Both the position numbers and the translations under genes were made by a program. The notes under the pieces are model-generated. The model had not been told where the DNA came from, searched no databases, and saw only the letters and a program-made list of their open reading frames with translations. Source: a virus. From it: a stretch of DNA of 61,410 nucleotides. Positions 1 to 61,410 of this stretch are shown here, one piece after another (position 1 is the stretch's first letter; every line of letters begins with the position of its first letter). The DNA lies in IMG/VR virus record IMGVR_UViG_3300021425_000037, positions 1-61,410 of that record. The stretch is one strand, 5' to 3'.

Positions 1-1
1 T

Positions 2-97
2 CCTAGTTGGATGTGGCACTATGTTGCACACAAGGATGGCAACTCTAGTGATAGATTAAGTATAGCGTTTGACAGTGTAATCTGTAAAAAGGACTAG
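2..97 (+). CDS. 2OG-Fe(II) oxygenase-like protein, C-terminal end only
   Basis: The window opens inside this gene; only the last 31 codons and the TAG stop are visible. The tail reads PSWMWHYV, then DRLSIAFD. This matches the end of phage 2OG-Fe(II) oxygenases, where a PSW..H segment carries the distal iron His and a following Arg binds 2-oxoglutarate. The same pattern (PSWIYHGV, then NRISLSF) ends the complete gene at 12134-12721. It lies one base upstream of another oxygenase of the same family, so the two may be tandem paralogues. The N-terminal metal ligands are outside the window. Confidence 0.6.
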   Translation, partial: PSWMWHYVAHKDGNSSDRLSIAFDSVICKKD

Positions 98-98
98 A

Positions 99-644
99 AT
101 GAAAGTACACGAATACTACGACTGGAACCATTTAATTACACGTGATCAGCGTTTTGAAATGTGTAAAGGCATTAACGAGCTGATTGCGAAAGGTAATGTA
201 TGGACTAACAGTCCTAAGTATCAAACAAACGTTAATATATTTGGATTACCCACAGAACAGTGGATTAATCTTAAAATGAGCTTTATTTGGAGTTGTTTTG
301 CATTTATGAAGCAAGAACGCCAAATAAAGAATATTCAAAGTTGGAGTTACAGGACGAACTTGAAAGATGCAGAAGATAGAGATACTCTTTGGCATCATCA
401 TAACCATAATCCTGAAACAACTACAGTAAGTGGTGTCTACTACTTACACCTACCCATAGCGGAAGAAAACGATTTAGAAACAGCAGGCACAGAGCTTGCA
501 CCCAACGGCATAGAAGGCGAGTCTTACTATGCAAATTGGCGAACTGGCAACTGGATGATCTTTCCAGGCAAAGTTTGGCACAGACCTGGCATACTTCATA
601 TAGAAGAAGATAGGTTTGTTGTTGCGGCAGACATGGAGTTTTAA
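99..644 (+). CDS. 2OG-Fe(II) oxygenase family protein
   Basis: The product has 181 residues. A WHHHNHN segment followed by SGVYYLHLP, and a later FPGKVWHRP followed by an Arg-containing strand, are the layout of the phage/proteobacterial putative 2OG-Fe(II) oxygenase family (TIGR02466-like). There the histidines hold Fe(II) and the Arg holds 2-oxoglutarate. Such enzymes hydroxylate or demethylate a substrate, which cannot be named here. AAGGA five bases before the ATG is a good ribosome binding site. Two more members of the family lie at the window start and at 12134-12721. Confidence 0.75.
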   Translation: MKVHEYYDWNHLITRDQRFEMCKGINELIAKGNVWTNSPKYQTNVNIFGLPTEQWINLKMSFIWSCFAFMKQERQIKNIQSWSYRTNLKDAEDRDTLWHHHNHNPETTTVSGVYYLHLPIAEENDLETAGTELAPNGIEGESYYANWRTGNWMIFPGKVWHRPGILHIEEDRFVVAADMEF

Positions 645-799
645 TGGGCTATCCCACACAAGGACATATTGCAAAAGACGTAGCAGATATCAAGAAGCAA
701 GTACAAGAGTGCGAGTCTGAAATTGATAGAGTCAAACAACTAGCCGTAAAGAACGGCGAGCTACTAAGAGAAATTTTAAAAATTATAGAACGTGGTTGA
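644..799 (+). CDS. 51-residue coiled-coil protein
   Basis: This short ORF starts at an ATG overlapping the preceding TAA (TAATG), which implies coupled translation. From about residue 12 the product is a continuous heptad-like charged helix (DIKKQV, EIDRVKQLA, LLREILKII), so a small coiled coil is expected. Its TGA stop lies inside the -35 box of the next promoter. No family is recognised. Confidence 0.6.
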   Translation: MGYPTQGHIAKDVADIKKQVQECESEIDRVKQLAVKNGELLREILKIIERG

Positions 800-824
800 C
801 ACACAGATGAAAACCAATTATAAT
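796..824 (+). promoter_or_regulatory. Consensus sigma-70-type promoter upstream of tRNA-Arg
   Basis: TTGACA at 796-801 and TATAAT at 819-824 are separated by exactly 17 bp. Transcription would begin a few bases before the tRNA-Arg at 837. The -35 overlaps the stop codon of the previous gene. Confidence 0.8.
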
Positions 825-836
825 AAATTAAATTAC

Positions 837-913
837 GCGGCTGTAGCTCAGCTGGATAGAGCATTGGTCTACGAAACCAAGGGTCAGGAGTTCGAATCTC
901 TTCAGCCGCGCCA
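837..913 (+). tRNA. tRNA-Arg (anticodon ACG)
   Basis: The sequence folds as a full cloverleaf. GCGGCTG pairs with CAGCCGC, the D-arm is standard, the anticodon loop is CTACGAA (ACG), the T-loop is TTCGAAT, and a genomically encoded CCA ends it. It stands alone behind its own consensus promoter, away from the cluster at 10.7-12.0 kb. Confidence 0.95.
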
Positions 914-939
914 AACAAAGTCTTAAGGAGGACATTAAA

Positions 940-1677
940 ATGGCAAAACGCAGATTTAGAATTGACACTGGTAGATACGGTGGTGAACTTGTAATTGGTA
1001 AAATTAACGCTGACTTCGTAGAGTTTATGCGTGACTATGATGAATCAGATCTTATTGAAACTCTACAAGGGTATGAATGGGAAGACGAAGAAATGGGCAT
1101 CGCTGATGCACCTAAACCTAAAGATGATTTTTATGCTTGGTTTGAATGTGATGACATTGAGCATCTAAACAATGCATACGCTGATGGCGACTGGGTGTAT
1201 ACTGAAGTACCAGGAGATGGATCAGATGACTTTGCATATGATGACGAAATTTCTTTTGAAGCATATCATTTGTATGGCAGAGAGGCATATCATGATGATG
1301 AACTTCCTGAGCCAAGTGATTACTTGTCAGAAGAGGATATTGAAAACATGTTCCCTGTACTTGTATTCCACAGTGGCGAGAAAGGTGGCTTTGCATCTTA
1401 CTTTGTAGAAACTGATGGTGAGGACTTTGATCCTAAGAAACTTGCATTTAGTTCTGTTGAAACTAACGTTTCAGAAATTATCGAAAATGTATATTACGAT
1501 AAAGTAGAACTAGACGCAAACTATGATTACAGCGACACAAACGGCAAAGGTTATTATGCAAGCGTAGGATATATGAATCCTAAGTATCGTGATGATCCGG
1601 CTCAATACACAGACGAGTATCTAGAAGAAGAAGGATACTGGGAAGGTTATGAAGATCATTTATTAGAAGATGACTAA
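940..1677 (+). CDS. Very acidic phage protein of unknown function
   Basis: The product has 245 residues and is not recognised. After a basic N-terminus (MAKRRFRIDTGRYGG), Asp and Glu dominate, with acidic clusters around residues 40-60, 85-125 and the extreme C-terminus (LLEDD). AAGGAGG lies eight bases before the ATG, so strong translation is expected. High acidity is seen in DNA-mimic inhibitors of restriction or nucleoid proteins, but that is only a guess. It follows tRNA-Arg without an obvious terminator and may be read from the same promoter. Confidence 0.8.
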   Translation: MAKRRFRIDTGRYGGELVIGKINADFVEFMRDYDESDLIETLQGYEWEDEEMGIADAPKPKDDFYAWFECDDIEHLNNAYADGDWVYTEVPGDGSDDFAYDDEISFEAYHLYGREAYHDDELPEPSDYLSEEDIENMFPVLVFHSGEKGGFASYFVETDGEDFDPKKLAFSSVETNVSEIIENVYYDKVELDANYDYSDTNGKGYYASVGYMNPKYRDDPAQYTDEYLEEEGYWEGYEDHLLEDD

Positions 1678-1683
1678 TAAATA
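1676..1683 (+). promoter_or_regulatory. T4-type late promoter box AATAAATA
   Basis: AATAAATA overlaps the TAA stop of the acidic protein and lies 21 bp before the ATG at 1705, with AGGAG between. The box matches the TATAAATA late-promoter element of T4-like phages (recognised by gp55) and the GATAAATA boxes before structural genes elsewhere in the window. Confidence 0.5.
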
Positions 1684-1704
1684 CTTCCATAGGAGACTAA
1701 CTTA

Positions 1705-1893
1705 ATGACAGAAAAAGTTTATACTTTTGCAGCAGATGATATTTTTCAAGATATCAAAGATGACCCGGAAAATGTTACAATGACTATTCCGCCAGAAATC
1801 TTAGAAAAAATGGGATGGAAAGAAGGAACTAACCTTAGTATTACATGGAATGATGGTTCCATTACATTAAAAGAAGTAGATGGCAAAGAATAG
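1705..1893 (+). CDS. AbrB/MazE/SpoVT-like DNA-binding protein
   Basis: The product has 62 residues. The core [18 protein letters not shown] followed by TLKEV is the swapped-hairpin AbrB fold, in which a beta strand, the P.E.....GWKEGT turn and a final strand form a dimeric DNA-binding barrel. Such proteins act as transition-state regulators or antitoxins. No toxin gene is adjacent: the next gene, overlapping by 14 bp, is IF-1. A small phage transcription regulator is the likeliest role. Confidence 0.7.
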
Positions 1894-2098
1894 CGATCTA
1901 ATTGAATTAGAGGGAGAAATAGTAAAAGTTCTCCCTAATAATACTTTCAAAGTCCAAGTACACAACGGGCATGAAATCACATGTTACACTTCAGGAAAAA
2001 TGCGTCAATTTAAGATAAAAATGATCGTAGGTGACAAGGTAAAGGTAGAAATGAGCCCATATGATCTTTCTAAAGGAAGAATAACTTTCAGATTATAG
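1880..2098 (+). CDS. infA: Translation initiation factor IF-1
   Basis: The product has 72 residues, the usual length of bacterial IF-1, and is similar throughout. It opens [20 protein letters not shown], continues with [15 protein letters not shown], and ends [16 protein letters not shown], the diagnostic IF-1 signature. IF-1 is an S1/OB-fold protein that sits in the A site of the 30S subunit and, with IF-2 and IF-3, sets start-codon selection. The gene overlaps the AbrB-like gene by 14 bp, so the two are probably coupled. A phage copy may maintain or bias initiation during infection; that role is inferred. Confidence 0.95.
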
Positions 2099-2099
2099 G

Positions 2100-2128
2100 T
2101 TGACACCTATCTAGCTTGATGCTATAAT
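2100..2128 (+). promoter_or_regulatory. Consensus sigma-70-type promoter with extended -10
   Basis: TTGACA (2100-2105), 17 bp, then TATAAT (2123-2128) preceded by TGC, which is an extended -10. It lies directly after the IF-1 stop and drives the SprT-like gene at 2160. Confidence 0.85.
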
Positions 2129-2159
2129 ATACATATAACTTCAGCAAATCGAGGCACAT

Positions 2160-2594
2160 ATGTTTATTACAGTAACGGGTGGCAAAGAATACCAGCGTAA
2201 GCATGTAGAGAGTATTGTAGGGTTTTGTGTAAAGACTCTAATGCCTCGTATGCGTAAACTTGACATTACAGTAAAGTTATGTAAGACAAAAGATGCTATG
2301 GGTTACTGTTTAGAGACAGATGACAACAGAACCTTTGAAATTGAAATCATGCGCGAACAGAGTCTACGCTCATTATTAGAAACTGTTGCACACGAGATGG
2401 TTCATGTAAAACAGTTTGCTCGAAGAGAATTACATCCTAGTAAAGACGAATGGTATGGCAAAACATACAATCCAAAAAAAGTAAGTTACTGGGATCTTCC
2501 TTGGGAGATTGAAGCACACGGTCGTGAGTGTGGCTTGTTCATCCGTTGGGCTGAAGAAAACGGTTTAGGAGGCAAGTCCTGGACACAACTATAA
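2160..2594 (+). CDS. SprT-like zinc metallopeptidase
   Basis: The product has 144 residues. HEMVH at residues 78-82 is the zincin HExxH motif, and the later WEIEAHGRE supplies the usual third-ligand region of SprT/Spartan-like proteases. Related proteins are common in T4-like oceanic phages. Cellular Spartan proteins digest proteins crosslinked to DNA; the phage target is unknown. The stop codon overlaps the reading frame of the methyltransferase that follows. Confidence 0.8.
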   Translation: MFITVTGGKEYQRKHVESIVGFCVKTLMPRMRKLDITVKLCKTKDAMGYCLETDDNRTFEIEIMREQSLRSLLETVAHEMVHVKQFARRELHPSKDEWYGKTYNPKKVSYWDLPWEIEAHGRECGLFIRWAEENGLGGKSWTQL

Positions 2595-3733
2595 TCCAAT
2601 CTTATTATAATCATATCTGCAATGAATGGGGTGTACAACCTACCTCACCTGTCTATACAGGGTATGAACATGTAGAACAACAATTACAGTCTTATACTAA
2701 AGAACGCTGGTTAGTAGCAAGCGAAGAAGGTAGACAACAGATAGAAGATGAAGTATTCGACATCTATCGAACAGTAAACATTATACCTATTACATACTTT
2801 AGTTTAGAAGGCTGTAAACAAGAACTGAAAGCAATAGGACAAAAGAGTCACAATATTGTTGATGACAAGATTGGTGTAGGTGCTACAGCAGGACAAAACT
2901 TTAGTAGGTTTTGGTTCCCTAATATGCAAGAAGCATACACACGTAAAGACAAAATGGTTAGTATGAGAGCAAGGTTTTACGATGACACACGTTTACGTAG
3001 AGCAATAAGTTTCTGTTACAAATATAGAGACGAAGCAGATAAAAGTGTACTACCTCAAAACATACGTAGAGCATTAGACTTAGTTAGTGGAGGTACTATT
3101 GCTAACTTTAAGCCAATGAACGCTAGAGCCGTGTACGATTACATATGCCCGGCGTTTATGGGTAACGTATTGGACTTTAGTTCAGGCTACGGAGGACGCA
3201 TGTTAGGCGCCCTTACAAGCAATCTAAGGTACCACTACACGGGTATAGACCCTAACACTAAAACATACAACGGACTAGTAGCACTAGGTGAGCTTATGAC
3301 TAGTTTAGGATTAGGCAGTGGATACGAGATGCATCACTTACCTAGCGAACAGTTTATACCAGAGCCGGGATACTACGATGCCGCATTTAGTAGCCCTCCT
3401 TACTTTAATTTAGAAACATATACAGACGAGTCTACACAGTGCATGAACAGTTGTTCTAATTTAGATGAGTGGTTTGCAAACTATGTTACACCTACAATAG
3501 AAATGCTACACACAGCTCTTGCTAAAGATGCTATCTATGCTGTTAATATAGCAGACTACAAAGACGGCAAAGATGAGTTTAAAATTGTAGAGCAATGGAA
3601 ACAAATAAGTGAACAAGTAGGATTTACATATCAAAAGCAAATAGATATGGTGCTGAACGTCCGACCAGGTGTTGGTAATGACAAGGCATCTAACAATTAT
3701 AAGTCAGAAGGAATATATTTGTTCAAAAAATAG
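2579..3733 (+). CDS. SAM-dependent DNA methyltransferase, non-ATG start
   Basis: Motif I is DFSSGYGGRMLGA and the catalytic motif is SPPYF, the arrangement of amino-methylating (N4-cytosine or N6-adenine) DNA methyltransferases. The first in-frame ATG (2924) would remove about 115 codons that are open and look coding (RFWFPN just before it, SYYNHICNEWG near the front). Between the upstream stop at 2552-2554 and 2924 there is no in-frame ATG, GTG or TTG. AGGAGG at 2567-2572 is six bases from a CTG at 2579, chosen here as the start. ATA at 2591 or coupling to SprT are alternatives. The product is about 384 residues. No cognate restriction gene is seen, so self-protection or epigenetic control is possible. 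Confidence 0.75.
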   Translation: MDTTIIQSYYNHICNEWGVQPTSPVYTGYEHVEQQLQSYTKERWLVASEEGRQQIEDEVFDIYRTVNIIPITYFSLEGCKQELKAIGQKSHNIVDDKIGVGATAGQNFSRFWFPNMQEAYTRKDKMVSMRARFYDDTRLRRAISFCYKYRDEADKSVLPQNIRRALDLVSGGTIANFKPMNARAVYDYICPAFMGNVLDFSSGYGGRMLGALTSNLRYHYTGIDPNTKTYNGLVALGELMTSLGLGSGYEMHHLPSEQFIPEPGYYDAAFSSPPYFNLETYTDESTQCMNSCSNLDEWFANYVTPTIEMLHTALAKDAIYAVNIADYKDGKDEFKIVEQWKQISEQVGFTYQKQIDMVLNVRPGVGNDKASNNYKSEGIYLFKK

Positions 3734-3734
3734 G

Positions 3735-3762
3735 TTGACATCTACTGTAAAGATGTTATTAT
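3735..3762 (+). promoter_or_regulatory. Sigma-70-type promoter
   Basis: TTGACA (3735-3740), 16 bp, then TATTAT (3757-3762). It lies immediately after the methyltransferase stop and before the ParB-like gene at 3796. Confidence 0.65.
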
Positions 3763-3795
3763 TAATACATAGGCTAAACAAACAGAGGCACTAAA

Positions 3796-4914
3796 ATGAG
3801 TAACTGGCAAGATTTTAAGTTTCAAGTACAATACATTGAGACAGATAACCTCGCATTTGCACGTAGAGCATTTGCATCATTCAACGGTAAAGGCAAAAAA
3901 CGTCAAAGTGCGTTTTCAAGATTGCGTAACGAAGTTCACGTAGTACGTATTGACAACGATACAACGGATGAACAAGATGTAGCAATCGAACGCAAAGTTA
4001 CTATTGCAGAAAAACACGATTGTTATCCAGTAGAAGAAAAAAGTTCACTAGCACAATATCCAGGAACGTTTACTAACGTTTCTACATTCCGAACACTATC
4101 AGAAGCAGAACTAGAAGTTGCGTGTAACTGGCATAATACATATTTCCATTATGTACCATTGCATGTTAGTTGCTTCTTTATGTTTAGAGACATTGTAAAA
4201 ACATATGATGCTTACAAAAAAGAGCTTACACCAAAGTTATTAGAAGAACTTGCGGCAATGGTGCAGGGCTTGTTTGGCGACTTGCCACAGTACCAAGAAA
4301 GTGTTGCTGAAGCATATCGTAAGTATCACACAACAAAGTATGGCTTCAAAGGTAACTGGCATGATGATGCTTATGCTGTTGCACTACTACAGTTGTACAA
4401 GCGACTAGGTGGTGAAGAATCTATTCCACTTACTTTGCTTGATCGTTTTGAAGACCTAGACACTTACTTCGATCCTGCAATTTTAAACATTGCTAACTTT
4501 AACTTTGAATATCAAGAAGTTCCACGTAGACCAAACCCAATGCGTAACCTAAATGAACTTAATGGTGGTAAGCAAAGTGTTGTGAGTTTGCAAAATAGAA
4601 TTGATACACTTGCAGACAGTCATAAGTGGAAGAAAGCGATACAACGCCTACAAGAGTCTGACTGGTCATTTGATATGTCTCGTTTACCAAAGGTTGAAAT
4701 GGTTCGATTAGGAGACATTTTAATTGACGAAGATATTCAACGTATCTTAGATGCTCCGCATTGTGCAGGCATTATTGATCCTAACAAATTTGACCCAGCA
4801 CTACTACAGTGTCTACAGTGTATTAAAAACTCTAAAGGCGAGTTTATTAGCATTGACGGGCAGCATACGGCTAGTGTACTAGCAGGTTTAATTGTAGCAG
4901 GCTTGCTAGGCTAA
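3796..4914 (+). CDS. ParB/Srx-like domain protein, possibly C-terminally shortened
   Basis: The product has 372 residues. The last 75 resemble the ParB/sulfiredoxin nuclease fold: VEMVRLGDILIDEDIQR is the first strand region, and SIDGQHTASVLAGL corresponds to the DGxHR motif with the usual Arg replaced by Thr. The protein stops about ten residues after this motif, where the fold would normally continue, so the 3' part may be missing. The first 290 residues are not recognised. The following GIY-YIG gene starts at the stop codon (TAATG). Confidence 0.6.
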   Translation: MSNWQDFKFQVQYIETDNLAFARRAFASFNGKGKKRQSAFSRLRNEVHVVRIDNDTTDEQDVAIERKVTIAEKHDCYPVEEKSSLAQYPGTFTNVSTFRTLSEAELEVACNWHNTYFHYVPLHVSCFFMFRDIVKTYDAYKKELTPKLLEELAAMVQGLFGDLPQYQESVAEAYRKYHTTKYGFKGNWHDDAYAVALLQLYKRLGGEESIPLTLLDRFEDLDTYFDPAILNIANFNFEYQEVPRRPNPMRNLNELNGGKQSVVSLQNRIDTLADSHKWKKAIQRLQESDWSFDMSRLPKVEMVRLGDILIDEDIQRILDAPHCAGIIDPNKFDPALLQCLQCIKNSKGEFISIDGQHTASVLAGLIVAGLLG

Positions 4915-5267
4915 TGGACCAGTATTATTTTTATATAGTACAGGGCGATAGAGCCGGCTTTGGTATTGCTCAAGATATGAAGCACCGAAGTCAGCAATAC
5001 TCTAGTCACAGCGGCAGGATTGTAAACTTTCCTTTTGTATTTGCAGGGCATAGGCCACATGCAAAAGCACTTGAAAGAACTATAAAGACTGAACTGTATG
5101 ATGACATCTGGATGATAGAAGATTGGCGTACCGAATGGTTAAACGACAATATCACTATTGAGATGTTAAAAGAACTAGTTGATAGATTAATTACAGAAAG
5201 ACACTATAAACTAGAGTGCATTGCTGTCGATTATGACTTTACAAAAAGGTTGACAACAGGTGCATAG
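4914..5267 (+). CDS. GIY-YIG-like endonuclease
   Basis: The product has 117 residues. YYFYIVQ near the N-terminus, then GIAQDMKHRSQQY, matches the GIY-YIG core: the first strand, then the G.(T/A)...RR..H helix with its catalytic Arg. A Glu in the later helix (ALERTIKTEL) could be the metal ligand. Stand-alone phage GIY-YIG proteins are often homing endonucleases. Its position at the abrupt end of the ParB-like gene is compatible with an insertion. Its stop lies inside the -35 to -10 spacer of the next promoter. Confidence 0.6.
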   Translation: MDQYYFYIVQGDRAGFGIAQDMKHRSQQYSSHSGRIVNFPFVFAGHRPHAKALERTIKTELYDDIWMIEDWRTEWLNDNITIEMLKELVDRLITERHYKLECIAVDYDFTKRLTTGA

Positions 5268-5278
5268 TTTGCTATAAT
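5250..5278 (+). promoter_or_regulatory. Consensus sigma-70-type promoter with extended -10
   Basis: TTGACA (5250-5255), 17 bp, TATAAT (5273-5278) preceded by TGC. It sits inside the 3' end of the GIY-YIG gene and drives 5310 onward. Confidence 0.85.
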
Positions 5279-5309
5279 AGTTTTATTAATTAGGCAAAGA
5301 GAGGCACAT

Positions 5310-6056
5310 ATGTACGTTCAAGCAAAACCAAGTTATTCACGTAACACGTTTAACCATAAGAGTAATGTAAAGGATCGAGTACCATTGCGAACAGTTCCTA
5401 CACAAGAAGCCCTTGCGTATGCTGTAGCGGCACAACGTATCAACGGTTCATATATCAAAGACACTCGCAGGTTCACTGAAAACCCACCGCAATTTTCTAA
5501 TAAAGATATTGTTAAGTTTTCGTTTGCTTCAACGGACAACCCTACGCCTGATGACTTTACTAAGCCTGTACCTACAGAAGCAGACTATGAGCAAGTCGCT
5601 GAAATACAAAAGTGGATGAAGCGTTATGTGATGCTAGGTCTAGGCGAAGTTAATGAATTCAAACGTGATATGATTAACTCTGTATCAGCAGATGTTGTTC
5701 CTGTTAACAACTTAGGTCGTATTGCATTTATTCCTGAATTTGTAAAGCGTGATCAACATGAAACAGGACTTGCAAAAGAGATTCGTGTAGAATATCGTGA
5801 CTCACAATATGTAGGTGAACCCAAAGATGTTGTTGAAGGTGTAATTAAAATCCTTGACAAGCGTTACAGTTCACAATGGGAGAGTTATAACTACACCGCC
5901 GTTATAAACGGCAACCTTGTTAGTTTTATGAACAAGTTTGAACATGCTGTAGGTACAATGAAACGTATCAAAGCAAAAGTAAAGGCACATGGAAAGAACA
6001 AATTGTTTAGTGCAAATGAAACACGTCTTAATTATGTTAAATTATATAAGGTGTAA
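5310..6056 (+). CDS. Phage protein of unknown function, 248 residues
   Basis: No family is recognised. The product is soluble and basic at its C-terminus (RIKAKVKAHGKNK), with no membrane segment or metal motif. It has its own strong promoter and a GAGGCAC leader before the ATG, the same leader seen before SprT (2150s), the ParB-like gene and the HD gene (12770s). It is therefore probably expressed early. Confidence 0.75.
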   Translation: MYVQAKPSYSRNTFNHKSNVKDRVPLRTVPTQEALAYAVAAQRINGSYIKDTRRFTENPPQFSNKDIVKFSFASTDNPTPDDFTKPVPTEADYEQVAEIQKWMKRYVMLGLGEVNEFKRDMINSVSADVVPVNNLGRIAFIPEFVKRDQHETGLAKEIRVEYRDSQYVGEPKDVVEGVIKILDKRYSSQWESYNYTAVINGNLVSFMNKFEHAVGTMKRIKAKVKAHGKNKLFSANETRLNYVKLYKV

Positions 6057-6058
6057 TT

Positions 6059-6277
6059 ATGGAATTTTTTAGTGCAGATCAAAGTTGGTTATTTTTTGCT
6101 TATGCCGTAGGAACTCTATTTGGACTTTACTTTGGATATAATTATGCGGTTCGTGTAGTAACTGAAAAGATCATTGACAGTCTGATCGAAGCAAAAATGT
6201 TGAAGACTGAAGGGCATGGCGATAACATGGAAATTATTCCTTGGACAGAGTGGTGCAATGATCAAACTTCAAAATAA
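6059..6277 (+). CDS. Small single-pass membrane protein
   Basis: The product has 72 residues. One hydrophobic segment near residues 9-28 (LFFAYAVGTLFGLYFGYNYAV) is followed by a charged cytoplasmic-type tail. The last 20 bases overlap the chosen start of the TilS-like gene. Function unknown. Confidence 0.65.
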   Translation: MEFFSADQSWLFFAYAVGTLFGLYFGYNYAVRVVTEKIIDSLIEAKMLKTEGHGDNMEIIPWTEWCNDQTSK

Positions 6278-6869
6278 ACTGCCTTACTACTTGCATGTAG
6301 CATGTTCGGGTGGTGTTGATAGCATGGCCGCTTTAGACTTTTTGTCTAATAACCATCATACTAATATTTTGTTTTTCGATCACCAAACTGAAACTAGCAA
6401 ACAAGCATACAAGTTTGTTGCTTATTATGTTGGTGAAAACAAATTAGGTATTGTATATGGTAAGCCTCGCCATGCAAAAGAGAAGAGTCAAAGTTGGGAG
6501 GAGTATTGGCGCACCGAACGATATCATTTCTTTCATAGCGTAGATGCTCCTGTTGTAACAGCACATCATTTAGATGATTGTGTGGAAACTTGGTTATGGA
6601 GTAGTATGCATGGAAAAGGGAAAATTATTCCTTATCGCAATCGTAATGTTGTGCGTCCTTTTCGCCTTACCCGCAAACGGGATTTAGAACTTTGGTGTAA
6701 TCTTAGAAATGTACCATATATTGAAGATGAGTCTAATGAAGATACACGTTATATGCGTAACTATATTAGACATGAAATGATGCCACATGCACTTCGTGTA
6801 AATCCTGGCATTCATAAAACTATAATGAAGAAGGTAAGAGATGAACATACAACACCAATCACTGTTTGA
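6258..6869 (+). CDS. tilS: TilS-like tRNA(Ile)-lysidine synthetase, catalytic domain only
   Basis: The product has 203 residues. SGGVDS (residues 17-22) is the PP-loop ATP-binding motif of N-type ATP pyrophosphatases. HHLDDCVET and the DESNEDTRYMRNYIRH segment are the TilS signature. TilS converts C34 of the tRNA-Ile CAU anticodon to lysidine, changing it from Met to Ile decoding. Bacterial TilS is usually 300-450 residues; this one ends after the catalytic domain and lacks the C-terminal tRNA-binding domains. The in-frame ATG at 6258 places the PP-loop at the usual distance; an upstream ATG at 6216 lies inside the preceding gene. No tRNA-Ile(CAT) is in this window. Confidence 0.85.
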   Translation: MIKLQNKLPYYLHVACSGGVDSMAALDFLSNNHHTNILFFDHQTETSKQAYKFVAYYVGENKLGIVYGKPRHAKEKSQSWEEYWRTERYHFFHSVDAPVVTAHHLDDCVETWLWSSMHGKGKIIPYRNRNVVRPFRLTRKRDLELWCNLRNVPYIEDESNEDTRYMRNYIRHEMMPHALRVNPGIHKTIMKKVRDEHTTPITV

Positions 6870-7278
6870 TACAATAAAGATAGAAAAACTTTATTCAGAC
6901 AAAGACGGCGTACCAGTAAAGTATGTTTGCACTACAGATCTTAATGCTAGTGACGTGCCTGTTGATGTATTTTATCGTGAAACGCCTCATCCCGAATTTG
7001 GTAATCGTTACTTTGGTTTGTATCATTGCAACATTCGCGATTGTATGATGATTACAAATGCTGATGTAGTAGAGTCACTTGAGTTCGGTATGATTGAACA
7101 TGACGGTAAGTACTATTATAGTCAGTCACACCATGATTACAAAGTTGTAGGTGATAAAATGATCGACGGTGGACGATCATATATTAGAAGTAGCGGTGGA
7201 ACTGTTGCAATGCGTATAAAAAATGGAAAATTTTATATTAAAAAACTAGAGGATATGGTGGAGCATTATGAGCAATGA
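6841..7278 (+). CDS. Phage protein of unknown function, 145 residues
   Basis: No family is recognised. It is a mixed beta-rich soluble protein with a Tyr/His-rich centre (HDGKYYYSQSHHDYK) and a Gly-rich strand toward the end. It overlaps the TilS-like gene by 29 bp and the next gene by 11 bp, so it belongs to the same tightly packed unit. Confidence 0.65.
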   Translation: MNIQHQSLFDTIKIEKLYSDKDGVPVKYVCTTDLNASDVPVDVFYRETPHPEFGNRYFGLYHCNIRDCMMITNADVVESLEFGMIEHDGKYYYSQSHHDYKVVGDKMIDGGRSYIRSSGGTVAMRIKNGKFYIKKLEDMVEHYEQ

Positions 7279-7486
7279 CAGTTATGTAGAATTTGAAGAC
7301 ACTCTAGATGAGGATGATTTTGGTCTAATCGTCTGTGGTAAAACAGGTAGTCTTAAAGGCTTGTTTATTCCTCGTGGTAAGGAAGATGAAGAGATACCTG
7401 AAACTATCTCAGAAATTTGTTTAGCGGTATTTGGTATTGATCCAAATGAAGATGAAAACGACATACTAGGAAAAACTATACACTAA
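7268..7486 (+). CDS. Small acidic protein of unknown function
   Basis: The product has 72 residues and is strongly acidic (FEDTLDEDDFG, EDEEIPE, NEDENDI). The start overlaps the previous gene and the stop shares a base with the next ATG. No family is recognised. Confidence 0.6.
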   Translation: MSNDSYVEFEDTLDEDDFGLIVCGKTGSLKGLFIPRGKEDEEIPETISEICLAVFGIDPNEDENDILGKTIH

Positions 7487-7689
7487 TGACGCTACCAATT
7501 GAACACAAATGGGCTATTGATAATACAAGAAAGTTTTTGTTTGATTTAATGGATCCTCGCAAGACACCTAGAGTTCCTATGGACATTAGGCGAGAAGCTC
7601 GGAGATGTTTAAAACATTATCCAGGTGAGTATCATATGGAGCAAGCACAACTAAAAGCACCAGAAGTATTTGGGGAGTATAGTGGCTAA
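7486..7689 (+). CDS. Small protein resembling the BPSL0761 family
   Basis: The product has 67 residues. The pattern MTLPIE..WAIDNTRKFL, then VPMDIRREARRCLKHYP, recalls the small BPSL0761-like proteins of proteobacteria and their phages, in which a first helix ends in FL and a second holds R..A...L.HYP. Biochemical function is unknown. It overlaps the next gene by eight bases. Confidence 0.55.
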   Translation: MTLPIEHKWAIDNTRKFLFDLMDPRKTPRVPMDIRREARRCLKHYPGEYHMEQAQLKAPEVFGEYSG

Positions 7690-7858
7690 AAAGGCACCTA
7701 AAATAGGAGACAAGGTCGAACACACTTGTACATTAAATGGAACATTTCAAGGTGTTGTTATAGAAGTGTTGTCGACACAATTTATATACAAGACCGCAGA
7801 TGGTCATGATAGGTTCTGTTTGTTTAAAGAGATATGGAAGAAATTAGATGAGAGTTAG
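7682..7858 (+). CDS. Small protein of unknown function (GTG start)
   Basis: The product has 58 residues and begins MAKKAPKIGDKV. The GTG at 7682 is preferred over a TTG at 7670 because GGGGAG lies four bases upstream. The beta-rich sequence (GDKVEHTCTLNGTFQGVVIEV) suggests a small SH3-like barrel, but no family is certain. Confidence 0.5.
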   Translation: MAKKAPKIGDKVEHTCTLNGTFQGVVIEVLSTQFIYKTADGHDRFCLFKEIWKKLDES

Positions 7859-8249
7859 AATAGGGCCATATAGAAAGAACAGAGCGTTCAATATAGAAAT
7901 TGAACCTTTTGACACATGGAGCATGGACCACACACTTGCTCCTATCATTTTACCTATGCTTATACAACTAAAGGAAACCAAACACGGTGCTCCATACGTG
8001 GATCTAGATGATTGTCCAAAGGATCTTCAACCAAAAGAACAAGATGAGCATGGTACTGATGATACACATTTTGCACGTTGGGATTGGGTGTTGGACGAAA
8101 TGATTTATGCGTTTGATTGTAAAGCAAACAAAGACGAAGTCTATATGCGTTTTGATATAAAAGATCGAGACGCAATGAATAAGGAACAAGAAAGGATATC
8201 TAACGGATTTAGATTATTCGGAAAATATTATGAAAATCTCTGGGATTAA
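7848..8249 (+). CDS. Phage protein of unknown function, 133 residues
   Basis: Not recognised. It has a Trp-rich core (FDTWSMDHTLAP, HFARWDWVLDEMIYAF) ending FGKYYENLWD. The layout resembles short uncharacterised proteins of T4-like phages. It overlaps both neighbours, by 11 and 20 bp. Confidence 0.65.
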   Translation: MRVRIGPYRKNRAFNIEIEPFDTWSMDHTLAPIILPMLIQLKETKHGAPYVDLDDCPKDLQPKEQDEHGTDDTHFARWDWVLDEMIYAFDCKANKDEVYMRFDIKDRDAMNKEQERISNGFRLFGKYYENLWD

Positions 8250-8640
8250 TGAATTGGAATTAAAAGATACTACAACGCAAGAAGAATACAAAGAAGCCTC
8301 ATCTGAAAGTAGGGCTCGCAATCTTGCGATGGAGTTGTCTAAAGAACGCAAGCGACTAAAGCAAGAACTTGCTGAACTACAACAAGAGAATGAAGACCTA
8401 ACACCCACTACTCCAACTGGCACACCAGACTGGTATGTAAAGTGGATTGCTACTATACTTGCCGTTGCAGGTGTTTTTTCTATAAGTGCAGGCTTTACAC
8501 AGTACGGACAATTTGCATATCTTATATCTAGTATGTGTTGGGTATATGTAGGTATGTCATGGAGTGATAGAGCTATTATGATTGGCTCTAGTATTAGTGG
8601 TACAGCAGTTGCAATGAACCTAGTAACGAGTTTAACATGA
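8230..8640 (+). CDS. Membrane protein with N-terminal coiled coil
   Basis: The product has 136 residues. Residues 25-60 form a charged coiled coil (ESRARNLAMELSKERKRL). A Pro/Thr-rich hinge follows, then two or three hydrophobic segments from about residue 75 (WIATILAVAGVFSISAG, YLISSMCWVYVGMS). This looks like an inner-membrane protein with a cytoplasmic coil. It is the first of three consecutive membrane genes. Confidence 0.65.
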   Translation: MKISGINELELKDTTTQEEYKEASSESRARNLAMELSKERKRLKQELAELQQENEDLTPTTPTGTPDWYVKWIATILAVAGVFSISAGFTQYGQFAYLISSMCWVYVGMSWSDRAIMIGSSISGTAVAMNLVTSLT

Positions 8641-8978
8641 CTGAGTCTGCAGATCCTATGATGGGCTTACTTGCATTGCTTCTAGTAATTGGAGTACCAT
8701 CTTTGATCTTTTGGTGGCTGGGTTGGTTTAAACGTGATAGTGTAATGATGTCAGCAGAGAAAACAAACTTTGGTCCAGATAAACCAAAAAAAATGATGAG
8801 TTGGGAAGGCATATTTTACATCCTATGGAACTGGAAAAGTTATGCGGCAAAGACAGTATGGATAGGTGCAATACCATTTGTTTGGTACTTGGATGGATTT
8901 GGTGCTGCATTTGGATGGTTCTTCTTTGGTGGCATATTAATATTAATGGGCAAGTTTTGGGAGTTATTTAAACGATGA
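8637..8978 (+). CDS. Membrane protein of unknown function
   Basis: The product has 113 residues and hydrophobic segments near residues 7-25 (LLALLLVIGVPSLIFWWL), 65-85 and 88-108, with aromatic-rich borders. The start overlaps the previous stop (ATGA). Function unknown. Confidence 0.65.
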   Translation: MTESADPMMGLLALLLVIGVPSLIFWWLGWFKRDSVMMSAEKTNFGPDKPKKMMSWEGIFYILWNWKSYAAKTVWIGAIPFVWYLDGFGAAFGWFFFGGILILMGKFWELFKR

Positions 8979-9121
8979 AAAGACTAGCAGAATGGTTAGA
9001 CATTTGTAAAATGCATTGGAAAGAAATCTTTGCCCTTTCTTTTGCATTACATTTTATAATGGACTTACTAATAATAGGACCACTGTTCTTTTTACTAGGG
9101 TACTTTTTTGGAATAAAATAA
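8975..9121 (+). CDS. 48-residue membrane protein
   Basis: The ATG overlaps the previous TGA. The product is MKRLAEWLD, a short amphipathic head, then hydrophobic segments (IFALSFALHFIMDLLI and GPLFFLLGYFFG). The small size fits a phage membrane peptide; no function can be named. Confidence 0.55.
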   Translation: MKRLAEWLDICKMHWKEIFALSFALHFIMDLLIIGPLFFLLGYFFGIK

Positions 9122-9132
9122 AAAGAAATCAC

Positions 9133-9161
9133 TTGACAGATGGCAAAATTATTGTTAAACT
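9133..9161 (+). promoter_or_regulatory. Sigma-70-type promoter with weak -10
   Basis: TTGACA (9133-9138), 17 bp, TAAACT (9156-9161). It lies 12 bp after the membrane-protein stop and before the ATG at 9196. Confidence 0.6.
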
Positions 9162-9195
9162 ACTAGTTGAGAACTTTGTTTTAAATAGGAATGAA

Positions 9196-9420
9196 ATGAA
9201 TACAATATATGAAAAAACAGCAATATTAACTAACACACGGAATGATCAAGAAGTCGAGTGCGAAGTTGATAATGTTAGAGATAAAGAATCGTTAGATGCT
9301 TTTATAGCAGGTAACAAAATACATATGCGTTGGACTGGCAGAATCTATGTAGGTAATGCTCACGGAATGGAGTTTACTTCTCCAGGGCCAAAAGGACGCG
9401 AAATTAAAGGGAGATATTAA
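9196..9420 (+). CDS. Small protein of unknown function
   Basis: The product has 74 residues, beginning MNTIYEKTAILTN and ending in a basic tail (GPKGREIKGRY). A longer reading frame extends upstream, but it crosses the promoter and the preceding gene, so the internal ATG at 9196, with AGGA upstream, is chosen. Likely beta-rich; not recognised. Confidence 0.6.
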   Translation: MNTIYEKTAILTNTRNDQEVECEVDNVRDKESLDAFIAGNKIHMRWTGRIYVGNAHGMEFTSPGPKGREIKGRY

Positions 9421-9629
9421 TGAAACAGAAAGTTGAAATAATGGATGGTCCATTCAGTGCCGCACTTGTAGAAGATACCGAAGGTGTTCTATACAGAGAA
9501 ATTAAAACTGTTCGTGTTAAGCCAGATGGTATGTTAACAGAATATGTTACTAGACGTGAATATCGTACAGACGGTGATTATAATGACACCTCAACGATTC
9601 GTCCATTAACTAAAGTAACAGGAGAATAA
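9420..9629 (+). CDS. Small protein of unknown function
   Basis: The product has 69 residues, charged and beta-strand-like ([31 protein letters not shown]). The ATG shares a base with the previous stop, and the stop is one base before clpP, so the three genes form one transcript. Confidence 0.6.
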
Positions 9630-9630
9630 T

Positions 9631-10248
9631 ATGCCTTTGATCCCTATGGTTGTTGAACAAGAAAGCAGAGGAGAGCGTTCATACGATATCTATTCACGTT
9701 TGATGAAAGATCGTATCATTATGTTAAATGGTCCGGTTGAAGATAACATGGCTAATCTTGTTGTAGCACAAATGTTATATTTGGAAAGTGAAAATCCTGA
9801 TAAAACTATCAACTTGTATATTAACTCACCCGGTGGTGCTGTAACAGCAGGACTTGCTATCTATGACACAATGCAATACATCAAGTGTGATGTAAAAACT
9901 ATTGTAATGGGTCAAGCATGTTCAATGGGTAGTTTCCTTGCACAAGCAGGTACAGCAGGTAAGCGTATTGTATTACCTGAGTCACGTACAATGATTCACA
10001 GAGTTAGTTCGGGTACACCAGGTACAAGCGGCTCAGTACATATTCAGGAACTACAGATTGAAGATATCAATCGTCATTATGAAGAGTCGCAAAAAGTTAA
10101 TAAACGTTTAACTGAATTGTATGTAAAACATAATACAGCAGGAAAAACATATGAAGAACTATTCGAAACAATGAAGTTTGATACGTTCTTAACAGCAGAA
10201 GAAGCAGTTGAAAACGGCTTTGCCGATAAAGTAGTGGAGAGTAGATAA
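9631..10248 (+). CDS. clpP: ClpP-type serine peptidase
   Basis: The product has 205 residues, the full length of a bacterial ClpP without propeptide. The catalytic triad is visible: Ser98 in GQACSMGSF, His123 in TMIHRV and Asp184 in [23 protein letters not shown] is the conserved handle preceding the active site. ClpP forms a tetradecameric chamber fed by Clp ATPases; no ClpX or ClpA is seen here, so it would use host unfoldases or have a phage-specific role. Translation is coupled to the small membrane gene that follows (TAATG). Confidence 0.93.
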
Positions 10249-10409
10249 TGCCAGAACCAGTTGATGTAAGTAAGAAACACTTTTACATAAGTCTTGTAAA
10301 AAGTGGGGTTAGAATTGTAGCAGGAATTGCTCTTTTTATGGGTGGCTACGCCGCCGCAGGTGTATTGTTTATTGGTGCCGAACTGTTAGGCATTGCTGAA
10401 GAACTATGA
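10248..10409 (+). CDS. 53-residue membrane protein downstream of clpP
   Basis: The ATG overlaps the clpP stop. After a short polar head ([13 protein letters not shown]), one or two hydrophobic stretches follow (VRIVAGIALFMGGYAAAG, VLFIGAELLG). Partner and function are unknown. The stop overlaps the next ATG (ATGA). Confidence 0.55.
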   Translation: MPEPVDVSKKHFYISLVKSGVRIVAGIALFMGGYAAAGVLFIGAELLGIAEEL

Positions 10410-10726
10410 GTGCCGCGGCAATGCTAGTAGACGAGCTCAAACAATTTGTTGCTGACAAAAAAGGTATTCCTACAGAGGAACAACTTAACAAAACACTTAG
10501 AGAAGAAACACTTGTTGTAACATTCAACAAACTTGATGGTGCCGAACGAGTAATGACATGTACGAAGTCGTTTGATGTCATTCCGGAAGCCAACCACCCA
10601 AAGTCAGACAAGCCGGGTAAAGAAGGCACTGTTACTGTATGGGACGTTAATGCAAACGGGTGGCGAAGTTTTAAATATGAACGTGTAACTAAAGTCGAAA
10701 AAGTGGTTGACACTAAGCAAGACTGA
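10406..10726 (+). CDS. SH3-like/WYL_2-type small phage protein
   Basis: The product has 106 residues. After an N-terminal helix, TLREETLVVTFNKLDGAERVMTCT, then VTVWDVNANGWRSFKYERV, resembles the Sm/SH3-like beta barrel (DUF2693/WYL_2) found in T4-like phages, where the final strand carries WR.F....V. Function unknown; nucleic-acid binding is possible. The 3' end contains the promoter of the tRNA cluster. Confidence 0.6.
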   Translation: MSAAAMLVDELKQFVADKKGIPTEEQLNKTLREETLVVTFNKLDGAERVMTCTKSFDVIPEANHPKSDKPGKEGTVTVWDVNANGWRSFKYERVTKVEKVVDTKQD

Positions 10727-10735
10727 TAGTATATT
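10707..10735 (+). promoter_or_regulatory. Sigma-70-type promoter of the tRNA cluster
   Basis: TTGACA (10707-10712), 17 bp, TATATT (10730-10735). Transcription would start just before tRNA-Trp at 10747 and run through tRNA-Glu, the structured RNA and tRNA-Ser. Confidence 0.8.
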
Positions 10736-10746
10736 AGTTTCATAGT

Positions 10747-10822
10747 AGGCGAGTAGTGTTAACGGTCAGCACGTGAGTCTCCAAAACTTAAGGTCGCGGT
10801 TCGAATCCGTGCTCGTCTGCCA
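10747..10822 (+). tRNA. tRNA-Trp (anticodon CCA)
   Basis: AGGCGAG pairs with CTCGTCT (one G-T pair), the anticodon loop is CTCCAAA (CCA), the T-loop is TTCGAAT, and discriminator G precedes an encoded CCA. It is the first RNA of the cluster. Confidence 0.9.
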
Positions 10823-10837
10823 AATAGTAAAGATTTT

Positions 10838-10912
10838 GGCCCGTTCGTCTAGTGGTTAGGACACATGGTTTTCATCCATGCAACAGGAGTTCGATTCTCC
10901 TACGGGCTACCA
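10838..10912 (+). tRNA. tRNA-Glu (anticodon TTC)
   Basis: GGCCCGT pairs with ACGGGCT, the anticodon stem CATGG/CCATG closes the loop TTTTCAT (TTC), the T-loop is TTCGATT, and CCA is encoded. Confidence 0.93.
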
Positions 10913-10915
10913 GGT

Positions 10916-10969
10916 TACACTCTGCAAGAAGCATAGCAACTTGCACTAGACTGATAAACTAGGAGTGTA
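10916..10969 (+). ncRNA. Compact three-way-junction RNA inside the tRNA cluster
   Basis: The 60-base gap between tRNA-Glu and tRNA-Ser folds with no unpaired base at the junction. P1 is 7 bp (10916-10922 with 10963-10969, TACACTC/GAGTGTA). P2 is 6 bp (10923-10928 with 10940-10945, TGCAAG/CTTGCA) with an 11-base loop. P3 is 4 bp (10946-10949 with 10959-10962, CTAG/CTAG) with a 9-base loop. Three bases separate it from each tRNA. T4 is known to carry two stable non-tRNA RNAs (C and D) in its tRNA cluster, a positional parallel. It is not a normal tRNA: there is no T-loop and no CCA. It could be a stable RNA, a degenerate tRNA or a processing spacer. Confidence 0.6.
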
Positions 10970-10972
10970 TTC

Positions 10973-11062
10973 GGAGAGTTGGCTGAGTGGTCGAAAGCGC
11001 CTCCCTGCTAAGGAGGTATACGGGCAACTGTATCGAGGGTTCGAATCCCTCACTCTCCGCCA
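10973..11062 (+). tRNA. tRNA-Ser (anticodon GCT)
   Basis: GGAGAGT pairs with ACTCTCC, the anticodon loop CTGCTAA reads GCT, and a long variable arm typical of tRNA-Ser follows. The T-loop is TTCGAAT and CCA is encoded. It is 90 bases long. Confidence 0.95.
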
Positions 11063-11103
11063 TAAACTAAAGAAAGGAAAACAACACACACAAGGAATAA
11101 ATT

Positions 11104-11424
11104 ATGAAAAGATTAGCAATCGCACTAGTTCTACTAGCAAGTACAGCAAACGCTACAGCAGACGATAGGTTTGAATCTATCCAAAGAGTATGGCCTACCT
11201 GTGCCGCATGTCACGGAGCTCAAGGTCAAGGTGTAGGAAGCATGCCCGCATTAGCAGGTAAAGATGCAGACTACATTATCAACGCATTACTTCAGTACAA
11301 AAACAAAGAACAACGTGGTCCATTAAGTTCATTAATGTGGCAACAGGCTTCTATGTTAACTGAAAGTCAAATTGGTGTTATTGGTGTTTATGTTCAAGAA
11401 ACACTTGACACACCATCCAATTGA
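11104..11424 (+). CDS. Secreted class I c-type cytochrome
   Basis: The product has 106 residues. Residues 1-17 are a signal peptide (basic MKR, hydrophobic ALVLLAS, cleavage after ANA). CAACH at residues 33-37 is the CxxCH covalent haem site, followed by GAQGQG and the LAGK of c553/c4-like monohaem cytochromes. The axial Met is probably in SSLMWQQASMLTESQI. It would be exported by Sec, haem-loaded by the host Ccm machinery, and carry electrons in the periplasm. It lies between tRNA genes; AAGGAA upstream gives a ribosome site. The 3' end holds a consensus promoter. Confidence 0.88.
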   Translation: MKRLAIALVLLASTANATADDRFESIQRVWPTCAACHGAQGQGVGSMPALAGKDADYIINALLQYKNKEQRGPLSSLMWQQASMLTESQIGVIGVYVQETLDTPSN

Positions 11425-11433
11425 TAGTATAAT
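11405..11433 (+). promoter_or_regulatory. Consensus sigma-70-type promoter
   Basis: TTGACA (11405-11410), 17 bp, TATAAT (11428-11433). It is embedded in the last codons of the cytochrome gene and drives 11462 and the two tRNAs that follow. Confidence 0.85.
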
Positions 11434-11461
11434 ATACTTTTTAAACACACTCGGAGAAGTT

Positions 11462-11839
11462 ATGTTAGATATACAGGGTATAACCCAAGATAGGATTGAT
11501 AGATTGAATAAGGACATTGATAATCCTTATACTGTAAACGGTTTTAATGGAACATGGGCGATTACAGATCATCGCAAAATTCCTGAAGTATTGTTAGGTT
11601 TTCTACAACACTATTTTGGACAGTACAGAGTCAGACGTATTCCGTTGGATAAGATCAACGAAGTTATGAATGACATCTGGGAAGGCCCAGGTAGTCTTGC
11701 TAAAGTCTTAAATGCAGAATTAGAAATGAAACTTGCAGGCAAAGACGTGAAGTTTACAGCAGCTGACATTGCGGCAACTAAAGCAATTGGAGATGAAGAT
11801 GATTCAACACCAATTGCAGATGCAGGAAAAGAAGAATAA
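11462..11839 (+). CDS. Phage protein of unknown function, 125 residues
   Basis: The ATG at 11462 with GGAGAAG upstream is chosen over an in-frame ATG at 11372 that lies inside the cytochrome gene and before the promoter. The product is helical in its second half (DKINEVMNDIWEG, SLAKVLNAELEMKLAG) with an acidic Ala-rich tail. No family is recognised. Confidence 0.65.
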   Translation: MLDIQGITQDRIDRLNKDIDNPYTVNGFNGTWAITDHRKIPEVLLGFLQHYFGQYRVRRIPLDKINEVMNDIWEGPGSLAKVLNAELEMKLAGKDVKFTAADIAATKAIGDEDDSTPIADAGKEE

Positions 11840-11849
11840 ATAGATGTAC

Positions 11850-11925
11850 GCTAGTGTAGCTCAGTTGGTAGAGCAGGGGTTTTGTAAACCTCAGGTCGTA
11901 AGTTCGAATCTTATCACTAGCTCCA
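11850..11925 (+). tRNA. tRNA-Thr (anticodon TGT)
   Basis: GCTAGTG pairs with CACTAGC, the anticodon loop TTTGTAA reads TGT, the T-loop is TTCGAAT and CCA is encoded. Confidence 0.93.
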
Positions 11926-11933
11926 TATTTTGT

Positions 11934-12009
11934 GGGGCCGTAGCTCAGTTGGGAGAGCGACTGGTTTGCATCCAGTAGGTCGCAGGTTCGACCCCTGTCG
12001 GCTCCACCA
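11934..12009 (+). tRNA. tRNA-Ala (anticodon TGC)
   Basis: GGGGCCG pairs with CGGCTCC, the anticodon stem CTGG/CCAG closes a loop reading TGC, the T-loop is TTCGACC and CCA is encoded. It lies eight bases after tRNA-Thr. Confidence 0.95.
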
Positions 12010-12026
12010 TTTTTGAAAGGAAGAAG

Positions 12027-12131
12027 ATGATTAGATTTATTTTAAGTATGATGTTTGGCACTAATAAGGCATCAGTTGATCTAAGTCAGCACAGAGTTCA
12101 TACAACCAAGTATGAAGACTTGTGCATGTAA
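12027..12131 (+). CDS. 34-residue small ORF
   Basis: A short ORF (MIRFILSMMFG, then a polar tail) with AAGGAAG before its ATG, directly after tRNA-Ala. The stop overlaps the start region of the oxygenase gene. It could be a leader peptide or a small real protein; nothing is recognised. Confidence 0.35.
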   Translation: MIRFILSMMFGTNKASVDLSQHRVHTTKYEDLCM

Positions 12132-12133
12132 CC

Positions 12134-12721
12134 ATGGCAGTCGAAGGATGGTTTCAAACGCCCACTTATTATGATTTTCTTCGTGGCGAAGAACTTACTA
12201 AAGTGCAGGCAGAGATAAATGATACGCTACCGAGTATTGAGTTTTCGAAACACAAAGGCTGGGGCGAAACAAATCATAGTCTAAGCGACCCAACGTTTAA
12301 GACCAATTATCTAGACAAGTATAAACTACGTTTTACTAAGAAACTGTTTATACAACATGTGAAACAATATCTTGGTGCTTTCAAACGAGAGGAGTACACA
12401 GTTAAGATTGAAAACTCTTGGCTGACCAGTACGAATCGGGGTGAACACACCACTGTACATAATCACGGTGGTTTTGATATTAGTGGTGTGTATTACTTTC
12501 AAACAAATAAAAATGATGGTTCATTGTATCTAATGAATCCGCACACAAGCCTAGTAAGTTCGCACTACTTTGCACCAGACGAATGTATATACTATCATCC
12601 AGAAGTAGGCAAACTTGTACTATTCCCTAGTTGGATATATCACGGCGTAAGGCCAAATGACACAGATGACAACAGAATAAGCCTGTCATTTAATGCCAAA
12701 ATTTCTTTCAAAAACGGTTGA
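12134..12721 (+). CDS. 2OG-Fe(II) oxygenase family protein
   Basis: The product has 195 residues. HTTVHNHGG followed by FDISGVYYF supplies the first iron ligands. FPSWIYHGVRPND, then NRISLSFN, supplies the distal His and the 2-oxoglutarate Arg, the TIGR02466-like pattern. ATG 12134 is used; an in-frame GTG at 12122 would add four residues. It is more similar to the fragment at the window start than to the gene at 99-644. The substrate is unknown. Its stop codon is part of the next -35 box. Confidence 0.75.
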   Translation: MAVEGWFQTPTYYDFLRGEELTKVQAEINDTLPSIEFSKHKGWGETNHSLSDPTFKTNYLDKYKLRFTKKLFIQHVKQYLGAFKREEYTVKIENSWLTSTNRGEHTTVHNHGGFDISGVYYFQTNKNDGSLYLMNPHTSLVSSHYFAPDECIYYHPEVGKLVLFPSWIYHGVRPNDTDDNRISLSFNAKISFKNG

Positions 12722-12746
12722 CAACACTCTATTTCTTTGCTATAAT
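12718..12746 (+). promoter_or_regulatory. Consensus sigma-70-type promoter with extended -10
   Basis: TTGACA (12718-12723), 17 bp, TATAAT (12741-12746) preceded by TGC. It drives the HD-domain gene at 12782. Confidence 0.87.
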
Positions 12747-12781
12747 ATATACATAAATTAGGCAAACAAATAGAGGCACAA

Positions 12782-13288
12782 ATGACATTAGTAGATAAAG
12801 CAAAATTATTCGCTACTGCGGCGCATGGTGCTATTGGTCAAGTCCGCAAATACACTGGCGAACCATACGTTACACACCCAATCCGTGTTATGAATCTTGT
12901 AAGCACCGTTATTAAAGACGAGAAAGTCTTAGCGGCTGCATTGTTACACGATGTCATTGAAGATACAGCAATCACCAAAGAAGACATTGCGTTAGAATTT
13001 GGTGTTGATGTTGCTGATATGGTTGTTGCATTAAGTGACCCGCCGAAAGTAGAAGGTGGTCCAAACCGTAAAGCACGTAAAGCAATGGACCGTGATAGGT
13101 TGAGCAAGGCAAGTGCAAGTGTACAAACTGTAAAAGTTGCAGACATGATCGACAACACTGAAAGTATTGTTGCACATGATCCTAAATTTTCAAAAGTATA
13201 CTTAGAAGAAAAGCGTTTGTTATTACAAGTGTTAACAAAAGCAGATGCTGGTCTTGTTGAAATTGCAAAAAATCAGGTGTCAAGATGA
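12782..13288 (+). CDS. SpoT/MESH1-type HD-domain (p)ppGpp hydrolase-like protein
   Basis: The product has 168 residues. RKYTGEPYVTHP at 22-33, LLHDVIEDT at 54-62 and KVADMIDN near 120 are the three hallmark motifs of the RelA/SpoT HD hydrolase domain (metal-binding H, HD and D). There is no synthetase or TGS domain, as in small alarmone hydrolases (MESH1-type). These remove the 3' pyrophosphate of (p)ppGpp. Acting in the host cytoplasm it could suppress the stringent response during infection, alongside the MazG-like protein at 58086; that pairing is inference. Confidence 0.85.
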   Translation: MTLVDKAKLFATAAHGAIGQVRKYTGEPYVTHPIRVMNLVSTVIKDEKVLAAALLHDVIEDTAITKEDIALEFGVDVADMVVALSDPPKVEGGPNRKARKAMDRDRLSKASASVQTVKVADMIDNTESIVAHDPKFSKVYLEEKRLLLQVLTKADAGLVEIAKNQVSR

Positions 13289-13515
13289 GTAGGCCTCGAG
13301 AAAATTACTTGAAGCCTACTTACTTCAAAACCAAAGACCATTGGATGGTAGGTACTGTTTGGCCAGTAAAAGGTAGTAAGGATAACGAGTATAGTGTAGA
13401 ACTTACAGACAAAGGTTTTACATGTGATTGTACTGGTTTTACATTCAGAGGTAAGTGCAAGCACAGTACAGCGATTAATGAAAAAGTAGAGAGGGCTATG
13501 TGTTATGACTTTTAA
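13285..13515 (+). CDS. SWIM zinc-finger small protein
   Basis: The product has 76 residues. FTCDCTGFTFRGKCKH has the CxCxnCxH spacing of SWIM domains, which bind zinc and mediate DNA or protein contacts. It is essentially a free-standing finger. The ATG overlaps the HD-gene stop and the 3' end overlaps the next gene. Confidence 0.75.
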   Translation: MSRPRENYLKPTYFKTKDHWMVGTVWPVKGSKDNEYSVELTDKGFTCDCTGFTFRGKCKHSTAINEKVERAMCYDF

Positions 13516-13804
13516 GGATTTAAAATTTAAAAATATTGATATACCAAATGGTATACAAGCACTTGTAGACTTTGGCAAGTATCACTTGAGTATTGTCAAA
13601 CATGACTTTTCATATGGCGGTACAGCAGGCCTTTACGAAATAGCTACATTTAACGCTGTAGATGGTGAGCCGTTAGATATGGTAGAGCTTCCAGGTATTA
13701 CAGCAGAAGGTGATACTGTAAAAGGATACTTGACAGAGGCCAATGTTGATGCTATAATGTTAAAGTTATACATAGCAACAGGCACAGAGGGAAAACAGAT
13801 ATGA
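13505..13804 (+). CDS. Phage protein of unknown function, 99 residues
   Basis: Not recognised. It is beta-rich and mildly acidic (GKYHLSIVKHDFSYGG, AGLYEIATFNAV). It overlaps the SWIM gene by 11 bp and the ligase by 4 bp. Its 3' region contains the ligase promoter. Confidence 0.65.
   Translation: MTFKDLKFKNIDIPNGIQALVDFGKYHLSIVKHDFSYGGTAGLYEIATFNAVDGEPLDMVELPGITAEGDTVKGYLTEANVDAIMLKLYIATGTEGKQI
13730..13758 (+). promoter_or_regulatory. Consensus sigma-70-type promoter with extended -10
   Basis: TTGACA (13730-13735), 17 bp, TATAAT (13753-13758) preceded by TGC. It is embedded in the preceding gene and drives the DNA ligase. Confidence 0.85.
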
Positions 13805-15123
13805 GAACACAACCACAAGACGTAATTGCTAAACTTGAACAACACAATAGCCGTTTAGACAAAGAGGCTATTCTTCACGATGCTATGCAAGAAGGACTAG
13901 ATGAGTTCTTTGAAGGTGTTGCTATGTGTCTTGATGCTATGGTTACGTTTGGTGTAAAGCAAGTACCTGAGCGTTCAGATGTACTTACTGGACAAGGACT
14001 TGCATGGCCAGTGTTTAAAGAGCTTGCTGATAAACTTGCTAATCGTGAGTTGACAGGACATGATGCACGTGATGCAATTGAACTTGCAATGAGCGTTGCT
14101 ACAACAGAACAATGGAACGGGTTCTATCGTAGAATCCTAATCAAAGATTTGCGTTGTGGTGTAAGTGAAAAAACAGTTAACAAGGTTTCTAAAAAGTTTG
14201 ACGGCAAGTATAGCATACCTGTGTTTACTTGTTCACTTGCACACGATTCAGCCAACCACGAAAAGAAGATGGTAGGCAAAAAGCAAATAGAAATCAAACT
14301 AGATGGTGTAAGAGTTATTACTATTATCCAAGGCGACAAAGTAGAAATGTTTAGTCGTAATGGTAAACAGTTTCATAACTTTGGACACATCATTGAAGAA
14401 ATAGAAACAGTAATCAAAGAACATCCTGTACCTTATCCGCTAGTATTAGACGGAGAGGTAATGAGTGCTAACTTCCAAGATCTTATGAAACAAGTACATC
14501 GTAAAGATGGTAAACAAACTACTGATGCTGTATTGCATTTGTTTGATACTATTCCTTTAGGTTGCTTCAAAGCAGGTAGTTGGGACAAACCACAGAGCTT
14601 TAGAAGCCTTATTACCAAGCATTGGGTAGAAGATCATGCAAGCGTTTTAAAGCACGTACAAGCGTTGGATTGGGAAGATGTAGACTTAGACACTCCTGAA
14701 GGCCAAGAACGCTTTGTAGCGTTAAATAAAGCGGCTGTAGACGGTGGTTACGAAGGAGTTATGATTAAGGACGTTGATGCTCCTTATGAATGTAAACGAA
14801 CTCATGCATGGCTTAAAGCAAAGCCGTTCATTGAGGTAACATTAGAGGTAAAAGATGTCGAAGAAGGAACAGGACGAAATGAAGGTCGACTTGGTGCATT
14901 TGTTTGTGAAGGAATTGATGACGGAAAGACGATTAATGTTAATGTCGGTAGTGGCTTCAGTGATGCTAATCGTGACGACTTTTGGAATAGTCGCACTGAT
15001 ATCAAAGGTCAACTTGTAGAAGTAAGAGCTGACGCTATTACACAAAACCAAGACGGAACATATAGTTTACGTTTTCCAAGATTTAAAACATTCCGCGGCT
15101 TTGAGCCAGGAGAAAAGTTGTAA
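13801..15123 (+). CDS. ATP-dependent DNA ligase
   Basis: The product has 440 residues. The nucleotidyltransferase motifs are in order: IEIKLDGVR (motif I, with Lys166 the adenylated residue), SRNGKQF (III), LDGEVMS (IIIa), YEGVMIKD (IV) and WLKAKP (V), followed by an OB-fold region. It seals nicks using ATP, the role of gp30 in T4 replication and repair. Length and layout fit T4-like phage ligases. Confidence 0.95.
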   Translation: MRTQPQDVIAKLEQHNSRLDKEAILHDAMQEGLDEFFEGVAMCLDAMVTFGVKQVPERSDVLTGQGLAWPVFKELADKLANRELTGHDARDAIELAMSVATTEQWNGFYRRILIKDLRCGVSEKTVNKVSKKFDGKYSIPVFTCSLAHDSANHEKKMVGKKQIEIKLDGVRVITIIQGDKVEMFSRNGKQFHNFGHIIEEIETVIKEHPVPYPLVLDGEVMSANFQDLMKQVHRKDGKQTTDAVLHLFDTIPLGCFKAGSWDKPQSFRSLITKHWVEDHASVLKHVQALDWEDVDLDTPEGQERFVALNKAAVDGGYEGVMIKDVDAPYECKRTHAWLKAKPFIEVTLEVKDVEEGTGRNEGRLGAFVCEGIDDGKTINVNVGSGFSDANRDDFWNSRTDIKGQLVEVRADAITQNQDGTYSLRFPRFKTFRGFEPGEKL

Positions 15124-15419
15124 TGGGTTGTATCTCTCATCAAGAAGTTGCAAGAGTTCTACATGCGGATGGTAGTTCCTACAAGATGGGAACACTTGTA
15201 TATGGAACATATGAAGAAATAGAAGCATGGTGTGAAAAGAATGACATGTGGGTAGACAAATATCTAGACCATGTAAATCCTAGCTCATTATATAATACAG
15301 CAGAATGGGTAGGTACAGGTATATCGGACCCATTTAGCGTGAGCGTTCCTTTTGATTACAAGGAAAATAGAGTAAAAGGAACTTTTAATACTCGTGGCGT
15401 AAATTTAGAGAAGTGGTAA
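15123..15419 (+). CDS. Phage protein of unknown function, 98 residues
   Basis: Not recognised. It is aromatic-rich and soluble (YKMGTLVYGTYEEIEAWCEK), with a late segment SDPFSVSVPFDYK. The ATG shares a base with the ligase stop. Confidence 0.6.
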   Translation: MGCISHQEVARVLHADGSSYKMGTLVYGTYEEIEAWCEKNDMWVDKYLDHVNPSSLYNTAEWVGTGISDPFSVSVPFDYKENRVKGTFNTRGVNLEKW

Positions 15420-15520
15420 TGGGTAATATTGAATTATTACTTGTTAGTTTATTTTTCGTAACTTGGCTGTCGTATGGCATCTACGTAATAAAAGAGTTCA
15501 TACGAGCTCGACTCAAATAG
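15419..15520 (+). CDS. 33-residue single-pass membrane peptide
   Basis: The ATG overlaps the previous TAA. The product is one hydrophobic helix (IELLLVSLFFVTWLSYGIYVI) with a basic tail (KEFIRARLK), so it is inserted with the tail in the cytoplasm. It is one of four adjacent membrane genes. Confidence 0.5.
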   Translation: MGNIELLLVSLFFVTWLSYGIYVIKEFIRARLK

Positions 15521-15530
15521 GAGAAATGAT

Positions 15531-15941
15531 ATGATTAAACCAAAAATACAAAAACCAAGTCTGTTTAGAAGATTCATAATGAATACTGTATTTTACTTTA
15601 GACGTGTGATGGATCTAAAATATAATCCACTAGGTAAAATTCCAGACCCTAGTTTACAAACATACTTTATGTTAATTTTATTCACCATTTGGAGTGTATG
15701 GTTTGGGTTTATAGCCGCAAACTACTTAGGATGGTTTGGATACAATACAGTAGCAAGCATTGTTATTCACATGCTGATCCTTGTGCCACTGGCAATGACT
15801 AATGCAATCTTTATAGATGCAGAACGTGACGGTCATAACTGGTTAAAGGAATGGAAAGAAGAACAAAGTAGATACAGACTTGTTATGAACAGGTTCAAAA
15901 AGAAGAATCTAACAATCTGGGATCCCAGCAAGGAAGCCTAA
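15531..15941 (+). CDS. Two-pass membrane protein of unknown function
   Basis: The product has 136 residues. A basic N-terminal arm of about 45 residues is followed by hydrophobic segments near 47-65 (FMLILFTIWSVWFGFI) and 74-95 (ASIVIHMLILVPLAM), then a charged tail. GGAGAA precedes the ATG. Confidence 0.65.
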   Translation: MIKPKIQKPSLFRRFIMNTVFYFRRVMDLKYNPLGKIPDPSLQTYFMLILFTIWSVWFGFIAANYLGWFGYNTVASIVIHMLILVPLAMTNAIFIDAERDGHNWLKEWKEEQSRYRLVMNRFKKKNLTIWDPSKEA

Positions 15942-16036
15942 TGGATAAGCAAGATAAAAATTTACTTATTAACTTTTCGCCGTTGCTAATTACCGCGGTG
16001 GTTATGTTGTTTATGTTAATAGCAATGGAGTCATAA
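15941..16036 (+). CDS. 31-residue membrane peptide
   Basis: A TAATG junction couples it to the previous gene. A polar head (MDKQDKN) precedes one hydrophobic helix (LLITAVVMLFMLIAM). Function unknown. Confidence 0.5.
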   Translation: MDKQDKNLLINFSPLLITAVVMLFMLIAMES

Positions 16037-16037
16037 G

Positions 16038-16274
16038 ATGAAACATATTCTGTATTTTGTAAAATGGAACTTTACTGGCATGCGTTCTTTTACTAAAAGG
16101 TACATTGCTTACACTCTATTAGGAATTGTACTAGCACTTTTGGTAGATGGAGATTACTTTTTCCTTGTACCTGTGCTGATGTTTGTAGACCTTACACAGG
16201 ATATCATCCGTGATCGTTACGCTGACTTCAAAAAAGAACAGCAGGACATTATTGACTCATTAAAGGAAAAGTGA
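16038..16274 (+). CDS. Small membrane protein
   Basis: The product has 78 residues. A basic amphipathic start (KWNFTGMRSFTKRY) is followed by hydrophobic segments (IAYTLLGIVLALLV and YFFLVPVLMFV) and a charged helix (DIIRDRYADFKKEQQD). It is the last of the tiny membrane genes. Confidence 0.6.
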   Translation: MKHILYFVKWNFTGMRSFTKRYIAYTLLGIVLALLVDGDYFFLVPVLMFVDLTQDIIRDRYADFKKEQQDIIDSLKEK

Positions 16275-16275
16275 G

Positions 16276-16683
16276 TTGCGTGAACGCATCAAACAGATGT
16301 TGTTGCATACAGCATTGCAAAACCCTGGCGTCGATGGCCGGGTAAAAATGGCCGCTGGCATTGTCTACAAAAAGACACTTATTGCAAGCGGCATCAATAG
16401 TTATAAGACCCATCCCGTAATGTGTTGCGCCAACGGTTACAGGGATGGGCAACAATATCTACATGCAGAAATAGATGCTATTAACAAAGCATTAAAACTC
16501 ATTTCTAAAAAACAACTTGCAAAATGTGATATGTACGTTGTAAGACTCAAAAGAACTAAACCGGGCGGCACTGAATATGTCGAAGGCATTGCAAAGCCGT
16601 GTGTTGGTTGTATGCAGGTTATAGAGTCTTATAATATTAACAATGTATATTGGACTGAAGATGAACACATTTGTATTGCATGA
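16276..16683 (+). CDS. Cytidine/dCMP deaminase-fold zinc enzyme
   Basis: The product has 135 residues from a TTG start at 16276, one base after the previous stop; an in-frame ATG at 16297 is possible. LHAEIDAI (His63, Glu65) and PCVGC (Cys109, Cys112) are the HxE and PCxxC zinc motifs of the cytidine deaminase superfamily. The substrate could be a free nucleotide such as dCMP (feeding ThyX), a nucleoside, or a nucleic-acid base. It is shorter than classical phage dCMP deaminases, so the substrate is not assigned. Confidence 0.75.
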   Translation: MRERIKQMLLHTALQNPGVDGRVKMAAGIVYKKTLIASGINSYKTHPVMCCANGYRDGQQYLHAEIDAINKALKLISKKQLAKCDMYVVRLKRTKPGGTEYVEGIAKPCVGCMQVIESYNINNVYWTEDEHICIA

Positions 16684-16903
16684 ATTTACTATGGGCGATG
16701 TTGAAGACCCCCATATCTATGTGTCGGCACCAATATACGAATGGCAAAAGACCAAACATGGTAAGTGGGCAATGGAGCATGGTACAAACATAAAATACCA
16801 CATTTCGCCTGATGATTATTCCTACGGTCATAAAGTAAAAATAACAGGTGAGTTTAACGACAAGTACGAAACTTACCTAAATCTAATTAAACAAAGTAGT
16901 TGA
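16661..16903 (+). CDS. Phage protein of unknown function, 80 residues
   Basis: The ATG at 16661 (MNTFVLHEFTMGD) is preferred over an in-frame ATG at 16643. It overlaps the deaminase by 23 bp. A compact aromatic protein (EWQKTKHGKWAMEHG); not recognised. Confidence 0.55.
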   Translation: MNTFVLHEFTMGDVEDPHIYVSAPIYEWQKTKHGKWAMEHGTNIKYHISPDDYSYGHKVKITGEFNDKYETYLNLIKQSS

Positions 16904-16928
16904 CTTTTAGGTAAAAAGCATATATACT
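16900..16928 (+). promoter_or_regulatory. Sigma-70-type promoter
   Basis: TTGACT (16900-16905), 17 bp, TATACT (16923-16928), before the gene at 16960. Confidence 0.7.
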
Positions 16929-16959
16929 TTTTGTAACAGCATTTTTTGGAGAATAATAA

Positions 16960-18261
16960 ATGGCACTGCCAAAGACAAAACGTAAGAAGCCCAGAGCCGC
17001 TCCCCGCTTACAGCGTGGTGCAAAACTTAAAGAGCCAGATTGGGACGACTTAGAAAAAATGACAGGCGAAGATGTACACAGACATCGCCGCTATGTTCAT
17101 AGTTGGTATTACGAAAATTTTAAACCAGCAGACTTGTATGCGTATGTTCCTAAGTGGATGGAAGACAACGATTATTCCAAAGAAGAAATAAAAGCAGTTA
17201 AAGCCGCTCCAGGAAGAGCTCTTAGCATTACAGCAAGTATTGTAGCACGTATGGATATGATGGGTGCTCCAAGAGAACATAAACTTGAAGCAGAGCATTG
17301 GGAAAGTCTTGCTGGCACATTTGGCGAACTAAAAAGTTCAATAGTATTTCTACAAAAACGTATTGAAGAAGCAATCGAAGAAGGTAGAAAACACTTAGTT
17401 GCTAAACAAGAAGAAGAAAAACAAGAAGAAGAAGTAGCAAAGGTAAAGCCAGTACTGACTATTCAAGACCGTATCCTTATGCAAGCTCATGCCGCATGTG
17501 AAGAAGTTGACCTTTGGTTAGATGAATATGTAACAGATTCAAAGACATGGAAGTTAGATGGTCTAGATATTAAAGCACATTTTATAAAGAACAAAGTTAC
17601 ACAAGCCCATGCTAGAAAAATTAAAGACATTTTCAAACCAGAGCTAGATGAAATTGTAGAATGGCATAATATGCCTACAGCTGCTCAACTTAAGAAAATG
17701 GATGAGCATACAGCAGACATGTGGGAGCAACTCAAAGAAGGTTATGCTCACAGAGACAAAAAATATATGGCTACATGGCTTAAGGCTCATGAAAAAATAA
17801 TCCAAGCATGCGATATGATTATTGAAAGTGCAAAAGCAACACGTAGACCGCGTAAAGCAAAAGTATATAGTGCAGAGAAACTTGTACAAAAAATGAAGTT
17901 TAAGAAGCAAGACGACAAGTACAGTCTTGTAAGTATTAATCCTGCAGACATTATATACGCACATGAGCTTTGGGTGTTTAATACTAAAACACGTAAGATA
18001 GGCAAATATGTTGCTAAAGATCCTGATCCGCAAAAAATGCAACGACCAGGTAGTGGATTACAAGTAAAAGGCACTACGATTACAGGATTTCATGAAGAAG
18101 AAAGCATACAGAAAACATTACGTAAGCCAGAAGAACAACTCAAAGAGTTTAAATCTGCTGGTAAGGTAGCATTACGTAAGTTTATGGACGACATAAAAAC
18201 AACGGATACAAAATTAAATGGACGTATTAATCCTGAAACTATACTACTGAAGGTTTCTTGA
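16960..18261 (+). CDS. Large helical phage protein of unknown function
   Basis: The product has 433 residues. The first 28 are basic and Pro-rich (TKRKKPRAAPRLQRG). Most of the rest is predicted helical, with a Glu/Lys coiled coil near 110-160 (FLQKRIEEAIEEGRK, KQEEEKQEEE). The basic head suggests nucleic-acid contact. No family is recognised. Its stop overlaps a late-promoter box. Confidence 0.75.
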   Translation: MALPKTKRKKPRAAPRLQRGAKLKEPDWDDLEKMTGEDVHRHRRYVHSWYYENFKPADLYAYVPKWMEDNDYSKEEIKAVKAAPGRALSITASIVARMDMMGAPREHKLEAEHWESLAGTFGELKSSIVFLQKRIEEAIEEGRKHLVAKQEEEKQEEEVAKVKPVLTIQDRILMQAHAACEEVDLWLDEYVTDSKTWKLDGLDIKAHFIKNKVTQAHARKIKDIFKPELDEIVEWHNMPTAAQLKKMDEHTADMWEQLKEGYAHRDKKYMATWLKAHEKIIQACDMIIESAKATRRPRKAKVYSAEKLVQKMKFKKQDDKYSLVSINPADIIYAHELWVFNTKTRKIGKYVAKDPDPQKMQRPGSGLQVKGTTITGFHEEESIQKTLRKPEEQLKEFKSAGKVALRKFMDDIKTTDTKLNGRINPETILLKVS

Positions 18262-18267
18262 TAAATA
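18260..18267 (+). promoter_or_regulatory. Possible T4-type late promoter GATAAATA
   Basis: GATAAATA overlaps the preceding TGA and ends only five bases before the ATG at 18273. No Shine-Dalgarno fits between. If used, the transcript would be nearly leaderless; it may instead be a chance match. Confidence 0.4.
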
Positions 18268-18272
18268 CTTAC

Positions 18273-19406
18273 ATGAAGCAATTAGATCCTAATAAAGTCC
18301 GTATCGCTGTAGAAGGACTTCCAATACTAGCAGAAGTAGTCAACGCACTCGCAGACGTTGATCAAACACCTGACATGTCAAAACTAGCACTTAACAGTCT
18401 TAGTGGAGACTTGATTCAAGGTGGAACTATTACTAAGTTTACAAGCACAGGTATTAAAGACGAGTCCAGCAGACTAGTTGTATTTGTTAACGATGATGGT
18501 ATTGTAACAGATACTATAGACGTAGAAACACTAGTAGGCGAAACTAACGTAGCAGGTGACCTTAAAGTTGATGGCGAAATATATGCTAAGAAACTACATG
18601 TTGACGAAGTTACAGCAGATGTTAGAAATGAACGTTCAGGACCATTAGAGTTTAATGATGCTGATGGAAACATTTACAATAAAGGATTGCTTTGGGTCCA
18701 AAAGGACGGACCAACCAAACAACTTGTATACAGACCTAATCCAGATAGACTTTGGAGCAGTGATGCAATTGATTTGCATGCAGATGCGGCTTACTTTGTA
18801 AACGGCAACTATGTGTTAAACAAAGACTCTTTAGGACCTGATATTAAAACAAGTAGTTTAAAACAAGTTGGCGTATTAAACGACCTTAAAGTAAAAGGTA
18901 ATATGTCACTTAGTCAGCATTTGTTTTGGAACGCAGATGCAGATAGACTAGGCCTAGGCACAGATGCACCAAATGGTGCAATAGGTGTTATGGGCTTTGA
19001 TTCCGAATTTATCGTGGATGTAGATCAACCAGAAATTAGAGTTGGTACATACACAACACACGATTTAGAAATCATCACTGATGATACTCCCCGCATTACA
19101 GTATCAGCAAATGGCAAAGTACACTTTGGAACTAAAGGCGGCGACAGTGCAAAAGTTACTGTCCACGGCAAGTTAGGCGTAGGTGTAAACCAAGTTGCAG
19201 ACGATACTCATTTAGCAGTAGCAGGCCCTATAAGATTTGAAAACAAAAAGTTTCAAGTAGGAGAAGGAACACCAACAGAAGGACAATATCGTAAAGGCGA
19301 TATTGTTTGGAATGACGATCCTAAACCTACAAGTTATATAGGCTGGGTATGCATAAGAGAAGGCACACCTGGAGAATGGAAGCCCTTTGGGCAAATTTCT
19401 TCATAG
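18273..19406 (+). CDS. Virion structural / tail-fibre-like protein
   Basis: The product has 377 residues from ATG 18273 (MKQLDPNKVRIAVEG). The body has the repetitive short-strand composition of fibre proteins: DLKVDGEIYAKKLHVDE, LNDLKVKGNMSLSQHL, RLGLGTDAPNGAIGV. It ends in a small domain (GDIVWNDDPKPTSYIGWVCIREG) typical of phage fibre tips. A role in the baseplate or fibres is likely, but no T4 equivalent is assigned. Confidence 0.65.
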   Translation: MKQLDPNKVRIAVEGLPILAEVVNALADVDQTPDMSKLALNSLSGDLIQGGTITKFTSTGIKDESSRLVVFVNDDGIVTDTIDVETLVGETNVAGDLKVDGEIYAKKLHVDEVTADVRNERSGPLEFNDADGNIYNKGLLWVQKDGPTKQLVYRPNPDRLWSSDAIDLHADAAYFVNGNYVLNKDSLGPDIKTSSLKQVGVLNDLKVKGNMSLSQHLFWNADADRLGLGTDAPNGAIGVMGFDSEFIVDVDQPEIRVGTYTTHDLEIITDDTPRITVSANGKVHFGTKGGDSAKVTVHGKLGVGVNQVADDTHLAVAGPIRFENKKFQVGEGTPTEGQYRKGDIVWNDDPKPTSYIGWVCIREGTPGEWKPFGQISS

Positions 19407-19438
19407 AAATAAGACTGCATAACTATCTAATTAACCCA

Positions 19439-19446
19439 AATAAATA
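19439..19446 (+). promoter_or_regulatory. T4-type late promoter box AATAAATA
   Basis: AATAAATA lies 50 bp before the ATG at 19497. A transcript beginning about ten bases downstream would carry the hairpin at 19455-19476 at its 5' end. Confidence 0.45.
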
Positions 19447-19454
19447 TTAATGCT

Positions 19455-19476
19455 AAAGTATAATCATTTATACTTT
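19455..19476 (+). other. Perfect 9-bp hairpin in 5' leader
   Basis: AAAGTATAA and TTATACTTT pair perfectly around the four-base loop TCAT. Only one further T follows the 3' arm, and the stem is AT-only, so it is a poor terminator. Its place between a late box and the GGGAG ribosome site suggests a 5' leader hairpin. Confidence 0.5.
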
Positions 19477-19496
19477 TGAAAGGGAGATTAATATAT

Positions 19497-19790
19497 ATGA
19501 AAAAAATAGATAAAACATTGCGTGAGGCATCTTACTGGACATATGCGGCGTGGACAGCACCATTTGTTGCGTTGACAGTTCTTATAGGCGAAATTTTAAT
19601 AGGCACAGATTCCATACTAGGAGCAACTAGCATTGCCGTAGTAGTAACATTTGTAACCACTAGTGTATTTTGGTGGTGGTGGGCAATTACTAAAATTGTT
19701 TATATGATGCAAATGACCTCAAAGGTTGAAGAAAACTTTAACGAACTCAAAAAAGAACTAACAAAGTTAAACAAAGACCTTAATAAATAA
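19497..19790 (+). CDS. Two-pass membrane protein with C-terminal coiled coil (holin-like?)
   Basis: The product has 97 residues from ATG 19497, with GGGAG upstream. Two hydrophobic segments (AAWTAPFVALTVLIGEILIG and SIAVVVTFVTTSVFWWWWAI) are followed by a charged coil (VEENFNELKKELTKLNKDL). Size, topology and late-type promoter fit a holin, but no holin family is recognised and other roles are possible. Confidence 0.55.
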   Translation: MKKIDKTLREASYWTYAAWTAPFVALTVLIGEILIGTDSILGATSIAVVVTFVTTSVFWWWWAITKIVYMMQMTSKVEENFNELKKELTKLNKDLNK

Positions 19791-19794
19791 TTAC

Positions 19795-20385
19795 ATGTAT
19801 GTATTTGGAAACGGTGAAAGCCGCCAAGGCTTTGACATCTCACATTGTTATGGACCCAAGGTAGGGTGCAATGCAATTATGCGTGATTACAAAATGGATC
19901 ATCTTGTTTGTGTAGACAAACGTATGGTTGAAGAGTCTATTGAAAGAGGAGTTAACCAAGACACTATAGTCTATACTAGACACGATTGGTTTCCAAGATA
20001 CAAGAAACATACTAATATAAGACAACTACCTGACTTGCCATACCAAGGTAATGAACGCTGGGACGAACCGTTTCAGTGGGGTAGCGGTCCCTATGCTGTA
20101 CTCATTGCCGCTCAAAAGGCAAAGAAAGAAACTGTTCATTTGATAGGTTTTGATCAATACAGCAATACACCAAAAGTAAATAACATATACAAAGATACTA
20201 GAAACTATGATCGGGCAGATAAACGTGCTGTAGATCCTCGTTACTGGATACATCAAATAGGCAAAGTATTCGAATGTTATGCAAAAACTAACTTTGTAGT
20301 ATATGATTTACATGAAAAAATGCAAAAAGCCTGGAATTATCCCAACGTTTCACTTGACAAACTAAGTAATATATCATATAATTAA
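19795..20385 (+). CDS. DUF115/CST-I-like Rossmann protein, possible sugar transferase
   Basis: The product has 196 residues. The start MYVFGNGESRQGFD resembles the GNGPS nucleotide-sugar loop of DUF115/Maf and CST-I-type sialyltransferases. The centre holds WGSGPYAVLIAAQKAK, then VHLIGFDQY, matching the second half of that fold. Neighbouring glycosyltransferase and phosphomannomutase genes support a sugar-related role, but the activity is unproved. A consensus promoter is buried in its 3' end. Confidence 0.5.
   Translation: MYVFGNGESRQGFDISHCYGPKVGCNAIMRDYKMDHLVCVDKRMVEESIERGVNQDTIVYTRHDWFPRYKKHTNIRQLPDLPYQGNERWDEPFQWGSGPYAVLIAAQKAKKETVHLIGFDQYSNTPKVNNIYKDTRNYDRADKRAVDPRYWIHQIGKVFECYAKTNFVVYDLHEKMQKAWNYPNVSLDKLSNISYN
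20354..20382 (+). promoter_or_regulatory. Consensus sigma-70-type promoter
   Basis: TTGACA (20354-20359), 17 bp, TATAAT (20377-20382), overlapping the end of the preceding gene. The predicted start near 20389 gives a 58-base leader before the QueD-like gene. Confidence 0.82.
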
Positions 20386-20388
20386 ACA

Positions 20389-20446
20389 ATGAGGACTTAC
20401 ACGTCGACCCTCTTTAAATACTCCGCCGTTTTTATAGGAGAAACTT
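20389..20446 (+). promoter_or_regulatory. Structured leader of the QueD-like gene
   Basis: The leader begins with GAGG (20391-20394), which can pair with CCTC (20409-20412). A second element, CTCC (20421-20424), can pair with GGAG of the ribosome site (20437-20440). A TTTAAATA box at 20413-20420 may be a weak late promoter. The preQ1-I pseudoknot tail could not be completed, so a riboswitch is not called. Confidence 0.35.
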
Positions 20447-20932
20447 ATGGCATTTTATAGTACAAAAACATACGGACATAACATTGGATTATCAGCAGTG
20501 TTCCGTCAACCTAAGGCAATGCATTCACATTGTCACCTACTACATGGATACAGTTTACAATTTAAATTTGTATTCGGATGTAGTGATCTAGATGAAAAAA
20601 ACTGGGCTGTCGACTTTGGCGGATTAAAGCCGTTAAAGGCTTGGCTAGAAGATAGTTTTGATCACAAGACAGCAATTGATATCAATGATCCGGAACTAGA
20701 AACTTTTAAAGCACTAGAAGAAAAAGGTCTAGCAGAAATTAGAACTTTTGATGGTGTTGGTTGTGAGAAGTTTGCATACCACGCATGGAAGTTTGCTGAT
20801 CAACTTATTAGAGAAATTAGCGACGGGCGTTGCTGGTGTGAAAGTGCAGAGTGTGCAGAACACGGTGCTAACTCGGCAATCTATACTCCATACACAACTC
20901 AAAAGATGTCGTTTGCCGATGGCAAAGATTGA
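20447..20932 (+). CDS. QueD/6-pyruvoyl-tetrahydropterin synthase-family protein
   Basis: The product has 161 residues. HSHCHLLHGYSLQF corresponds to the CxxxHGHxY motif, with the Cys at residue 29 and HGY in place of HGH. DHKTAI and EKFAYHAWKFADQL match the later family motifs. Canonical members turn dihydroneopterin triphosphate into carboxytetrahydropterin for queuosine or deazaguanine synthesis. The changed zinc ligands mean this may be a divergent subfamily. No queC, queE or folE is seen. The next gene overlaps by 14 bp. Confidence 0.7.
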   Translation: MAFYSTKTYGHNIGLSAVFRQPKAMHSHCHLLHGYSLQFKFVFGCSDLDEKNWAVDFGGLKPLKAWLEDSFDHKTAIDINDPELETFKALEEKGLAEIRTFDGVGCEKFAYHAWKFADQLIREISDGRCWCESAECAEHGANSAIYTPYTTQKMSFADGKD

Positions 20933-21728
20933 TAAGAGTCAATACACCAAAGAAGAGTGGTTAAGGATTAAGGCAGAACGCAGAGATGCAAAGGCCCAAA
21001 AACATTTAACCACTCTTCCACAAGACTATTATATTTTGTGTTTGAAACATGGCACAAAATATAGTCCTGACTATGTAAACAAGTTATACAACATGTGCAA
21101 GCGTCACTGTACGCTAGACTTTAAGTTTGCTTGTCTTACAGACGATCCAATGGGTTTAAACCCTGATATTCAAATATTAACTTTGCCCAGTGGCCTTGCT
21201 GGCTGGTGGTGTAAACCTTATATGTTTTCAAAAGATTTGCCTATCAAAGGCACTATACTTTACCTTGACTTAGACGTTGTTATAAGTGGCAACTTAGATA
21301 AACTTTTAACATGGCAACCTAATCATTGGTGTATCGTAAGAGACTACACAAGAGCAATGAGTCCAGGATATCAAAAGTATAACAGTAGTGTTGTTAAATT
21401 TAAAACAGGCGAACTAGACTTTGTATGGGACAAATATCAAAAAGACCCAAAGAGCTATCAAAAGTTATTCTTTGGTGACCAAGATTACTTGTATGATGTT
21501 ACATACAAAACAAAAGCGGCTATGTTGTATCCAGACAGTTGGACGCAGAGTTGGAAATGGGAAGTACGTAAAACTAAAGATTTTGCTCCCGGCGGAGTTA
21601 GAGGGAACAGAGTATTCAAAGAAATAGAAAATGTAGTTCCTAGAGTTGAATGTTGTGTGTGCGTTTTTCATGGAGATCCTAATCCAGAGAATTGCCAAGA
21701 TCCATGGGTGGTAGAAAATTGGAAATAA
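20919..21728 (+). CDS. Glycosyltransferase-like protein with DxD motif
   Basis: The product has 269 residues from ATG 20919 (MAKIDKSQYTKEEW); the longer upstream frame lies inside the QueD gene. After a charged helix come YYILCLKHGTKYSP, FACLTDDP and ILYLDLDVVISGNLDKLL, the last giving the DxD-type metal/nucleotide-sugar motif of GT-A/GT8-like enzymes. GDQDYLY is the usual acceptor-side motif. Donor and acceptor are unknown. Confidence 0.7.
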   Translation: MAKIDKSQYTKEEWLRIKAERRDAKAQKHLTTLPQDYYILCLKHGTKYSPDYVNKLYNMCKRHCTLDFKFACLTDDPMGLNPDIQILTLPSGLAGWWCKPYMFSKDLPIKGTILYLDLDVVISGNLDKLLTWQPNHWCIVRDYTRAMSPGYQKYNSSVVKFKTGELDFVWDKYQKDPKSYQKLFFGDQDYLYDVTYKTKAAMLYPDSWTQSWKWEVRKTKDFAPGGVRGNRVFKEIENVVPRVECCVCVFHGDPNPENCQDPWVVENWK

Positions 21729-22432
21729 AAAAGCATTTTATATTTGACGTTGACGGAACACTTACCCCTAGTCGTAGAAAAATAGATGACGACTTTGCTG
21801 TGTTCTTTTCAGACTTTTGTACAAACAATCTTGTGTATCTTGTTACAGGTAGCGACAAAGAAAAAACAATAGAACAAATTGGTGAGGAAATATACAGTCT
21901 ATGTCAACGTGTATACAACTGTTCAGGCTGTGATGTTTGGGAAGGCGAGATTAACGTAAGATCAAAAAAATGGTCTTTACCAGATGAAGCAAGACAATGG
22001 TTGCGTAAAGAAATACAAGCATCAGAGTTCTGTTTACGTACAGGCAATCATATCGAAGAAAGAGCTGGTATGGTTAACTTTAGTATTGTAGGACGTAATG
22101 CTACACTAGGAGAGCGTAAACTGTATGTAGAGTTTGATACAGCCAACGACGAACGTAACCGCATTGCAAGAGATTTTAATCTACAGTTTCCTATTATGGA
22201 AGCAAAACCCGGAGGAGAAACAGGAATTGATATATCTCCAAAAGGTTGGGACAAGAGTCAAATACTTGTAGACTTTGATCCAAAAGATGAATTACATTTC
22301 TTTGGTGATAGAATGGACAAGGCAGGCAACGACTATCCTTTGAAAAGAGAAATCATTGACAAGGACTTAGGTATGTGTTATAATATTAAACATTACAGAG
22401 ACACTTGGAAGATATTAGATGAACTCACATAG
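21704..22432 (+). CDS. Eukaryotic-type phosphomannomutase-like HAD protein
   Basis: The product has 242 residues. FDVDGTLTPSR holds the HAD nucleophile Asp and acid/base Asp. NFSIVGRNAT, then GGETGIDISPKGWDKSQ and HFFGDRMDKAGNDYP, reproduce the order of eukaryotic PMM1/PMM2, which interconvert mannose 6-phosphate and mannose 1-phosphate. The ATG at 21704 overlaps the glycosyltransferase end by 25 bp. Bacteria normally use the unrelated ManB-type enzyme, so this gene is unusual. With the adjacent glycosyltransferase it suggests GDP-mannose-linked glycan building; that is inference. Confidence 0.75.
   Translation: MGGRKLEIKKHFIFDVDGTLTPSRRKIDDDFAVFFSDFCTNNLVYLVTGSDKEKTIEQIGEEIYSLCQRVYNCSGCDVWEGEINVRSKKWSLPDEARQWLRKEIQASEFCLRTGNHIEERAGMVNFSIVGRNATLGERKLYVEFDTANDERNRIARDFNLQFPIMEAKPGGETGIDISPKGWDKSQILVDFDPKDELHFFGDRMDKAGNDYPLKREIIDKDLGMCYNIKHYRDTWKILDELT
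22356..22384 (+). promoter_or_regulatory. Consensus sigma-70-type promoter with extended -10
   Basis: TTGACA (22356-22361), 17 bp, TATAAT (22379-22384) preceded by TGT. It lies inside the phosphomannomutase-like gene, 35 bp before uvsE. Confidence 0.8.
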
Positions 22433-23510
22433 TCGTATAGGTTTTGCATGCAAGTACATGTACCCAGACCAGACACAGAAAAAGAAATTACTTGAAGAAA
22501 TTCAACGACCGCTAAATACTCGTAGCACAACAGTACAGTGGCTTAATAGGCAGACACGTGATGTTGCTGAAGAACGCTTGTGGGACATCATGGTCCACAA
22601 CATTGCGTCTTACAAGAGGTTGATTGAATATGTGGGAAGTCTTCCACGTGAACTTAGAATGGTCCGATTGGGTAGCGATGTACTTCCTGTTTATACCCAG
22701 CATGAGTGGTCTTATTATTGGCGCAAGCCTGATGTGGTTTCGTACTGTGAAAAAGAATTTGCGAAAGTTGGCGAAACAGCAAGAGAACTTGATGTTCGAC
22801 TTTCCATGCACCCAGGCCAATTTACAGTCCTTGCTTCAGATAATGAAGAAATAGTAGAGAGGAGCATAGAAGAATTTGAATATCACACCGATGTCATACG
22901 CTGGATGGGATACGGCAAGACCTTCCAAGACTTCAAGTGCAATGTACACATCAGCGGCCGCAAAGGTCCAGCCGGTATTAAACATGTCGTCAACAACAGA
23001 CTTTCTCAAGAAGCGAGAAATACGATTACGATCGAAAATGACGAAAACAAATGGGGCATTGAACACTCACTTGAGCTCGTCGACACATGCGCTCTCGTAC
23101 TTGACATACACCACCACTGGTGCCGTGAAGGTGAATACATTAGACCCACCGACGCTAGATTTGCTCGTGTAATAGATTCGTGGCGTGGTGTACGTCCTGT
23201 GATACATTATTCATACAGCCGTGACGAACACTTGCCTGACGGCTTTGATCATTTCCTAAAGCCTAACATGGCAGAATTACTAGCAAATGGCTACAAGAAA
23301 GCAAAACTTAGAGCTCACAGCGATTACTATCCTAATCAGAGTTGTAACGATTGGGCATTGTCATTTTTGCCATATGCTGATATTATGTGTGAATCCAAGA
23401 TGAAGAACCTTGCTAGTATTGCCCTGCATAAATACAAAGAAGAAAAGGATCATTATGAGCTATTTAAACACAATGTACAGCAACAAGAGCCTGAGCTCGA
23501 AAGCACCTGA
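22419..23510 (+). CDS. uvsE: UV DNA damage endonuclease UvsE/UVDE
   Basis: The product has 363 residues. Family hallmarks along the TIM barrel are RIGFACKYM at the start, VRLGSDVLP, RLSMHPGQFTVL, ITIENDENKW, LDIHHHWC and a late KLRAHSDYYPN. These His, Glu and Asp residues hold the metal cluster. UVDE nicks 5' of UV photoproducts and starts excision repair, useful for a phage of sunlit water. The ATG overlaps the previous stop by 14 bp, and a promoter lies just upstream. Confidence 0.92.
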   Translation: MNSHSRIGFACKYMYPDQTQKKKLLEEIQRPLNTRSTTVQWLNRQTRDVAEERLWDIMVHNIASYKRLIEYVGSLPRELRMVRLGSDVLPVYTQHEWSYYWRKPDVVSYCEKEFAKVGETARELDVRLSMHPGQFTVLASDNEEIVERSIEEFEYHTDVIRWMGYGKTFQDFKCNVHISGRKGPAGIKHVVNNRLSQEARNTITIENDENKWGIEHSLELVDTCALVLDIHHHWCREGEYIRPTDARFARVIDSWRGVRPVIHYSYSRDEHLPDGFDHFLKPNMAELLANGYKKAKLRAHSDYYPNQSCNDWALSFLPYADIMCESKMKNLASIALHKYKEEKDHYELFKHNVQQQEPELEST

Positions 23511-23748
23511 AAAAGAATCAACAAAAAATCCTAACCGCGTAGCGGGTGGACTTAAAGGTCAAGGTGTTGATCATTTCGTGATGATGTCAGAAGATGGTTC
23601 AGAACAACAAGTTCCTACCCAGCGTTATGTAAATAGCCTGGAAGAGCAGATAAGAAAACAGCGGGCGGCTATAAACGTTTTAGAACGCAAGCTCGCTCGC
23701 TGTGAGTCTAGTATCGATCGATTAAATTCTTTAAACTCTACTTCTTAG
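23455..23748 (+). CDS. Small protein with C-terminal coiled coil
   Basis: The product has 97 residues from ATG 23455 with AAGGA upstream; it overlaps uvsE by 56 bp. The centre (RVAGGLKGQGVDHFVMMSEDG) is followed by a coil (NSLEEQIRKQRAAINVLERKL). It resembles short T4-like phage proteins of unknown role. It converges on a minus-strand gene, overlapping 11 bp. Confidence 0.6.
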   Translation: MSYLNTMYSNKSLSSKAPEKESTKNPNRVAGGLKGQGVDHFVMMSEDGSEQQVPTQRYVNSLEEQIRKQRAAINVLERKLARCESSIDRLNSLNSTS

Positions 23749-24007
23749 ATAGTTTAAATACTTCATCAACTAAGTCAGCTTTTTTCTTTCTTCTATCAAT
23801 ATCAACTTTAAATTCCTTTTTAGCAAATGCTTCAAGTCCTTCTTTAGTTAATTTTGCTAGGTCTGCTTTCTTAACAGTCGCTTTCTTAGCTGCAGGTTTA
23901 GCTGCTGGCTTAGGGGCTTCTGCTTTTTTTGCAGGAGCAGGTGCAGGAGCGGGTTTAGGTGCTTCTACTTCTGCTGATGAAAAAAGGTTACGTAACCAAT
24001 TAAACAT
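23738..24007 (-). CDS. Ala/Pro/Lys-rich linker protein with SAP/HeH-like C-terminus
   Basis: The product has 89 residues. MFNWLRNLFSS is an amphipathic head. Residues 15-48 are an Ala-Pro-Lys linker (KPAPAPAPAKKAEAPKPA). The last 40 (LTKEGLEAFAKKEFKVDID, KKADLVDEVFKL) look like a helix-extension-helix (HeH/SAP/Rho-N-like) unit that often binds nucleic acid or folds as a small end domain. It is one of only three minus-strand genes. GGAGAA precedes the start, with a TGTAAATA late-like box behind it. Confidence 0.6.
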   Translation of the reverse strand: MFNWLRNLFSSAEVEAPKPAPAPAPAKKAEAPKPAAKPAAKKATVKKADLAKLTKEGLEAFAKKEFKVDIDRRKKKADLVDEVFKLSKK

Positions 24008-24039
24008 ATTAATTCTCCATTTTAATAAATTAACAAGAG

Positions 24040-24053
24040 TATTTACATAAATA
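24040..24053. promoter_or_regulatory. Divergent late-promoter-like boxes
   Basis: CATAAATA reads rightward (24046-24053) toward the gene at 24074, and TGTAAATA reads leftward (24040-24047) toward the minus-strand gene at 24007. The two boxes overlap in one near-palindrome. Both deviate at the first bases from GATAAATA. Confidence 0.45.
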
Positions 24054-24073
24054 TTATAACAAGGAGACTAATT

Positions 24074-24229
24074 ATGGTAGAAAAATTAAAGTTAGAAAAG
24101 ATTGACGGACTAAGAATTGACAAAAAAGCATTCCAACCTATCAGTCTTAAAAAGGACACAAAATTACCAGAAAGTAAAAAGTCTATGAAAACAGAACAGA
24201 ATACTAGACCAGGGGGGTATAAATTCTAA
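24074..24229 (+). CDS. Small basic protein of unknown function
   Basis: The product has 51 residues (MVEKLKLEKIDGLRIDKK, ending RPGGYKF). AAGGAG precedes the ATG. Lys-rich and hydrophilic; not recognised. The stop overlaps the next ATG. Confidence 0.55.
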   Translation: MVEKLKLEKIDGLRIDKKAFQPISLKKDTKLPESKKSMKTEQNTRPGGYKF

Positions 24230-24393
24230 TGAAAAACTGGATTATCAAAAGATTAGGCGAAAGAACAACACTTGACGGTGCTGTACTTGTTGCCGCAGGC
24301 GTAGCATTTTTAATTTTTAAGCCAATCGCAAGTTTAGTAGCATACGGTGCTATTGCATATGGCGCTTGGACTATTTGGAAAAAAGAAGATTAA
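24229..24393 (+). CDS. 54-residue membrane protein
   Basis: A TAATG junction couples it to the previous gene. A basic head (MKNWIIKRLGERTT) precedes two hydrophobic stretches (VLVAAGVAFLIFKPIASLV and YGAIAYGAWTIW). Function unknown. Confidence 0.5.
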   Translation: MKNWIIKRLGERTTLDGAVLVAAGVAFLIFKPIASLVAYGAIAYGAWTIWKKED

Positions 24394-24396
24394 TAA

Positions 24397-24648
24397 ATGT
24401 CTAGAGAATATACATTAACTGTTGAAACATCTGAAAACACAAGAGAAGTATCTGAAGGTGTTACTAAAGAACTGTACAATGCTACTATTACTAAAGTAGA
24501 AACAGGACAAACTATATCAATAGTTGATGTCGTAAGCACCTATGATAGAGATGATTGGTGTAAAACTGTATTTGAACATGCAAAAGAAGGATTAGATCAT
24601 GAAGACGGTCCTAGTTGTTGCTATGTTAATGCAAGTTACGTAGACTAA
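24397..24648 (+). CDS. Small protein of unknown function
   Basis: The product has 83 residues; a beta-rich acidic N-terminus (YTLTVETSENTREV) is followed by a helix and a Cys pair (GPSCCYVNAS). Not recognised. It overlaps the convergent minus-strand gene by four bases. Confidence 0.55.
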   Translation: MSREYTLTVETSENTREVSEGVTKELYNATITKVETGQTISIVDVVSTYDRDDWCKTVFEHAKEGLDHEDGPSCCYVNASYVD

Positions 24649-24932
24649 AGTTTACCAATAGGGAGATCAGAACTAGCACTCATATTCCAAATTTGTTTGC
24701 GTTCTACTCCCTTTTTTTGTGCAAAAACCTTTGCATCACAATTACTACACACATGAAAATAGTTATTATTTAGACGTTTAGGGTCCATGTTTCCACGCGG
24801 CCTTTCAAACTCAACATCACAGTTATCACATCTCAGCAATACAAACGTCTTATTGCGTGTGTAGGGGTGTGTATGACCTAATTTAGACTGTCTTTCATGC
24901 CTGGTTTGCACAATAAATTCTTTTATAAACAT
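24645..24932 (-). CDS. Zinc-ribbon-like small protein
   Basis: The product has 95 residues. CDNCDVEFERPRG and, after about 18 residues, CSNCDAKVF form two CxxC knuckles of a zinc ribbon or treble clef; the sequence resembles the zinc-finger half of phage HNH-type proteins, but no HNH residues are evident. It is on the minus strand, opposite its neighbours. Confidence 0.6.
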   Translation of the reverse strand: MFIKEFIVQTRHERQSKLGHTHPYTRNKTFVLLRCDNCDVEFERPRGNMDPKRLNNNYFHVCSNCDAKVFAQKKGVERKQIWNMSASSDLPIGKL

Positions 24933-24969
24933 ACATATACTTAGTTACATTCGGATTATAAAACTATTC

Positions 24970-24977
24970 GATAAATA
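24970..24977 (+). promoter_or_regulatory. T4-type late promoter GATAAATA
   Basis: GATAAATA ends 18 bp before the ATG at 24996, with CAGGAG as the ribosome site. It would drive the IscA-like gene and the giant fibre gene downstream. Confidence 0.65.
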
Positions 24978-24995
24978 TATTAAACAGGAGTATTG

Positions 24996-25370
24996 ATGTT
25001 CGTATTGACCTTAACGGAATCTGCTAAAAGCAAGGTAAATGAATTATGTAATGCACAGCCAGACATGTTTGCTGTACATTTAGGCTTGAAAGGAGGCGGC
25101 TGCGCAGGGTTCGAATACGAATGGGATATGATCAAAGCGGATAAAGTTGGAACTCACGACGAAATAATTAACACAGGCGAAGGAAATTTAGTAGTAAATG
25201 CAGAAAGCCTTATGTATTTGTTCGGTAGTGAGGTAGATTATTCGAGAGACGTATTTCAAACACAGTTTGTTATTAATAATCCTAATGCTCAAAGTGCATG
25301 CGGATGCGGAGTAAGTGTTAATTTTAATAACAACGTAGAAGAAAATATACAAATTTTGGAGCTAAAATAA
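24996..25370 (+). CDS. A-type Fe-S carrier (IscA/SufA/HesB family)
   Basis: The product has 124 residues. GGGCAGFEY (Cys36) and SACGCGVS (Cys102, Cys104) are the three cluster-binding Cys of the HesB/IscA/ErpA family, with normal spacing for the C-terminal CGCG pair. Such proteins carry Fe-S clusters or iron to apo-proteins. The ATG at 24996 has CAGGAG five bases upstream. Its place behind a late-type promoter, one base before a giant virion gene, suggests late expression. IscA-like genes are known in oceanic T4-like phages. Confidence 0.88.
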   Translation: MFVLTLTESAKSKVNELCNAQPDMFAVHLGLKGGGCAGFEYEWDMIKADKVGTHDEIINTGEGNLVVNAESLMYLFGSEVDYSRDVFQTQFVINNPNAQSACGCGVSVNFNNNVEENIQILELK

Positions 25371-25371
25371 A

Positions 25372-28300
25372 ATGGCAAGACAAGAAGTAGATATCGGTAT
25401 TGAAGGTAATGACGGAACCGGTGATAGTATTAGAGAGTCGTTTCGTAAGGTAAACGAAAACTTTCAAGAGATATATGCAGTAGTTGGTAAAGGCGGACAG
25501 ATTACCTTTACATTACTTGCTGATACACCCGACGATTTAACACCGTTTAAAGGCGATGGCGTAGATGCTTATCTGCCAATAGTATCACAAGATGGTACAG
25601 AGATTGAAATTAGAAAACTAGGCTCCGATAGTGATGAAAATCCTGCTAACATTGATACAATTAGCGTAAGTGTTTCTGAAACTGGTAAACTTATTCTTAA
25701 ACTAAATGCTATTACGGTACAGTCTGATCCTAAACCAACACTAGGCGGACCATTGAATGCAGCTGGTGTTGCTATTGCTAACATAGGCACAACAGAAACT
25801 GACGTTACAAACTTTAATAACATATATGGTACAAGTTTATCACAAGATGATCTAGCAATTGACAAAAAGTTTGCTGATAAGAGTTATATACGTAGACAAG
25901 ATCCAGGTGAAACAATTAACGTACCTGCAGAACTTACAGATGCACTTTCTTATACAAAAGCAATTGACGCTATTCAATCTTTACAAATTAATAATATAGG
26001 ATACACTGGTATTGCACTAATTCCTACACACGGGTTAACACGTGGTTCAGATGGTTCGGCGTATATATTCAACACAGCAGGAACAGGATTAAACTGGAGT
26101 AGGAAAGATCCTGCAACGGGCAATACAATTAGTAGCACAGACGTTGATACTAATGGCTTTTTAATTTACTCACCAATACAAAATGGTGATACAGTTTATA
26201 TTGGTGTACTAGATGCAAACAACTTAGGATTCTTTGCAACAAAAGAAGACGCTCAATTAGAAGATTTAGATGAAAGAAACAATAGACGTTATACCTTATC
26301 AACAACTGATAGTGCGGCTTTAAGCATTACTGATGCAGGGTATGATACAGATTTAGAAGGATTCTTCCTAAGTCATCAAGTAGTACCACGTGATGCTGTT
26401 ACTCGCAGACAAGGTGATACAATGGAAGGTCCATTAACACTATTTGATCATCCAGGTGATCTTGCTGGTGCTGGTACTCCAAACGGACTTGCTGATTTAC
26501 AAGCTGTAACAAAATTATATGTTGACAGTCAGTCAACAGAATCTAGTGCAAATATTTTTGTAAGCACAGTTGGTAGCGATGACCAAAGTGTTGCACCTCC
26601 AGGTAAGGAAGGTAGTTCACTAGCATATGCATACAGAACAATTGGCGCGGCTGCACGTAAGGCAGAACAGATACAAATTGCATCACCATTTGAACCTGGT
26701 CCGTATATGCAGGATATTTTCACTTCACGTGTTGTGGCTGAAGGCGAACCACCAACTGTTGAATTATCACAAGTTACTCAAACAGGCTTTGCTGTAGGTT
26801 CTGGATTAGACAGCAGAGGCAACACTAAAACACTTGTTGAAGCAAACTTAAATTATATTATTGCTGAAGTAATTGCATGGAAAGATGCACAAATTGCAAG
26901 CAATGCAAGTACAAATGTAGGCACAACAACTGTAAACTGGACCAACAGAGTTGTTGGAGATAGAGCATTAGAATTAGATTTGCGTAAAGGTATAACAGCG
27001 GCACTGTTAGATCACATTGCTGGTACACTTGCACAAAGCCTTAGTGTAAGAGTTGGTGTTGAATTTTACAACGACGAATATACTAGATCACAACAAGGTT
27101 TATTAAAAGACGTTTACGCTCACTTATTAGAAAGAGCAAGAACAGTTACAGCAAGTGTTATTACAAACACTCCATTTGCTTCACTACAAACAATTTATAC
27201 ACAAGAAACAATTACATATGGTAGTGATCAACCAGACAGTGATGACGCAGGTAGTGTTACATCAAATATAGCTGTTCAAAGAGATATTGTTACTGACGGT
27301 GTATTCTCAGCACCAGTACCAAGAACAGGTAATAGATACGAATTGTTCTTTAGCAACTCAGTTAACGGTATTACACAAGGTAAAGTAGACCAAGGTGATC
27401 CGCAAAATAGAGACTTACGAGTAGGTAAAGTTATTAGAGGTAAAACAAGTGGTGCTATTGGTAAAATTATTAGATACTTCCCAGGTAATGATAATGTAAA
27501 CAATCCTGGTTCTTTAGATGACCTAGCTGAAGTAGAACTATTATCGGCACAAGAGTTTACTACAGGTGAACAACTTGAAATGGGCAACATTGTCAACAAT
27601 AGACAAATTACAATTAGAATTGAAACTGGTCAATATTTTGAAGACTATCCTATTAAAGTTCCTGCTAACGTATCATTAGTTGGTGACGAATTTAGACGAG
27701 TAATTATTAGACCAAAAGCAGAAGTGTCACAATCACCGTGGGCAACAACTTATTTCTATAGAGACAAACAATTTGACGGCTTGACAGGTGGTAACGACAG
27801 TGTTACTGGTGTAGGCGATCCTAACCTACCAACAGACGGTGAAGCATATATTAATCCGCTAACAGGTGAAACAGATGGTTACTTTGGTAGACACTATCTT
27901 TACAATCCAAATAAAAACAAAAACGTAGACAACGGCGGCGCACTGGCAATTACCAATGTAGGTCAGTATAATGATGCGGCTGTATTGATTGAGAAAAATA
28001 AAGAATTTATTATTGCTGAAAATATTGCATACTTAGACTATGCAAAAGCACAAAGTAATGCAGGTGATACAAACTTCTCAGGCTATGCCGGTGTTGTATG
28101 GAATAACTCAGCAAGAGATAGATATAGAAGAACAGTTGGCAGTTTAATTGATGCAGTTGCAAATGACTTACGTTTAGGCGGAAGTACCAACACATTACAT
28201 ATACAAGGTAGTATATTCTTTGATGGTGAAAACTTTACTAACGAAGCAACACCAAGATACCAAAGCATTATTGCAGCAGGCGATGTAATACAAAATGTAA

Positions 28301-31300
28301 TTATCAACTCTGCATATAATAACTCATTGTATGCAGCATACAAAGGTTCAGATCATCCAACACAGTATATCAACACTAATCTAACAGGTGGCGCGGCTGT
28401 AGCAGGAAACGGTAACCTCGTATATGACTTGTTTGAATTAATTAAATGGGGTAACGACAGTACACCAAACGAAGATTGGAACCCTGCAAAACGTTCAACC
28501 ACACTTGATGCGTTCTTAATGAACGATGCAACAATCCTACGTAACATGACGGTACAAGGTCATGGTGGCTTTATGTGTGTACTAGATCCAACAGGACAAA
28601 TCCTTACTAAATCACCGTACATACAAACAGGTTCAAGTTTTTCACAATCACTTAACCGACAAGCGTTTAGAGGTGGTATGCTAGTTGACGCTTTCTGTGC
28701 TAACACTCCTGTAAGAGTAACAGCGGTAGAAGGCAACGGATACGAACTTTTAGTTACAGCAGACCCAGGAAGTGGTTTAGCAATTAGGAAACCACAAACA
28801 CCTGCACCTTTCTATATTAACGGTATTAGATATCAGGTAAATGATGTTGTTGATTACAACGATGGTGGTTTACTTGCACCAACAGCAAGACTTATCCTTG
28901 ACTCAACATCAGGGCCACCAAGCGAAGTAGATCCAGACGTAAATATAGGTTGGGATCTAGTTGAACTTCCAATACCGGGTGGCGGCTTTGACATTACACT
29001 ACAAACAGCAGGTAACAGATCACAACTTGGTAACGACTTTACACAGGTTAACGACTTAGGATATGGCCTTGTTACTATCAACGGTGGTTTAAGTGAAATG
29101 GTTAGTATGTTTACATACTACTGTCATACAGCCTACTATGCAGGTAACGGTGGACAGATTAGATCACTAAACGGCTCAAACGCAAACGGTGTATACGGTC
29201 TTGTTGCACAAGGTTCAGATCCAAACGAAGTACCAGATGACGTTGTCCTTAAAGATGACATGATGCAGAGTGCTAAAACATTCTCTGCAATTACAGTACT
29301 TGAATTAGATCAAAACATAACTGTAGCCGCAGGAGATACTATTGCTAACGCTGCATCTACACCAAGTGCTAGTGGTGCATCAGTGTTTGCATCTGTAGGT
29401 AAGAAACTTTACCTAGACGGCACAAGTGGCAGTTTCTCTGTAGGTGCTAGTGTATTTGTTAACAACGTAGATAGTGGTGCAGATATAACAGAAGTTGACA
29501 CAACAGGCTACACTAACCTTGAAACACAATTAAGTGTACACGTATACGACTTAGAACATATTCCAAGTAACAAAGGCGAGCTTGATTACTATCACGATGA
29601 CGGTGTAACTCCGTCCAACAGAATTGCACGTTACGAAGTTGCAAATATTCAAAAGATGAATGGTATTTTAGTTGACGGTTATACTATTGACAATACAGAA
29701 TACTCATTTACTCCGGTTGCAAGATCAACTAATGTAAACGGTATTATTGGTAACGATGAATCAGAACCAGTAAGTGAAACAACTGAAGCAGTTATTGTTG
29801 TAAGTAAAGCAAATAAAAATGGCGGTATATACGGCATAAGCATATTTGGTACTGAGAGAGGAGACCACTATAAAGTAGGTGATACATTTAGTATTCCTGG
29901 TACACAACTAGGTGGTACAAGTCCTGCAAACGATGCAACTGTTACAATAACAGAAATTAACAGAAGTGCAGCAAATATAGACAACGGTATACAAACTGGT
30001 AGTATTAGAAGAATGACTATCAGTGGTAGTATCAACAGCATTGCAGGATATACGCCTGAAAGAGATGGACAGGTTTACAAATTAAACTTTAGTACATCAA
30101 ACGATCAATTCGACAATGACGGCTTGCTTGCAGATATTCCAATCAATAAACCAATTGATATTAGAAATAACCAAACACATTTGTTTAGAGATATTGAAAG
30201 TGTAGGAAGTTTAACTATTCGTCCTAGTACAGCGGTTGTCTTTGACGATGACCCAGTTGACACATATAGATCAATTAGTTTTGGAGTTAACGACAGTGCA
30301 GGCGCATTATTACAAGATGACGAATCACTAACAGGATTTGATACTACATTTGACTATATTGGATTATTAGTTGATCCAACATATATTAGCACAACAGGTG
30401 CAACTCTAAGTGTTCCTTCAAGTTCAGCAACACTAGGTAATACGCAAGGTGATACAACTATTGCTATTAACAAACTTACTGAAACAAAAGACATTTGGAG
30501 ACTGAATAACAACTTTGATACAGATGCACAGTTCCAAACTATTCCAAGTGATGATACAGGTAGAGATTTCAGTATAACTTATGAATTACCTAAAGTAATA
30601 TCATGGAGAGGTAAGAAACATATTGTATACAACTACAGAGAAGTTAAAATTGACAGTGGTGTTCATAATGTACAAACCACATTTAGTGAAGATCACACAT
30701 ATGCTGTTGTTGACCTAAAAGAAGTAAGTGAAGTAAAACTTACTCTAAACGAAAATGCAAGTTGGGAAAGAGATGTATTTTACAATCTAGCACAAAGACA
30801 AGTTCTTGTTAGACAGGTTGGTAATACTAGTGCAAACGGTAAAGTTAAAGTAAAACAAGTAAACGAACGTGTGCTTGATTTATATGACTGGTCAGGTGTT
30901 GCATTTAACACAACAGGTGCTCTTGAAATAAGTATTGACGCTGGCGCAACTTATACAACAATGACTGATCTTGCTACTGGCTTGGTAAACATTGTTCCTA
31001 CACTCGTAGAAGTAAAAGAAACAAACGTAACAGCAGTTGCAACAGGTTTATCACAACCAGTTACACAAGGATTTAATGCTCCAATTATTATTAGAGCAGG
31101 GTTACAAGATGGTGCTCCTGCTAAGATTACTATTCAAATTAGTACATGTAGAGCAACAGGACACGACTTCTTAGACATTGGTACAGGGTCATTTAACCAA
31201 ACAAACTATCCAAACGTTATTTTAGGTTTCCCTGCAAGAGAAGCTGATCAAGCAAACGAAATACAAGAACGTCAAAAAGGTAGAGTGTTCTTTGTAAGTA

Positions 31301-34300
31301 CAGACCAAGATGGTTTCTTCCGTGTAGGTAGATTCTTTACAGTTGACCAAGGTACAGGTACAGTTACATTTGCGGCAAGTATTGCATTGTCAGATGTAGA
31401 CGGCATTGGATTCAAACGTGGTGTTGTTGTTACTGAGTTCTCAACAGACAGTGCAATGAGTGACAATGCTAATGATACTGTTCCAGTTGAAAGTGCTGTT
31501 AGAGGATATGTAAACAGACGTTTAGGTTACGACCAACAAGGTGTAGAAGTTAGTAATCCATTAGGACCAAGTGTTATTACACAGAATGGTGCTAAAGCAT
31601 TTACTGGTGATCAAAGCATGGGGCAGAATAACTTAACTGATCTTGCTCCAGTTGATTTATTATTAACATCAGGTTCAACTGCCGTAAACAAAGACTATGT
31701 AGACAGTAGATCAGAAGGTGTTAAGAAAGCAAAAACACTTAGAGATGTAGAAATTAGTACTGGTGATGCAAACCAGATGTTAGGTTTAACAGGTACATAT
31801 TCTTTATACTTAGATGCTAACGCTGGTAACGCAGGCGCATTTGTACCAGGTAAGGTTCTAACTAACAGTGCCGCAACAAACAACTTTGGTACTGTTACAG
31901 GTACATATGACTTTTATGACAATGGTCTTGGCGATGTTGTTGTGGTTTACTTTACAAAAGGACCAGACATTGCTAGTCTTACAGAATACAACTTAAACAT
32001 AGGCAGTGGAACTATTAGTGGACTAAAAGCCAATGCACCAGATGTTTATTCTAAAGCAAGTGCAGGGTCTACAACAACAGACGGACAGTCAAAGTATATA
32101 AATGGACCATTCCAAGAAATTATTAATATTGCTGAGGAACCATTCAACACAGGTACACCTGTAAGTGACATTGGCTTTACAACAAGACGTTTAATTAATG
32201 ACGATGATCCAAGTGATGTATCAAACCCAGATAGACCAACAGCATACTTTGATATGCAGATTAACGATGAAGTTATTGTTAACCAGGATGTGAATCCAAC
32301 AGCGGCTATTGTACAAAGCAAGTTGAACATGCAAGAAGCAGATACTTTTGTAACTTCTGCAGATGATCAAATTGTAATTTCAGCACAAGAAGTTGTATCA
32401 GGATTTACATATGAAGTTGTTGTACAAGGTACAACAGACTTTACAACACTAGGTGCTAGTGCAAGTTCAGCAGGTACAACATTTACAGCAACCTCAAGTA
32501 ATCCAAACATTACTGGTGGCGGTACTGTTAAAAGAATACAAAGTAACATTGTTGTTAAAGACTTAGCAGACGATGACAGTTATGCAACTAACCAAGCAAA
32601 ACTAGGTTTGTCAGCATTTGACGGTGCTAACTTTAAAGTTACTAGAGGACACGTTGAACTCAAAGACAATGGTATACCTAAATCAAAACTAGAGCAAATT
32701 GCTTCAGACACTGTACTAGGTAACTCAACAAGTTCAGAAGCAAACGTTGCAGAAGTTGCATTTAGCACAGTAGTTGATGAAGGTCAAGGTATACAACACT
32801 CTGACTTCCCAACAGCACAAGCAACAGGTGTAATGACTAGAACACTTGAAACAGCAGGTGCAGAAACATACCTAGTAGTTAATGATACTACAACTGGTGA
32901 AATTAACAGTTTTGTAAAAACAGATGGCGCAGGTATTATTGATGCTCAAGGCTATGCTCTTAACAACTCAACTGTACTAACACAAATTGGTGCGGGTGCC
33001 AATGGTATCCTTACACTAAAATCACTACAGGGTGGTAAGAGTATACAAGCATCAGGTGGTCAGACAGATGTAAATGATCCAACTAACGATTCACCAGCAT
33101 ACACAACTGTATTTGGTAATTTAAATGTAGGTGATCTTAAAGATCCAGACGGTACTGACCCAGGTAGTGATCCAGATATATTTGATAGAAGTATTACACA
33201 TACAGCGGCTGATACAGCATTTGATACAGCCAACGGTGTAACAGGTACTGAAACTCCGTTTGCAGCTGCTCAATGGATGTACACTAACTTTATTGAAGCT
33301 CAAAACGAAAAAGGTGATACATCAGCAGGTATTGCAATTGGTGCATACAGTGGTAAAACAGATGCAGGTAAAGTTGCTATTGTTGTATCAAATGCAACTA
33401 CACAAAAGACAATTACTTTTGGACTGTTTGATGCAAATGGTAATGGCACTGACGACCAACTTGCAATTATACCAGATGACGACGATACAACTAATTTAGG
33501 TGATGCAAACCTTAGATATCAAACTGGTTACTTTAAGAATGTTGATATTGACACAAGTTTAACTACAGTAGGAACAACATCAGGTAATATTAAAATTGGT
33601 GTAACAGGTGACAACGAAATTGACACTACATCAGGTAACTTAACTATTGATAGTGCAGGCGGTACAGTAGCCATTGACGATGATGCAACGGTTTCAGGTA
33701 CACTTGAGGTTACAGGAGACGCAACATTTGATGGTGCTGTAACACTTGGTGATGGTACTGGTGATGATATTAGCATAACCGGTTATGTTGCTACAGATAT
33801 TATACCCAAAGATGCTACTAAAGATTTAGGTGATGCAACAAGAACGTTTGCTAAAACATTCACAAGAGAACTAACAACAGGAGCCGCAGCAACAACAGGT
33901 ACTATAACAGGTGACTGGAGTCTGTCAAGTGGTTCTAAACTACAATCAACCTACGCTGACTTAGCTGAGATGTATTCAGCAGACGCAGAGTACGAAGTAG
34001 GCACAGTACTAGTGTTTGGTGGTGACGCAGAAGTTACTACAACTGATGCTAAAGGCGATCATAGAGTTGCTGGAGTTGTAAGTGCTGATCCAGCGTTTGT
34101 TATGAATCAAGACTGTCCGGGCATTGCAACATGCATTGCATTACAAGGACGAGTTCCTGTTAAAGTAATTGGTAAAGTACAAAAAGGCGATATGCTTGTT
34201 TCAAGTGCTATACCAGGTTATGCTATTGTTAACAACACACCAACTGTTGGTACTGTTATTGGTAAGGCTGTTGGAACTAAAGAAGATGATGCTAAAGGCA

Positions 34301-34329
34301 TTGTTGAAGTAGTAGTAGGAAGAGTATAA
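25372..34329 (+). CDS. Giant tail-fibre / adhesin protein (2985 residues)
   Basis: This is the largest gene in the window. The N-terminus (IEGNDGTGDSIRESFRKVNENF) matches the start of the protein at 51754 and probably anchors to the virion. The long middle has fibre-type repeats (TQAVTKLYVDSQ-like junctions) and strand-rich modules. One unit near residue 920 (RRTVGSLIDAVANDLRLGG) resembles the repeats of the protein at 37851. Near 2730-2800, turns such as SGNLTIDSAGGTV, then GTLEVTGDATFDGAV, form a shaft. The end (STYADLAEMYSADAEYEVG onward) is the YADLAE-type C-terminal domain of phage fibres. It would sit outside the virion and may bind host receptors. Confidence 0.8.
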   Translation: MARQEVDIGIEGNDGTGDSIRESFRKVNENFQEIYAVVGKGGQITFTLLADTPDDLTPFKGDGVDAYLPIVSQDGTEIEIRKLGSDSDENPANIDTISVSVSETGKLILKLNAITVQSDPKPTLGGPLNAAGVAIANIGTTETDVTNFNNIYGTSLSQDDLAIDKKFADKSYIRRQDPGETINVPAELTDALSYTKAIDAIQSLQINNIGYTGIALIPTHGLTRGSDGSAYIFNTAGTGLNWSRKDPATGNTISSTDVDTNGFLIYSPIQNGDTVYIGVLDANNLGFFATKEDAQLEDLDERNNRRYTLSTTDSAALSITDAGYDTDLEGFFLSHQVVPRDAVTRRQGDTMEGPLTLFDHPGDLAGAGTPNGLADLQAVTKLYVDSQSTESSANIFVSTVGSDDQSVAPPGKEGSSLAYAYRTIGAAARKAEQIQIASPFEPGPYMQDIFTSRVVAEGEPPTVELSQVTQTGFAVGSGLDSRGNTKTLVEANLNYIIAEVIAWKDAQIASNASTNVGTTTVNWTNRVVGDRALELDLRKGITAALLDHIAGTLAQSLSVRVGVEFYNDEYTRSQQGLLKDVYAHLLERARTVTASVITNTPFASLQTIYTQETITYGSDQPDSDDAGSVTSNIAVQRDIVTDGVFSAPVPRTGNRYELFFSNSVNGITQGKVDQGDPQNRDLRVGKVIRGKTSGAIGKIIRYFPGNDNVNNPGSLDDLAEVELLSAQEFTTGEQLEMGNIVNNRQITIRIETGQYFEDYPIKVPANVSLVGDEFRRVIIRPKAEVSQSPWATTYFYRDKQFDGLTGGNDSVTGVGDPNLPTDGEAYINPLTGETDGYFGRHYLYNPNKNKNVDNGGALAITNVGQYNDAAVLIEKNKEFIIAENIAYLDYAKAQSNAGDTNFSGYAGVVWNNSARDRYRRTVGSLIDAVANDLRLGGSTNTLHIQGSIFFDGENFTNEATPRYQSIIAAGDVIQNVIINSAYNNSLYAAYKGSDHPTQYINTNLTGGAAVAGNGNLVYDLFELIKWGNDSTPNEDWNPAKRSTTLDAFLMNDATILRNMTVQGHGGFMCVLDPTGQILTKSPYIQTGSSFSQSLNRQAFRGGMLVDAFCANTPVRVTAVEGNGYELLVTADPGSGLAIRKPQTPAPFYINGIRYQVNDVVDYNDGGLLAPTARLILDSTSGPPSEVDPDVNIGWDLVELPIPGGGFDITLQTAGNRSQLGNDFTQVNDLGYGLVTINGGLSEMVSMFTYYCHTAYYAGNGGQIRSLNGSNANGVYGLVAQGSDPNEVPDDVVLKDDMMQSAKTFSAITVLELDQNITVAAGDTIANAASTPSASGASVFASVGKKLYLDGTSGSFSVGASVFVNNVDSGADITEVDTTGYTNLETQLSVHVYDLEHIPSNKGELDYYHDDGVTPSNRIARYEVANIQKMNGILVDGYTIDNTEYSFTPVARSTNVNGIIGNDESEPVSETTEAVIVVSKANKNGGIYGISIFGTERGDHYKVGDTFSIPGTQLGGTSPANDATVTITEINRSAANIDNGIQTGSIRRMTISGSINSIAGYTPERDGQVYKLNFSTSNDQFDNDGLLADIPINKPIDIRNNQTHLFRDIESVGSLTIRPSTAVVFDDDPVDTYRSISFGVNDSAGALLQDDESLTGFDTTFDYIGLLVDPTYISTTGATLSVPSSSATLGNTQGDTTIAINKLTETKDIWRLNNNFDTDAQFQTIPSDDTGRDFSITYELPKVISWRGKKHIVYNYREVKIDSGVHNVQTTFSEDHTYAVVDLKEVSEVKLTLNENASWERDVFYNLAQRQVLVRQVGNTSANGKVKVKQVNERVLDLYDWSGVAFNTTGALEISIDAGATYTTMTDLATGLVNIVPTLVEVKETNVTAVATGLSQPVTQGFNAPIIIRAGLQDGAPAKITIQISTCRATGHDFLDIGTGSFNQTNYPNVILGFPAREADQANEIQERQKGRVFFVSTDQDGFFRVGRFFTVDQGTGTVTFAASIALSDVDGIGFKRGVVVTEFSTDSAMSDNANDTVPVESAVRGYVNRRLGYDQQGVEVSNPLGPSVITQNGAKAFTGDQSMGQNNLTDLAPVDLLLTSGSTAVNKDYVDSRSEGVKKAKTLRDVEISTGDANQMLGLTGTYSLYLDANAGNAGAFVPGKVLTNSAATNNFGTVTGTYDFYDNGLGDVVVVYFTKGPDIASLTEYNLNIGSGTISGLKANAPDVYSKASAGSTTTDGQSKYINGPFQEIINIAEEPFNTGTPVSDIGFTTRRLINDDDPSDVSNPDRPTAYFDMQINDEVIVNQDVNPTAAIVQSKLNMQEADTFVTSADDQIVISAQEVVSGFTYEVVVQGTTDFTTLGASASSAGTTFTATSSNPNITGGGTVKRIQSNIVVKDLADDDSYATNQAKLGLSAFDGANFKVTRGHVELKDNGIPKSKLEQIASDTVLGNSTSSEANVAEVAFSTVVDEGQGIQHSDFPTAQATGVMTRTLETAGAETYLVVNDTTTGEINSFVKTDGAGIIDAQGYALNNSTVLTQIGAGANGILTLKSLQGGKSIQASGGQTDVNDPTNDSPAYTTVFGNLNVGDLKDPDGTDPGSDPDIFDRSITHTAADTAFDTANGVTGTETPFAAAQWMYTNFIEAQNEKGDTSAGIAIGAYSGKTDAGKVAIVVSNATTQKTITFGLFDANGNGTDDQLAIIPDDDDTTNLGDANLRYQTGYFKNVDIDTSLTTVGTTSGNIKIGVTGDNEIDTTSGNLTIDSAGGTVAIDDDATVSGTLEVTGDATFDGAVTLGDGTGDDISITGYVATDIIPKDATKDLGDATRTFAKTFTRELTTGAAATTGTITGDWSLSSGSKLQSTYADLAEMYSADAEYEVGTVLVFGGDAEVTTTDAKGDHRVAGVVSADPAFVMNQDCPGIATCIALQGRVPVKVIGKVQKGDMLVSSAIPGYAIVNNTPTVGTVIGKAVGTKEDDAKGIVEVVVGRV

Positions 34330-34484
34330 TGCCAGAAAGTAAAAGCACAAAAGGTAAAAGTTTTACAGATGAAAATGGACGACGATTAACAGTAGTCGCC
34401 AACCGTGGTCCAAGATTACAAGTAAAGGTCATTGGAGATCCTAAAGGAACAGCCGATGAAGCACTTAAAAAAATTAGGCGATAA
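34329..34484 (+). CDS. 51-residue basic protein between fibre genes
   Basis: The ATG overlaps the stop of the giant gene. The product (MPESKSTKGKSFTDENGRR, then LQVKVIGDPKGTADEAL) is basic with a short helix at the end. Its stop lies in the late box of the next gene. A small virion or assembly partner is possible. Confidence 0.5.
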   Translation: MPESKSTKGKSFTDENGRRLTVVANRGPRLQVKVIGDPKGTADEALKKIRR

Positions 34485-34487
34485 ATA
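34480..34487 (+). promoter_or_regulatory. T4-type late promoter GATAAATA
   Basis: GATAAATA overlaps the preceding stop and ends 19 bp before the ATG at 34507, with AGGATGAG between. Confidence 0.65.
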
Positions 34488-34506
34488 TAGTAAATAGGAT
34501 GAGATA

Positions 34507-37500
34507 ATGGCCAATAGATTTCCACTAGTAGTAGATACAACAGCAGGTAACCAGTTTAGAGAATTACCGGATGGTGACAATCTTTTACTTACAAACAGTA
34601 GCATTGTAAATGCTCTTGATATACAAGCATTAGGAACAGTTACAGCATCTCAGCTGATTGTAGATGGTACTGTATTTAGAAACGACTATGCCGATTTACA
34701 AAACAAACCTACTATTCCAACTTCAATATTACAGTTAGGAATAGGTGATGGCACAACTGGTCAGTTCCTTACAACAAATGGCGCTGGCACAATTAGTTTC
34801 CAAAATATACCTGTACAAGATCCTGTACTAGGTGGCGACTTATCAGGAACTTCAAGTGCAGCAACAATTAATGCAAACACTATAGGTATTACGGAGTTAA
34901 ATGTAGATGACGGAACTATAGGACAAGTTCTTGCTACAGACGGTTCAGGTAATTTACAGTTTGTTGACATGACCGGCGGTGGCGGAGGTGGCGGCGGCGC
35001 CACAAACTTCTTAGGACTATCAGGACAAATTGGGTTATCTCAAATTGACGATGACTTTATTACTCCAGTAAAACTAAAAGATAACGGCCAAGTACCTACA
35101 GCAGGACAATATCTAACTGTAGCCGCAGGTGGTGATTTTGAATACTTAGATATTCCTACAACTAATCCACAATGGGACGATGTACAAAACAAGCCAACTA
35201 TTCCTGCAACACTTACTGACCTAGGAATTGTAGAAGGTAACAACGGCGACATTTTAAAAACAGACGGTGCAGGCAATTACACATTTACAGCATTTGACAG
35301 TATTGAAAATGTTGAATTTAGTGGTACAACAATTAGAACTGTACCAGACAACAGCAACATAAGTATTGATCCTAAGGGCAACGGCTATCTAACTATTGTA
35401 GGCACAAACGCTGTGGTACTACCGGTAGGTGATACATCACAAAGAACTCCAAACGTTGCAGGTGCTATGCGTTTGAACAGCCAACTAGGAATATTTGAGG
35501 GTTACGATGGTAGTAACTGGAACGGACTAGGCGGAGTAAGATCAGTAGACGGACTAACATATGTTAGTGCTGAAACAACACCAGGTGCAAGCGACGACAC
35601 AATTACTTTTGTTACTAATAGTCAAACAAGTGCAACACTCACAGAAACTAAATTAGAATTAAACCAAGCCGTTGGTGTAAAAATTAAGAGTACACAAACT
35701 GCTGTAGACTTTGAAACAGGTGCGTTAAGTGTAGACGGTGGTGTAAGTATTAAAGGTAATTTGATTGTTAGTGGTGCTATTAGTGTAAACGAAGAATTTA
35801 ATACAAGTGTTAAAGTTGACGCTACAACATTAAGTGGATCACAAACAAATCAGTTCACAATAAGTGCTGCAGACATAGATTATTTTGCAACATCAATGAA
35901 GGTAAGGTTGTTTGGAGCAAGTGCTGATAATATTGATCAGGACCAAGCAAACTTAGGCGTACAAGTAAGTAGAGTCGGCTTTGCTACACCAGACGCAAGC
36001 GGTAATGAAGTTACATTTAGTTATCGTGTTGCACAAATGGATCAAGTTTCAGGTAAGATTAGTGCTGTTACAGCGGCGGCTGATATTACTATTGAACCAG
36101 AAGAAATTACAGACTTTAATAATAATAAAAACATACAAGTAGTTGTAAGCAGAGTTTCAAGTTCACACAACGTATTAATATATAGAAAAGTTGGTTCTGA
36201 AGTTGATTATACATTACACAGTGTATTAGGTCCAAAAGAACTTGGTGTTGCACTAAGCAACATTGTGTTTACAGATTATTATGACTTTGATGTTACTCCT
36301 TGGAGTAAAAGAACTAATCAAGGGCTATTTACTACAAATAGTGGACTAGTACATGTTCCATTAGTAGCACCAGGTAGTCCAAAGTTAGGTTGGTTTGATA
36401 CTGAAATTACAGGTATTGATTCTGATACAAATACACTTACAGTAGCAAATCAATATTACGCAACATCAAATTCAATTGAAGTTGTTATTGACGATACTGT
36501 TGCTGTACAAACAGCGATCGATGCCGCTAAAGCACAAAATAGAAATCTTTTAACATTAGAAAATAGAACTTACTTTATTAAGAGGTTAGAACTTCCAGAT
36601 GGATTTACATTAAAAGGTGGTGGCGACCAAACAAGAATTATTAAACAGTATTGGTCAACAGAACAAGCAACTGGTGACAATAATATTATTAGACCTAAGT
36701 CAGGATACGCAAGTTACAATAACATTACTGTTAGAGATGTACGTATTGACGGTAATGCACAAAACCAATATTTAACAAGTGATACAACTAATGAATATTT
36801 AAACTATGCTGTATATTTGTATGGTAACGATTTACTATTTGAAAATATAGAATTAGATAATCTTGTAGGTGGAGGCATTTACGCATACGATCCGAGTATT
36901 ACAAATAACCTTACTGTACTAAACAGTGAAATTACAGGCGGCGGACTAAGTTATAGTTTTGACTGGTTTCCGTTATTTGCAGATGAATGTAGAACAGTTA
37001 AAATTGCTCACAACACATTTAGAAACTTCCCAGGAGCAGTACGTATTAGTGCTGTACAAAAAGGTATAGTATCACCAAACATTGTTGACAACTGTGGTGA
37101 AGGTATTTTTGCTTACGGTGCTACAAAAATTGTACTAACACCAAACGTACTATTAGGACCTGCTGGTGAGTTTATTGCTAATCCAGACGTGCTTAATTCA
37201 GAGTTCGACAGTATAAACATACTAATTGAAAACGGTATTGACTTTAATAGTCCACAGTATGTATATCAAGAGAATGGTGCGTTTTTTGACTTTACAGCAA
37301 ACCAAGGACGACTAACTGGGTTTATTAATGAACTTAGTAAAACAAATAATGTTGAAGAACTAGGTACAGATTATTCAGAAACACTAGGCGGCGAAGACTA
37401 CATAGCATTTACAAATCCAGGTGATGCAAACGGCAACTTTGCATTCCGTATTGTAGCATCAAGGGTAAATGACTTACTTAGTAGAGCAAGTTATACACAA

Positions 37501-37851
37501 CTAGTAAATGCTAATCCAAATACGCAAGGACTAGTTTACAGAATTGTGGCAACAGAATATGTTCCACAACAAACAATAAATGGAAACGGTAATCAGTTAG
37601 CAGGTAGTCATTATGAAGTACCTCTTACTGACGTAAGCGGACTAAACTTAGAGGATGTAGTAAGGTTAGTCGGACACAGTACAACTCCACCTACAGGCGG
37701 GGTTGACGGAACGATAAAAACAATAAATACGATAAGCAATACTATTGGTATTGATTTTGGAGATGCATTTGGTGATATTACTGTAGTTGGTAATGCCGGA
37801 CAAGTAGCACTACAAAACAATTTCGTAGTAGCCAAAGGGAAAATTAACTAA
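34507..37851 (+). CDS. Tail-fibre protein with pectin-lyase-like beta-helix
   Basis: The product has 1114 residues. The first 330 contain repeats of the type YADLQNKPTIP, LGIGDGTTGQFLTTNGAG, seen twice more (WDDVQNKPTIP, VEGNNGDILKTDGAG), plus a Gly-only hinge near 158. Residues about 680-900 form a parallel beta-helix: TYFIKRLELPDGFTLKGGG, NNITVRDVRIDGNAQ, LLFENIELDNLVGGGIYAYD. This fold is used by tailspikes that bind or cut polysaccharide. No catalytic residues can be assigned, so binding is as likely as hydrolysis. Confidence 0.78.
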   Translation: MANRFPLVVDTTAGNQFRELPDGDNLLLTNSSIVNALDIQALGTVTASQLIVDGTVFRNDYADLQNKPTIPTSILQLGIGDGTTGQFLTTNGAGTISFQNIPVQDPVLGGDLSGTSSAATINANTIGITELNVDDGTIGQVLATDGSGNLQFVDMTGGGGGGGGATNFLGLSGQIGLSQIDDDFITPVKLKDNGQVPTAGQYLTVAAGGDFEYLDIPTTNPQWDDVQNKPTIPATLTDLGIVEGNNGDILKTDGAGNYTFTAFDSIENVEFSGTTIRTVPDNSNISIDPKGNGYLTIVGTNAVVLPVGDTSQRTPNVAGAMRLNSQLGIFEGYDGSNWNGLGGVRSVDGLTYVSAETTPGASDDTITFVTNSQTSATLTETKLELNQAVGVKIKSTQTAVDFETGALSVDGGVSIKGNLIVSGAISVNEEFNTSVKVDATTLSGSQTNQFTISAADIDYFATSMKVRLFGASADNIDQDQANLGVQVSRVGFATPDASGNEVTFSYRVAQMDQVSGKISAVTAAADITIEPEEITDFNNNKNIQVVVSRVSSSHNVLIYRKVGSEVDYTLHSVLGPKELGVALSNIVFTDYYDFDVTPWSKRTNQGLFTTNSGLVHVPLVAPGSPKLGWFDTEITGIDSDTNTLTVANQYYATSNSIEVVIDDTVAVQTAIDAAKAQNRNLLTLENRTYFIKRLELPDGFTLKGGGDQTRIIKQYWSTEQATGDNNIIRPKSGYASYNNITVRDVRIDGNAQNQYLTSDTTNEYLNYAVYLYGNDLLFENIELDNLVGGGIYAYDPSITNNLTVLNSEITGGGLSYSFDWFPLFADECRTVKIAHNTFRNFPGAVRISAVQKGIVSPNIVDNCGEGIFAYGATKIVLTPNVLLGPAGEFIANPDVLNSEFDSINILIENGIDFNSPQYVYQENGAFFDFTANQGRLTGFINELSKTNNVEELGTDYSETLGGEDYIAFTNPGDANGNFAFRIVASRVNDLLSRASYTQLVNANPNTQGLVYRIVATEYVPQQTINGNGNQLAGSHYEVPLTDVSGLNLEDVVRLVGHSTTPPTGGVDGTIKTINTISNTIGIDFGDAFGDITVVGNAGQVALQNNFVVAKGKIN

Positions 37852-40800
37852 TGTCAAGTTTAAATAATATTAACAACAATGCTTCGGTCGTAAACGTAGG
37901 TAGAACTACTCCAGTTACACCTGGCGCACAACCTGCAGCAAACAGTATTCCTGTTGTAGTTGCTACGGACCAAACAGCGATACCAGTCGTTGAACAAAAC
38001 AAAATACAATCAGAGGTTGCACTTTCACTACTAGGTATACCTAGATCAGAAGTTGCACTAGGTATATTTGCTGACGTTAACACATACGATGTTAACCCAA
38101 GTGAGTGGTCCAGTGTTCCAGAAGATTATTCAGAAGTTGCTAACACTAAAACAGAATATACAGGTGTTGGAGGTCCGCAAGCATGGGGTATCTTACACTT
38201 ACCTGAAGAGTCAGGTGCAAAAGTTACAGCACCAGCAGACGAAACAGCGGTATTAACAAGTAAAAGATTTTTTAGATATCAACCAGGACGTGTTTCTGCA
38301 GCTACATTTGGTATTAAGAGTTCATTTGCTACAGGTAACGTAGTAGGTGCAGGACAAAGACCAGCAACAAGAAACCCAGACGTTAAGAAATATGGTATCT
38401 TTGATAAGTTTGACGGGTACTATTGGGAAACAAGAGACACAGGACAAGGCGATCAGTTTGCTGTTGTAAGACGTACACAATCTATTATCAGAAAGAACCC
38501 TTTGCAATTTGGTAATAGTGCAGGACAGCAATTAGAAGATCACGCACTAGGTGGTAAAGCACCGGGTGTTGCTGAAAGCACATATAATGCATATCCTACA
38601 GCAACAAAATACTTGACAGAAAACAAATTTGATTTAATTGATTCGAGCGTACTTAGTAACTCAGCAGTTAAGTGTCAAAGAGACTTAGGTTACTTCTTAG
38701 ATGCTATTGGTGATGACATTACGCTAGGAACAAACTATGGTTCAACATTCCAAGGTTTAGCAGAGTCTAACTCAAACGAATATCCATTACCAACAAGTGT
38801 TACTACAGCAATTGATAACTCAGAGATAGAAGTTAAAGCACTAACAGGTGTTGACAATACAGCAGACGCACTTGTTGACGACTGGTACAACAACTTAAGA
38901 GCGGTGGCAGTTGATGCAGGCACAAGAGTTGATTATGCAAGTGCAACACAGGCAGAGCAGATTGCTTTCCTAAAGGCTGTTACATTTACAAATCCAACTA
39001 GTGGCGGCTCAGCAAGTAGAGAGGCTGTTAAAGACCAACTAGTTGCAAACAGAGATTTTATTGCGGCAGAGATTAATGCATGGGTAGCAGACACATATCC
39101 AAGTGCAAGTCACAACGCAAACAAATGTACACGTGATGTATTATTTGTTCTAAACGCTGTAGCATATGATGTGCTATATGGCGGAAACAGTGCTACATAT
39201 GATGCAGGTAGGTTCTTCTTTTACGATGGTTTTAGTAAGAGTGATCAAACAGCAGACTACATCACACAAACAGTAGCGGCATACGGTCGCTTAGTTGATA
39301 TTATTGACGACATTGTAAAAGATGTAACTATTACTCCAACAACTGGTAACAGCGAAACACAAAGCACAGGCAATGGTGTAGCGGCACAAGCAGAAGCAGA
39401 TGCAGCAGTTGCGTTTGCAACAATTATAAGAGACGTTATTGACGAAGGTGATATACTTTTAAGTTTACCAGTTACAAGAACATCACCAGATACATCATGG
39501 GGTGGAGCTTCAGCTGTAGCGGCTCAAGCGGCAATACAAGCAGCAAAACAAACTATTGTAGAAACAGTAGCACCTGTAACATTTACAGGCGATGATTTAA
39601 AATGTAAGAGAGATTTAGAATTCGCACTTGATGCTTATATCAACGATTTACGTTGGGGCGGCGACGGTCACATTATAGCAAATGCGGCAACTTATGACAC
39701 AGCGATACTAACAGATGCAGAGCGTGAGGGCGAAACACATTACTTCTTTAGAAATAAAATACGTGAAAAACTAGCAAGTATTAATGAAACAGGCGCTAGA
39801 ACAAAAATTGGCGACCTTGCTAAGTTTCAAATACAAGCGGTTACATCAAATGGTACAGGAGCATATCCTGCACAACCAGGACCAGATGGAACAACAGGTT
39901 TAATTACAGATGCACAGATTGCGTCTGCAACATATGGACAACGTAGTAAAGTAGAAACAATTTTTAGTGTGTATGCTTTATACTATGGTTACCTAGTAAG
40001 TCAAAGTTTAAATTATGATACAGTAACAGACCTACCTGATGGTGCTAGCCAATCAGACTTTGAAAGAGTACTTAAATTTAAATGTATTAGAGACGTAAAA
40101 TACGTAATGAATGGTTACGGCAGTGACTTACAATTTGGCGGTAATGCGGCAACAGCATACAATGCATTCAAATACTACAGTGACGGACAACTTAAAGTTT
40201 ACTCACAAACAAGTGGTGGAGTTGTTGCAGAGATTGCTAGACACCAATTCTTAAAAGACTTGCTTACATCAAACAGTTTAGTTAATGTTGAAAGAACAGA
40301 CTCACAGGTTGTACAAATTAAGAGTATGACAACAAGATTTGCATTATCAACAGCGCAAAGAGACAAACTACTTACTCTAACAGATACTATTATTAATAAC
40401 TTTACAAATGAATATACAGGTGCTGTTGATTACGGACAAGCAGGTCAGTTTGGTGACTTAGTAATTTTACGTGATGGTTTAATTATGGTACATGCAGGTG
40501 TGTACGATCCTACACTGCTTAAGAAGCGTGTTAAAACACCAGCACAAATTGATACAACAAATAATACATTGACACTTGCAGAAGGAAGTGTTATAATAGG
40601 ACAGTATGTAAACTATTATGGCGATTGTCCAGAACTTACAGACGGTAAAACATACTGGGTAAGTGAAGTACAAGGTCCTAAAGGTAATACAATTACACTA
40701 ATGGACCCTGCGGTAGCAGACTTTGATCAGTTTGATGTTACACCAAGTAACAACACTCCGATTACACTATCCGGCGCAGGAACAGAACACTACATAGAAA

Positions 40801-42590
40801 CACCAGTTCCATTTATTCACCCAACAGAATACGCTAAGTCATTTGGACTTGCAGGTGTTGAGGAACGTTACGATGGTATGTTCCCTTACATGTATACATC
40901 ATCTGGTACGCTACCAGCAGATCCAGCAGACGTAACTATAGGATACATTGATACAGCAATTGACACAAGTGTTGATGCAGCATCATTAAGAACACAAATA
41001 GATAACTTAAACTTCAAGTATAAAACTTGGGTAAGAGATCATGTTGACCCAACATTCTATTCAGTATATGAATATAGAGTTGGTAGAACTAGATTCTCAG
41101 GAGATAGTTTAGATGGTACAACACGTAACAGTGTGTATAGTGATAACGTATTAGATAAAAAAGCAGGTGAACTATTCTTAGGCACAGGCGTATCAGCACA
41201 AGAACAAACATCAGTTTGGGATTTAGATTTTAGTAAAGTAACCATGCTTAAAGTTGAATTTAGTTGGTATGGTGCTGTTGGTGCATTGTTCTTAGCATAT
41301 GTTCCAGTAGACAACGGCGAAGCACGTTGGGTAAGAGTACACCATTTACGTTGTTCAAACCAGTTGAAGATATCTTCACTAGGTAATGCTACACTTCCAA
41401 TTACATATCTAGTATACGGTGGTGGTAGTGAATCACGCTTTGGTGTTCCAAACGCTAATAGGTTACAAAACCCATATGGTAGTTACTCAGAAAGCCTTGT
41501 TAAGTATGGTGCTTCTTACTACATTGATGGTGGTGACCGTGGTACAGTTAGATTGTTTAACCATAGTTCAGAAACACCTACAGAAATTAATGGATCAAAA
41601 TATAAATTGGGTGTAGATGCAACAAACGCAACAGATCCTGTAGCACCATATTTTAGTGTAACTAACTTAGATCCTGATACAACAGGTACTGATGCTCCGG
41701 CAGTCAATACATATTACATGAATGCAAGAGTAATTACAGGTAACTCACAAGACCAAAACGTAAAAGTTATTTGGATAGACGGCAACGACATATACTTAAA
41801 CAAACCAGTAAGTGCTGTTTCAACATTAAATGTAATTGTAGATAGACCAGCACTTGTATATGGATTAAAAACAAAAGATAACATTACATCAGGTAATGGT
41901 GATGATGTTAGAAACAGAGTACAGGTATACCCAACACGTTTAAGTATTGGTAGTGATGCTTCAACTAATGCTAAAGTTACACTGGTTAAAACACCATTGT
42001 TCCAAACAACATTAGGCACATCGGGTAGTTTTACAATTAATGCAAGTGTAGATATAAATCAACAATACTTACTGTCTACAACAAATACAGATTATCTTTC
42101 ACAAAATGGAGACTTTACTTACGGCTACTTCCGTGCAAGTTTAAATGGCTCAGAAACACTTATAAGTGTATTGGGAAGATTAGAGAAAGCAAACGACAAT
42201 TACTATTTTTATCCAGCAGAGATATACAATGGTACATTAGAAATTGCTTCGGGCGCATCATTCTTAAAAGAAGGTGTATTTGATCCAAACGGAAACGTAC
42301 TTACATCAAGCGAAACAACATTTGAAAAGGAACGTTTAAGTTCAGTTGAAGTTGCACTTAGAGCGCAAACTCCAATACCTGGAACAGGTACTGAATTAGC
42401 AAGTTATTATGTTGCTCCGGGTGCTGAAGAATTTGATTTGGCAACTTATTTTGATTATAACAAAGAATATATAAGTTATCCACTTACAGATCAGCTAGAA
42501 ACTCTATTCTTAGCAACATTTAGTAATAATACTAATAGCAATACACCACTAGTTTCGTTGAGTGCGAGCTTGACATGGGAGGAGCAATAA
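37851..42590 (+). CDS. Large virion protein with four internal repeats
   Basis: The product has 1579 residues. LSLLGIPRSEVALGIFADV, then RYQPGRVSAATFG near residue 145 and VTMLKVEFSWYGAVGA near 1130, are shared with the next gene, so the two are tandem paralogues. Between them lie four copies of a unit with the signature KCxRDxxxxLxAxxxDxxxGG, about 155-160 residues apart. The C-terminus (FEKERLSSVEVALRAQ) is also paralogous. A fibre, collar or baseplate-periphery adhesin is likely; no T4 name is given. Confidence 0.72.
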   Translation: MSSLNNINNNASVVNVGRTTPVTPGAQPAANSIPVVVATDQTAIPVVEQNKIQSEVALSLLGIPRSEVALGIFADVNTYDVNPSEWSSVPEDYSEVANTKTEYTGVGGPQAWGILHLPEESGAKVTAPADETAVLTSKRFFRYQPGRVSAATFGIKSSFATGNVVGAGQRPATRNPDVKKYGIFDKFDGYYWETRDTGQGDQFAVVRRTQSIIRKNPLQFGNSAGQQLEDHALGGKAPGVAESTYNAYPTATKYLTENKFDLIDSSVLSNSAVKCQRDLGYFLDAIGDDITLGTNYGSTFQGLAESNSNEYPLPTSVTTAIDNSEIEVKALTGVDNTADALVDDWYNNLRAVAVDAGTRVDYASATQAEQIAFLKAVTFTNPTSGGSASREAVKDQLVANRDFIAAEINAWVADTYPSASHNANKCTRDVLFVLNAVAYDVLYGGNSATYDAGRFFFYDGFSKSDQTADYITQTVAAYGRLVDIIDDIVKDVTITPTTGNSETQSTGNGVAAQAEADAAVAFATIIRDVIDEGDILLSLPVTRTSPDTSWGGASAVAAQAAIQAAKQTIVETVAPVTFTGDDLKCKRDLEFALDAYINDLRWGGDGHIIANAATYDTAILTDAEREGETHYFFRNKIREKLASINETGARTKIGDLAKFQIQAVTSNGTGAYPAQPGPDGTTGLITDAQIASATYGQRSKVETIFSVYALYYGYLVSQSLNYDTVTDLPDGASQSDFERVLKFKCIRDVKYVMNGYGSDLQFGGNAATAYNAFKYYSDGQLKVYSQTSGGVVAEIARHQFLKDLLTSNSLVNVERTDSQVVQIKSMTTRFALSTAQRDKLLTLTDTIINNFTNEYTGAVDYGQAGQFGDLVILRDGLIMVHAGVYDPTLLKKRVKTPAQIDTTNNTLTLAEGSVIIGQYVNYYGDCPELTDGKTYWVSEVQGPKGNTITLMDPAVADFDQFDVTPSNNTPITLSGAGTEHYIETPVPFIHPTEYAKSFGLAGVEERYDGMFPYMYTSSGTLPADPADVTIGYIDTAIDTSVDAASLRTQIDNLNFKYKTWVRDHVDPTFYSVYEYRVGRTRFSGDSLDGTTRNSVYSDNVLDKKAGELFLGTGVSAQEQTSVWDLDFSKVTMLKVEFSWYGAVGALFLAYVPVDNGEARWVRVHHLRCSNQLKISSLGNATLPITYLVYGGGSESRFGVPNANRLQNPYGSYSESLVKYGASYYIDGGDRGTVRLFNHSSETPTEINGSKYKLGVDATNATDPVAPYFSVTNLDPDTTGTDAPAVNTYYMNARVITGNSQDQNVKVIWIDGNDIYLNKPVSAVSTLNVIVDRPALVYGLKTKDNITSGNGDDVRNRVQVYPTRLSIGSDASTNAKVTLVKTPLFQTTLGTSGSFTINASVDINQQYLLSTTNTDYLSQNGDFTYGYFRASLNGSETLISVLGRLEKANDNYYFYPAEIYNGTLEIASGASFLKEGVFDPNGNVLTSSETTFEKERLSSVEVALRAQTPIPGTGTELASYYVAPGAEEFDLATYFDYNKEYISYPLTDQLETLFLATFSNNTNSNTPLVSLSASLTWEEQ
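38661..40160 (+). repeat. Four protein-level repeats (about 155-160 residues each)
   Basis: Repeat cores begin near 38670 (KCQRDLGYFLDAIGDD), 39124 (KCTRDVLFVLNAVAYD), 39602 (KCKRDLEFALDAYIND) and 40082 (KCIRDVKYVMNGYGSD). Each is followed by a GTN, GGN or GGD turn. Spacing is 454, 478 and 480 bases. DNA identity is low, so the duplication is old. Confidence 0.75.
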
Positions 42591-42593
42591 TAA

Positions 42594-45500
42594 ATGCCTC
42601 AAATCAAAATAGGGTTCGACAGAATACCTATACCAACATCGAAGAGTTTTGTACCTCTATATGACATTGTAAAAGGTGTTCCACTTAGAGATTCAAATGG
42701 ACAAATTATTGTTACAGAAGATGAAGGTCCGGTCGAAGCTCTTTCCAAAGCAGAAAACAGTACCAGTGTTGTTGTAAACAACAAAGTAGTTGATAACACA
42801 CAACTAGACATTGTAGAACAATTTGCTGAAACATCTCAAGTTAGTACAACACTACTAGGTATACCTAGAGCAGAAGTACAACTTAGTTTGTTTAGTGACG
42901 TAAGCACATATGGGGTTAATGAAGAAGAATGGGAATTTTTTCAATACAACGGCATTTTTGGTAGACCAGTAGGTTGGTACAACAGACGCAATAGAACATT
43001 TGGTAATCATTTCTATACTAGATTAGTTGAAGAAACAAACGAGCAAGCACTTGTTGTTGAAAGTTTTCCTGTTGCTTACACATTCCCTCCTGGACCAAAC
43101 TACGTAAGCGGCGGCTATAACCCAGCTGTATTTGCTAGATTCTTAGCGTTTATCGATCTAGGTAATGACTTGTATACCTCATACGTTGGTACAAATGAAA
43201 TATTTGCAAAGGAGAACTTTCTAGATCCTACATTATGTTTTACACAAGACGGAGATGTTGTATACCCAGATGACGAACAGTTAGGATATGATGTTATAGA
43301 AAATTGGTGTCAGGCGTGGATGAACATGCGTGATGGTCTTTTACTAGATCCTAATACTAATACACCAATTAGATTTCCTACAGGTTTTGATGCAACTAAC
43401 ACAAGACCAGGTGCTTCAGATGGTGCTAACTATTTTGGACTATTACAAAGTAAAAAAGCATATAGATATCAACCAGGACGTATTTCAGGTTTTACATTTG
43501 GCTTTAGAGCAAGCAGAGACGAAGCAAGCATTGACAACATTATCGAATGGGGTATAGGTAATCCTACAGACGAATATGTTTTCCAAATAAGAGGCCCGCA
43601 GTTTAATATTGTACGTAGGAGTACAGTTAGATTGCCTAACGAAGTATTACAACGTATGGGCTTTAATAATACAGCACAACAAACAGTACAAAGTAGAGAA
43701 CCATTTAACGAAGACGAATTTTATGAGCTTGTGATTACTAGAGATTTCTTTAACGGAGATCCATTAGATGGTAATGGTAGATCAGGATACTTATTAGATC
43801 CTACTAAAGTTACTATGTATAAAATTGAATTTGGTTGGTACGGTGCTATTGGTGCTAAATTTTATGCTTACATACCAACAGACACAGGAGATGCACGTTG
43901 GGTGTTAATGCACACACTAACTATTGAAAACCAATTAGGCGAACCTTGTTTGCAAGATCCTTACTTTAAATTTAGATATCTACAAGATATTAGAAATACA
44001 AGTAACATTAGAGAACCACAATACCTTTACAAGTATGGTGCTTCATGTTATATTGATGGTGGCGATAACAGTGCAGGTAAGTACTTCTCGTATACAAGTG
44101 ACGACAAGGCTGTAAACAATGCAAGACAAACAAGTGTTGCTGGCATATATCCAAAACGTGAAATTAAAAACAGTGATGGTGTAGCTAAACCTAACAAAAA
44201 AAATGTTTACCCAGTAGATTTAAAAATTGACTGTGATCAACTTACAGAAGTACAAGTAGTTGAGATTGATGGCTGTCCAGCATTTGGACATCACTATGCA
44301 CCAAGTTTGCACAGTAATCAAAATGGTGTTATAAGAAGTATAAACATCAATGGTGCAGGTAACGAAATTACAACCAACCCACAGCCACAAGTTAATATAA
44401 CAAATATTACTCAAGCAAGTTGTGGTGTTGTAACTACAGATGTTGCACACGGTTATTTTACAGGACAAAAAGTTACAATAGAAAATGTTGTAGGTATGAC
44501 AGAAGTTAATCTACAAACATATTACATTGAAGTATTAAGCGATACAGAATTTGCTTTATACAGCAATCCTGAATACGATGCAGAAGTAGATACAAGTGGC
44601 TTTGCCGCATATGTAAGCGGCGGTACATCAGATGGTGACCCAATATTTAGAATACGTGACGATGATAGCAAACTTATTGTACCGGGTATTAATAGTTGCT
44701 ATGCCGCAAGAACAAGTGAAAGTACAGCAAACATTGAACGTATTGGGTTTGACAACTTGTATGAAAAAAGTGCAACTGGTACTATTGACACACAAGTTAT
44801 ATTAAATGGACAGTTAGTTGATAGAGCAACAGTGGATACTTCCGCTGTACGTTTTACAAGTTATTACGATTCTATTGCAGGCAGTACATATCCTATAACA
44901 GGTGATGGCTTTGATTGTAATTTCTTAAATCCTGTAGCTCAAGAAGGAACACAGTTTTGTGAATTCCTTATAGGTGTTACAGAAAACAAACCAATTATAT
45001 CAACACGTAATAATGCACAAGGTACTCCTGTAAATGAGGTTAAGTTTTTACAAAGTGACGGTGTAACAGAAGTTGCTCCGGACTTAGATAATATATTGTA
45101 TGCAGAATTTACTCATAGTAGTTTGTATAGAGATAGAGACGGCTATGAAGAAAGAGAAGGTGATGCACCATTAGGTATTAAGTATGACATTGATTACAGA
45201 TTACCTAGACCAGCAGGAACTGACAGCGGTACATGCTCAGGTATAAATGTTACAATTGAAGATAGATTAGAATTTACTGTTACTTATAGTTCAACTGATC
45301 CTGTAAGCGGACTTGCAAGTAATGTTATTATATTTGACAGTGAACCAAGTGAACTAATAAACGGGTTTAATCTTATTGGCGGAGAGTTTGGTGACGGTGA
45401 TTCAGCAAGTGGTATTAGATTCACTAGCGGACTACAAACATACATTGATAGTAATAACGATGAAAAGTATTATGCAGAAGTAGATGGTGCTCCTAGTAGT

Positions 45501-46037
45501 GCAGCATTTACTCTTAAATTAAGTCCTGTAAGAATTAAAGATAAAACTATTACAGGCGATCCATTAAAAGGTGTAAACAAAGTACAAGTGTTTAGTTTCC
45601 AACCTAAACCTTTATATCTAGTTGTGTTTATGCGTGACAATGCTAAAATGAATAATGTAACTATTACAGAATTTATTAATGGAACAACTAGAGCATTTTG
45701 TCCAGAATGGGTAACAAATAGCGGTATTGATGTTGTGTTCTCCGGCGGCGCAAGTTCAGGAGTACCTGCAGCTAATTATTTAGAAAAAGAAAGATTAGCA
45801 AGTACAAGCGTTGACGTACAAAACTCGCAACCATTAAGACCAGGTAAACTAAAAGATACCTTATATGTTGCACCAAACAGAAACAATACCGTAGCATTAG
45901 ATAGTGTGTACGGACCAGATAGAACAACTATTACTCCGGGAATATTAAATACAACAGCAACATTTATTACAGCAAGAAGTTTAGAAAATAATGATGTTAA
46001 CTTAGTAAGTGCAAGTGTGACCACGAAGGAAGATTAA
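42594..46037 (+). CDS. Large virion protein, paralogue of the preceding gene
   Basis: The product has 1147 residues. TTLLGIPRAEVQLSLFSDV, KAYRYQPGRISGFTFGFRA, VTMYKIEFGWYGAIGAKFYAY and YLEKERLASTSVDVQNSQP align in order with the 1579-residue neighbour, but the four-repeat block is absent. A later segment (ITQASCGVVTTDVAHGYFTGQKV) resembles ubiquitin-like or Ig-like adhesin modules. It begins three bases after the previous stop. Confidence 0.72.
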   Translation: MPQIKIGFDRIPIPTSKSFVPLYDIVKGVPLRDSNGQIIVTEDEGPVEALSKAENSTSVVVNNKVVDNTQLDIVEQFAETSQVSTTLLGIPRAEVQLSLFSDVSTYGVNEEEWEFFQYNGIFGRPVGWYNRRNRTFGNHFYTRLVEETNEQALVVESFPVAYTFPPGPNYVSGGYNPAVFARFLAFIDLGNDLYTSYVGTNEIFAKENFLDPTLCFTQDGDVVYPDDEQLGYDVIENWCQAWMNMRDGLLLDPNTNTPIRFPTGFDATNTRPGASDGANYFGLLQSKKAYRYQPGRISGFTFGFRASRDEASIDNIIEWGIGNPTDEYVFQIRGPQFNIVRRSTVRLPNEVLQRMGFNNTAQQTVQSREPFNEDEFYELVITRDFFNGDPLDGNGRSGYLLDPTKVTMYKIEFGWYGAIGAKFYAYIPTDTGDARWVLMHTLTIENQLGEPCLQDPYFKFRYLQDIRNTSNIREPQYLYKYGASCYIDGGDNSAGKYFSYTSDDKAVNNARQTSVAGIYPKREIKNSDGVAKPNKKNVYPVDLKIDCDQLTEVQVVEIDGCPAFGHHYAPSLHSNQNGVIRSININGAGNEITTNPQPQVNITNITQASCGVVTTDVAHGYFTGQKVTIENVVGMTEVNLQTYYIEVLSDTEFALYSNPEYDAEVDTSGFAAYVSGGTSDGDPIFRIRDDDSKLIVPGINSCYAARTSESTANIERIGFDNLYEKSATGTIDTQVILNGQLVDRATVDTSAVRFTSYYDSIAGSTYPITGDGFDCNFLNPVAQEGTQFCEFLIGVTENKPIISTRNNAQGTPVNEVKFLQSDGVTEVAPDLDNILYAEFTHSSLYRDRDGYEEREGDAPLGIKYDIDYRLPRPAGTDSGTCSGINVTIEDRLEFTVTYSSTDPVSGLASNVIIFDSEPSELINGFNLIGGEFGDGDSASGIRFTSGLQTYIDSNNDEKYYAEVDGAPSSAAFTLKLSPVRIKDKTITGDPLKGVNKVQVFSFQPKPLYLVVFMRDNAKMNNVTITEFINGTTRAFCPEWVTNSGIDVVFSGGASSGVPAANYLEKERLASTSVDVQNSQPLRPGKLKDTLYVAPNRNNTVALDSVYGPDRTTITPGILNTTATFITARSLENNDVNLVSASVTTKED

Positions 46038-48421
46038 TGGCAGAAATAAAATTTGGCCTAAACGTAAACAGGAGTCTTGCAGATGTTGCAGATCCTTTGG
46101 CGGCTTTAGCAAACATAGGAATTAATATAAACGACCTTGATATTATTAGGGGAGCAGCTGGTGACTTAGGTATTACAGCAGATGATGTAAAAACACTAAG
46201 TGGACTTAATGTACCTGTACAAACTTATCTAGTTAAACTATATCAAGATACATTACAGTATGCAAGTATTATTGACGAAACAGCAGGTACAGGTGAAGCA
46301 TTAAAAGGTAACTTAACAGTTAACGGTGTACTAGGTGCAGGCGCAATTAAATATCAATACATTGACGATGACAATACAACACTAAAATTTGCTGACATTA
46401 GTACAAGTCGTGTTAGTAGTTGGAGTAGTACAGACAGCCCTGCTACAGATACTAGCCCAATTTTTTATGGAAGTCAAATTGAAGTTGATGGAGCAATTGA
46501 AACCAACACACTTGAAATATTAAAGCCTGCAGATACAGTGCGTTTTAGAAGTTCAGAAGTACCAACACATAAAATACAAGCAACTATTGGTGGACAAACA
46601 GTATACCTATATGCTATGAAGGGAATACCACTAGTGTTTGAAGGGTTCTTTAGAAACTTAGACAGTGACCTTAGACTAGTTACAAGCGGGGCTGTAAGTT
46701 GGAGAATTGTAAACAAACAATTTGATTACCTTACAAAAGAATATGAGAATGTAGGCGGTAGTAACACAACACGTAGTTTCTTAAGATATAGAGACACAGG
46801 TGCAGCTCCTAAAAATGTAGAAATATATCACAATCCAAATAACATACTTACACTGCCATTAACAGGCATTGGTATGACCGAACTACCTGCGGCTGCATTA
46901 GAAAACTGTCAAAATTTATATGTTAATAATAATATTTTAAAAACATTCCCTGACTTTACACAATTTGTTCCTAATGTAAGAACACTAGATGTAAGAGAAA
47001 ACAATTTTACATTAGGTGACGATCCTAACTTGCGTAAGTTTAATTCTAATGTACTTGCAAGAATACCTACATCTGTTAGAGAAATTAGATTTGGTAATAC
47101 ATTCAACGGAAGTATTACAGCAGACTTAACAACACTTACAAACTTACTAACACTAAACTTAAATGGTCACAACAGAGGCGGCGCATTTAATTACTTTGAT
47201 CAAGATGGTGAAGATCCTACAGGTTCATGTCCTGAAGTTGCTAACACATGTCAAAACTATTTTATCTATAGAAACAGTTTTAACACTGTTCCACAAAGTG
47301 TAAAAGACTTACCAGATCTAAGACAAATTAATTTATATAGTAATACTATTACTGATGATAGTATGCAATTTGCAAGTAGTGTAATTAACTACATAAACAT
47401 AGGTGGTAATCCAGGTATTAACATTCCTAACTGTGCAAATAAAAATTCACTACAAAACTTTTATGCACACTACAATAGTGCGGGTAATGTGCCTGCAGAT
47501 AGAAACTTGTTCACTACAACATCAGGTGCATACAAATTTGCAAACTGTGGCAACCTAAGATTAATTTATTGTTATGGTAGTGCATACACAGGACCTATAC
47601 CAAAATTTGCAGGTAATCCAAACTTGTATTATTTCCAAGGACAGTACACAGCACTAAGAGGCGGCCGTTCAGATACCGAACAGGACTTTGTTTTGTATGA
47701 CGATGTGTTTGATGATTGTGCAAGTGCAATGCGTTACTTCCATGTAGCAAGTAGTAGTTTGTTAAATGCTCCTATGCACCCAGACTGTTTTGAAAAACCA
47801 ACAGGAATGATTGGTATTGTATTTAGAAGTTTTAATGCAGGTGTTAGTGGTGCGTTCCCAAGTTTGAGCACAATGCAGAACTTACGTTACATTGTTATGC
47901 TACAAAATAACTTTACAGGACCGTTGCCAAACTTCTTTAATAATCCAAACTTGTATTACTGTCATTTATATGGTAACAGTTTTAGTGGTGCTATACCTGT
48001 TATACAAAGTAATGCATTACAATACTACTATGTACACAGTAATCAATTAACATCATTTAACGGACTTGAAACACCTAATCTTAGACGTTTGTTTATCAGT
48101 TATAACCAAATAACTGGTGCTGTTCCAGATATGAATAATCTTACATTGTGTTATGACTTTTATATGAATAACAATAACTTTACTGATTATGTAGCAGGCG
48201 CACTAGTATCATGTAGATCATTGTATAGATTTGATATTAGTAACAATCCAAACTTACCAGCGGGTGCGGTAAATAATATTGTAGCAGACCTTGTTGCTAA
48301 CTATGAAGCAAATCCACGTAGTGGTATTAGCGTAAACTTAGCAAACACATCAACACCTACAGGTGATGCTGTAGAGCAAATTGAGTTCTTAAGGTCCAAA
48401 GGTTGGAACATGAGGTTATAA
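46037..48421 (+). CDS. Leucine-rich-repeat virion adhesin
   Basis: The product has 794 residues. Residues 1-265 look like a virion-attachment and shaft region (FGLNVNRSLADVADPLAAL; NLTVNGVLGAGAIKYQYID). From about 270 to the end it is an LRR solenoid: MTELPAAALENCQNLYVNNN, VRTLDVRENNFT, LRYIVMLQNNFTGPLPNF, LYYCHLYGNSFSGAIPVI, LRRLFISYNQITGAVPDM. Several units carry the NxFTGxxP form typical of plant-type LRRs. It would face outward and bind a protein or glycan receptor. The ATG shares a base with the preceding stop. Confidence 0.85.
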   Translation: MAEIKFGLNVNRSLADVADPLAALANIGININDLDIIRGAAGDLGITADDVKTLSGLNVPVQTYLVKLYQDTLQYASIIDETAGTGEALKGNLTVNGVLGAGAIKYQYIDDDNTTLKFADISTSRVSSWSSTDSPATDTSPIFYGSQIEVDGAIETNTLEILKPADTVRFRSSEVPTHKIQATIGGQTVYLYAMKGIPLVFEGFFRNLDSDLRLVTSGAVSWRIVNKQFDYLTKEYENVGGSNTTRSFLRYRDTGAAPKNVEIYHNPNNILTLPLTGIGMTELPAAALENCQNLYVNNNILKTFPDFTQFVPNVRTLDVRENNFTLGDDPNLRKFNSNVLARIPTSVREIRFGNTFNGSITADLTTLTNLLTLNLNGHNRGGAFNYFDQDGEDPTGSCPEVANTCQNYFIYRNSFNTVPQSVKDLPDLRQINLYSNTITDDSMQFASSVINYINIGGNPGINIPNCANKNSLQNFYAHYNSAGNVPADRNLFTTTSGAYKFANCGNLRLIYCYGSAYTGPIPKFAGNPNLYYFQGQYTALRGGRSDTEQDFVLYDDVFDDCASAMRYFHVASSSLLNAPMHPDCFEKPTGMIGIVFRSFNAGVSGAFPSLSTMQNLRYIVMLQNNFTGPLPNFFNNPNLYYCHLYGNSFSGAIPVIQSNALQYYYVHSNQLTSFNGLETPNLRRLFISYNQITGAVPDMNNLTLCYDFYMNNNNFTDYVAGALVSCRSLYRFDISNNPNLPAGAVNNIVADLVANYEANPRSGISVNLANTSTPTGDAVEQIEFLRSKGWNMRL

Positions 48422-48422
48422 A

Positions 48423-49430
48423 ATGGCAACATCAGCAGTACAAGGATTTTTAAAATCTGCAAACTTATTAGAAAACACACAAGATAGGCAGTTACTTAAT
48501 AACTTGGCTGAAGCACCTATTGCCGACGATATAAGTCTGTTTATCAACAACAGTCAAAACGTATCAAGACTTACTATTGCTGATGCAGAATATAACTTTA
48601 TTACAGGACTTGTAACTCTAGTAAACAATACAGCAGAACAGCAAGCGGCAAGAAGTGCTGTTTTCACAAACGGAGATCCTGTTAGAATACTTTTTGTTAA
48701 TGAAACTGTACTACAAGATAATTTATTTGTAACGCAAAGCGACGGTGAAAAAACATTTGGCTTTGCAAGTGACGTAGAAGGTGACAGTCAATTTACATTT
48801 GATCCGCCTTCAGAAGGATTTATTGTAGAACGTTCTGATGCTGTTGTATTAAACAACTTAACATTCTTAGGTGCTGTTGAAGACACAGCAGGATTTAGTA
48901 GCGGATTAAGTGATCAAACTTCAGGCGAGCCAGAAGGTAATCAAGGTATTGATACCGAAGACACATATGCTAATCAGTTTTTAGAGATATATCAATATTT
49001 AGATATTGCAAAATATCAAGCAGACAAAAAGTTTGTAAGTGATAAAAATGTTGCAACTGATGACGATTTTAAAATGGAAGGTTCGTTTAGTATTAATGAC
49101 CCTGCTGATATGATTATTACTGAAGGTGTAAATGTAAACAGTCCAGGACTATATATTACAAATCCTGCAAGTCCATTAACAAATATTCAACGTATTAGAG
49201 CATTTAGTGATACATCAAATCCTTGGGAAGTTGTAGGCACAGGTGTTAACACAAAATTAACAACTCAAGCTGCTTCAGCACAAACTGGTGATTTAAAACT
49301 CAACAATGGTATACTAATTGACGGTATAACACCAATTACAGAAAGTGGAAACGTAAACAACGTTACTTTTACTCATAAAGCAAAAGTTAAAATAGACGGT
49401 ATTGATTACTTTTTATGTTTAACTAGTTGA
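48423..49430 (+). CDS. Virion structural protein of unknown type
   Basis: The product has 335 residues. It lies one base after the LRR gene and has fibre-like composition (LVTLVNNTAEQQ, KTFGFASDVEGDSQFTFDPP) and a helical insert (NQFLEIYQYLDIAKYQADKK). Its last residues (KVKIDGIDYFLCLTS) resemble the end of the convergent minus-strand gene (ITFNGTVYKALASTS), with which it overlaps by 12 bp. Confidence 0.65.
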   Translation: MATSAVQGFLKSANLLENTQDRQLLNNLAEAPIADDISLFINNSQNVSRLTIADAEYNFITGLVTLVNNTAEQQAARSAVFTNGDPVRILFVNETVLQDNLFVTQSDGEKTFGFASDVEGDSQFTFDPPSEGFIVERSDAVVLNNLTFLGAVEDTAGFSSGLSDQTSGEPEGNQGIDTEDTYANQFLEIYQYLDIAKYQADKKFVSDKNVATDDDFKMEGSFSINDPADMIITEGVNVNSPGLYITNPASPLTNIQRIRAFSDTSNPWEVVGTGVNTKLTTQAASAQTGDLKLNNGILIDGITPITESGNVNNVTFTHKAKVKIDGIDYFLCLTS

Positions 49431-51689
49431 TGCTAGTGCTTTATATACTGTTCCATTAAACGTAATAGGTATTGTTCTATCGAATGCTAGAGCATCGCCT
49501 AAACTTAGTTCTACACTATTAGCATTTTCTGCTACAAAGTCTCTTACTTTAAGTATAGCACTTGCATTGGTCATTTGAAGTCCAACAGTAGCACCTGTGC
49601 CGTCTGTTGTTCTAAGACCGTCTAAGGTACCTACAAATGGTGGTGCTGTGTTTAATGGTATAACACATGCTTCTTTGTCTTGAGTTGTGTCTGTAGGACA
49701 AATAACAACTGTAGTACCAGCAACCATATCATCACCTGGTTGTATAGGCTTGTTAAGCGTAACTGTATTATTAACATTATCAATAGCAATAATTCTTGTT
49801 AGTGTAGTACTATCGTCAGGATCAATTTCTTGTGTATAAGGTCTGCTTTGAAATACATTGTTTAATCCAAATCCTGATACATCGTTTAGTGTTAGTGTTG
49901 TGTCGCCAGGTACAGCAGTAACAGCAATTTCTTTACCTATAGTTCCTATACAAAAATTGTTAAGACTATTGTTTCTTAAACCCTTATCACTATAAAAATA
50001 TACCTGTTCCAATCCATTTAATCCTAATGGAATGTTTGTAGTAAATTCTCTAATACTTACAATACTTGTAACTCGTATGTAATCTGTTCCAGCAGGATTT
50101 GTTTCACTTACAACAACTGTACCTTCTTTAAGCCCTTCTGTTGTTGTTACGGTAACATTAAAGTTATTTGATGTGCCTGCTTGTACATCTAAAAATCCTC
50201 TGTGATCCATAAATTTAACAGGAACAGTAGCATCACCTGTTGCTGTTGAATCAACAATAATAATATTATTACGTGATATATCTGAAACACTTGTGCCTTT
50301 AACATAAGCAGGTGTAATAACTTTATTACCGATTTCAATGTTGTCTGTATATGGACTAGTTGACGTTGTACTCATTATATTACTATCTTGATTAAACGTT
50401 ACTGTATATTCTGCTCGTAAAGCATCAGCAAATCTCCTTGGAGGAGTATACGTTACAGTAAGTGGGCTAACACTTAACCATCTTGCGTATTGTGTACTAA
50501 AGTTAACATCTCTTGGTCCTATTTCACCGCCGCCTGTTAACAGTCTATTGTCGTAGAATCCTTTAAAACTATCTTCCTCAAACTCTTCCGGTATTTGTTG
50601 ATATAGATACCAATATGGCCAGTCGCCGCTATCTTTAATATTTGTAGTTAAGTTACAATCTATGAACTTGTTAAAATAATTCTTTGTAGGATCACTATAC
50701 CAATATGTTAAACGCATTTCCATAGGAACATATTTTTCTAAATTAGGTTCTGTATGAGAAAATCTAAATGCATCACTACCAATTTTATTTCTAATACTGT
50801 ATGTAAGTTTTGCACCTTCTGGAACGGTTATTGCTTGATTAAGAGTAATACTTGTAGCACCTGTGCCATCTACTAACAGTCCAGAACTAATTTCTGCTGA
50901 AAGTATTGCTACACCATTCTCGTCTTCTGCGGCAATAACTTCATCACCTATTACTACAGTACGAGCATCAAGTGCATCAACAGTAACGGTTGCTTCATTA
51001 TTCATTGCACTTAAATGTTCTATTTGACGATCTTCTGCAAATGTATTCTGTACAACTTGTAGATCGCCAAACTCGTCTGCTACTTCGAGCATAACAAGGC
51101 CAGTAGTTTCAAAACTAAATGTGCTTGGACCACTAGCATCTGGTACATAAAACCCAGTCCATTGAATAAGTCCGTTTGCTCCGCCTAATGTGTCGTCTAG
51201 TTTATTACTAAATTCAAATACCCCATTGTTCCAAAATTGTTTTGTAACTGCAGGTGTTTCACCTGATTTTATTATAGTGGCACCTGTAGTATTTTTACTT
51301 AACGTTTCGGTAATTTGTTCAACATCATAAAAAGTTGCTATCAATCCGTCACCACCATTAAAAAATGGGGGATCATTAGTTGTAGCAATAATAGTATCTA
51401 ACTGATTTTTAACAGTAATAACTGGTGAAGCAATTCTATCAACAAGTTCACCATCTTCTAACACAGTATTTTTTACAGCAAGTCCAGCCATTAATCCAAT
51501 ATCTCTGTTAGTTACTGTACTATTACTGATACCTTTAATGGCGTCTAAATCGCCGCCTGTAAATACTTTGTTATCAGAACCAACTACAAGGTTGTTTAGA
51601 ACGTTGTTCAGTGCCTGATCTTTTGATGTAAGATCTGATAGATTTAGGTCTCTACGTAGTCCTATGTTCTTAAATGAAGGTCTTGCCAT
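49419..51689 (-). CDS. Opposite-strand virion protein with PA14-like domain
   Basis: The product has 756 residues and is the only large minus-strand gene. N-terminal residues 1-90 (FKNIGLRRDLNLSDLTSKDQ, ALNNVLNNLVVG) form a probable attachment region. Residues about 113-195 (GLIATFYDVEQI, WTGFYVPDASGPSTFSFETT, VMLEVADEFGD) resemble PA14, a carbohydrate-binding beta barrel. The remainder is strand-rich. A GATAAATA box and GGAGT ribosome site lie directly before it on the minus strand, so it is probably late-expressed from its own promoter. Why it is inverted within a co-directional block is unclear. Confidence 0.7.
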   Translation of the reverse strand: MARPSFKNIGLRRDLNLSDLTSKDQALNNVLNNLVVGSDNKVFTGGDLDAIKGISNSTVTNRDIGLMAGLAVKNTVLEDGELVDRIASPVITVKNQLDTIIATTNDPPFFNGGDGLIATFYDVEQITETLSKNTTGATIIKSGETPAVTKQFWNNGVFEFSNKLDDTLGGANGLIQWTGFYVPDASGPSTFSFETTGLVMLEVADEFGDLQVVQNTFAEDRQIEHLSAMNNEATVTVDALDARTVVIGDEVIAAEDENGVAILSAEISSGLLVDGTGATSITLNQAITVPEGAKLTYSIRNKIGSDAFRFSHTEPNLEKYVPMEMRLTYWYSDPTKNYFNKFIDCNLTTNIKDSGDWPYWYLYQQIPEEFEEDSFKGFYDNRLLTGGGEIGPRDVNFSTQYARWLSVSPLTVTYTPPRRFADALRAEYTVTFNQDSNIMSTTSTSPYTDNIEIGNKVITPAYVKGTSVSDISRNNIIIVDSTATGDATVPVKFMDHRGFLDVQAGTSNNFNVTVTTTEGLKEGTVVVSETNPAGTDYIRVTSIVSIREFTTNIPLGLNGLEQVYFYSDKGLRNNSLNNFCIGTIGKEIAVTAVPGDTTLTLNDVSGFGLNNVFQSRPYTQEIDPDDSTTLTRIIAIDNVNNTVTLNKPIQPGDDMVAGTTVVICPTDTTQDKEACVIPLNTAPPFVGTLDGLRTTDGTGATVGLQMTNASAILKVRDFVAENANSVELSLGDALAFDRTIPITFNGTVYKALASTS

Positions 51690-51707
51690 ATAATACTCCT
51701 AGTACAG

Positions 51708-51729
51708 TATTTATCAGGTTTGATAAATA
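51708..51729. promoter_or_regulatory. Back-to-back T4-type late promoters
   Basis: TATTTATC (51708-51715, GATAAATA on the minus strand) and GATAAATA (51722-51729, plus strand) are separated by six bases. The first points at the PA14-like gene starting at 51689, the second at the gene starting at 51754. Both boxes match the dominant late motif of the window exactly. Confidence 0.75.
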
Positions 51730-51753
51730 CAATATATAATAGGAAACTAACAA

Positions 51754-52443
51754 ATGGCTGTAGAACTAGTAAACATAGGTAGAATTGCAAACGATGGTAC
51801 AGGCGATGACCTACGTGAAGCATTTATTAAAATCAATAGAAGTTTAGAAGATCTAGACTTGCGTATTGACGATAAAACTGAAGGTGTCAACTTAGGCACA
51901 GGTGCAGGCGTCTTTAAACAACGCACAGGATATAACCTAGAATATAAAAGTCTTGTAGGAAGTAATGATATTGTTGTTACAAATAACCCTACAGAAATTG
52001 CACTTAGCATAGATGCAGGACTAGCGGCAAGACCTATTGTTGCTGATACAGGAACAGCAACTATACCAGCAAGAGGAACACTAAGAATACAAGGTTCCGG
52101 CGGAATTACAACTACAGCAGATGATGCAAACGGATCAGTAACTATTGCAGGTGATGCAAGTTTAGAATCAGACACAAGCCCGTCGCTATCAGCAAATCTT
52201 AATGCTAATGGATTCGCTATTACTAACGTAGGTACGCTTATAGGTAATAATGTTCAAAGTCCTGTGTATGATGTTGATGTGCGTACACTAAATGATTTAT
52301 ATATTAATTTAGACTTTGGTGACTTTGAATCAAATACAGATAACTTTGTTGACTTCTTTAAGAGTTTAGTTGATGCTGATTACGGCTCTTTAACTAATCC
52401 AATACTATTAAACACAGACAACGGGCTATTACCAACATTGTAA
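51754..52443 (+). CDS. Short virion / fibre-base protein
   Basis: The product has 229 residues. RIANDGTGDDLREAFIKINRSLEDL is the same N-terminal unit as in the 2985-residue protein. The centre is strand-turn repeats (GTGAGVFKQRTGYNLEYK, LRIQGSGGITTTADDANGS). It may be a short fibre or connector sharing a docking site with the giant fibre. Confidence 0.65.
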   Translation: MAVELVNIGRIANDGTGDDLREAFIKINRSLEDLDLRIDDKTEGVNLGTGAGVFKQRTGYNLEYKSLVGSNDIVVTNNPTEIALSIDAGLAARPIVADTGTATIPARGTLRIQGSGGITTTADDANGSVTIAGDASLESDTSPSLSANLNANGFAITNVGTLIGNNVQSPVYDVDVRTLNDLYINLDFGDFESNTDNFVDFFKSLVDADYGSLTNPILLNTDNGLLPTL

Positions 52444-52448
52444 ATTAC

Positions 52449-52456
52449 GATAAATA
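52449..52456 (+). promoter_or_regulatory. T4-type late promoter GATAAATA
   Basis: GATAAATA ends 19 bp before the ATG at 52476, with AAGGA between. Confidence 0.62.
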
Positions 52457-52475
52457 GCTATGTAAGGATTTTTAT

Positions 52476-55400
52476 ATGGCAAGTATCTGGACACAACCAA
52501 ACAACTACAAATTAAGAACACTTGTAGAAAGAGTGAAACTTGAAACAGGAGATTTTATTCTCCCTGTAGACTCAACTGCGACTATTGCATTACTAGCAGG
52601 AGATTTACCTCCTGGATTAAGGATTGTTGGTACTGAAATAACTGGTACACCTTTTGAAGTTGAGATAACAAAAATATTTAAATTTGTTCTTAGAGCAACA
52701 GTAGGAACAACTGTAGAAGATAGAACTTTTACAATAGAAGTAACAGGACCAGATGAACCGTTTTGGATTACACAACCAGGACTTTTGCCAATTGGCGCAA
52801 ACGAAAATCTATTTGTTTTAGACAATCAAATTATTGACTATCAGTTTTTAGCACTTGATGCTGACACAGCTGCAGGTCAGATACTAGAATATTATATTGT
52901 TCCCGGGGAGGGCACCCTGCCGCCAGGACTTACACTAACAAACACAGGAAGAATACAAGGTGTTGTAGAACCTCTGCTTGCGTTAGATAAAGAAGCAGCT
53001 AAAGGCGGATTTGATACAAGTCCATATGATGCTTACCCTAGCGATTTTTCAATTAAACCAGATAGAGGGTTTGATAGTTTCTTCTATGACAATGTGCGTT
53101 ATGATACACAATCAGATCCACAAATTCCAAAAAAACTAAATCGTTATTACGAATTTAAAGTAACTATCAATGATGGTGTAACACAAGATCCACCAAAAAG
53201 AAAATTCAAAATATATGTTGTAGGTGATGACTTTTTAAGAGCAGATAACACTATTATGAAAGTTTCAAATGGTGTGTTCAAAGCAGACAATACAAACATA
53301 CGTCAACCTAAATGGTTAACACCTGCAGACCTTGGATATAAAAAGTCAAACAACAATGCTACTGTTTACTTAGACGTTTACACTAGTGATACATTACAAG
53401 GTAACTTGTTGTACAGTTTAGATGATGTTAACAACGACAATACTGAAAGTATTTTGCCGCCAGGATTAAAACTAGACAGCCTTAATGGAGAACTGACTGG
53501 TACTATTCCTTACCAACCACAAAGTTTTAAAGATTACAAATTTACTGTTCGTGCAACACGTTACACAAACGACATAGACTATGCTGTAATTACAGGCACA
53601 TTTTATGAAGATACTTTATCAGGCAAACGATCATTTAAAATATTCAAACTTCCACTTAATGTACAAGACGGTATAACACTTAATGACGGTATTGACGATC
53701 TAAATGATTTAAAAGATCAAAATATTGTTCTAAATGGTAGACCTTACAAGGTTGAATCAGTAGACGGTTCAGATGACGACTTTGATATAATCACACTCAC
53801 TGAAACACTACGTCCATTTTTAAGTTTTACTGTAGCACAAAATAGTGAACCAAATAGCCAAAGTATATTTGTTGAAAAATTAAACAACTTTGAAAGACAA
53901 CAATGGAAAGACAAACAACTTGTTTATGATAACCAAAGCAGTACACCAGAAACTTACACAATACAAAGTGTATATGGTTACAGGCGTTGGCGTATCGAAA
54001 GTGCTACAGCCGATATTTCTATTAACTTTGAAGCGGGTGGTACAACGGAATTACCGTTTGGTCAAAGCGAAACGTTATCTCAGAGTGTAATAAGAATATT
54101 TGAGGGTACAGATTTGCCTGTGTTTGTAGATCCAGGTGCAACAACAGGAAGTATAACTTTTTGGGCTCCGGATAATGCACTTACAAAAGAAGCAAGAATA
54201 AAAACTATCTTTAGTGGTAGTGATTTAGTTTACACATTAGTAGATGGTAATAAAGATCTTGTATACTTTGATAGACCTTTAGAGCCGGGCAGAGATTATA
54301 TTACAGGACAAACTGTTAGCCTTGCATTATACGGTGATGGGTTCTTTGAGAAAGAATTAATTACATATGCAAATGCTGATATAAACAATCCTAGTACACC
54401 TAAAACATTTACTATTAGAATACTAGGTGAAGTAGACAGCGAACTAACATGGATTACTCCTGCAGAACTAGGAAGTATTACAGCAAACTTTAATAGTACA
54501 AAACGTGTTACAGCAAAAACAAATGTACCTGATACTAGACTAATTTATAGTATTGTAAGTGGCCGCTTGCCAAACGGGCTTAGACTAGCGTATACAGGCG
54601 AAATAATAGGTAAAGTAACACAGTTTGGTACACTAGAAAATTTAGGACTAACAACATTTGATAGTGCTGACTTTAGTTTAGACGGAGGTACTACATCAAT
54701 AGATAGATCTTACACTGTCAAAATTAAAGCAGAAGATAGATTTGGTTACAGTGCTATTGAACGAGATTTTGTAATTAATGTAATCGATCAAGACGATACA
54801 CTTTATAGTAACTTGTATATTAGACCTATGTTAGAGCCTAACATAAGAAAAGAATTTAAACGTTTTGTAAGCAATCCAGACATATTCCCAACAGAATCTA
54901 TATATAGAGCAAGTGATCCAAACTATGGTATACAAACTAAAGTAAACATGTTGGCATATGCAGGTATTGAAACTACAAATATTGACGAGTATGTTGCTGC
55001 AACAGCGAAAAATCACAAACGTAGGAATTATAAAATAGGTGATGTAAAAACAGCTATTGCTAAAGAGCCGGGCAGTAATGATATTGTATATGAAGTTGTA
55101 TATTTAGAAGTTATTGACCCGCGTGATAGTAAAAAAGGTAAAGTTGCCAATAACTTTATAGCACACCCACAACCTGGAATAACAGCAGACAATGTTAGTT
55201 ACGAAGTTATGGATGATCAAACAGCACAAGACAGTGGTTATGATGTTGCTAAAATTGACGGACGTTTTAGAGATCTTGACGTTACACTTGACCAAGGGTT
55301 AGGATTTACAGTAGGAACACGCCAAGGTGACGTAATACAAAATATTGACAATGACGATATTGATGTTACACTTAGAGACGGTGTAACAGAAGTAAACATT

Positions 55401-55835
55401 GATGTTGATCTAAGTGATGCAGAACCTATTAGACAACGTTTAAGAAGTCGCGGAGAAAATACAGTTAAAGCAGATAGTGATGCTGTTACAATAAATGACG
55501 GTAACGAAGTTAATATGTACATTAGTAACACAACAAACATGCGTGAACAATTAGAAAAAATTGGCAAAAGCCAAAGACAATACTTACCGTTATGGATGCG
55601 TACAGGTCAAGACGGAAGTATTTCAGAGTTAGATTATGTAACAGCAATACCTTTAGCATATTGTAAAGAAGGTCAAGCAAAAATAGTCCAACAAAATGTT
55701 AAAAACGCACTTGCAAATGGCGAGTTCGATTTTAAACAAATTAACTTCGATGTTGATAGATACATTGTAGACAGTGCAACAGGAATACAAGATGAAAGAT
55801 ATATTGTCTTTCCAAATTATATTTTTAATGTATAA
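52476..55835 (+). CDS. Large virion protein with putative Ig (He_PIG) repeats
   Basis: The product has 1119 residues. Four units of the form LPPGL....G.I.G are visible: near residue 45 (LPPGLRIVGTEITGTP), 147 (LPPGLTLTNTGRIQGV), 326 (LPPGLKLDSLNGELTG) and 698 (LPNGLRLAYTGEIIGK). This is the He_PIG Ig-like module of secreted and virion proteins. The C-terminal 250 residues are acidic (VTLRDGVTEVNIDVDLSDAE) with a final helical or strand cap. Equivalent large proteins near baseplate genes are known in oceanic T4-like phages; the exact part is not assigned. Confidence 0.72.
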   Translation: MASIWTQPNNYKLRTLVERVKLETGDFILPVDSTATIALLAGDLPPGLRIVGTEITGTPFEVEITKIFKFVLRATVGTTVEDRTFTIEVTGPDEPFWITQPGLLPIGANENLFVLDNQIIDYQFLALDADTAAGQILEYYIVPGEGTLPPGLTLTNTGRIQGVVEPLLALDKEAAKGGFDTSPYDAYPSDFSIKPDRGFDSFFYDNVRYDTQSDPQIPKKLNRYYEFKVTINDGVTQDPPKRKFKIYVVGDDFLRADNTIMKVSNGVFKADNTNIRQPKWLTPADLGYKKSNNNATVYLDVYTSDTLQGNLLYSLDDVNNDNTESILPPGLKLDSLNGELTGTIPYQPQSFKDYKFTVRATRYTNDIDYAVITGTFYEDTLSGKRSFKIFKLPLNVQDGITLNDGIDDLNDLKDQNIVLNGRPYKVESVDGSDDDFDIITLTETLRPFLSFTVAQNSEPNSQSIFVEKLNNFERQQWKDKQLVYDNQSSTPETYTIQSVYGYRRWRIESATADISINFEAGGTTELPFGQSETLSQSVIRIFEGTDLPVFVDPGATTGSITFWAPDNALTKEARIKTIFSGSDLVYTLVDGNKDLVYFDRPLEPGRDYITGQTVSLALYGDGFFEKELITYANADINNPSTPKTFTIRILGEVDSELTWITPAELGSITANFNSTKRVTAKTNVPDTRLIYSIVSGRLPNGLRLAYTGEIIGKVTQFGTLENLGLTTFDSADFSLDGGTTSIDRSYTVKIKAEDRFGYSAIERDFVINVIDQDDTLYSNLYIRPMLEPNIRKEFKRFVSNPDIFPTESIYRASDPNYGIQTKVNMLAYAGIETTNIDEYVAATAKNHKRRNYKIGDVKTAIAKEPGSNDIVYEVVYLEVIDPRDSKKGKVANNFIAHPQPGITADNVSYEVMDDQTAQDSGYDVAKIDGRFRDLDVTLDQGLGFTVGTRQGDVIQNIDNDDIDVTLRDGVTEVNIDVDLSDAEPIRQRLRSRGENTVKADSDAVTINDGNEVNMYISNTTNMREQLEKIGKSQRQYLPLWMRTGQDGSISELDYVTAIPLAYCKEGQAKIVQQNVKNALANGEFDFKQINFDVDRYIVDSATGIQDERYIVFPNYIFNV

Positions 55836-55840
55836 CACTA

Positions 55841-55848
55841 GATAAATA
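55841..55848 (+). promoter_or_regulatory. T4-type late promoter GATAAATA
   Basis: GATAAATA ends 19 bp before the ATG at 55868, with CAGGAG between. Confidence 0.65.
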
Positions 55849-55867
55849 ATATACCAGGAGAAAACAG

Positions 55868-56461
55868 ATGGCCAGTAATATAGTAGATACAACAATTGAC
55901 GAAACATATCCTGTCGCAGGCGTCGACAATGATAGTCAAGGATTTAGAGATAATTTTAATATTATCAAATCAAACTTTGTAGCGGCAAAAGCCGAAATTA
56001 CAGAGTTACAAAGTAATGCGGTTCTTAAGAATGCATTATCAGGTGAAACATTAGATAACGATTTAGGCGGCAACGAAATAACAAATGCCGTATTCAAAGA
56101 TTGTGCAGAAGGTGTAAGTGCTAACGGTACTATTAACACACTACAAAACATAAGTTACCTAAATGGTGTATATCAAACAGGTACTGTTACAGGCGATCTT
56201 ACACTTACTCTTGCTGATTGGCCAGCAGCTGGGTACGCTAGAATGGTTGTAGAATTATCAAGTGATACTAGCGATACTAGAGCAATTACTTTTAACGGTG
56301 AAAACACAGCACAATTTAAAAAGTTAGCAAGCGACTCTTGGGCTTCTACTACAGCTACCGGTGTTGTTGCAACAGTTACACAATCTAAAGAAATTTACGA
56401 ATTTTGGACATACGATGGCGGAACAAACATCTATGCTAAAATTGTAGGAACATTTATTTAA
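55868..56461 (+). CDS. Small virion / fibre-type protein
   Basis: The product has 197 residues. YPVAGVDNDSQGFRDNFNIIKSNF is a looser version of the N-terminal docking unit seen at 25372 and 51754. A short helix-coil (AAKAEITELQSNAVLKNAL) precedes a strand-rich end domain (LTLADWPAAGYARMVVELSS, YEFWTYDGGTNIYAKIVG) of the type capping phage fibres. Confidence 0.65.
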   Translation: MASNIVDTTIDETYPVAGVDNDSQGFRDNFNIIKSNFVAAKAEITELQSNAVLKNALSGETLDNDLGGNEITNAVFKDCAEGVSANGTINTLQNISYLNGVYQTGTVTGDLTLTLADWPAAGYARMVVELSSDTSDTRAITFNGENTAQFKKLASDSWASTTATGVVATVTQSKEIYEFWTYDGGTNIYAKIVGTFI

Positions 56462-56694
56462 TGTTTAATCCTTTAGTTGACGACTTTTCACTTTTATCAG
56501 ATAGTGAAGTAGAAGAAAAACTGTTTGATTTAAAAAGAAAATACTGGCAAACACGAAACCCCTCTGTTCAAGAACAAATTTCAGTTATCATGAATATGTA
56601 TGCAGATGAAATGCATGTACGCAGGTCAAAGGCTATGCAAAAAACTAATGATGATTCGGAAAAAGGACTTGACAATCTGATTAATATCAGTTAA
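56461..56694 (+). CDS. Small helical protein of unknown function
   Basis: The product has 77 residues, mostly helical and charged (LSDSEVEEKLFDLKRKYW, EQISVIMNMYADEMHVRRSK). The ATG shares a base with the preceding stop. Small helical proteins of this type recur in T4-like phages; no role is assigned. The 3' end contains the next promoter. Confidence 0.6.
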   Translation: MFNPLVDDFSLLSDSEVEEKLFDLKRKYWQTRNPSVQEQISVIMNMYADEMHVRRSKAMQKTNDDSEKGLDNLINIS

Positions 56695-56697
56695 AAT
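56669..56697 (+). promoter_or_regulatory. Sigma-70-type promoter
   Basis: TTGACA (56669-56674), 17 bp, TAAAAT (56692-56697), seven bases before the ATG at 56704. The transcript would start near the start codon, so it could be almost leaderless or serve mainly the genes further downstream. Confidence 0.65.
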
Positions 56698-56703
56698 ACT
56701 TGT

Positions 56704-57234
56704 ATGCTTATGAAAACTGACGACTTAGGAATTCCACGATTCTCTAATAAGGATCTAATAGATATGATATACAGCGGCAACGCTAACAAATGTCATGTTG
56801 TGCTATGCGATCCTTCAGATGATATAGATAAGTTTAACACAGCAATGAGTGAGCAAGGACTTCCTACACTACAAAAATATATTCCACTAGATGTAGATCA
56901 AAAGACTTTTGACGGTGTATGTCAAGGTGAATGGTTTATGCCTGATGAATACAAAGACATTAATGTATATGAATATGTCCTAGGCAAAGCAAAAACACCT
57001 TGTCCGCAACACGTACAAGATCGCATATGGGAAGAATTAGATGCTTTCAAAGAACGTGATATGCACAACTTATTACGTTACATGATTTATCTTGTAGACT
57101 TTATGCGTGAGAATAACATTGTGTGGGGTGTAGGCAGAGGTAGTTCAGTAGCAAGTTATGTGTTATATTTAATTGGTGTACACAAAGTTAATTCAATCCA
57201 GTATGGCCTGGATTGGAGAGAGTTCTTAAGATAA
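56704..57234 (+). CDS. DNA polymerase III alpha (DnaE)-like fragment
   Basis: The product has 176 residues. The C-terminal 35 (VWGVGRGSSVASYVLYLIGV, then YGLDWREFLR) match the GxGRGS...SY...LG......YGL.(F/W)..FL segment of C-family polymerases, part of the palm/nucleotide-binding region. The rest of DnaE, including the catalytic Asp motifs that follow, is absent, so it cannot be an active polymerase. Similar fragments occur in T4-like marine phages. It may regulate or compete with the host replicase; that is speculation. Its stop lies in a late box. Confidence 0.75.
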   Translation: MLMKTDDLGIPRFSNKDLIDMIYSGNANKCHVVLCDPSDDIDKFNTAMSEQGLPTLQKYIPLDVDQKTFDGVCQGEWFMPDEYKDINVYEYVLGKAKTPCPQHVQDRIWEELDAFKERDMHNLLRYMIYLVDFMRENNIVWGVGRGSSVASYVLYLIGVHKVNSIQYGLDWREFLR

Positions 57235-57237
57235 ATA
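57230..57237 (+). promoter_or_regulatory. T4-type late promoter GATAAATA
   Basis: GATAAATA overlaps the stop of the DnaE-like gene and ends 22 bp before the ATG at 57260, with AGGAGAG between. It would drive 57260 and the co-chaperonin. Confidence 0.65.
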
Positions 57238-57259
57238 CGTATATAATAGGAGAGTTATT

Positions 57260-57676
57260 ATGGCAATGAGACAAAAAGGTCAAAAAACCTATACAACAAT
57301 GCAAGGTAAACAAATTGATATGGATCTTTTGCGTAAAAAGAATGAACTTACTCCTGCGGTAGGCAATGCTCGTGTAAATGCACGTGGCGATGAGCTAGGC
57401 CCAGGTGGTAAAATTGTTCGTAAACGTGAACAAGTAATTAAAGATTATTACAAAGGATCTATGCCAGTAGCTGAAGAACCTGCAGTTAGTGTAAGTGACG
57501 TTGTTGCTGAAGAAGCACCTGTAGTGCAAAAGACTGTAAAGTCTAAAACTACTACAAGAGCACAGCAAAAAGTTGAAGCTGCACAACCAACAGAAGACGA
57601 ACTAAAAGAGTTTGACGACATGGATGATGGTTGGGTAGAAGACGACGACGGCAACTTTGTACAAAAAGGTGACTAA
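57260..57676 (+). CDS. Late-type hydrophilic protein preceding the co-chaperonin
   Basis: The product has 138 residues. Residues 1-65 are basic and ordered-looking (YTTMQGKQIDMDLLRKKN, RVNARGDELGPGGKIVRKR). The second half is a low-complexity acidic/Val-Ala linker ending DDMDDGWVEDDDGNFVQKG. The late promoter and coupling to gp31 suggest a capsid-assembly or head protein, not proven. Confidence 0.6.
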   Translation: MAMRQKGQKTYTTMQGKQIDMDLLRKKNELTPAVGNARVNARGDELGPGGKIVRKREQVIKDYYKGSMPVAEEPAVSVSDVVAEEAPVVQKTVKSKTTTRAQQKVEAAQPTEDELKEFDDMDDGWVEDDDGNFVQKGD

Positions 57677-58077
57677 TGGCTAAAAACATTAATACAATTC
57701 AAGGCACACCCCGTGCGATTGGTAAGCGTCTACTTGTAACCGAAATGGACTTTGGTGAACAAGTAACAGAAAGCGGTTTAATTATTGCAGGTGACGATGG
57801 CAAAACAAGAGGCATTTATCCTCGCTGGGGTAAAGTATACTCCAAAGGTCCAAAAAACGTAGATGTATACGAAGTAGGACAATGGGTATTAGTCGAACAT
57901 GGTAGATGGACAAGAGCATTAACTGTTCAAACACCGGAAGGCGAAATTACGTTTCATATGATAGACGAAGAAGGTGTTCTAGGCTATTCGGATGAAAAAC
58001 CCGGAGGACTACGTATAGGTGCAGAATATACAGACGGCCCTGCAACAATTGATCCTGGATCATTTATTAACCAATAA
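57676..58077 (+). CDS. GroES-like co-chaperonin (gp31-like)
   Basis: The product has 133 residues. GKRLLVTEMDFGEQVTESGL is the GroES strand leading into the mobile loop. GIYPRWGKVYSKGP, then EVGQWVLVEHGRWTRAL, continue the beta barrel. In T4, gp31 replaces GroES on GroEL so that the major capsid protein can fold. The ATG shares a base with the previous stop, and a late promoter lies upstream, which suits a role in head assembly. Confidence 0.88.
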   Translation: MAKNINTIQGTPRAIGKRLLVTEMDFGEQVTESGLIIAGDDGKTRGIYPRWGKVYSKGPKNVDVYEVGQWVLVEHGRWTRALTVQTPEGEITFHMIDEEGVLGYSDEKPGGLRIGAEYTDGPATIDPGSFINQ

Positions 58078-58085
58078 GGCATAAC

Positions 58086-58439
58086 ATGACAGACGTATTT
58101 AAAGATATTGACAAATTCGCAACGGCTTGCGATCAAGAGCCAAGCGAAGCAAACTACAATATGTATCTTGATTTAATTCGAGAAGAAGTAGGCGAACTAG
58201 AAGAAGCCATTACAGAAAATGACAGGATAGAACAGTTAGACGCACTAATTGATATCTTAGTTGTTACATTAGGCGCCGTTCGAGCAGGAGGCTTTAAAGG
58301 GCAAGATGCTTGGAATGAAGTAATGGACACAAACTTTGCTAAAATTGATCCTACTACAGGCAAAGTTATCAAACGAGAAGATGGAAAAGTCTTAAAACCA
58401 GAAGGTTGGAAGGCTCCAGAACTTACCAAATTTATTTAA
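58086..58439 (+). CDS. MazG-like nucleoside triphosphate pyrophosphohydrolase
   Basis: The product has 117 residues. REEVGELEEAI and, after a short helix, EQLDALIDILVV give the ExxE...ExxD metal motif of the MazG/dUTPase all-alpha superfamily. Such enzymes hydrolyse NTPs or dNTPs to the monophosphate. Phage MazG has been proposed to influence ppGpp or nucleotide pools in marine hosts. The MESH1-type gene at 12782 could act on the same signalling axis. Confidence 0.85.
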   Translation: MTDVFKDIDKFATACDQEPSEANYNMYLDLIREEVGELEEAITENDRIEQLDALIDILVVTLGAVRAGGFKGQDAWNEVMDTNFAKIDPTTGKVIKREDGKVLKPEGWKAPELTKFI

Positions 58440-58447
58440 AAAAACAC

Positions 58448-58476
58448 TTGACATAACTCCTTGTAGATGCTATACT
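58448..58476 (+). promoter_or_regulatory. Sigma-70-type promoter with extended -10
   Basis: TTGACA (58448-58453), 17 bp, TATACT (58471-58476) preceded by TGC. It starts the block running from 58507 toward thyX. Confidence 0.8.
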
Positions 58477-58506
58477 AGTATAAAATAGCGATTACAAGGA
58501 GAATCT

Positions 58507-58671
58507 ATGAGAATTCCCAATCAAAGTTCAGGCGTTGGTACAACAGGCCTTACAGGCATTGTTCTACTAGTTGCACACATTACAGGATACCTATCAGGGT
58601 GGGCATGGCCTTTGCTGTATGTTCCATTAATTATGAGTGGTATTGGACAAGAAAATCGGAGACTAAAATGA
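58507..58671 (+). CDS. 54-residue membrane protein
   Basis: AAGGAG precedes the ATG. The product has two hydrophobic stretches (LTGIVLLVAHITGYLSG and WAWPLLYVPLIMSGIG) and a short basic tail. Its stop overlaps the exonuclease ATG (ATGA). Function unknown. Confidence 0.55.
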   Translation: MRIPNQSSGVGTTGLTGIVLLVAHITGYLSGWAWPLLYVPLIMSGIGQENRRLK

Positions 58672-59204
58672 TACACGGAATGGTCGATTTAGAAACACTG
58701 GATACTAAGCCTAGTTGTGTTGTTTTAAGTTTAGGTGCAATTAAGTTTGATCCGACAAGTAACACTGAGCCACATAGTGAGCTGTACTTTAAAATTTGCG
58801 TAGACGATCAAGATCGTTTAGGCAGAACTGTTAGCGATGACACTATCGAATGGTGGGCTAAACAAGATGAAAAGGCAAAGAATGAAGCATTTGATCAAAC
58901 AGGTGCTATAGGTGTTGAAGAAGCCCTAGCACGTCTGTCTAAATGGTCAGTAGGTGTTGATACTATTTGGGGTCAAGGTTATGGTTTTGACTTAACAATT
59001 TTAGAAGACATGTATAGAAATATTAGTAAACCTATTCCATGGAACTTTTGGCAAATTAAAGACAGCAGAACTTTGTTTGGTTGCTGTCAAACAGATCCTC
59101 GTAAATTACTTGGACAAAACGACCTACATAATGCACTTGCTGATTCATACTTTCAGGCACGAGGTGTACAATTAGCATACAAAGAGTTAGGACTTAAAAA
59201 ATGA
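58668..59204 (+). CDS. DEDD-family 3'-5' exonuclease (DexA-like)
   Basis: The product has 178 residues from ATG 58668. MVDLETLDT gives the first Asp/Glu pair. IWGQGYGFDLTIL gives the next Asp. HNALADSYFQA is the terminal His....Asp of DEDDh exonucleases. T4 DexA and the related Rv2179c family have this layout and degrade DNA or RNA 3' ends. A longer upstream frame lies inside the membrane gene and was not used. Confidence 0.82.
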   Translation: MIHGMVDLETLDTKPSCVVLSLGAIKFDPTSNTEPHSELYFKICVDDQDRLGRTVSDDTIEWWAKQDEKAKNEAFDQTGAIGVEEALARLSKWSVGVDTIWGQGYGFDLTILEDMYRNISKPIPWNFWQIKDSRTLFGCCQTDPRKLLGQNDLHNALADSYFQARGVQLAYKELGLKK

Positions 59205-59368
59205 TGGATCGTAAGGCAAAAGAAGGCGGCTTGACTGAAGAAGAAATAAAAGAATTTTTAGCTAAAGGCGGTAAAATTACTGTTTGCCCGCCAGGCGCAC
59301 GAACACAAGATATTAACTTTAAATACGGTGGCTTCTACGGTAAGAAGTCAAAAAAAGAAGATGACTAA
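59201..59368 (+). CDS. Small basic protein of unknown function
   Basis: The product has 55 residues. A helical start (GGLTEEEIKEFLAKGG) is followed by KITVCPPGARTQDINFKYG and a Lys-rich tail. It overlaps the exonuclease stop and the next gene by 4 and 8 bp. Not recognised. Confidence 0.55.
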   Translation: MMDRKAKEGGLTEEEIKEFLAKGGKITVCPPGARTQDINFKYGGFYGKKSKKEDD

Positions 59369-59546
59369 TTTTGAAAAAGGTGCTATAGTAGCAGAGTTGT
59401 TATCAGACGATTTTGAAATGGTTGAAACTGAAGATGCTCAATTTCAAAAACATAGCATGCAAGACTTAGATAAAGTATTAGATACAATACAATTATCGTC
59501 TAACGAGATGGCAAGATTAAAACAAATTATAGAGGCAAGTAAATGA
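59361..59546 (+). CDS. Small acidic helical protein upstream of gp44
   Basis: The product has 61 residues from ATG 59361 (MTNFEKGAIVAELL). It is acidic and helical (MQDLDKVLDTIQL, EMARLKQIIEASK). It overlaps the clamp-loader gene by four bases. T4 gp62 is three times longer, so it is not called as the small clamp-loader subunit. Confidence 0.55.
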   Translation: MTNFEKGAIVAELLSDDFEMVETEDAQFQKHSMQDLDKVLDTIQLSSNEMARLKQIIEASK

Positions 59547-60457
59547 AAGAACTTTGGGTAGAAAAATATCGTCCTAAAACAGTTGATGGTTATGTGTTCC
59601 GTGACGAAGCACAACGGGCACAGGTAAATACTTGGATAAAAGAAAAAACTATTCCGCATTTGCTGTTTAGTGGTAATGCAGGTATTGGTAAAACAACACT
59701 TGCAAAATTATTGTTTAATGAACTTGAAATACAGGACTTAGACATACTTGAAATAAACGCATCGCGAACAAACTCAGTAGATGATGTACGTGATAAAATT
59801 GTAAACTTTGTACAAATGATTCCATTTGGGGAATTTAAGGTTGTGTTGTTAGATGAGGCCGACTATCTTAGCCCAAACGCTCAAGCGGCGTTGCGTGGTG
59901 TTATGGAAGAGTATCATACTACTTCTCGTTTCATTCTTACTTGTAACTATCCAAATCGTATTATACCTGCTTTGCACAGTAGGTGTCAAGGTTTCCACAT
60001 TGCTAAAATTGACCAAACTGAATTCACAGCTCGAGTCGCTGAAATACTTATCGGTGAAGGTGTTACTCCTGATTTGGATACGCTCGATACCTATGTAAAA
60101 GCAACATATCCAGACTTGCGTAAATGTATTAACACAGTACAAATGAATGTGCAAGACAACAGTTTGCTGAAGCCTAATGAAGGTGATACAGGCGAAGCTG
60201 ATTGGAAATTAGATATGGTCGAACTGTTTAAAGCAGGCAAGATTCAAGAAGCACGTAAACTACTTTGTGGTGCTGTACGTCCAGAAGAGATGGAAGAAAT
60301 TTATCGTTGGCTTTATGACAACATCGAGCTGTTCGGTTCTGATGAACAACAGGATGAAGCAGTGCTAATTATTAAGAAGGGGTTGGTAGATCATACATTG
60401 GTTGTTGACCCTGAGATTAACCTAGCGGCAACGCTAATTAGACTAGCGAGATTATGA
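59543..60457 (+). CDS. Sliding-clamp-loader ATPase (gp44-like)
   Basis: The product has 304 residues. FSGNAGIGKTTLAK is Walker A (Lys50), VVLLDEADYLS is Walker B, and ALHSRCQGF carries the SRC arginine finger of RFC-type clamp loaders. WVEKYRPKTVDGYV is the usual RFC box at the N-terminus. It opens the gp45 sliding clamp and loads it on primed DNA using ATP. Its gp62 partner and the gp45 clamp are not seen in the window. Confidence 0.95.
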   Translation: MKELWVEKYRPKTVDGYVFRDEAQRAQVNTWIKEKTIPHLLFSGNAGIGKTTLAKLLFNELEIQDLDILEINASRTNSVDDVRDKIVNFVQMIPFGEFKVVLLDEADYLSPNAQAALRGVMEEYHTTSRFILTCNYPNRIIPALHSRCQGFHIAKIDQTEFTARVAEILIGEGVTPDLDTLDTYVKATYPDLRKCINTVQMNVQDNSLLKPNEGDTGEADWKLDMVELFKAGKIQEARKLLCGAVRPEEMEEIYRWLYDNIELFGSDEQQDEAVLIIKKGLVDHTLVVDPEINLAATLIRLARL

Positions 60458-60585
60458 GTACGGAAAAAGACCTAAAAAAATTAGGACTAATAGCAGGTAA
60501 AAAGAAATCAAATCAAATGATAAAATTAGGTGTTATTATGTGGTTTGCTTTCATTTTTGTAATAATTTATAGTTTAGCAACTTAA
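60454..60585 (+). CDS. 43-residue single-pass membrane protein
   Basis: ATGA overlap with the clamp loader. A basic cytoplasmic-type head ([18 protein letters not shown]) precedes one hydrophobic helix ([17 protein letters not shown]). Its stop overlaps the ferredoxin start. Confidence 0.5.
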
Positions 60586-60938
60586 TGAGCTATTTAGTAA
60601 CAGATAATTGTATCAAATGCAAGCATACCACTTGTGTTGCTGTTTGTCCAGTTGATTGTTTCTATGAAGCAGACAACTTCCTAGCAATCAATCCAGACGA
60701 ATGCATCGACTGTGGAGTGTGTGTTCCGGAGTGTCCTACGAACGCTATTGTAAGCGAAGCAGACTTATCTCCAGAACAACGCGAAAAATGGGATGAAATC
60801 AACCGTAGAGTTTCTGACTGGAACGTTAATATAATTGACGAAAAAGAAGCATTACCAGAAGCAAAAGAGTTTGATGGTTATCCAAATAAGTACGAAAAAT
60901 TCGGTATTATACCGGTTAGGGACATAACAAATGAGTAA
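60585..60938 (+). CDS. fdxA: FdxA-type 7Fe ferredoxin
   Basis: The product has 117 residues. Cys9, Cys12, Cys17, Cys21 and Cys25, then [12 protein letters not shown] (Cys40, 43, 46, 50), reproduce the spacing of Azotobacter ferredoxin I and bacterial FdxA, which hold one [3Fe-4S] and one [4Fe-4S] cluster. Similarity extends through the C-terminal tail ([15 protein letters not shown]). It is a soluble low-potential electron carrier. It may serve a reductase outside the window or a host enzyme. The IscA-like protein at 24996 could help load its clusters; that link is inference. Confidence 0.9.
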
Positions 60939-61104
60939 AGGAAGTCGAAGGCGACCAAAGCAAATTGCAGATACACAGATGGAAAAAAATTGGAATAGGA
61001 TTTTTGATAAAAAGAAAACCTATAAGGAAGTGCAACAAGATATTACCGAACTAAATTCTGATGGTAATAGAAATCGTGGTAGATACGGAGAGGATAATCG
61101 TTAA
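60931..61104 (+). CDS. Small basic protein between fdxA and thyX
   Basis: The product has 57 residues, very basic ([20 protein letters not shown]), with a charged helix and an Asn/Arg-rich end. It overlaps the ferredoxin by 8 bp and shares a base with thyX. Not recognised; nucleic-acid binding is plausible from charge alone. Confidence 0.6.
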
Positions 61105-61410
61105 TGGCGAGATTAGTAAGTTATTCACAGGTAACAGATGAATTTGCAGAACAAGGAATTATAAAAGATGATCTTTTAGATCTTGTTGCATTCTGTGCAA
61201 GAGTAAGCAACCCAGCAAATCAAATCAATTCAGAAACAAGCGAAAAACTTGTAAAGTATTTGATTAAGCATGCACATTGGTCACCACTTGAAATGGTAAA
61301 TGCTTGTATTGAAATTGATACAACACGTGATATTGCACACCAAATTGTACGTCATAGAAGTTTTGCGTTTCAAGAGTTTTCGCAACGATATGCTGAGCCA
61401 GGTCAAATGG
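61104..61410 (+). CDS. thyX: Flavin-dependent thymidylate synthase ThyX (5' part)
   Basis: The gene runs off the window end; 102 codons are visible. LVSYSQVTDEFA, then ARVSNPANQ and HAHWSPLEMV, lead to RHRSFAFQEFSQRY, the RHRxxSxxExSxRY ThyX motif with Ser replaced by Phe or Ala at some positions. ThyX makes dTMP from dUMP with FAD and methylenetetrahydrofolate. This is the enzyme used by SAR11-like hosts and many marine phages, and it supplies dTMP for phage DNA. Confidence 0.93.
   Translation, partial: MARLVSYSQVTDEFAEQGIIKDDLLDLVAFCARVSNPANQINSETSEKLVKYLIKHAHWSPLEMVNACIEIDTTRDIAHQIVRHRSFAFQEFSQRYAEPGQM

What the first reader, a model, noticed from the sequence alone, without database searches (positions are those of the whole stretch)
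10916..10969. Previously unnoticed three-way-junction RNA packed between tRNA-Glu and tRNA-Ser
The spacer folds into three contiguous helices (7, 6 and 4 bp) with no unpaired base at the junction and exactly three bases to each flanking tRNA. The outer helix has the length of a tRNA acceptor stem, but there is no T-arm, anticodon arm of normal length or CCA. T4 keeps stable RNAs C and D in its tRNA cluster, so this may be an equivalent stable RNA, a minimal tRNA-like decoy, or a processing element.
Basis: partly seen in the sequence, partly recalled or inferred. Interest (0 to 1): 0.8.

Follow-up and report, generated by a model that had tools for sequence, protein, structure and literature searches.

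The report
Conserved phage RNA between tRNA genes
A 54-base stretch squeezed between two tRNA genes of an uncultured phage encodes a real, apparently undescribed folded RNA that evolution preserves base pair by base pair, and close relatives carry the same RNA module next to other tRNA genes or inside a split ribosome-rescue RNA (permuted tmRNA).

Summary
Window 10916-10969 folds into exactly the 7/6/4-bp three-way junction described. Homologues occur in more than 50 IMG/VR records. In 26 distinct sequences, 18 of 25 pairs show two-sided changes (91% of cells paired; shuffles 77%, slid controls at most 45%). A covariance model built without the window's whole subtype still finds it (52 bits, E about 2e-10). 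No Rfam family matches, and it is neither a tRNA nor related to T4 RNA C/D. P1 varies from 7 to about 13 bp, so its tRNA-acceptor length is accidental. Loop L3 (CUGAUAA) is invariant and L2 is a conserved AUA/GUA triloop. The same core sits before tRNA-Ser, before tRNA-Trp, next to manA RNA (divergent) and, unexpectedly, as the cap of the intervening sequence of phage permuted tmRNAs. The window's core is 97.5% identical over 40 nt to a tmRNA-resident copy. A tree needs about five moves between slots, and no record has two canonical copies. Best reading: a portable phage small RNA, freed by tRNA/tmRNA processing and acting through its loops. Main rival: a cis-acting processing clamp. No expression data exist, so function is inferred.

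The parts
10838..10912 (+). tRNA-Glu(UUC), ends in encoded CCA
   Evidence: ARAGORN; Rfam
10916..10969 (+). three-way-junction RNA element (54 nt)
   Evidence: fold; held-out covariance model R2 52.2 bits; R1 62.5 bits
10916..10922 (+). P1 5' strand TACACTC
10923..10928 (+). P2 5' strand TGCAAG
10929..10939 (+). P2 apical part AAGCATAGCAA: tandem A.A mismatches, inner GC/GC pairs and conserved ATA triloop (10933-10935)
10940..10945 (+). P2 3' strand CTTGCA
10946..10949 (+). P3 5' strand CTAG
10950..10958 (+). L3 loop ACTGATAAA; CTGATAA invariant in the canonical family
10959..10962 (+). P3 3' strand CTAG
10963..10969 (+). P1 3' strand GAGTGTA
10973..11062 (+). tRNA-Ser(GCU) directly downstream
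   Evidence: ARAGORN; Rfam

Best explanation
The element is a portable phage small RNA of about 54-67 nt. It is co-transcribed with tRNAs or lies inside a pre-tmRNA, and is freed when tRNA-processing enzymes trim the CCA end before it and the 5' end after it. Stem P1 is a sequence-tolerant clamp. The working surface is the three-way-junction core with its conserved apical loops (L3 CUGAUAA, L2 AUA/GUA triloop), which would bind a protein or RNA partner in trans during infection. Shown: the structure, its covariation, the conserved loops, the several genomic slots, the near-identity of cores between slots, and no record with two canonical copies. Inferred: release, stability, trans action and the partner, which is unknown.
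For: Covariation in all three helices with invariant L3 and a conserved triloop whose closing pair varies U-G/C-G/U-A. G-U pairs (columns 9-65 and 26-30) fit RNA on the tRNA strand; the reverse strand scores about 22 against 88 bits. Same core in tRNA-Ser, tRNA-Trp and permuted-tmRNA slots; 40-nt core 97.5% identical between window and tmRNA-resident L185, and 37/37 between L162 (tmRNA) and L150 (tRNA-Trp). About 5 slot changes on the tree, 3-4 forced by well-supported branches. The tmRNA slot accepts many unrelated caps, so the tmRNA slot does not by itself demand this cap. tRNA-Asn/Ser pairs exist 3-7 nt apart without it. One canonical copy in each of 53 fetched records plus the window. G006, G010, G018 and G030 have it in a tRNA slot and something else or a degenerate copy in their tmRNA; G012 has it in the tmRNA and none before tRNA-Ser.
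Against: No RNA-seq or Northern data. Most records are fragments and several are near-duplicates, so 'one copy' is only suggestive. The canonical copies always sit at a tRNA/tmRNA processing boundary, which a cis-acting element would also predict. Conserved loops could serve folding only.
Confidence: 0.45

Rival explanations
1. Cis-acting maturation cassette: the clamp and junction hold the 3' CCA end and the next 5' end apart or together, so that RNase P and a 3' endonuclease (possibly RNase III on the P1/P2 helix) cut correctly; the excised piece is waste.
For: In phage permuted tmRNAs P1 continues from the CCA and nearly meets the acceptor stem, and clamps of this kind cap almost all phage permuted tmRNA intervening sequences, including isolates Melnitz, DSS3P8, RcXuper and MD18. 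The tRNA-slot copies lie 3-5 nt after CCA and close to the next tRNA.
Against: Clamps work with unrelated caps, so loop conservation is unexplained. Relatives mature the same tRNA-Ser without it (inferred). Divergent copies beside manA RNA have a P1 of only 3-4 bp and lie 91-331 nt from the next tRNA.
Confidence: 0.33
2. Selfish or passively recombining RNA-coding module: it spreads between tRNA-flanked sites by recombination and has little function of its own.
For: Repeated slot changes; P2 can be replaced while P3/L3 stays 20/20 identical (L259/L279 against L075).
Against: Strong compensatory evolution and invariant loops imply selection on the RNA; no record has two canonical copies.
Confidence: 0.1
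3. Regulatory element such as a riboswitch or attenuator that controls the downstream tRNA.
For: Compact three-way junction with conserved loops; manA RNA, a candidate regulator, is a neighbour in some phages.
Against: No terminator or alternative pairing seen; copies inside tmRNA intervening sequences follow half of the gene and so cannot act as leaders; no protein gene directly downstream in the contexts examined.
Confidence: 0.06
4. Degenerate tRNA or tRNA-like decoy.
For: The window P1 happens to be 7 bp.
Against: P1 length varies; no T-arm, anticodon arm or CCA; no RF00005 match.
Confidence: 0.02

Closest known systems
T4 stable RNAs C and D (species 1 and 2 RNA)
   Same: Non-tRNA structured RNAs inside a phage tRNA cluster
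   Different: 139 and 119 nt, different predicted folds and no covariance-model match
Intervening sequence of permuted (two-piece) tmRNA, RF04321/RF01849
   Same: Phage copies of this element occupy exactly this segment
   Different: Rfam models leave the segment unstructured; this cap also lives outside tmRNA, in tRNA spacers
GOLLD and ROOL RNAs
   Same: Phage RNAs near tRNA islands, function unknown (PMC12286853)
   Different: Hundreds of nt long and form nanocages; no sequence match here; GOLLD occurs separately in L159
manA RNA (RF01745)
   Same: Phage/marine structured RNA, found here within tRNA clusters; divergent copies of the element adjoin it
   Different: About 190 nt candidate cis-regulator; canonical copies of the element have no manA match
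tRNA-spacer regulatory RNAs of E. coli (3'ETS-leuZ type; Lalaouna 2015, cited in PMC5286369)
   Same: A tRNA-transcript spacer with a trans role
   Different: Acts by base-pairing with host sRNAs; no such target was sought or found here

Membership tests
tRNA (RF00005) | cloverleaf with T-arm, anticodon arm, 7-bp acceptor and CCA; covariance match | tested here: not met
   no RF00005 match at 10916-10969; P1 7 to about 13 bp in relatives
T4 RNA C/D | sequence/structure homology with rnaC or rnaD | tested here: not met
   model R1 best 11.4 bits in the T4 tRNA region; R2 no match in it at E<=1
any family of Rfam 15 | covariance-model match | tested here: not met
   no match to the element at E<=5 in L001 and L003
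intervening sequence of permuted tmRNA | lies between CCA of the acceptor piece and the 5' end of the coding piece of one tmRNA | tested here: not met
   the window copy lies between tRNA-Glu and tRNA-Ser and no tmRNA is found in the window; related copies do meet it
stable phage RNA | a discrete RNA accumulates in infected cells | not testable with these tools
   no expression data and no isolate carrying the element found
self-cleaving ribozyme | match to a known class or shown cleavage | tested here: inconclusive
   no known class matches; cleavage activity not testable
GOLLD/ROOL/manA | Rfam covariance match | tested here: not met
   no match in the window

The most novel reading that the evidence does not exclude
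A phage encodes a trans-acting small RNA that has no stand-alone gene but parks in interchangeable RNA-processing slots (tRNA spacers, or the intervening sequence of its permuted tmRNA), is released by the host tRNA-processing machinery, and blocks or recruits a host or phage protein (an RNase, ribosome-rescue or defence factor) through its CUGAUAA and AUA loops.
Probability: 0.3. Interest if true: 0.82.

Novelty: new variant of a known kind. Interest (0 to 1): 0.62.

Why it matters
Phage tRNA arrays are usually read as codon supplements. Here an array carries an undescribed structured RNA family that also lives inside phage permuted tmRNAs, a segment that current models treat as unstructured loop. 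If it acts in trans, tRNA and tmRNA processing would double as an expression system for phage small RNAs. If it acts in cis, it would be a structured signal bearing on how two-piece tmRNA and polycistronic phage tRNAs are matured. Either way the covariance evidence makes it directly testable with a small construct.

Tried and rejected
Rfam at permissive E-value: only tRNA and chance matches. Homology to T4 RNAs C/D: none. Copies in bacterial or archaeal genomes: one pattern match, L203, folds differently and is chance. Copies in isolated phages: none by blastn. A second copy in the window at 50395-50458 scores 17.5-18.4 bits, lacks a recognisable L3 and is treated as chance. Pattern hits rejected after folding: L153, L158, L160, L168, L178, L182, L183, L187, L197, L199, L363, L369, L372. 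Considered: an L2-L3 kissing interaction; the loops show weak complementarity but no covariation supports it (L2 G-to-A in L068 with L3 unchanged). Stop codons UAG/UGA/UAA in the loops are not in a constant frame, so a translational role was dropped. Do other tmRNA caps shuttle into tRNA slots? None found, but the loci held were chosen partly for this element.

Full report
Setting. The window is a 61,410-base virus record. Around the finding lie a ClpP protease gene (9631-10248), tRNA-Trp, tRNA-Glu, the element, tRNA-Ser, a cytochrome c gene (11104-11424), then tRNA-Thr and tRNA-Ala. The closest isolate ClpP matches, about 65% identical, are from large Pseudomonas phages such as PA5oct.

Observation. 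The stretch 10916-10969 forms exactly the helices described, with zero unpaired junction bases and 3-nt spacers. By itself the fold is only moderately unusual (z = -2.84; 40 of 2000 shuffles as stable but none of those a closed three-way junction).

Relatives. Three neighbouring proteins were used to fetch IMG/VR loci and ARAGORN was run on all. Upstream of tRNA-Ser in many relatives is a 60-71-nt spacer with the same architecture although the preceding tRNA differs (Glu, Asn, Arg, or none). DNA-pattern scans of IMG/VR then found more copies.

Structure. The 26-sequence alignment A2 is nearly gap-free. Of 25 pairs, 18 have at least one two-sided change and 91.3% of cells pair, against 77.1% (sd 1.0) in 3'-letter shuffles and at most 44.5% when partners are slid. 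With a better P2 register and added sequences, 19 of 26 pairs have two-sided changes and 108 cells (shuffles 38, sd 5; none of 500 as high). The tool's caution applies that relatedness inflates the shuffle comparison; the slid controls do not share that weakness. Examples: P1 column 10-64 C-G 17 / U-A 13; P2 column 20-36 A-U 14 / U-A 16; P3 41-56 C-G 26 / U-A 4 and 42-55 A-U 27 / G-C 3. CUGAUAA in L3 is invariant, L2 is an AUA or GUA triloop closed by U-G, C-G or U-A. Model R2, trained without the window and the other members of its subtype, finds the window at 52.2 bits, E about 2e-10, and L067, L157 and L185 as well.

Not a known family. Rfam 15 gives no match at E up to 5. T4 RNAs C and D do not match.

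Contexts. (a) Before tRNA-Ser. (b) Before tRNA-Trp, after a terminator-like AGGGGCTTTTTTT, with no tRNA immediately upstream (L150, L151, L154, L190). (c) Between the CCA end and the 5' end of circularly permuted tmRNAs (L156, L157, L161, L162, L169, L179, L185 and others); Rfam confirms RF04321/RF01849/RF01850 over the element. (d) A divergent form with a 3-4-bp P1, directly after tRNA-Leu (L159, L190) or after a manA RNA (L202, 49.6 bits, E 9e-12, just under Rfam's cut-off; L171 by similarity). No canonical copy was found in an isolate phage or a species-representative genome with the searches made.

The tmRNA slot. In phage permuted tmRNAs nearly every intervening sequence begins and ends with a clamp that continues from the CCA (CCAUAAACAC.../...GUGUUUAUGAU before GGGG). 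Isolates Melnitz, DSS3P8, RcXuper and MD18 have clamps with other caps. In G006 the clamp encloses a small ORF. The three-way junction is thus one cap among many in tmRNA, yet the only one found also in tRNA spacers among the loci held.

Movement. The window's core (10925-10964) is 97.5% identical over 40 nt to the tmRNA cap of L185, and a tRNA-Trp copy (L150) matches a tmRNA cap (L162) over 37/37 nt. A tree of core columns needs 5 slot changes, of which starred branches force 3-4 per group. The tree rests on only 55 columns. The large records belong to one phage group by ClpP (68-95% identical to the window's), so this is movement among relatives. G012, 95% identical in ClpP to the window, carries the module in its tmRNA rather than before tRNA-Ser.

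Copy number. In 53 fetched records with a canonical match, plus the window, none has two canonical copies. G010 has a canonical copy before tRNA-Ser and a degenerate junction (33 bits) in its tmRNA; G074 has a canonical and a manA-type copy. G006, G018 and G030 have the canonical copy in a tRNA slot and another insert in the tmRNA. Most records are fragments, so this is suggestive only.

Mechanism. A cap that is conserved in its loops, is not required by either slot, and relocates as a unit is best explained as a functional RNA whose slot merely provides transcription and release. Shown: structure, conservation, slots, movement. Inferred: release by RNase P and a 3' nuclease, stability, trans action. 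The partner is unknown. The chief rival is a cis-acting maturation cassette, favoured by the constant adjacency of canonical copies to tRNA/tmRNA ends and by the universality of the clamp in tmRNA. Confidence 0.45 against 0.33.

Novelty. Phage structured RNAs in tRNA arrays are a known kind (T4 RNA C/D, GOLLD, ROOL; PMC12286853). Phage two-piece tmRNAs are known (PMC9004378, PMC11915505), and the retrieved passages of those papers do not describe a structured cap or a shared module. The family, its loop consensus and its residence in both tRNA spacers and tmRNA intervening sequences appear new, within a literature search limited to open PMC text.

Noticed in passing
L190, minus strand, about positions 438-492 of the segment printed: GGGGCUCUGG...AGAGAAGUUCAACUCUUUUCGGCUCCACCA resembles a tmRNA-type tRNA-like domain without any coding part, close to tRNA-Gln in a phage.
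   Followed up: no
L245 (G006:C1:72600-73250, minus strand): The intervening sequence of this phage permuted tmRNA encloses an ORF of about 42 aa (MALIWTGIQYTSLAALLG...) inside the clamp stem; Melnitz (L376) may have an ORF there too.
   Followed up: partly
L251-L362 (phage permuted tmRNA loci): At least a few other recurrent cap types exist in phage permuted tmRNA intervening sequences (for example AUGAGAUAUUGAAUCACUGC and GGUCGCCAUAGUCGGAACAAAUAUGG), possibly further RNA families.
   Followed up: partly
L202:6364-6572 (-); L171 by similarity: A manA RNA below Rfam's cut-off (49.6 bits, E 9e-12) between tRNA-Leu and a divergent copy of the element; the DNA downstream (AAGGGUUUUGUUCCCCUUGUAAAAC...) is conserved too and may extend the RNA.
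   Followed up: partly
L159:5966-6425 (-): GOLLD RNA (185.9 bits) in the tRNA cluster of a related phage record.
   Followed up: no
L077:6419-6488: A different 70-nt structured spacer occupies the tRNA-Asn/tRNA-Ser slot in this relative.
   Followed up: no
window 6216-6869, 12782-13288, 20447-20932, 21692-22432, 22419-23510, 24993-25370: Metabolic or accessory genes in this phage: PP-loop (TilS-like) protein, HD-domain (SpoT-like) hydrolase, PTPS/QueD-like, phosphomannomutase-like, UvdE UV endonuclease and an Fe-S cluster assembly protein.
   Followed up: partly
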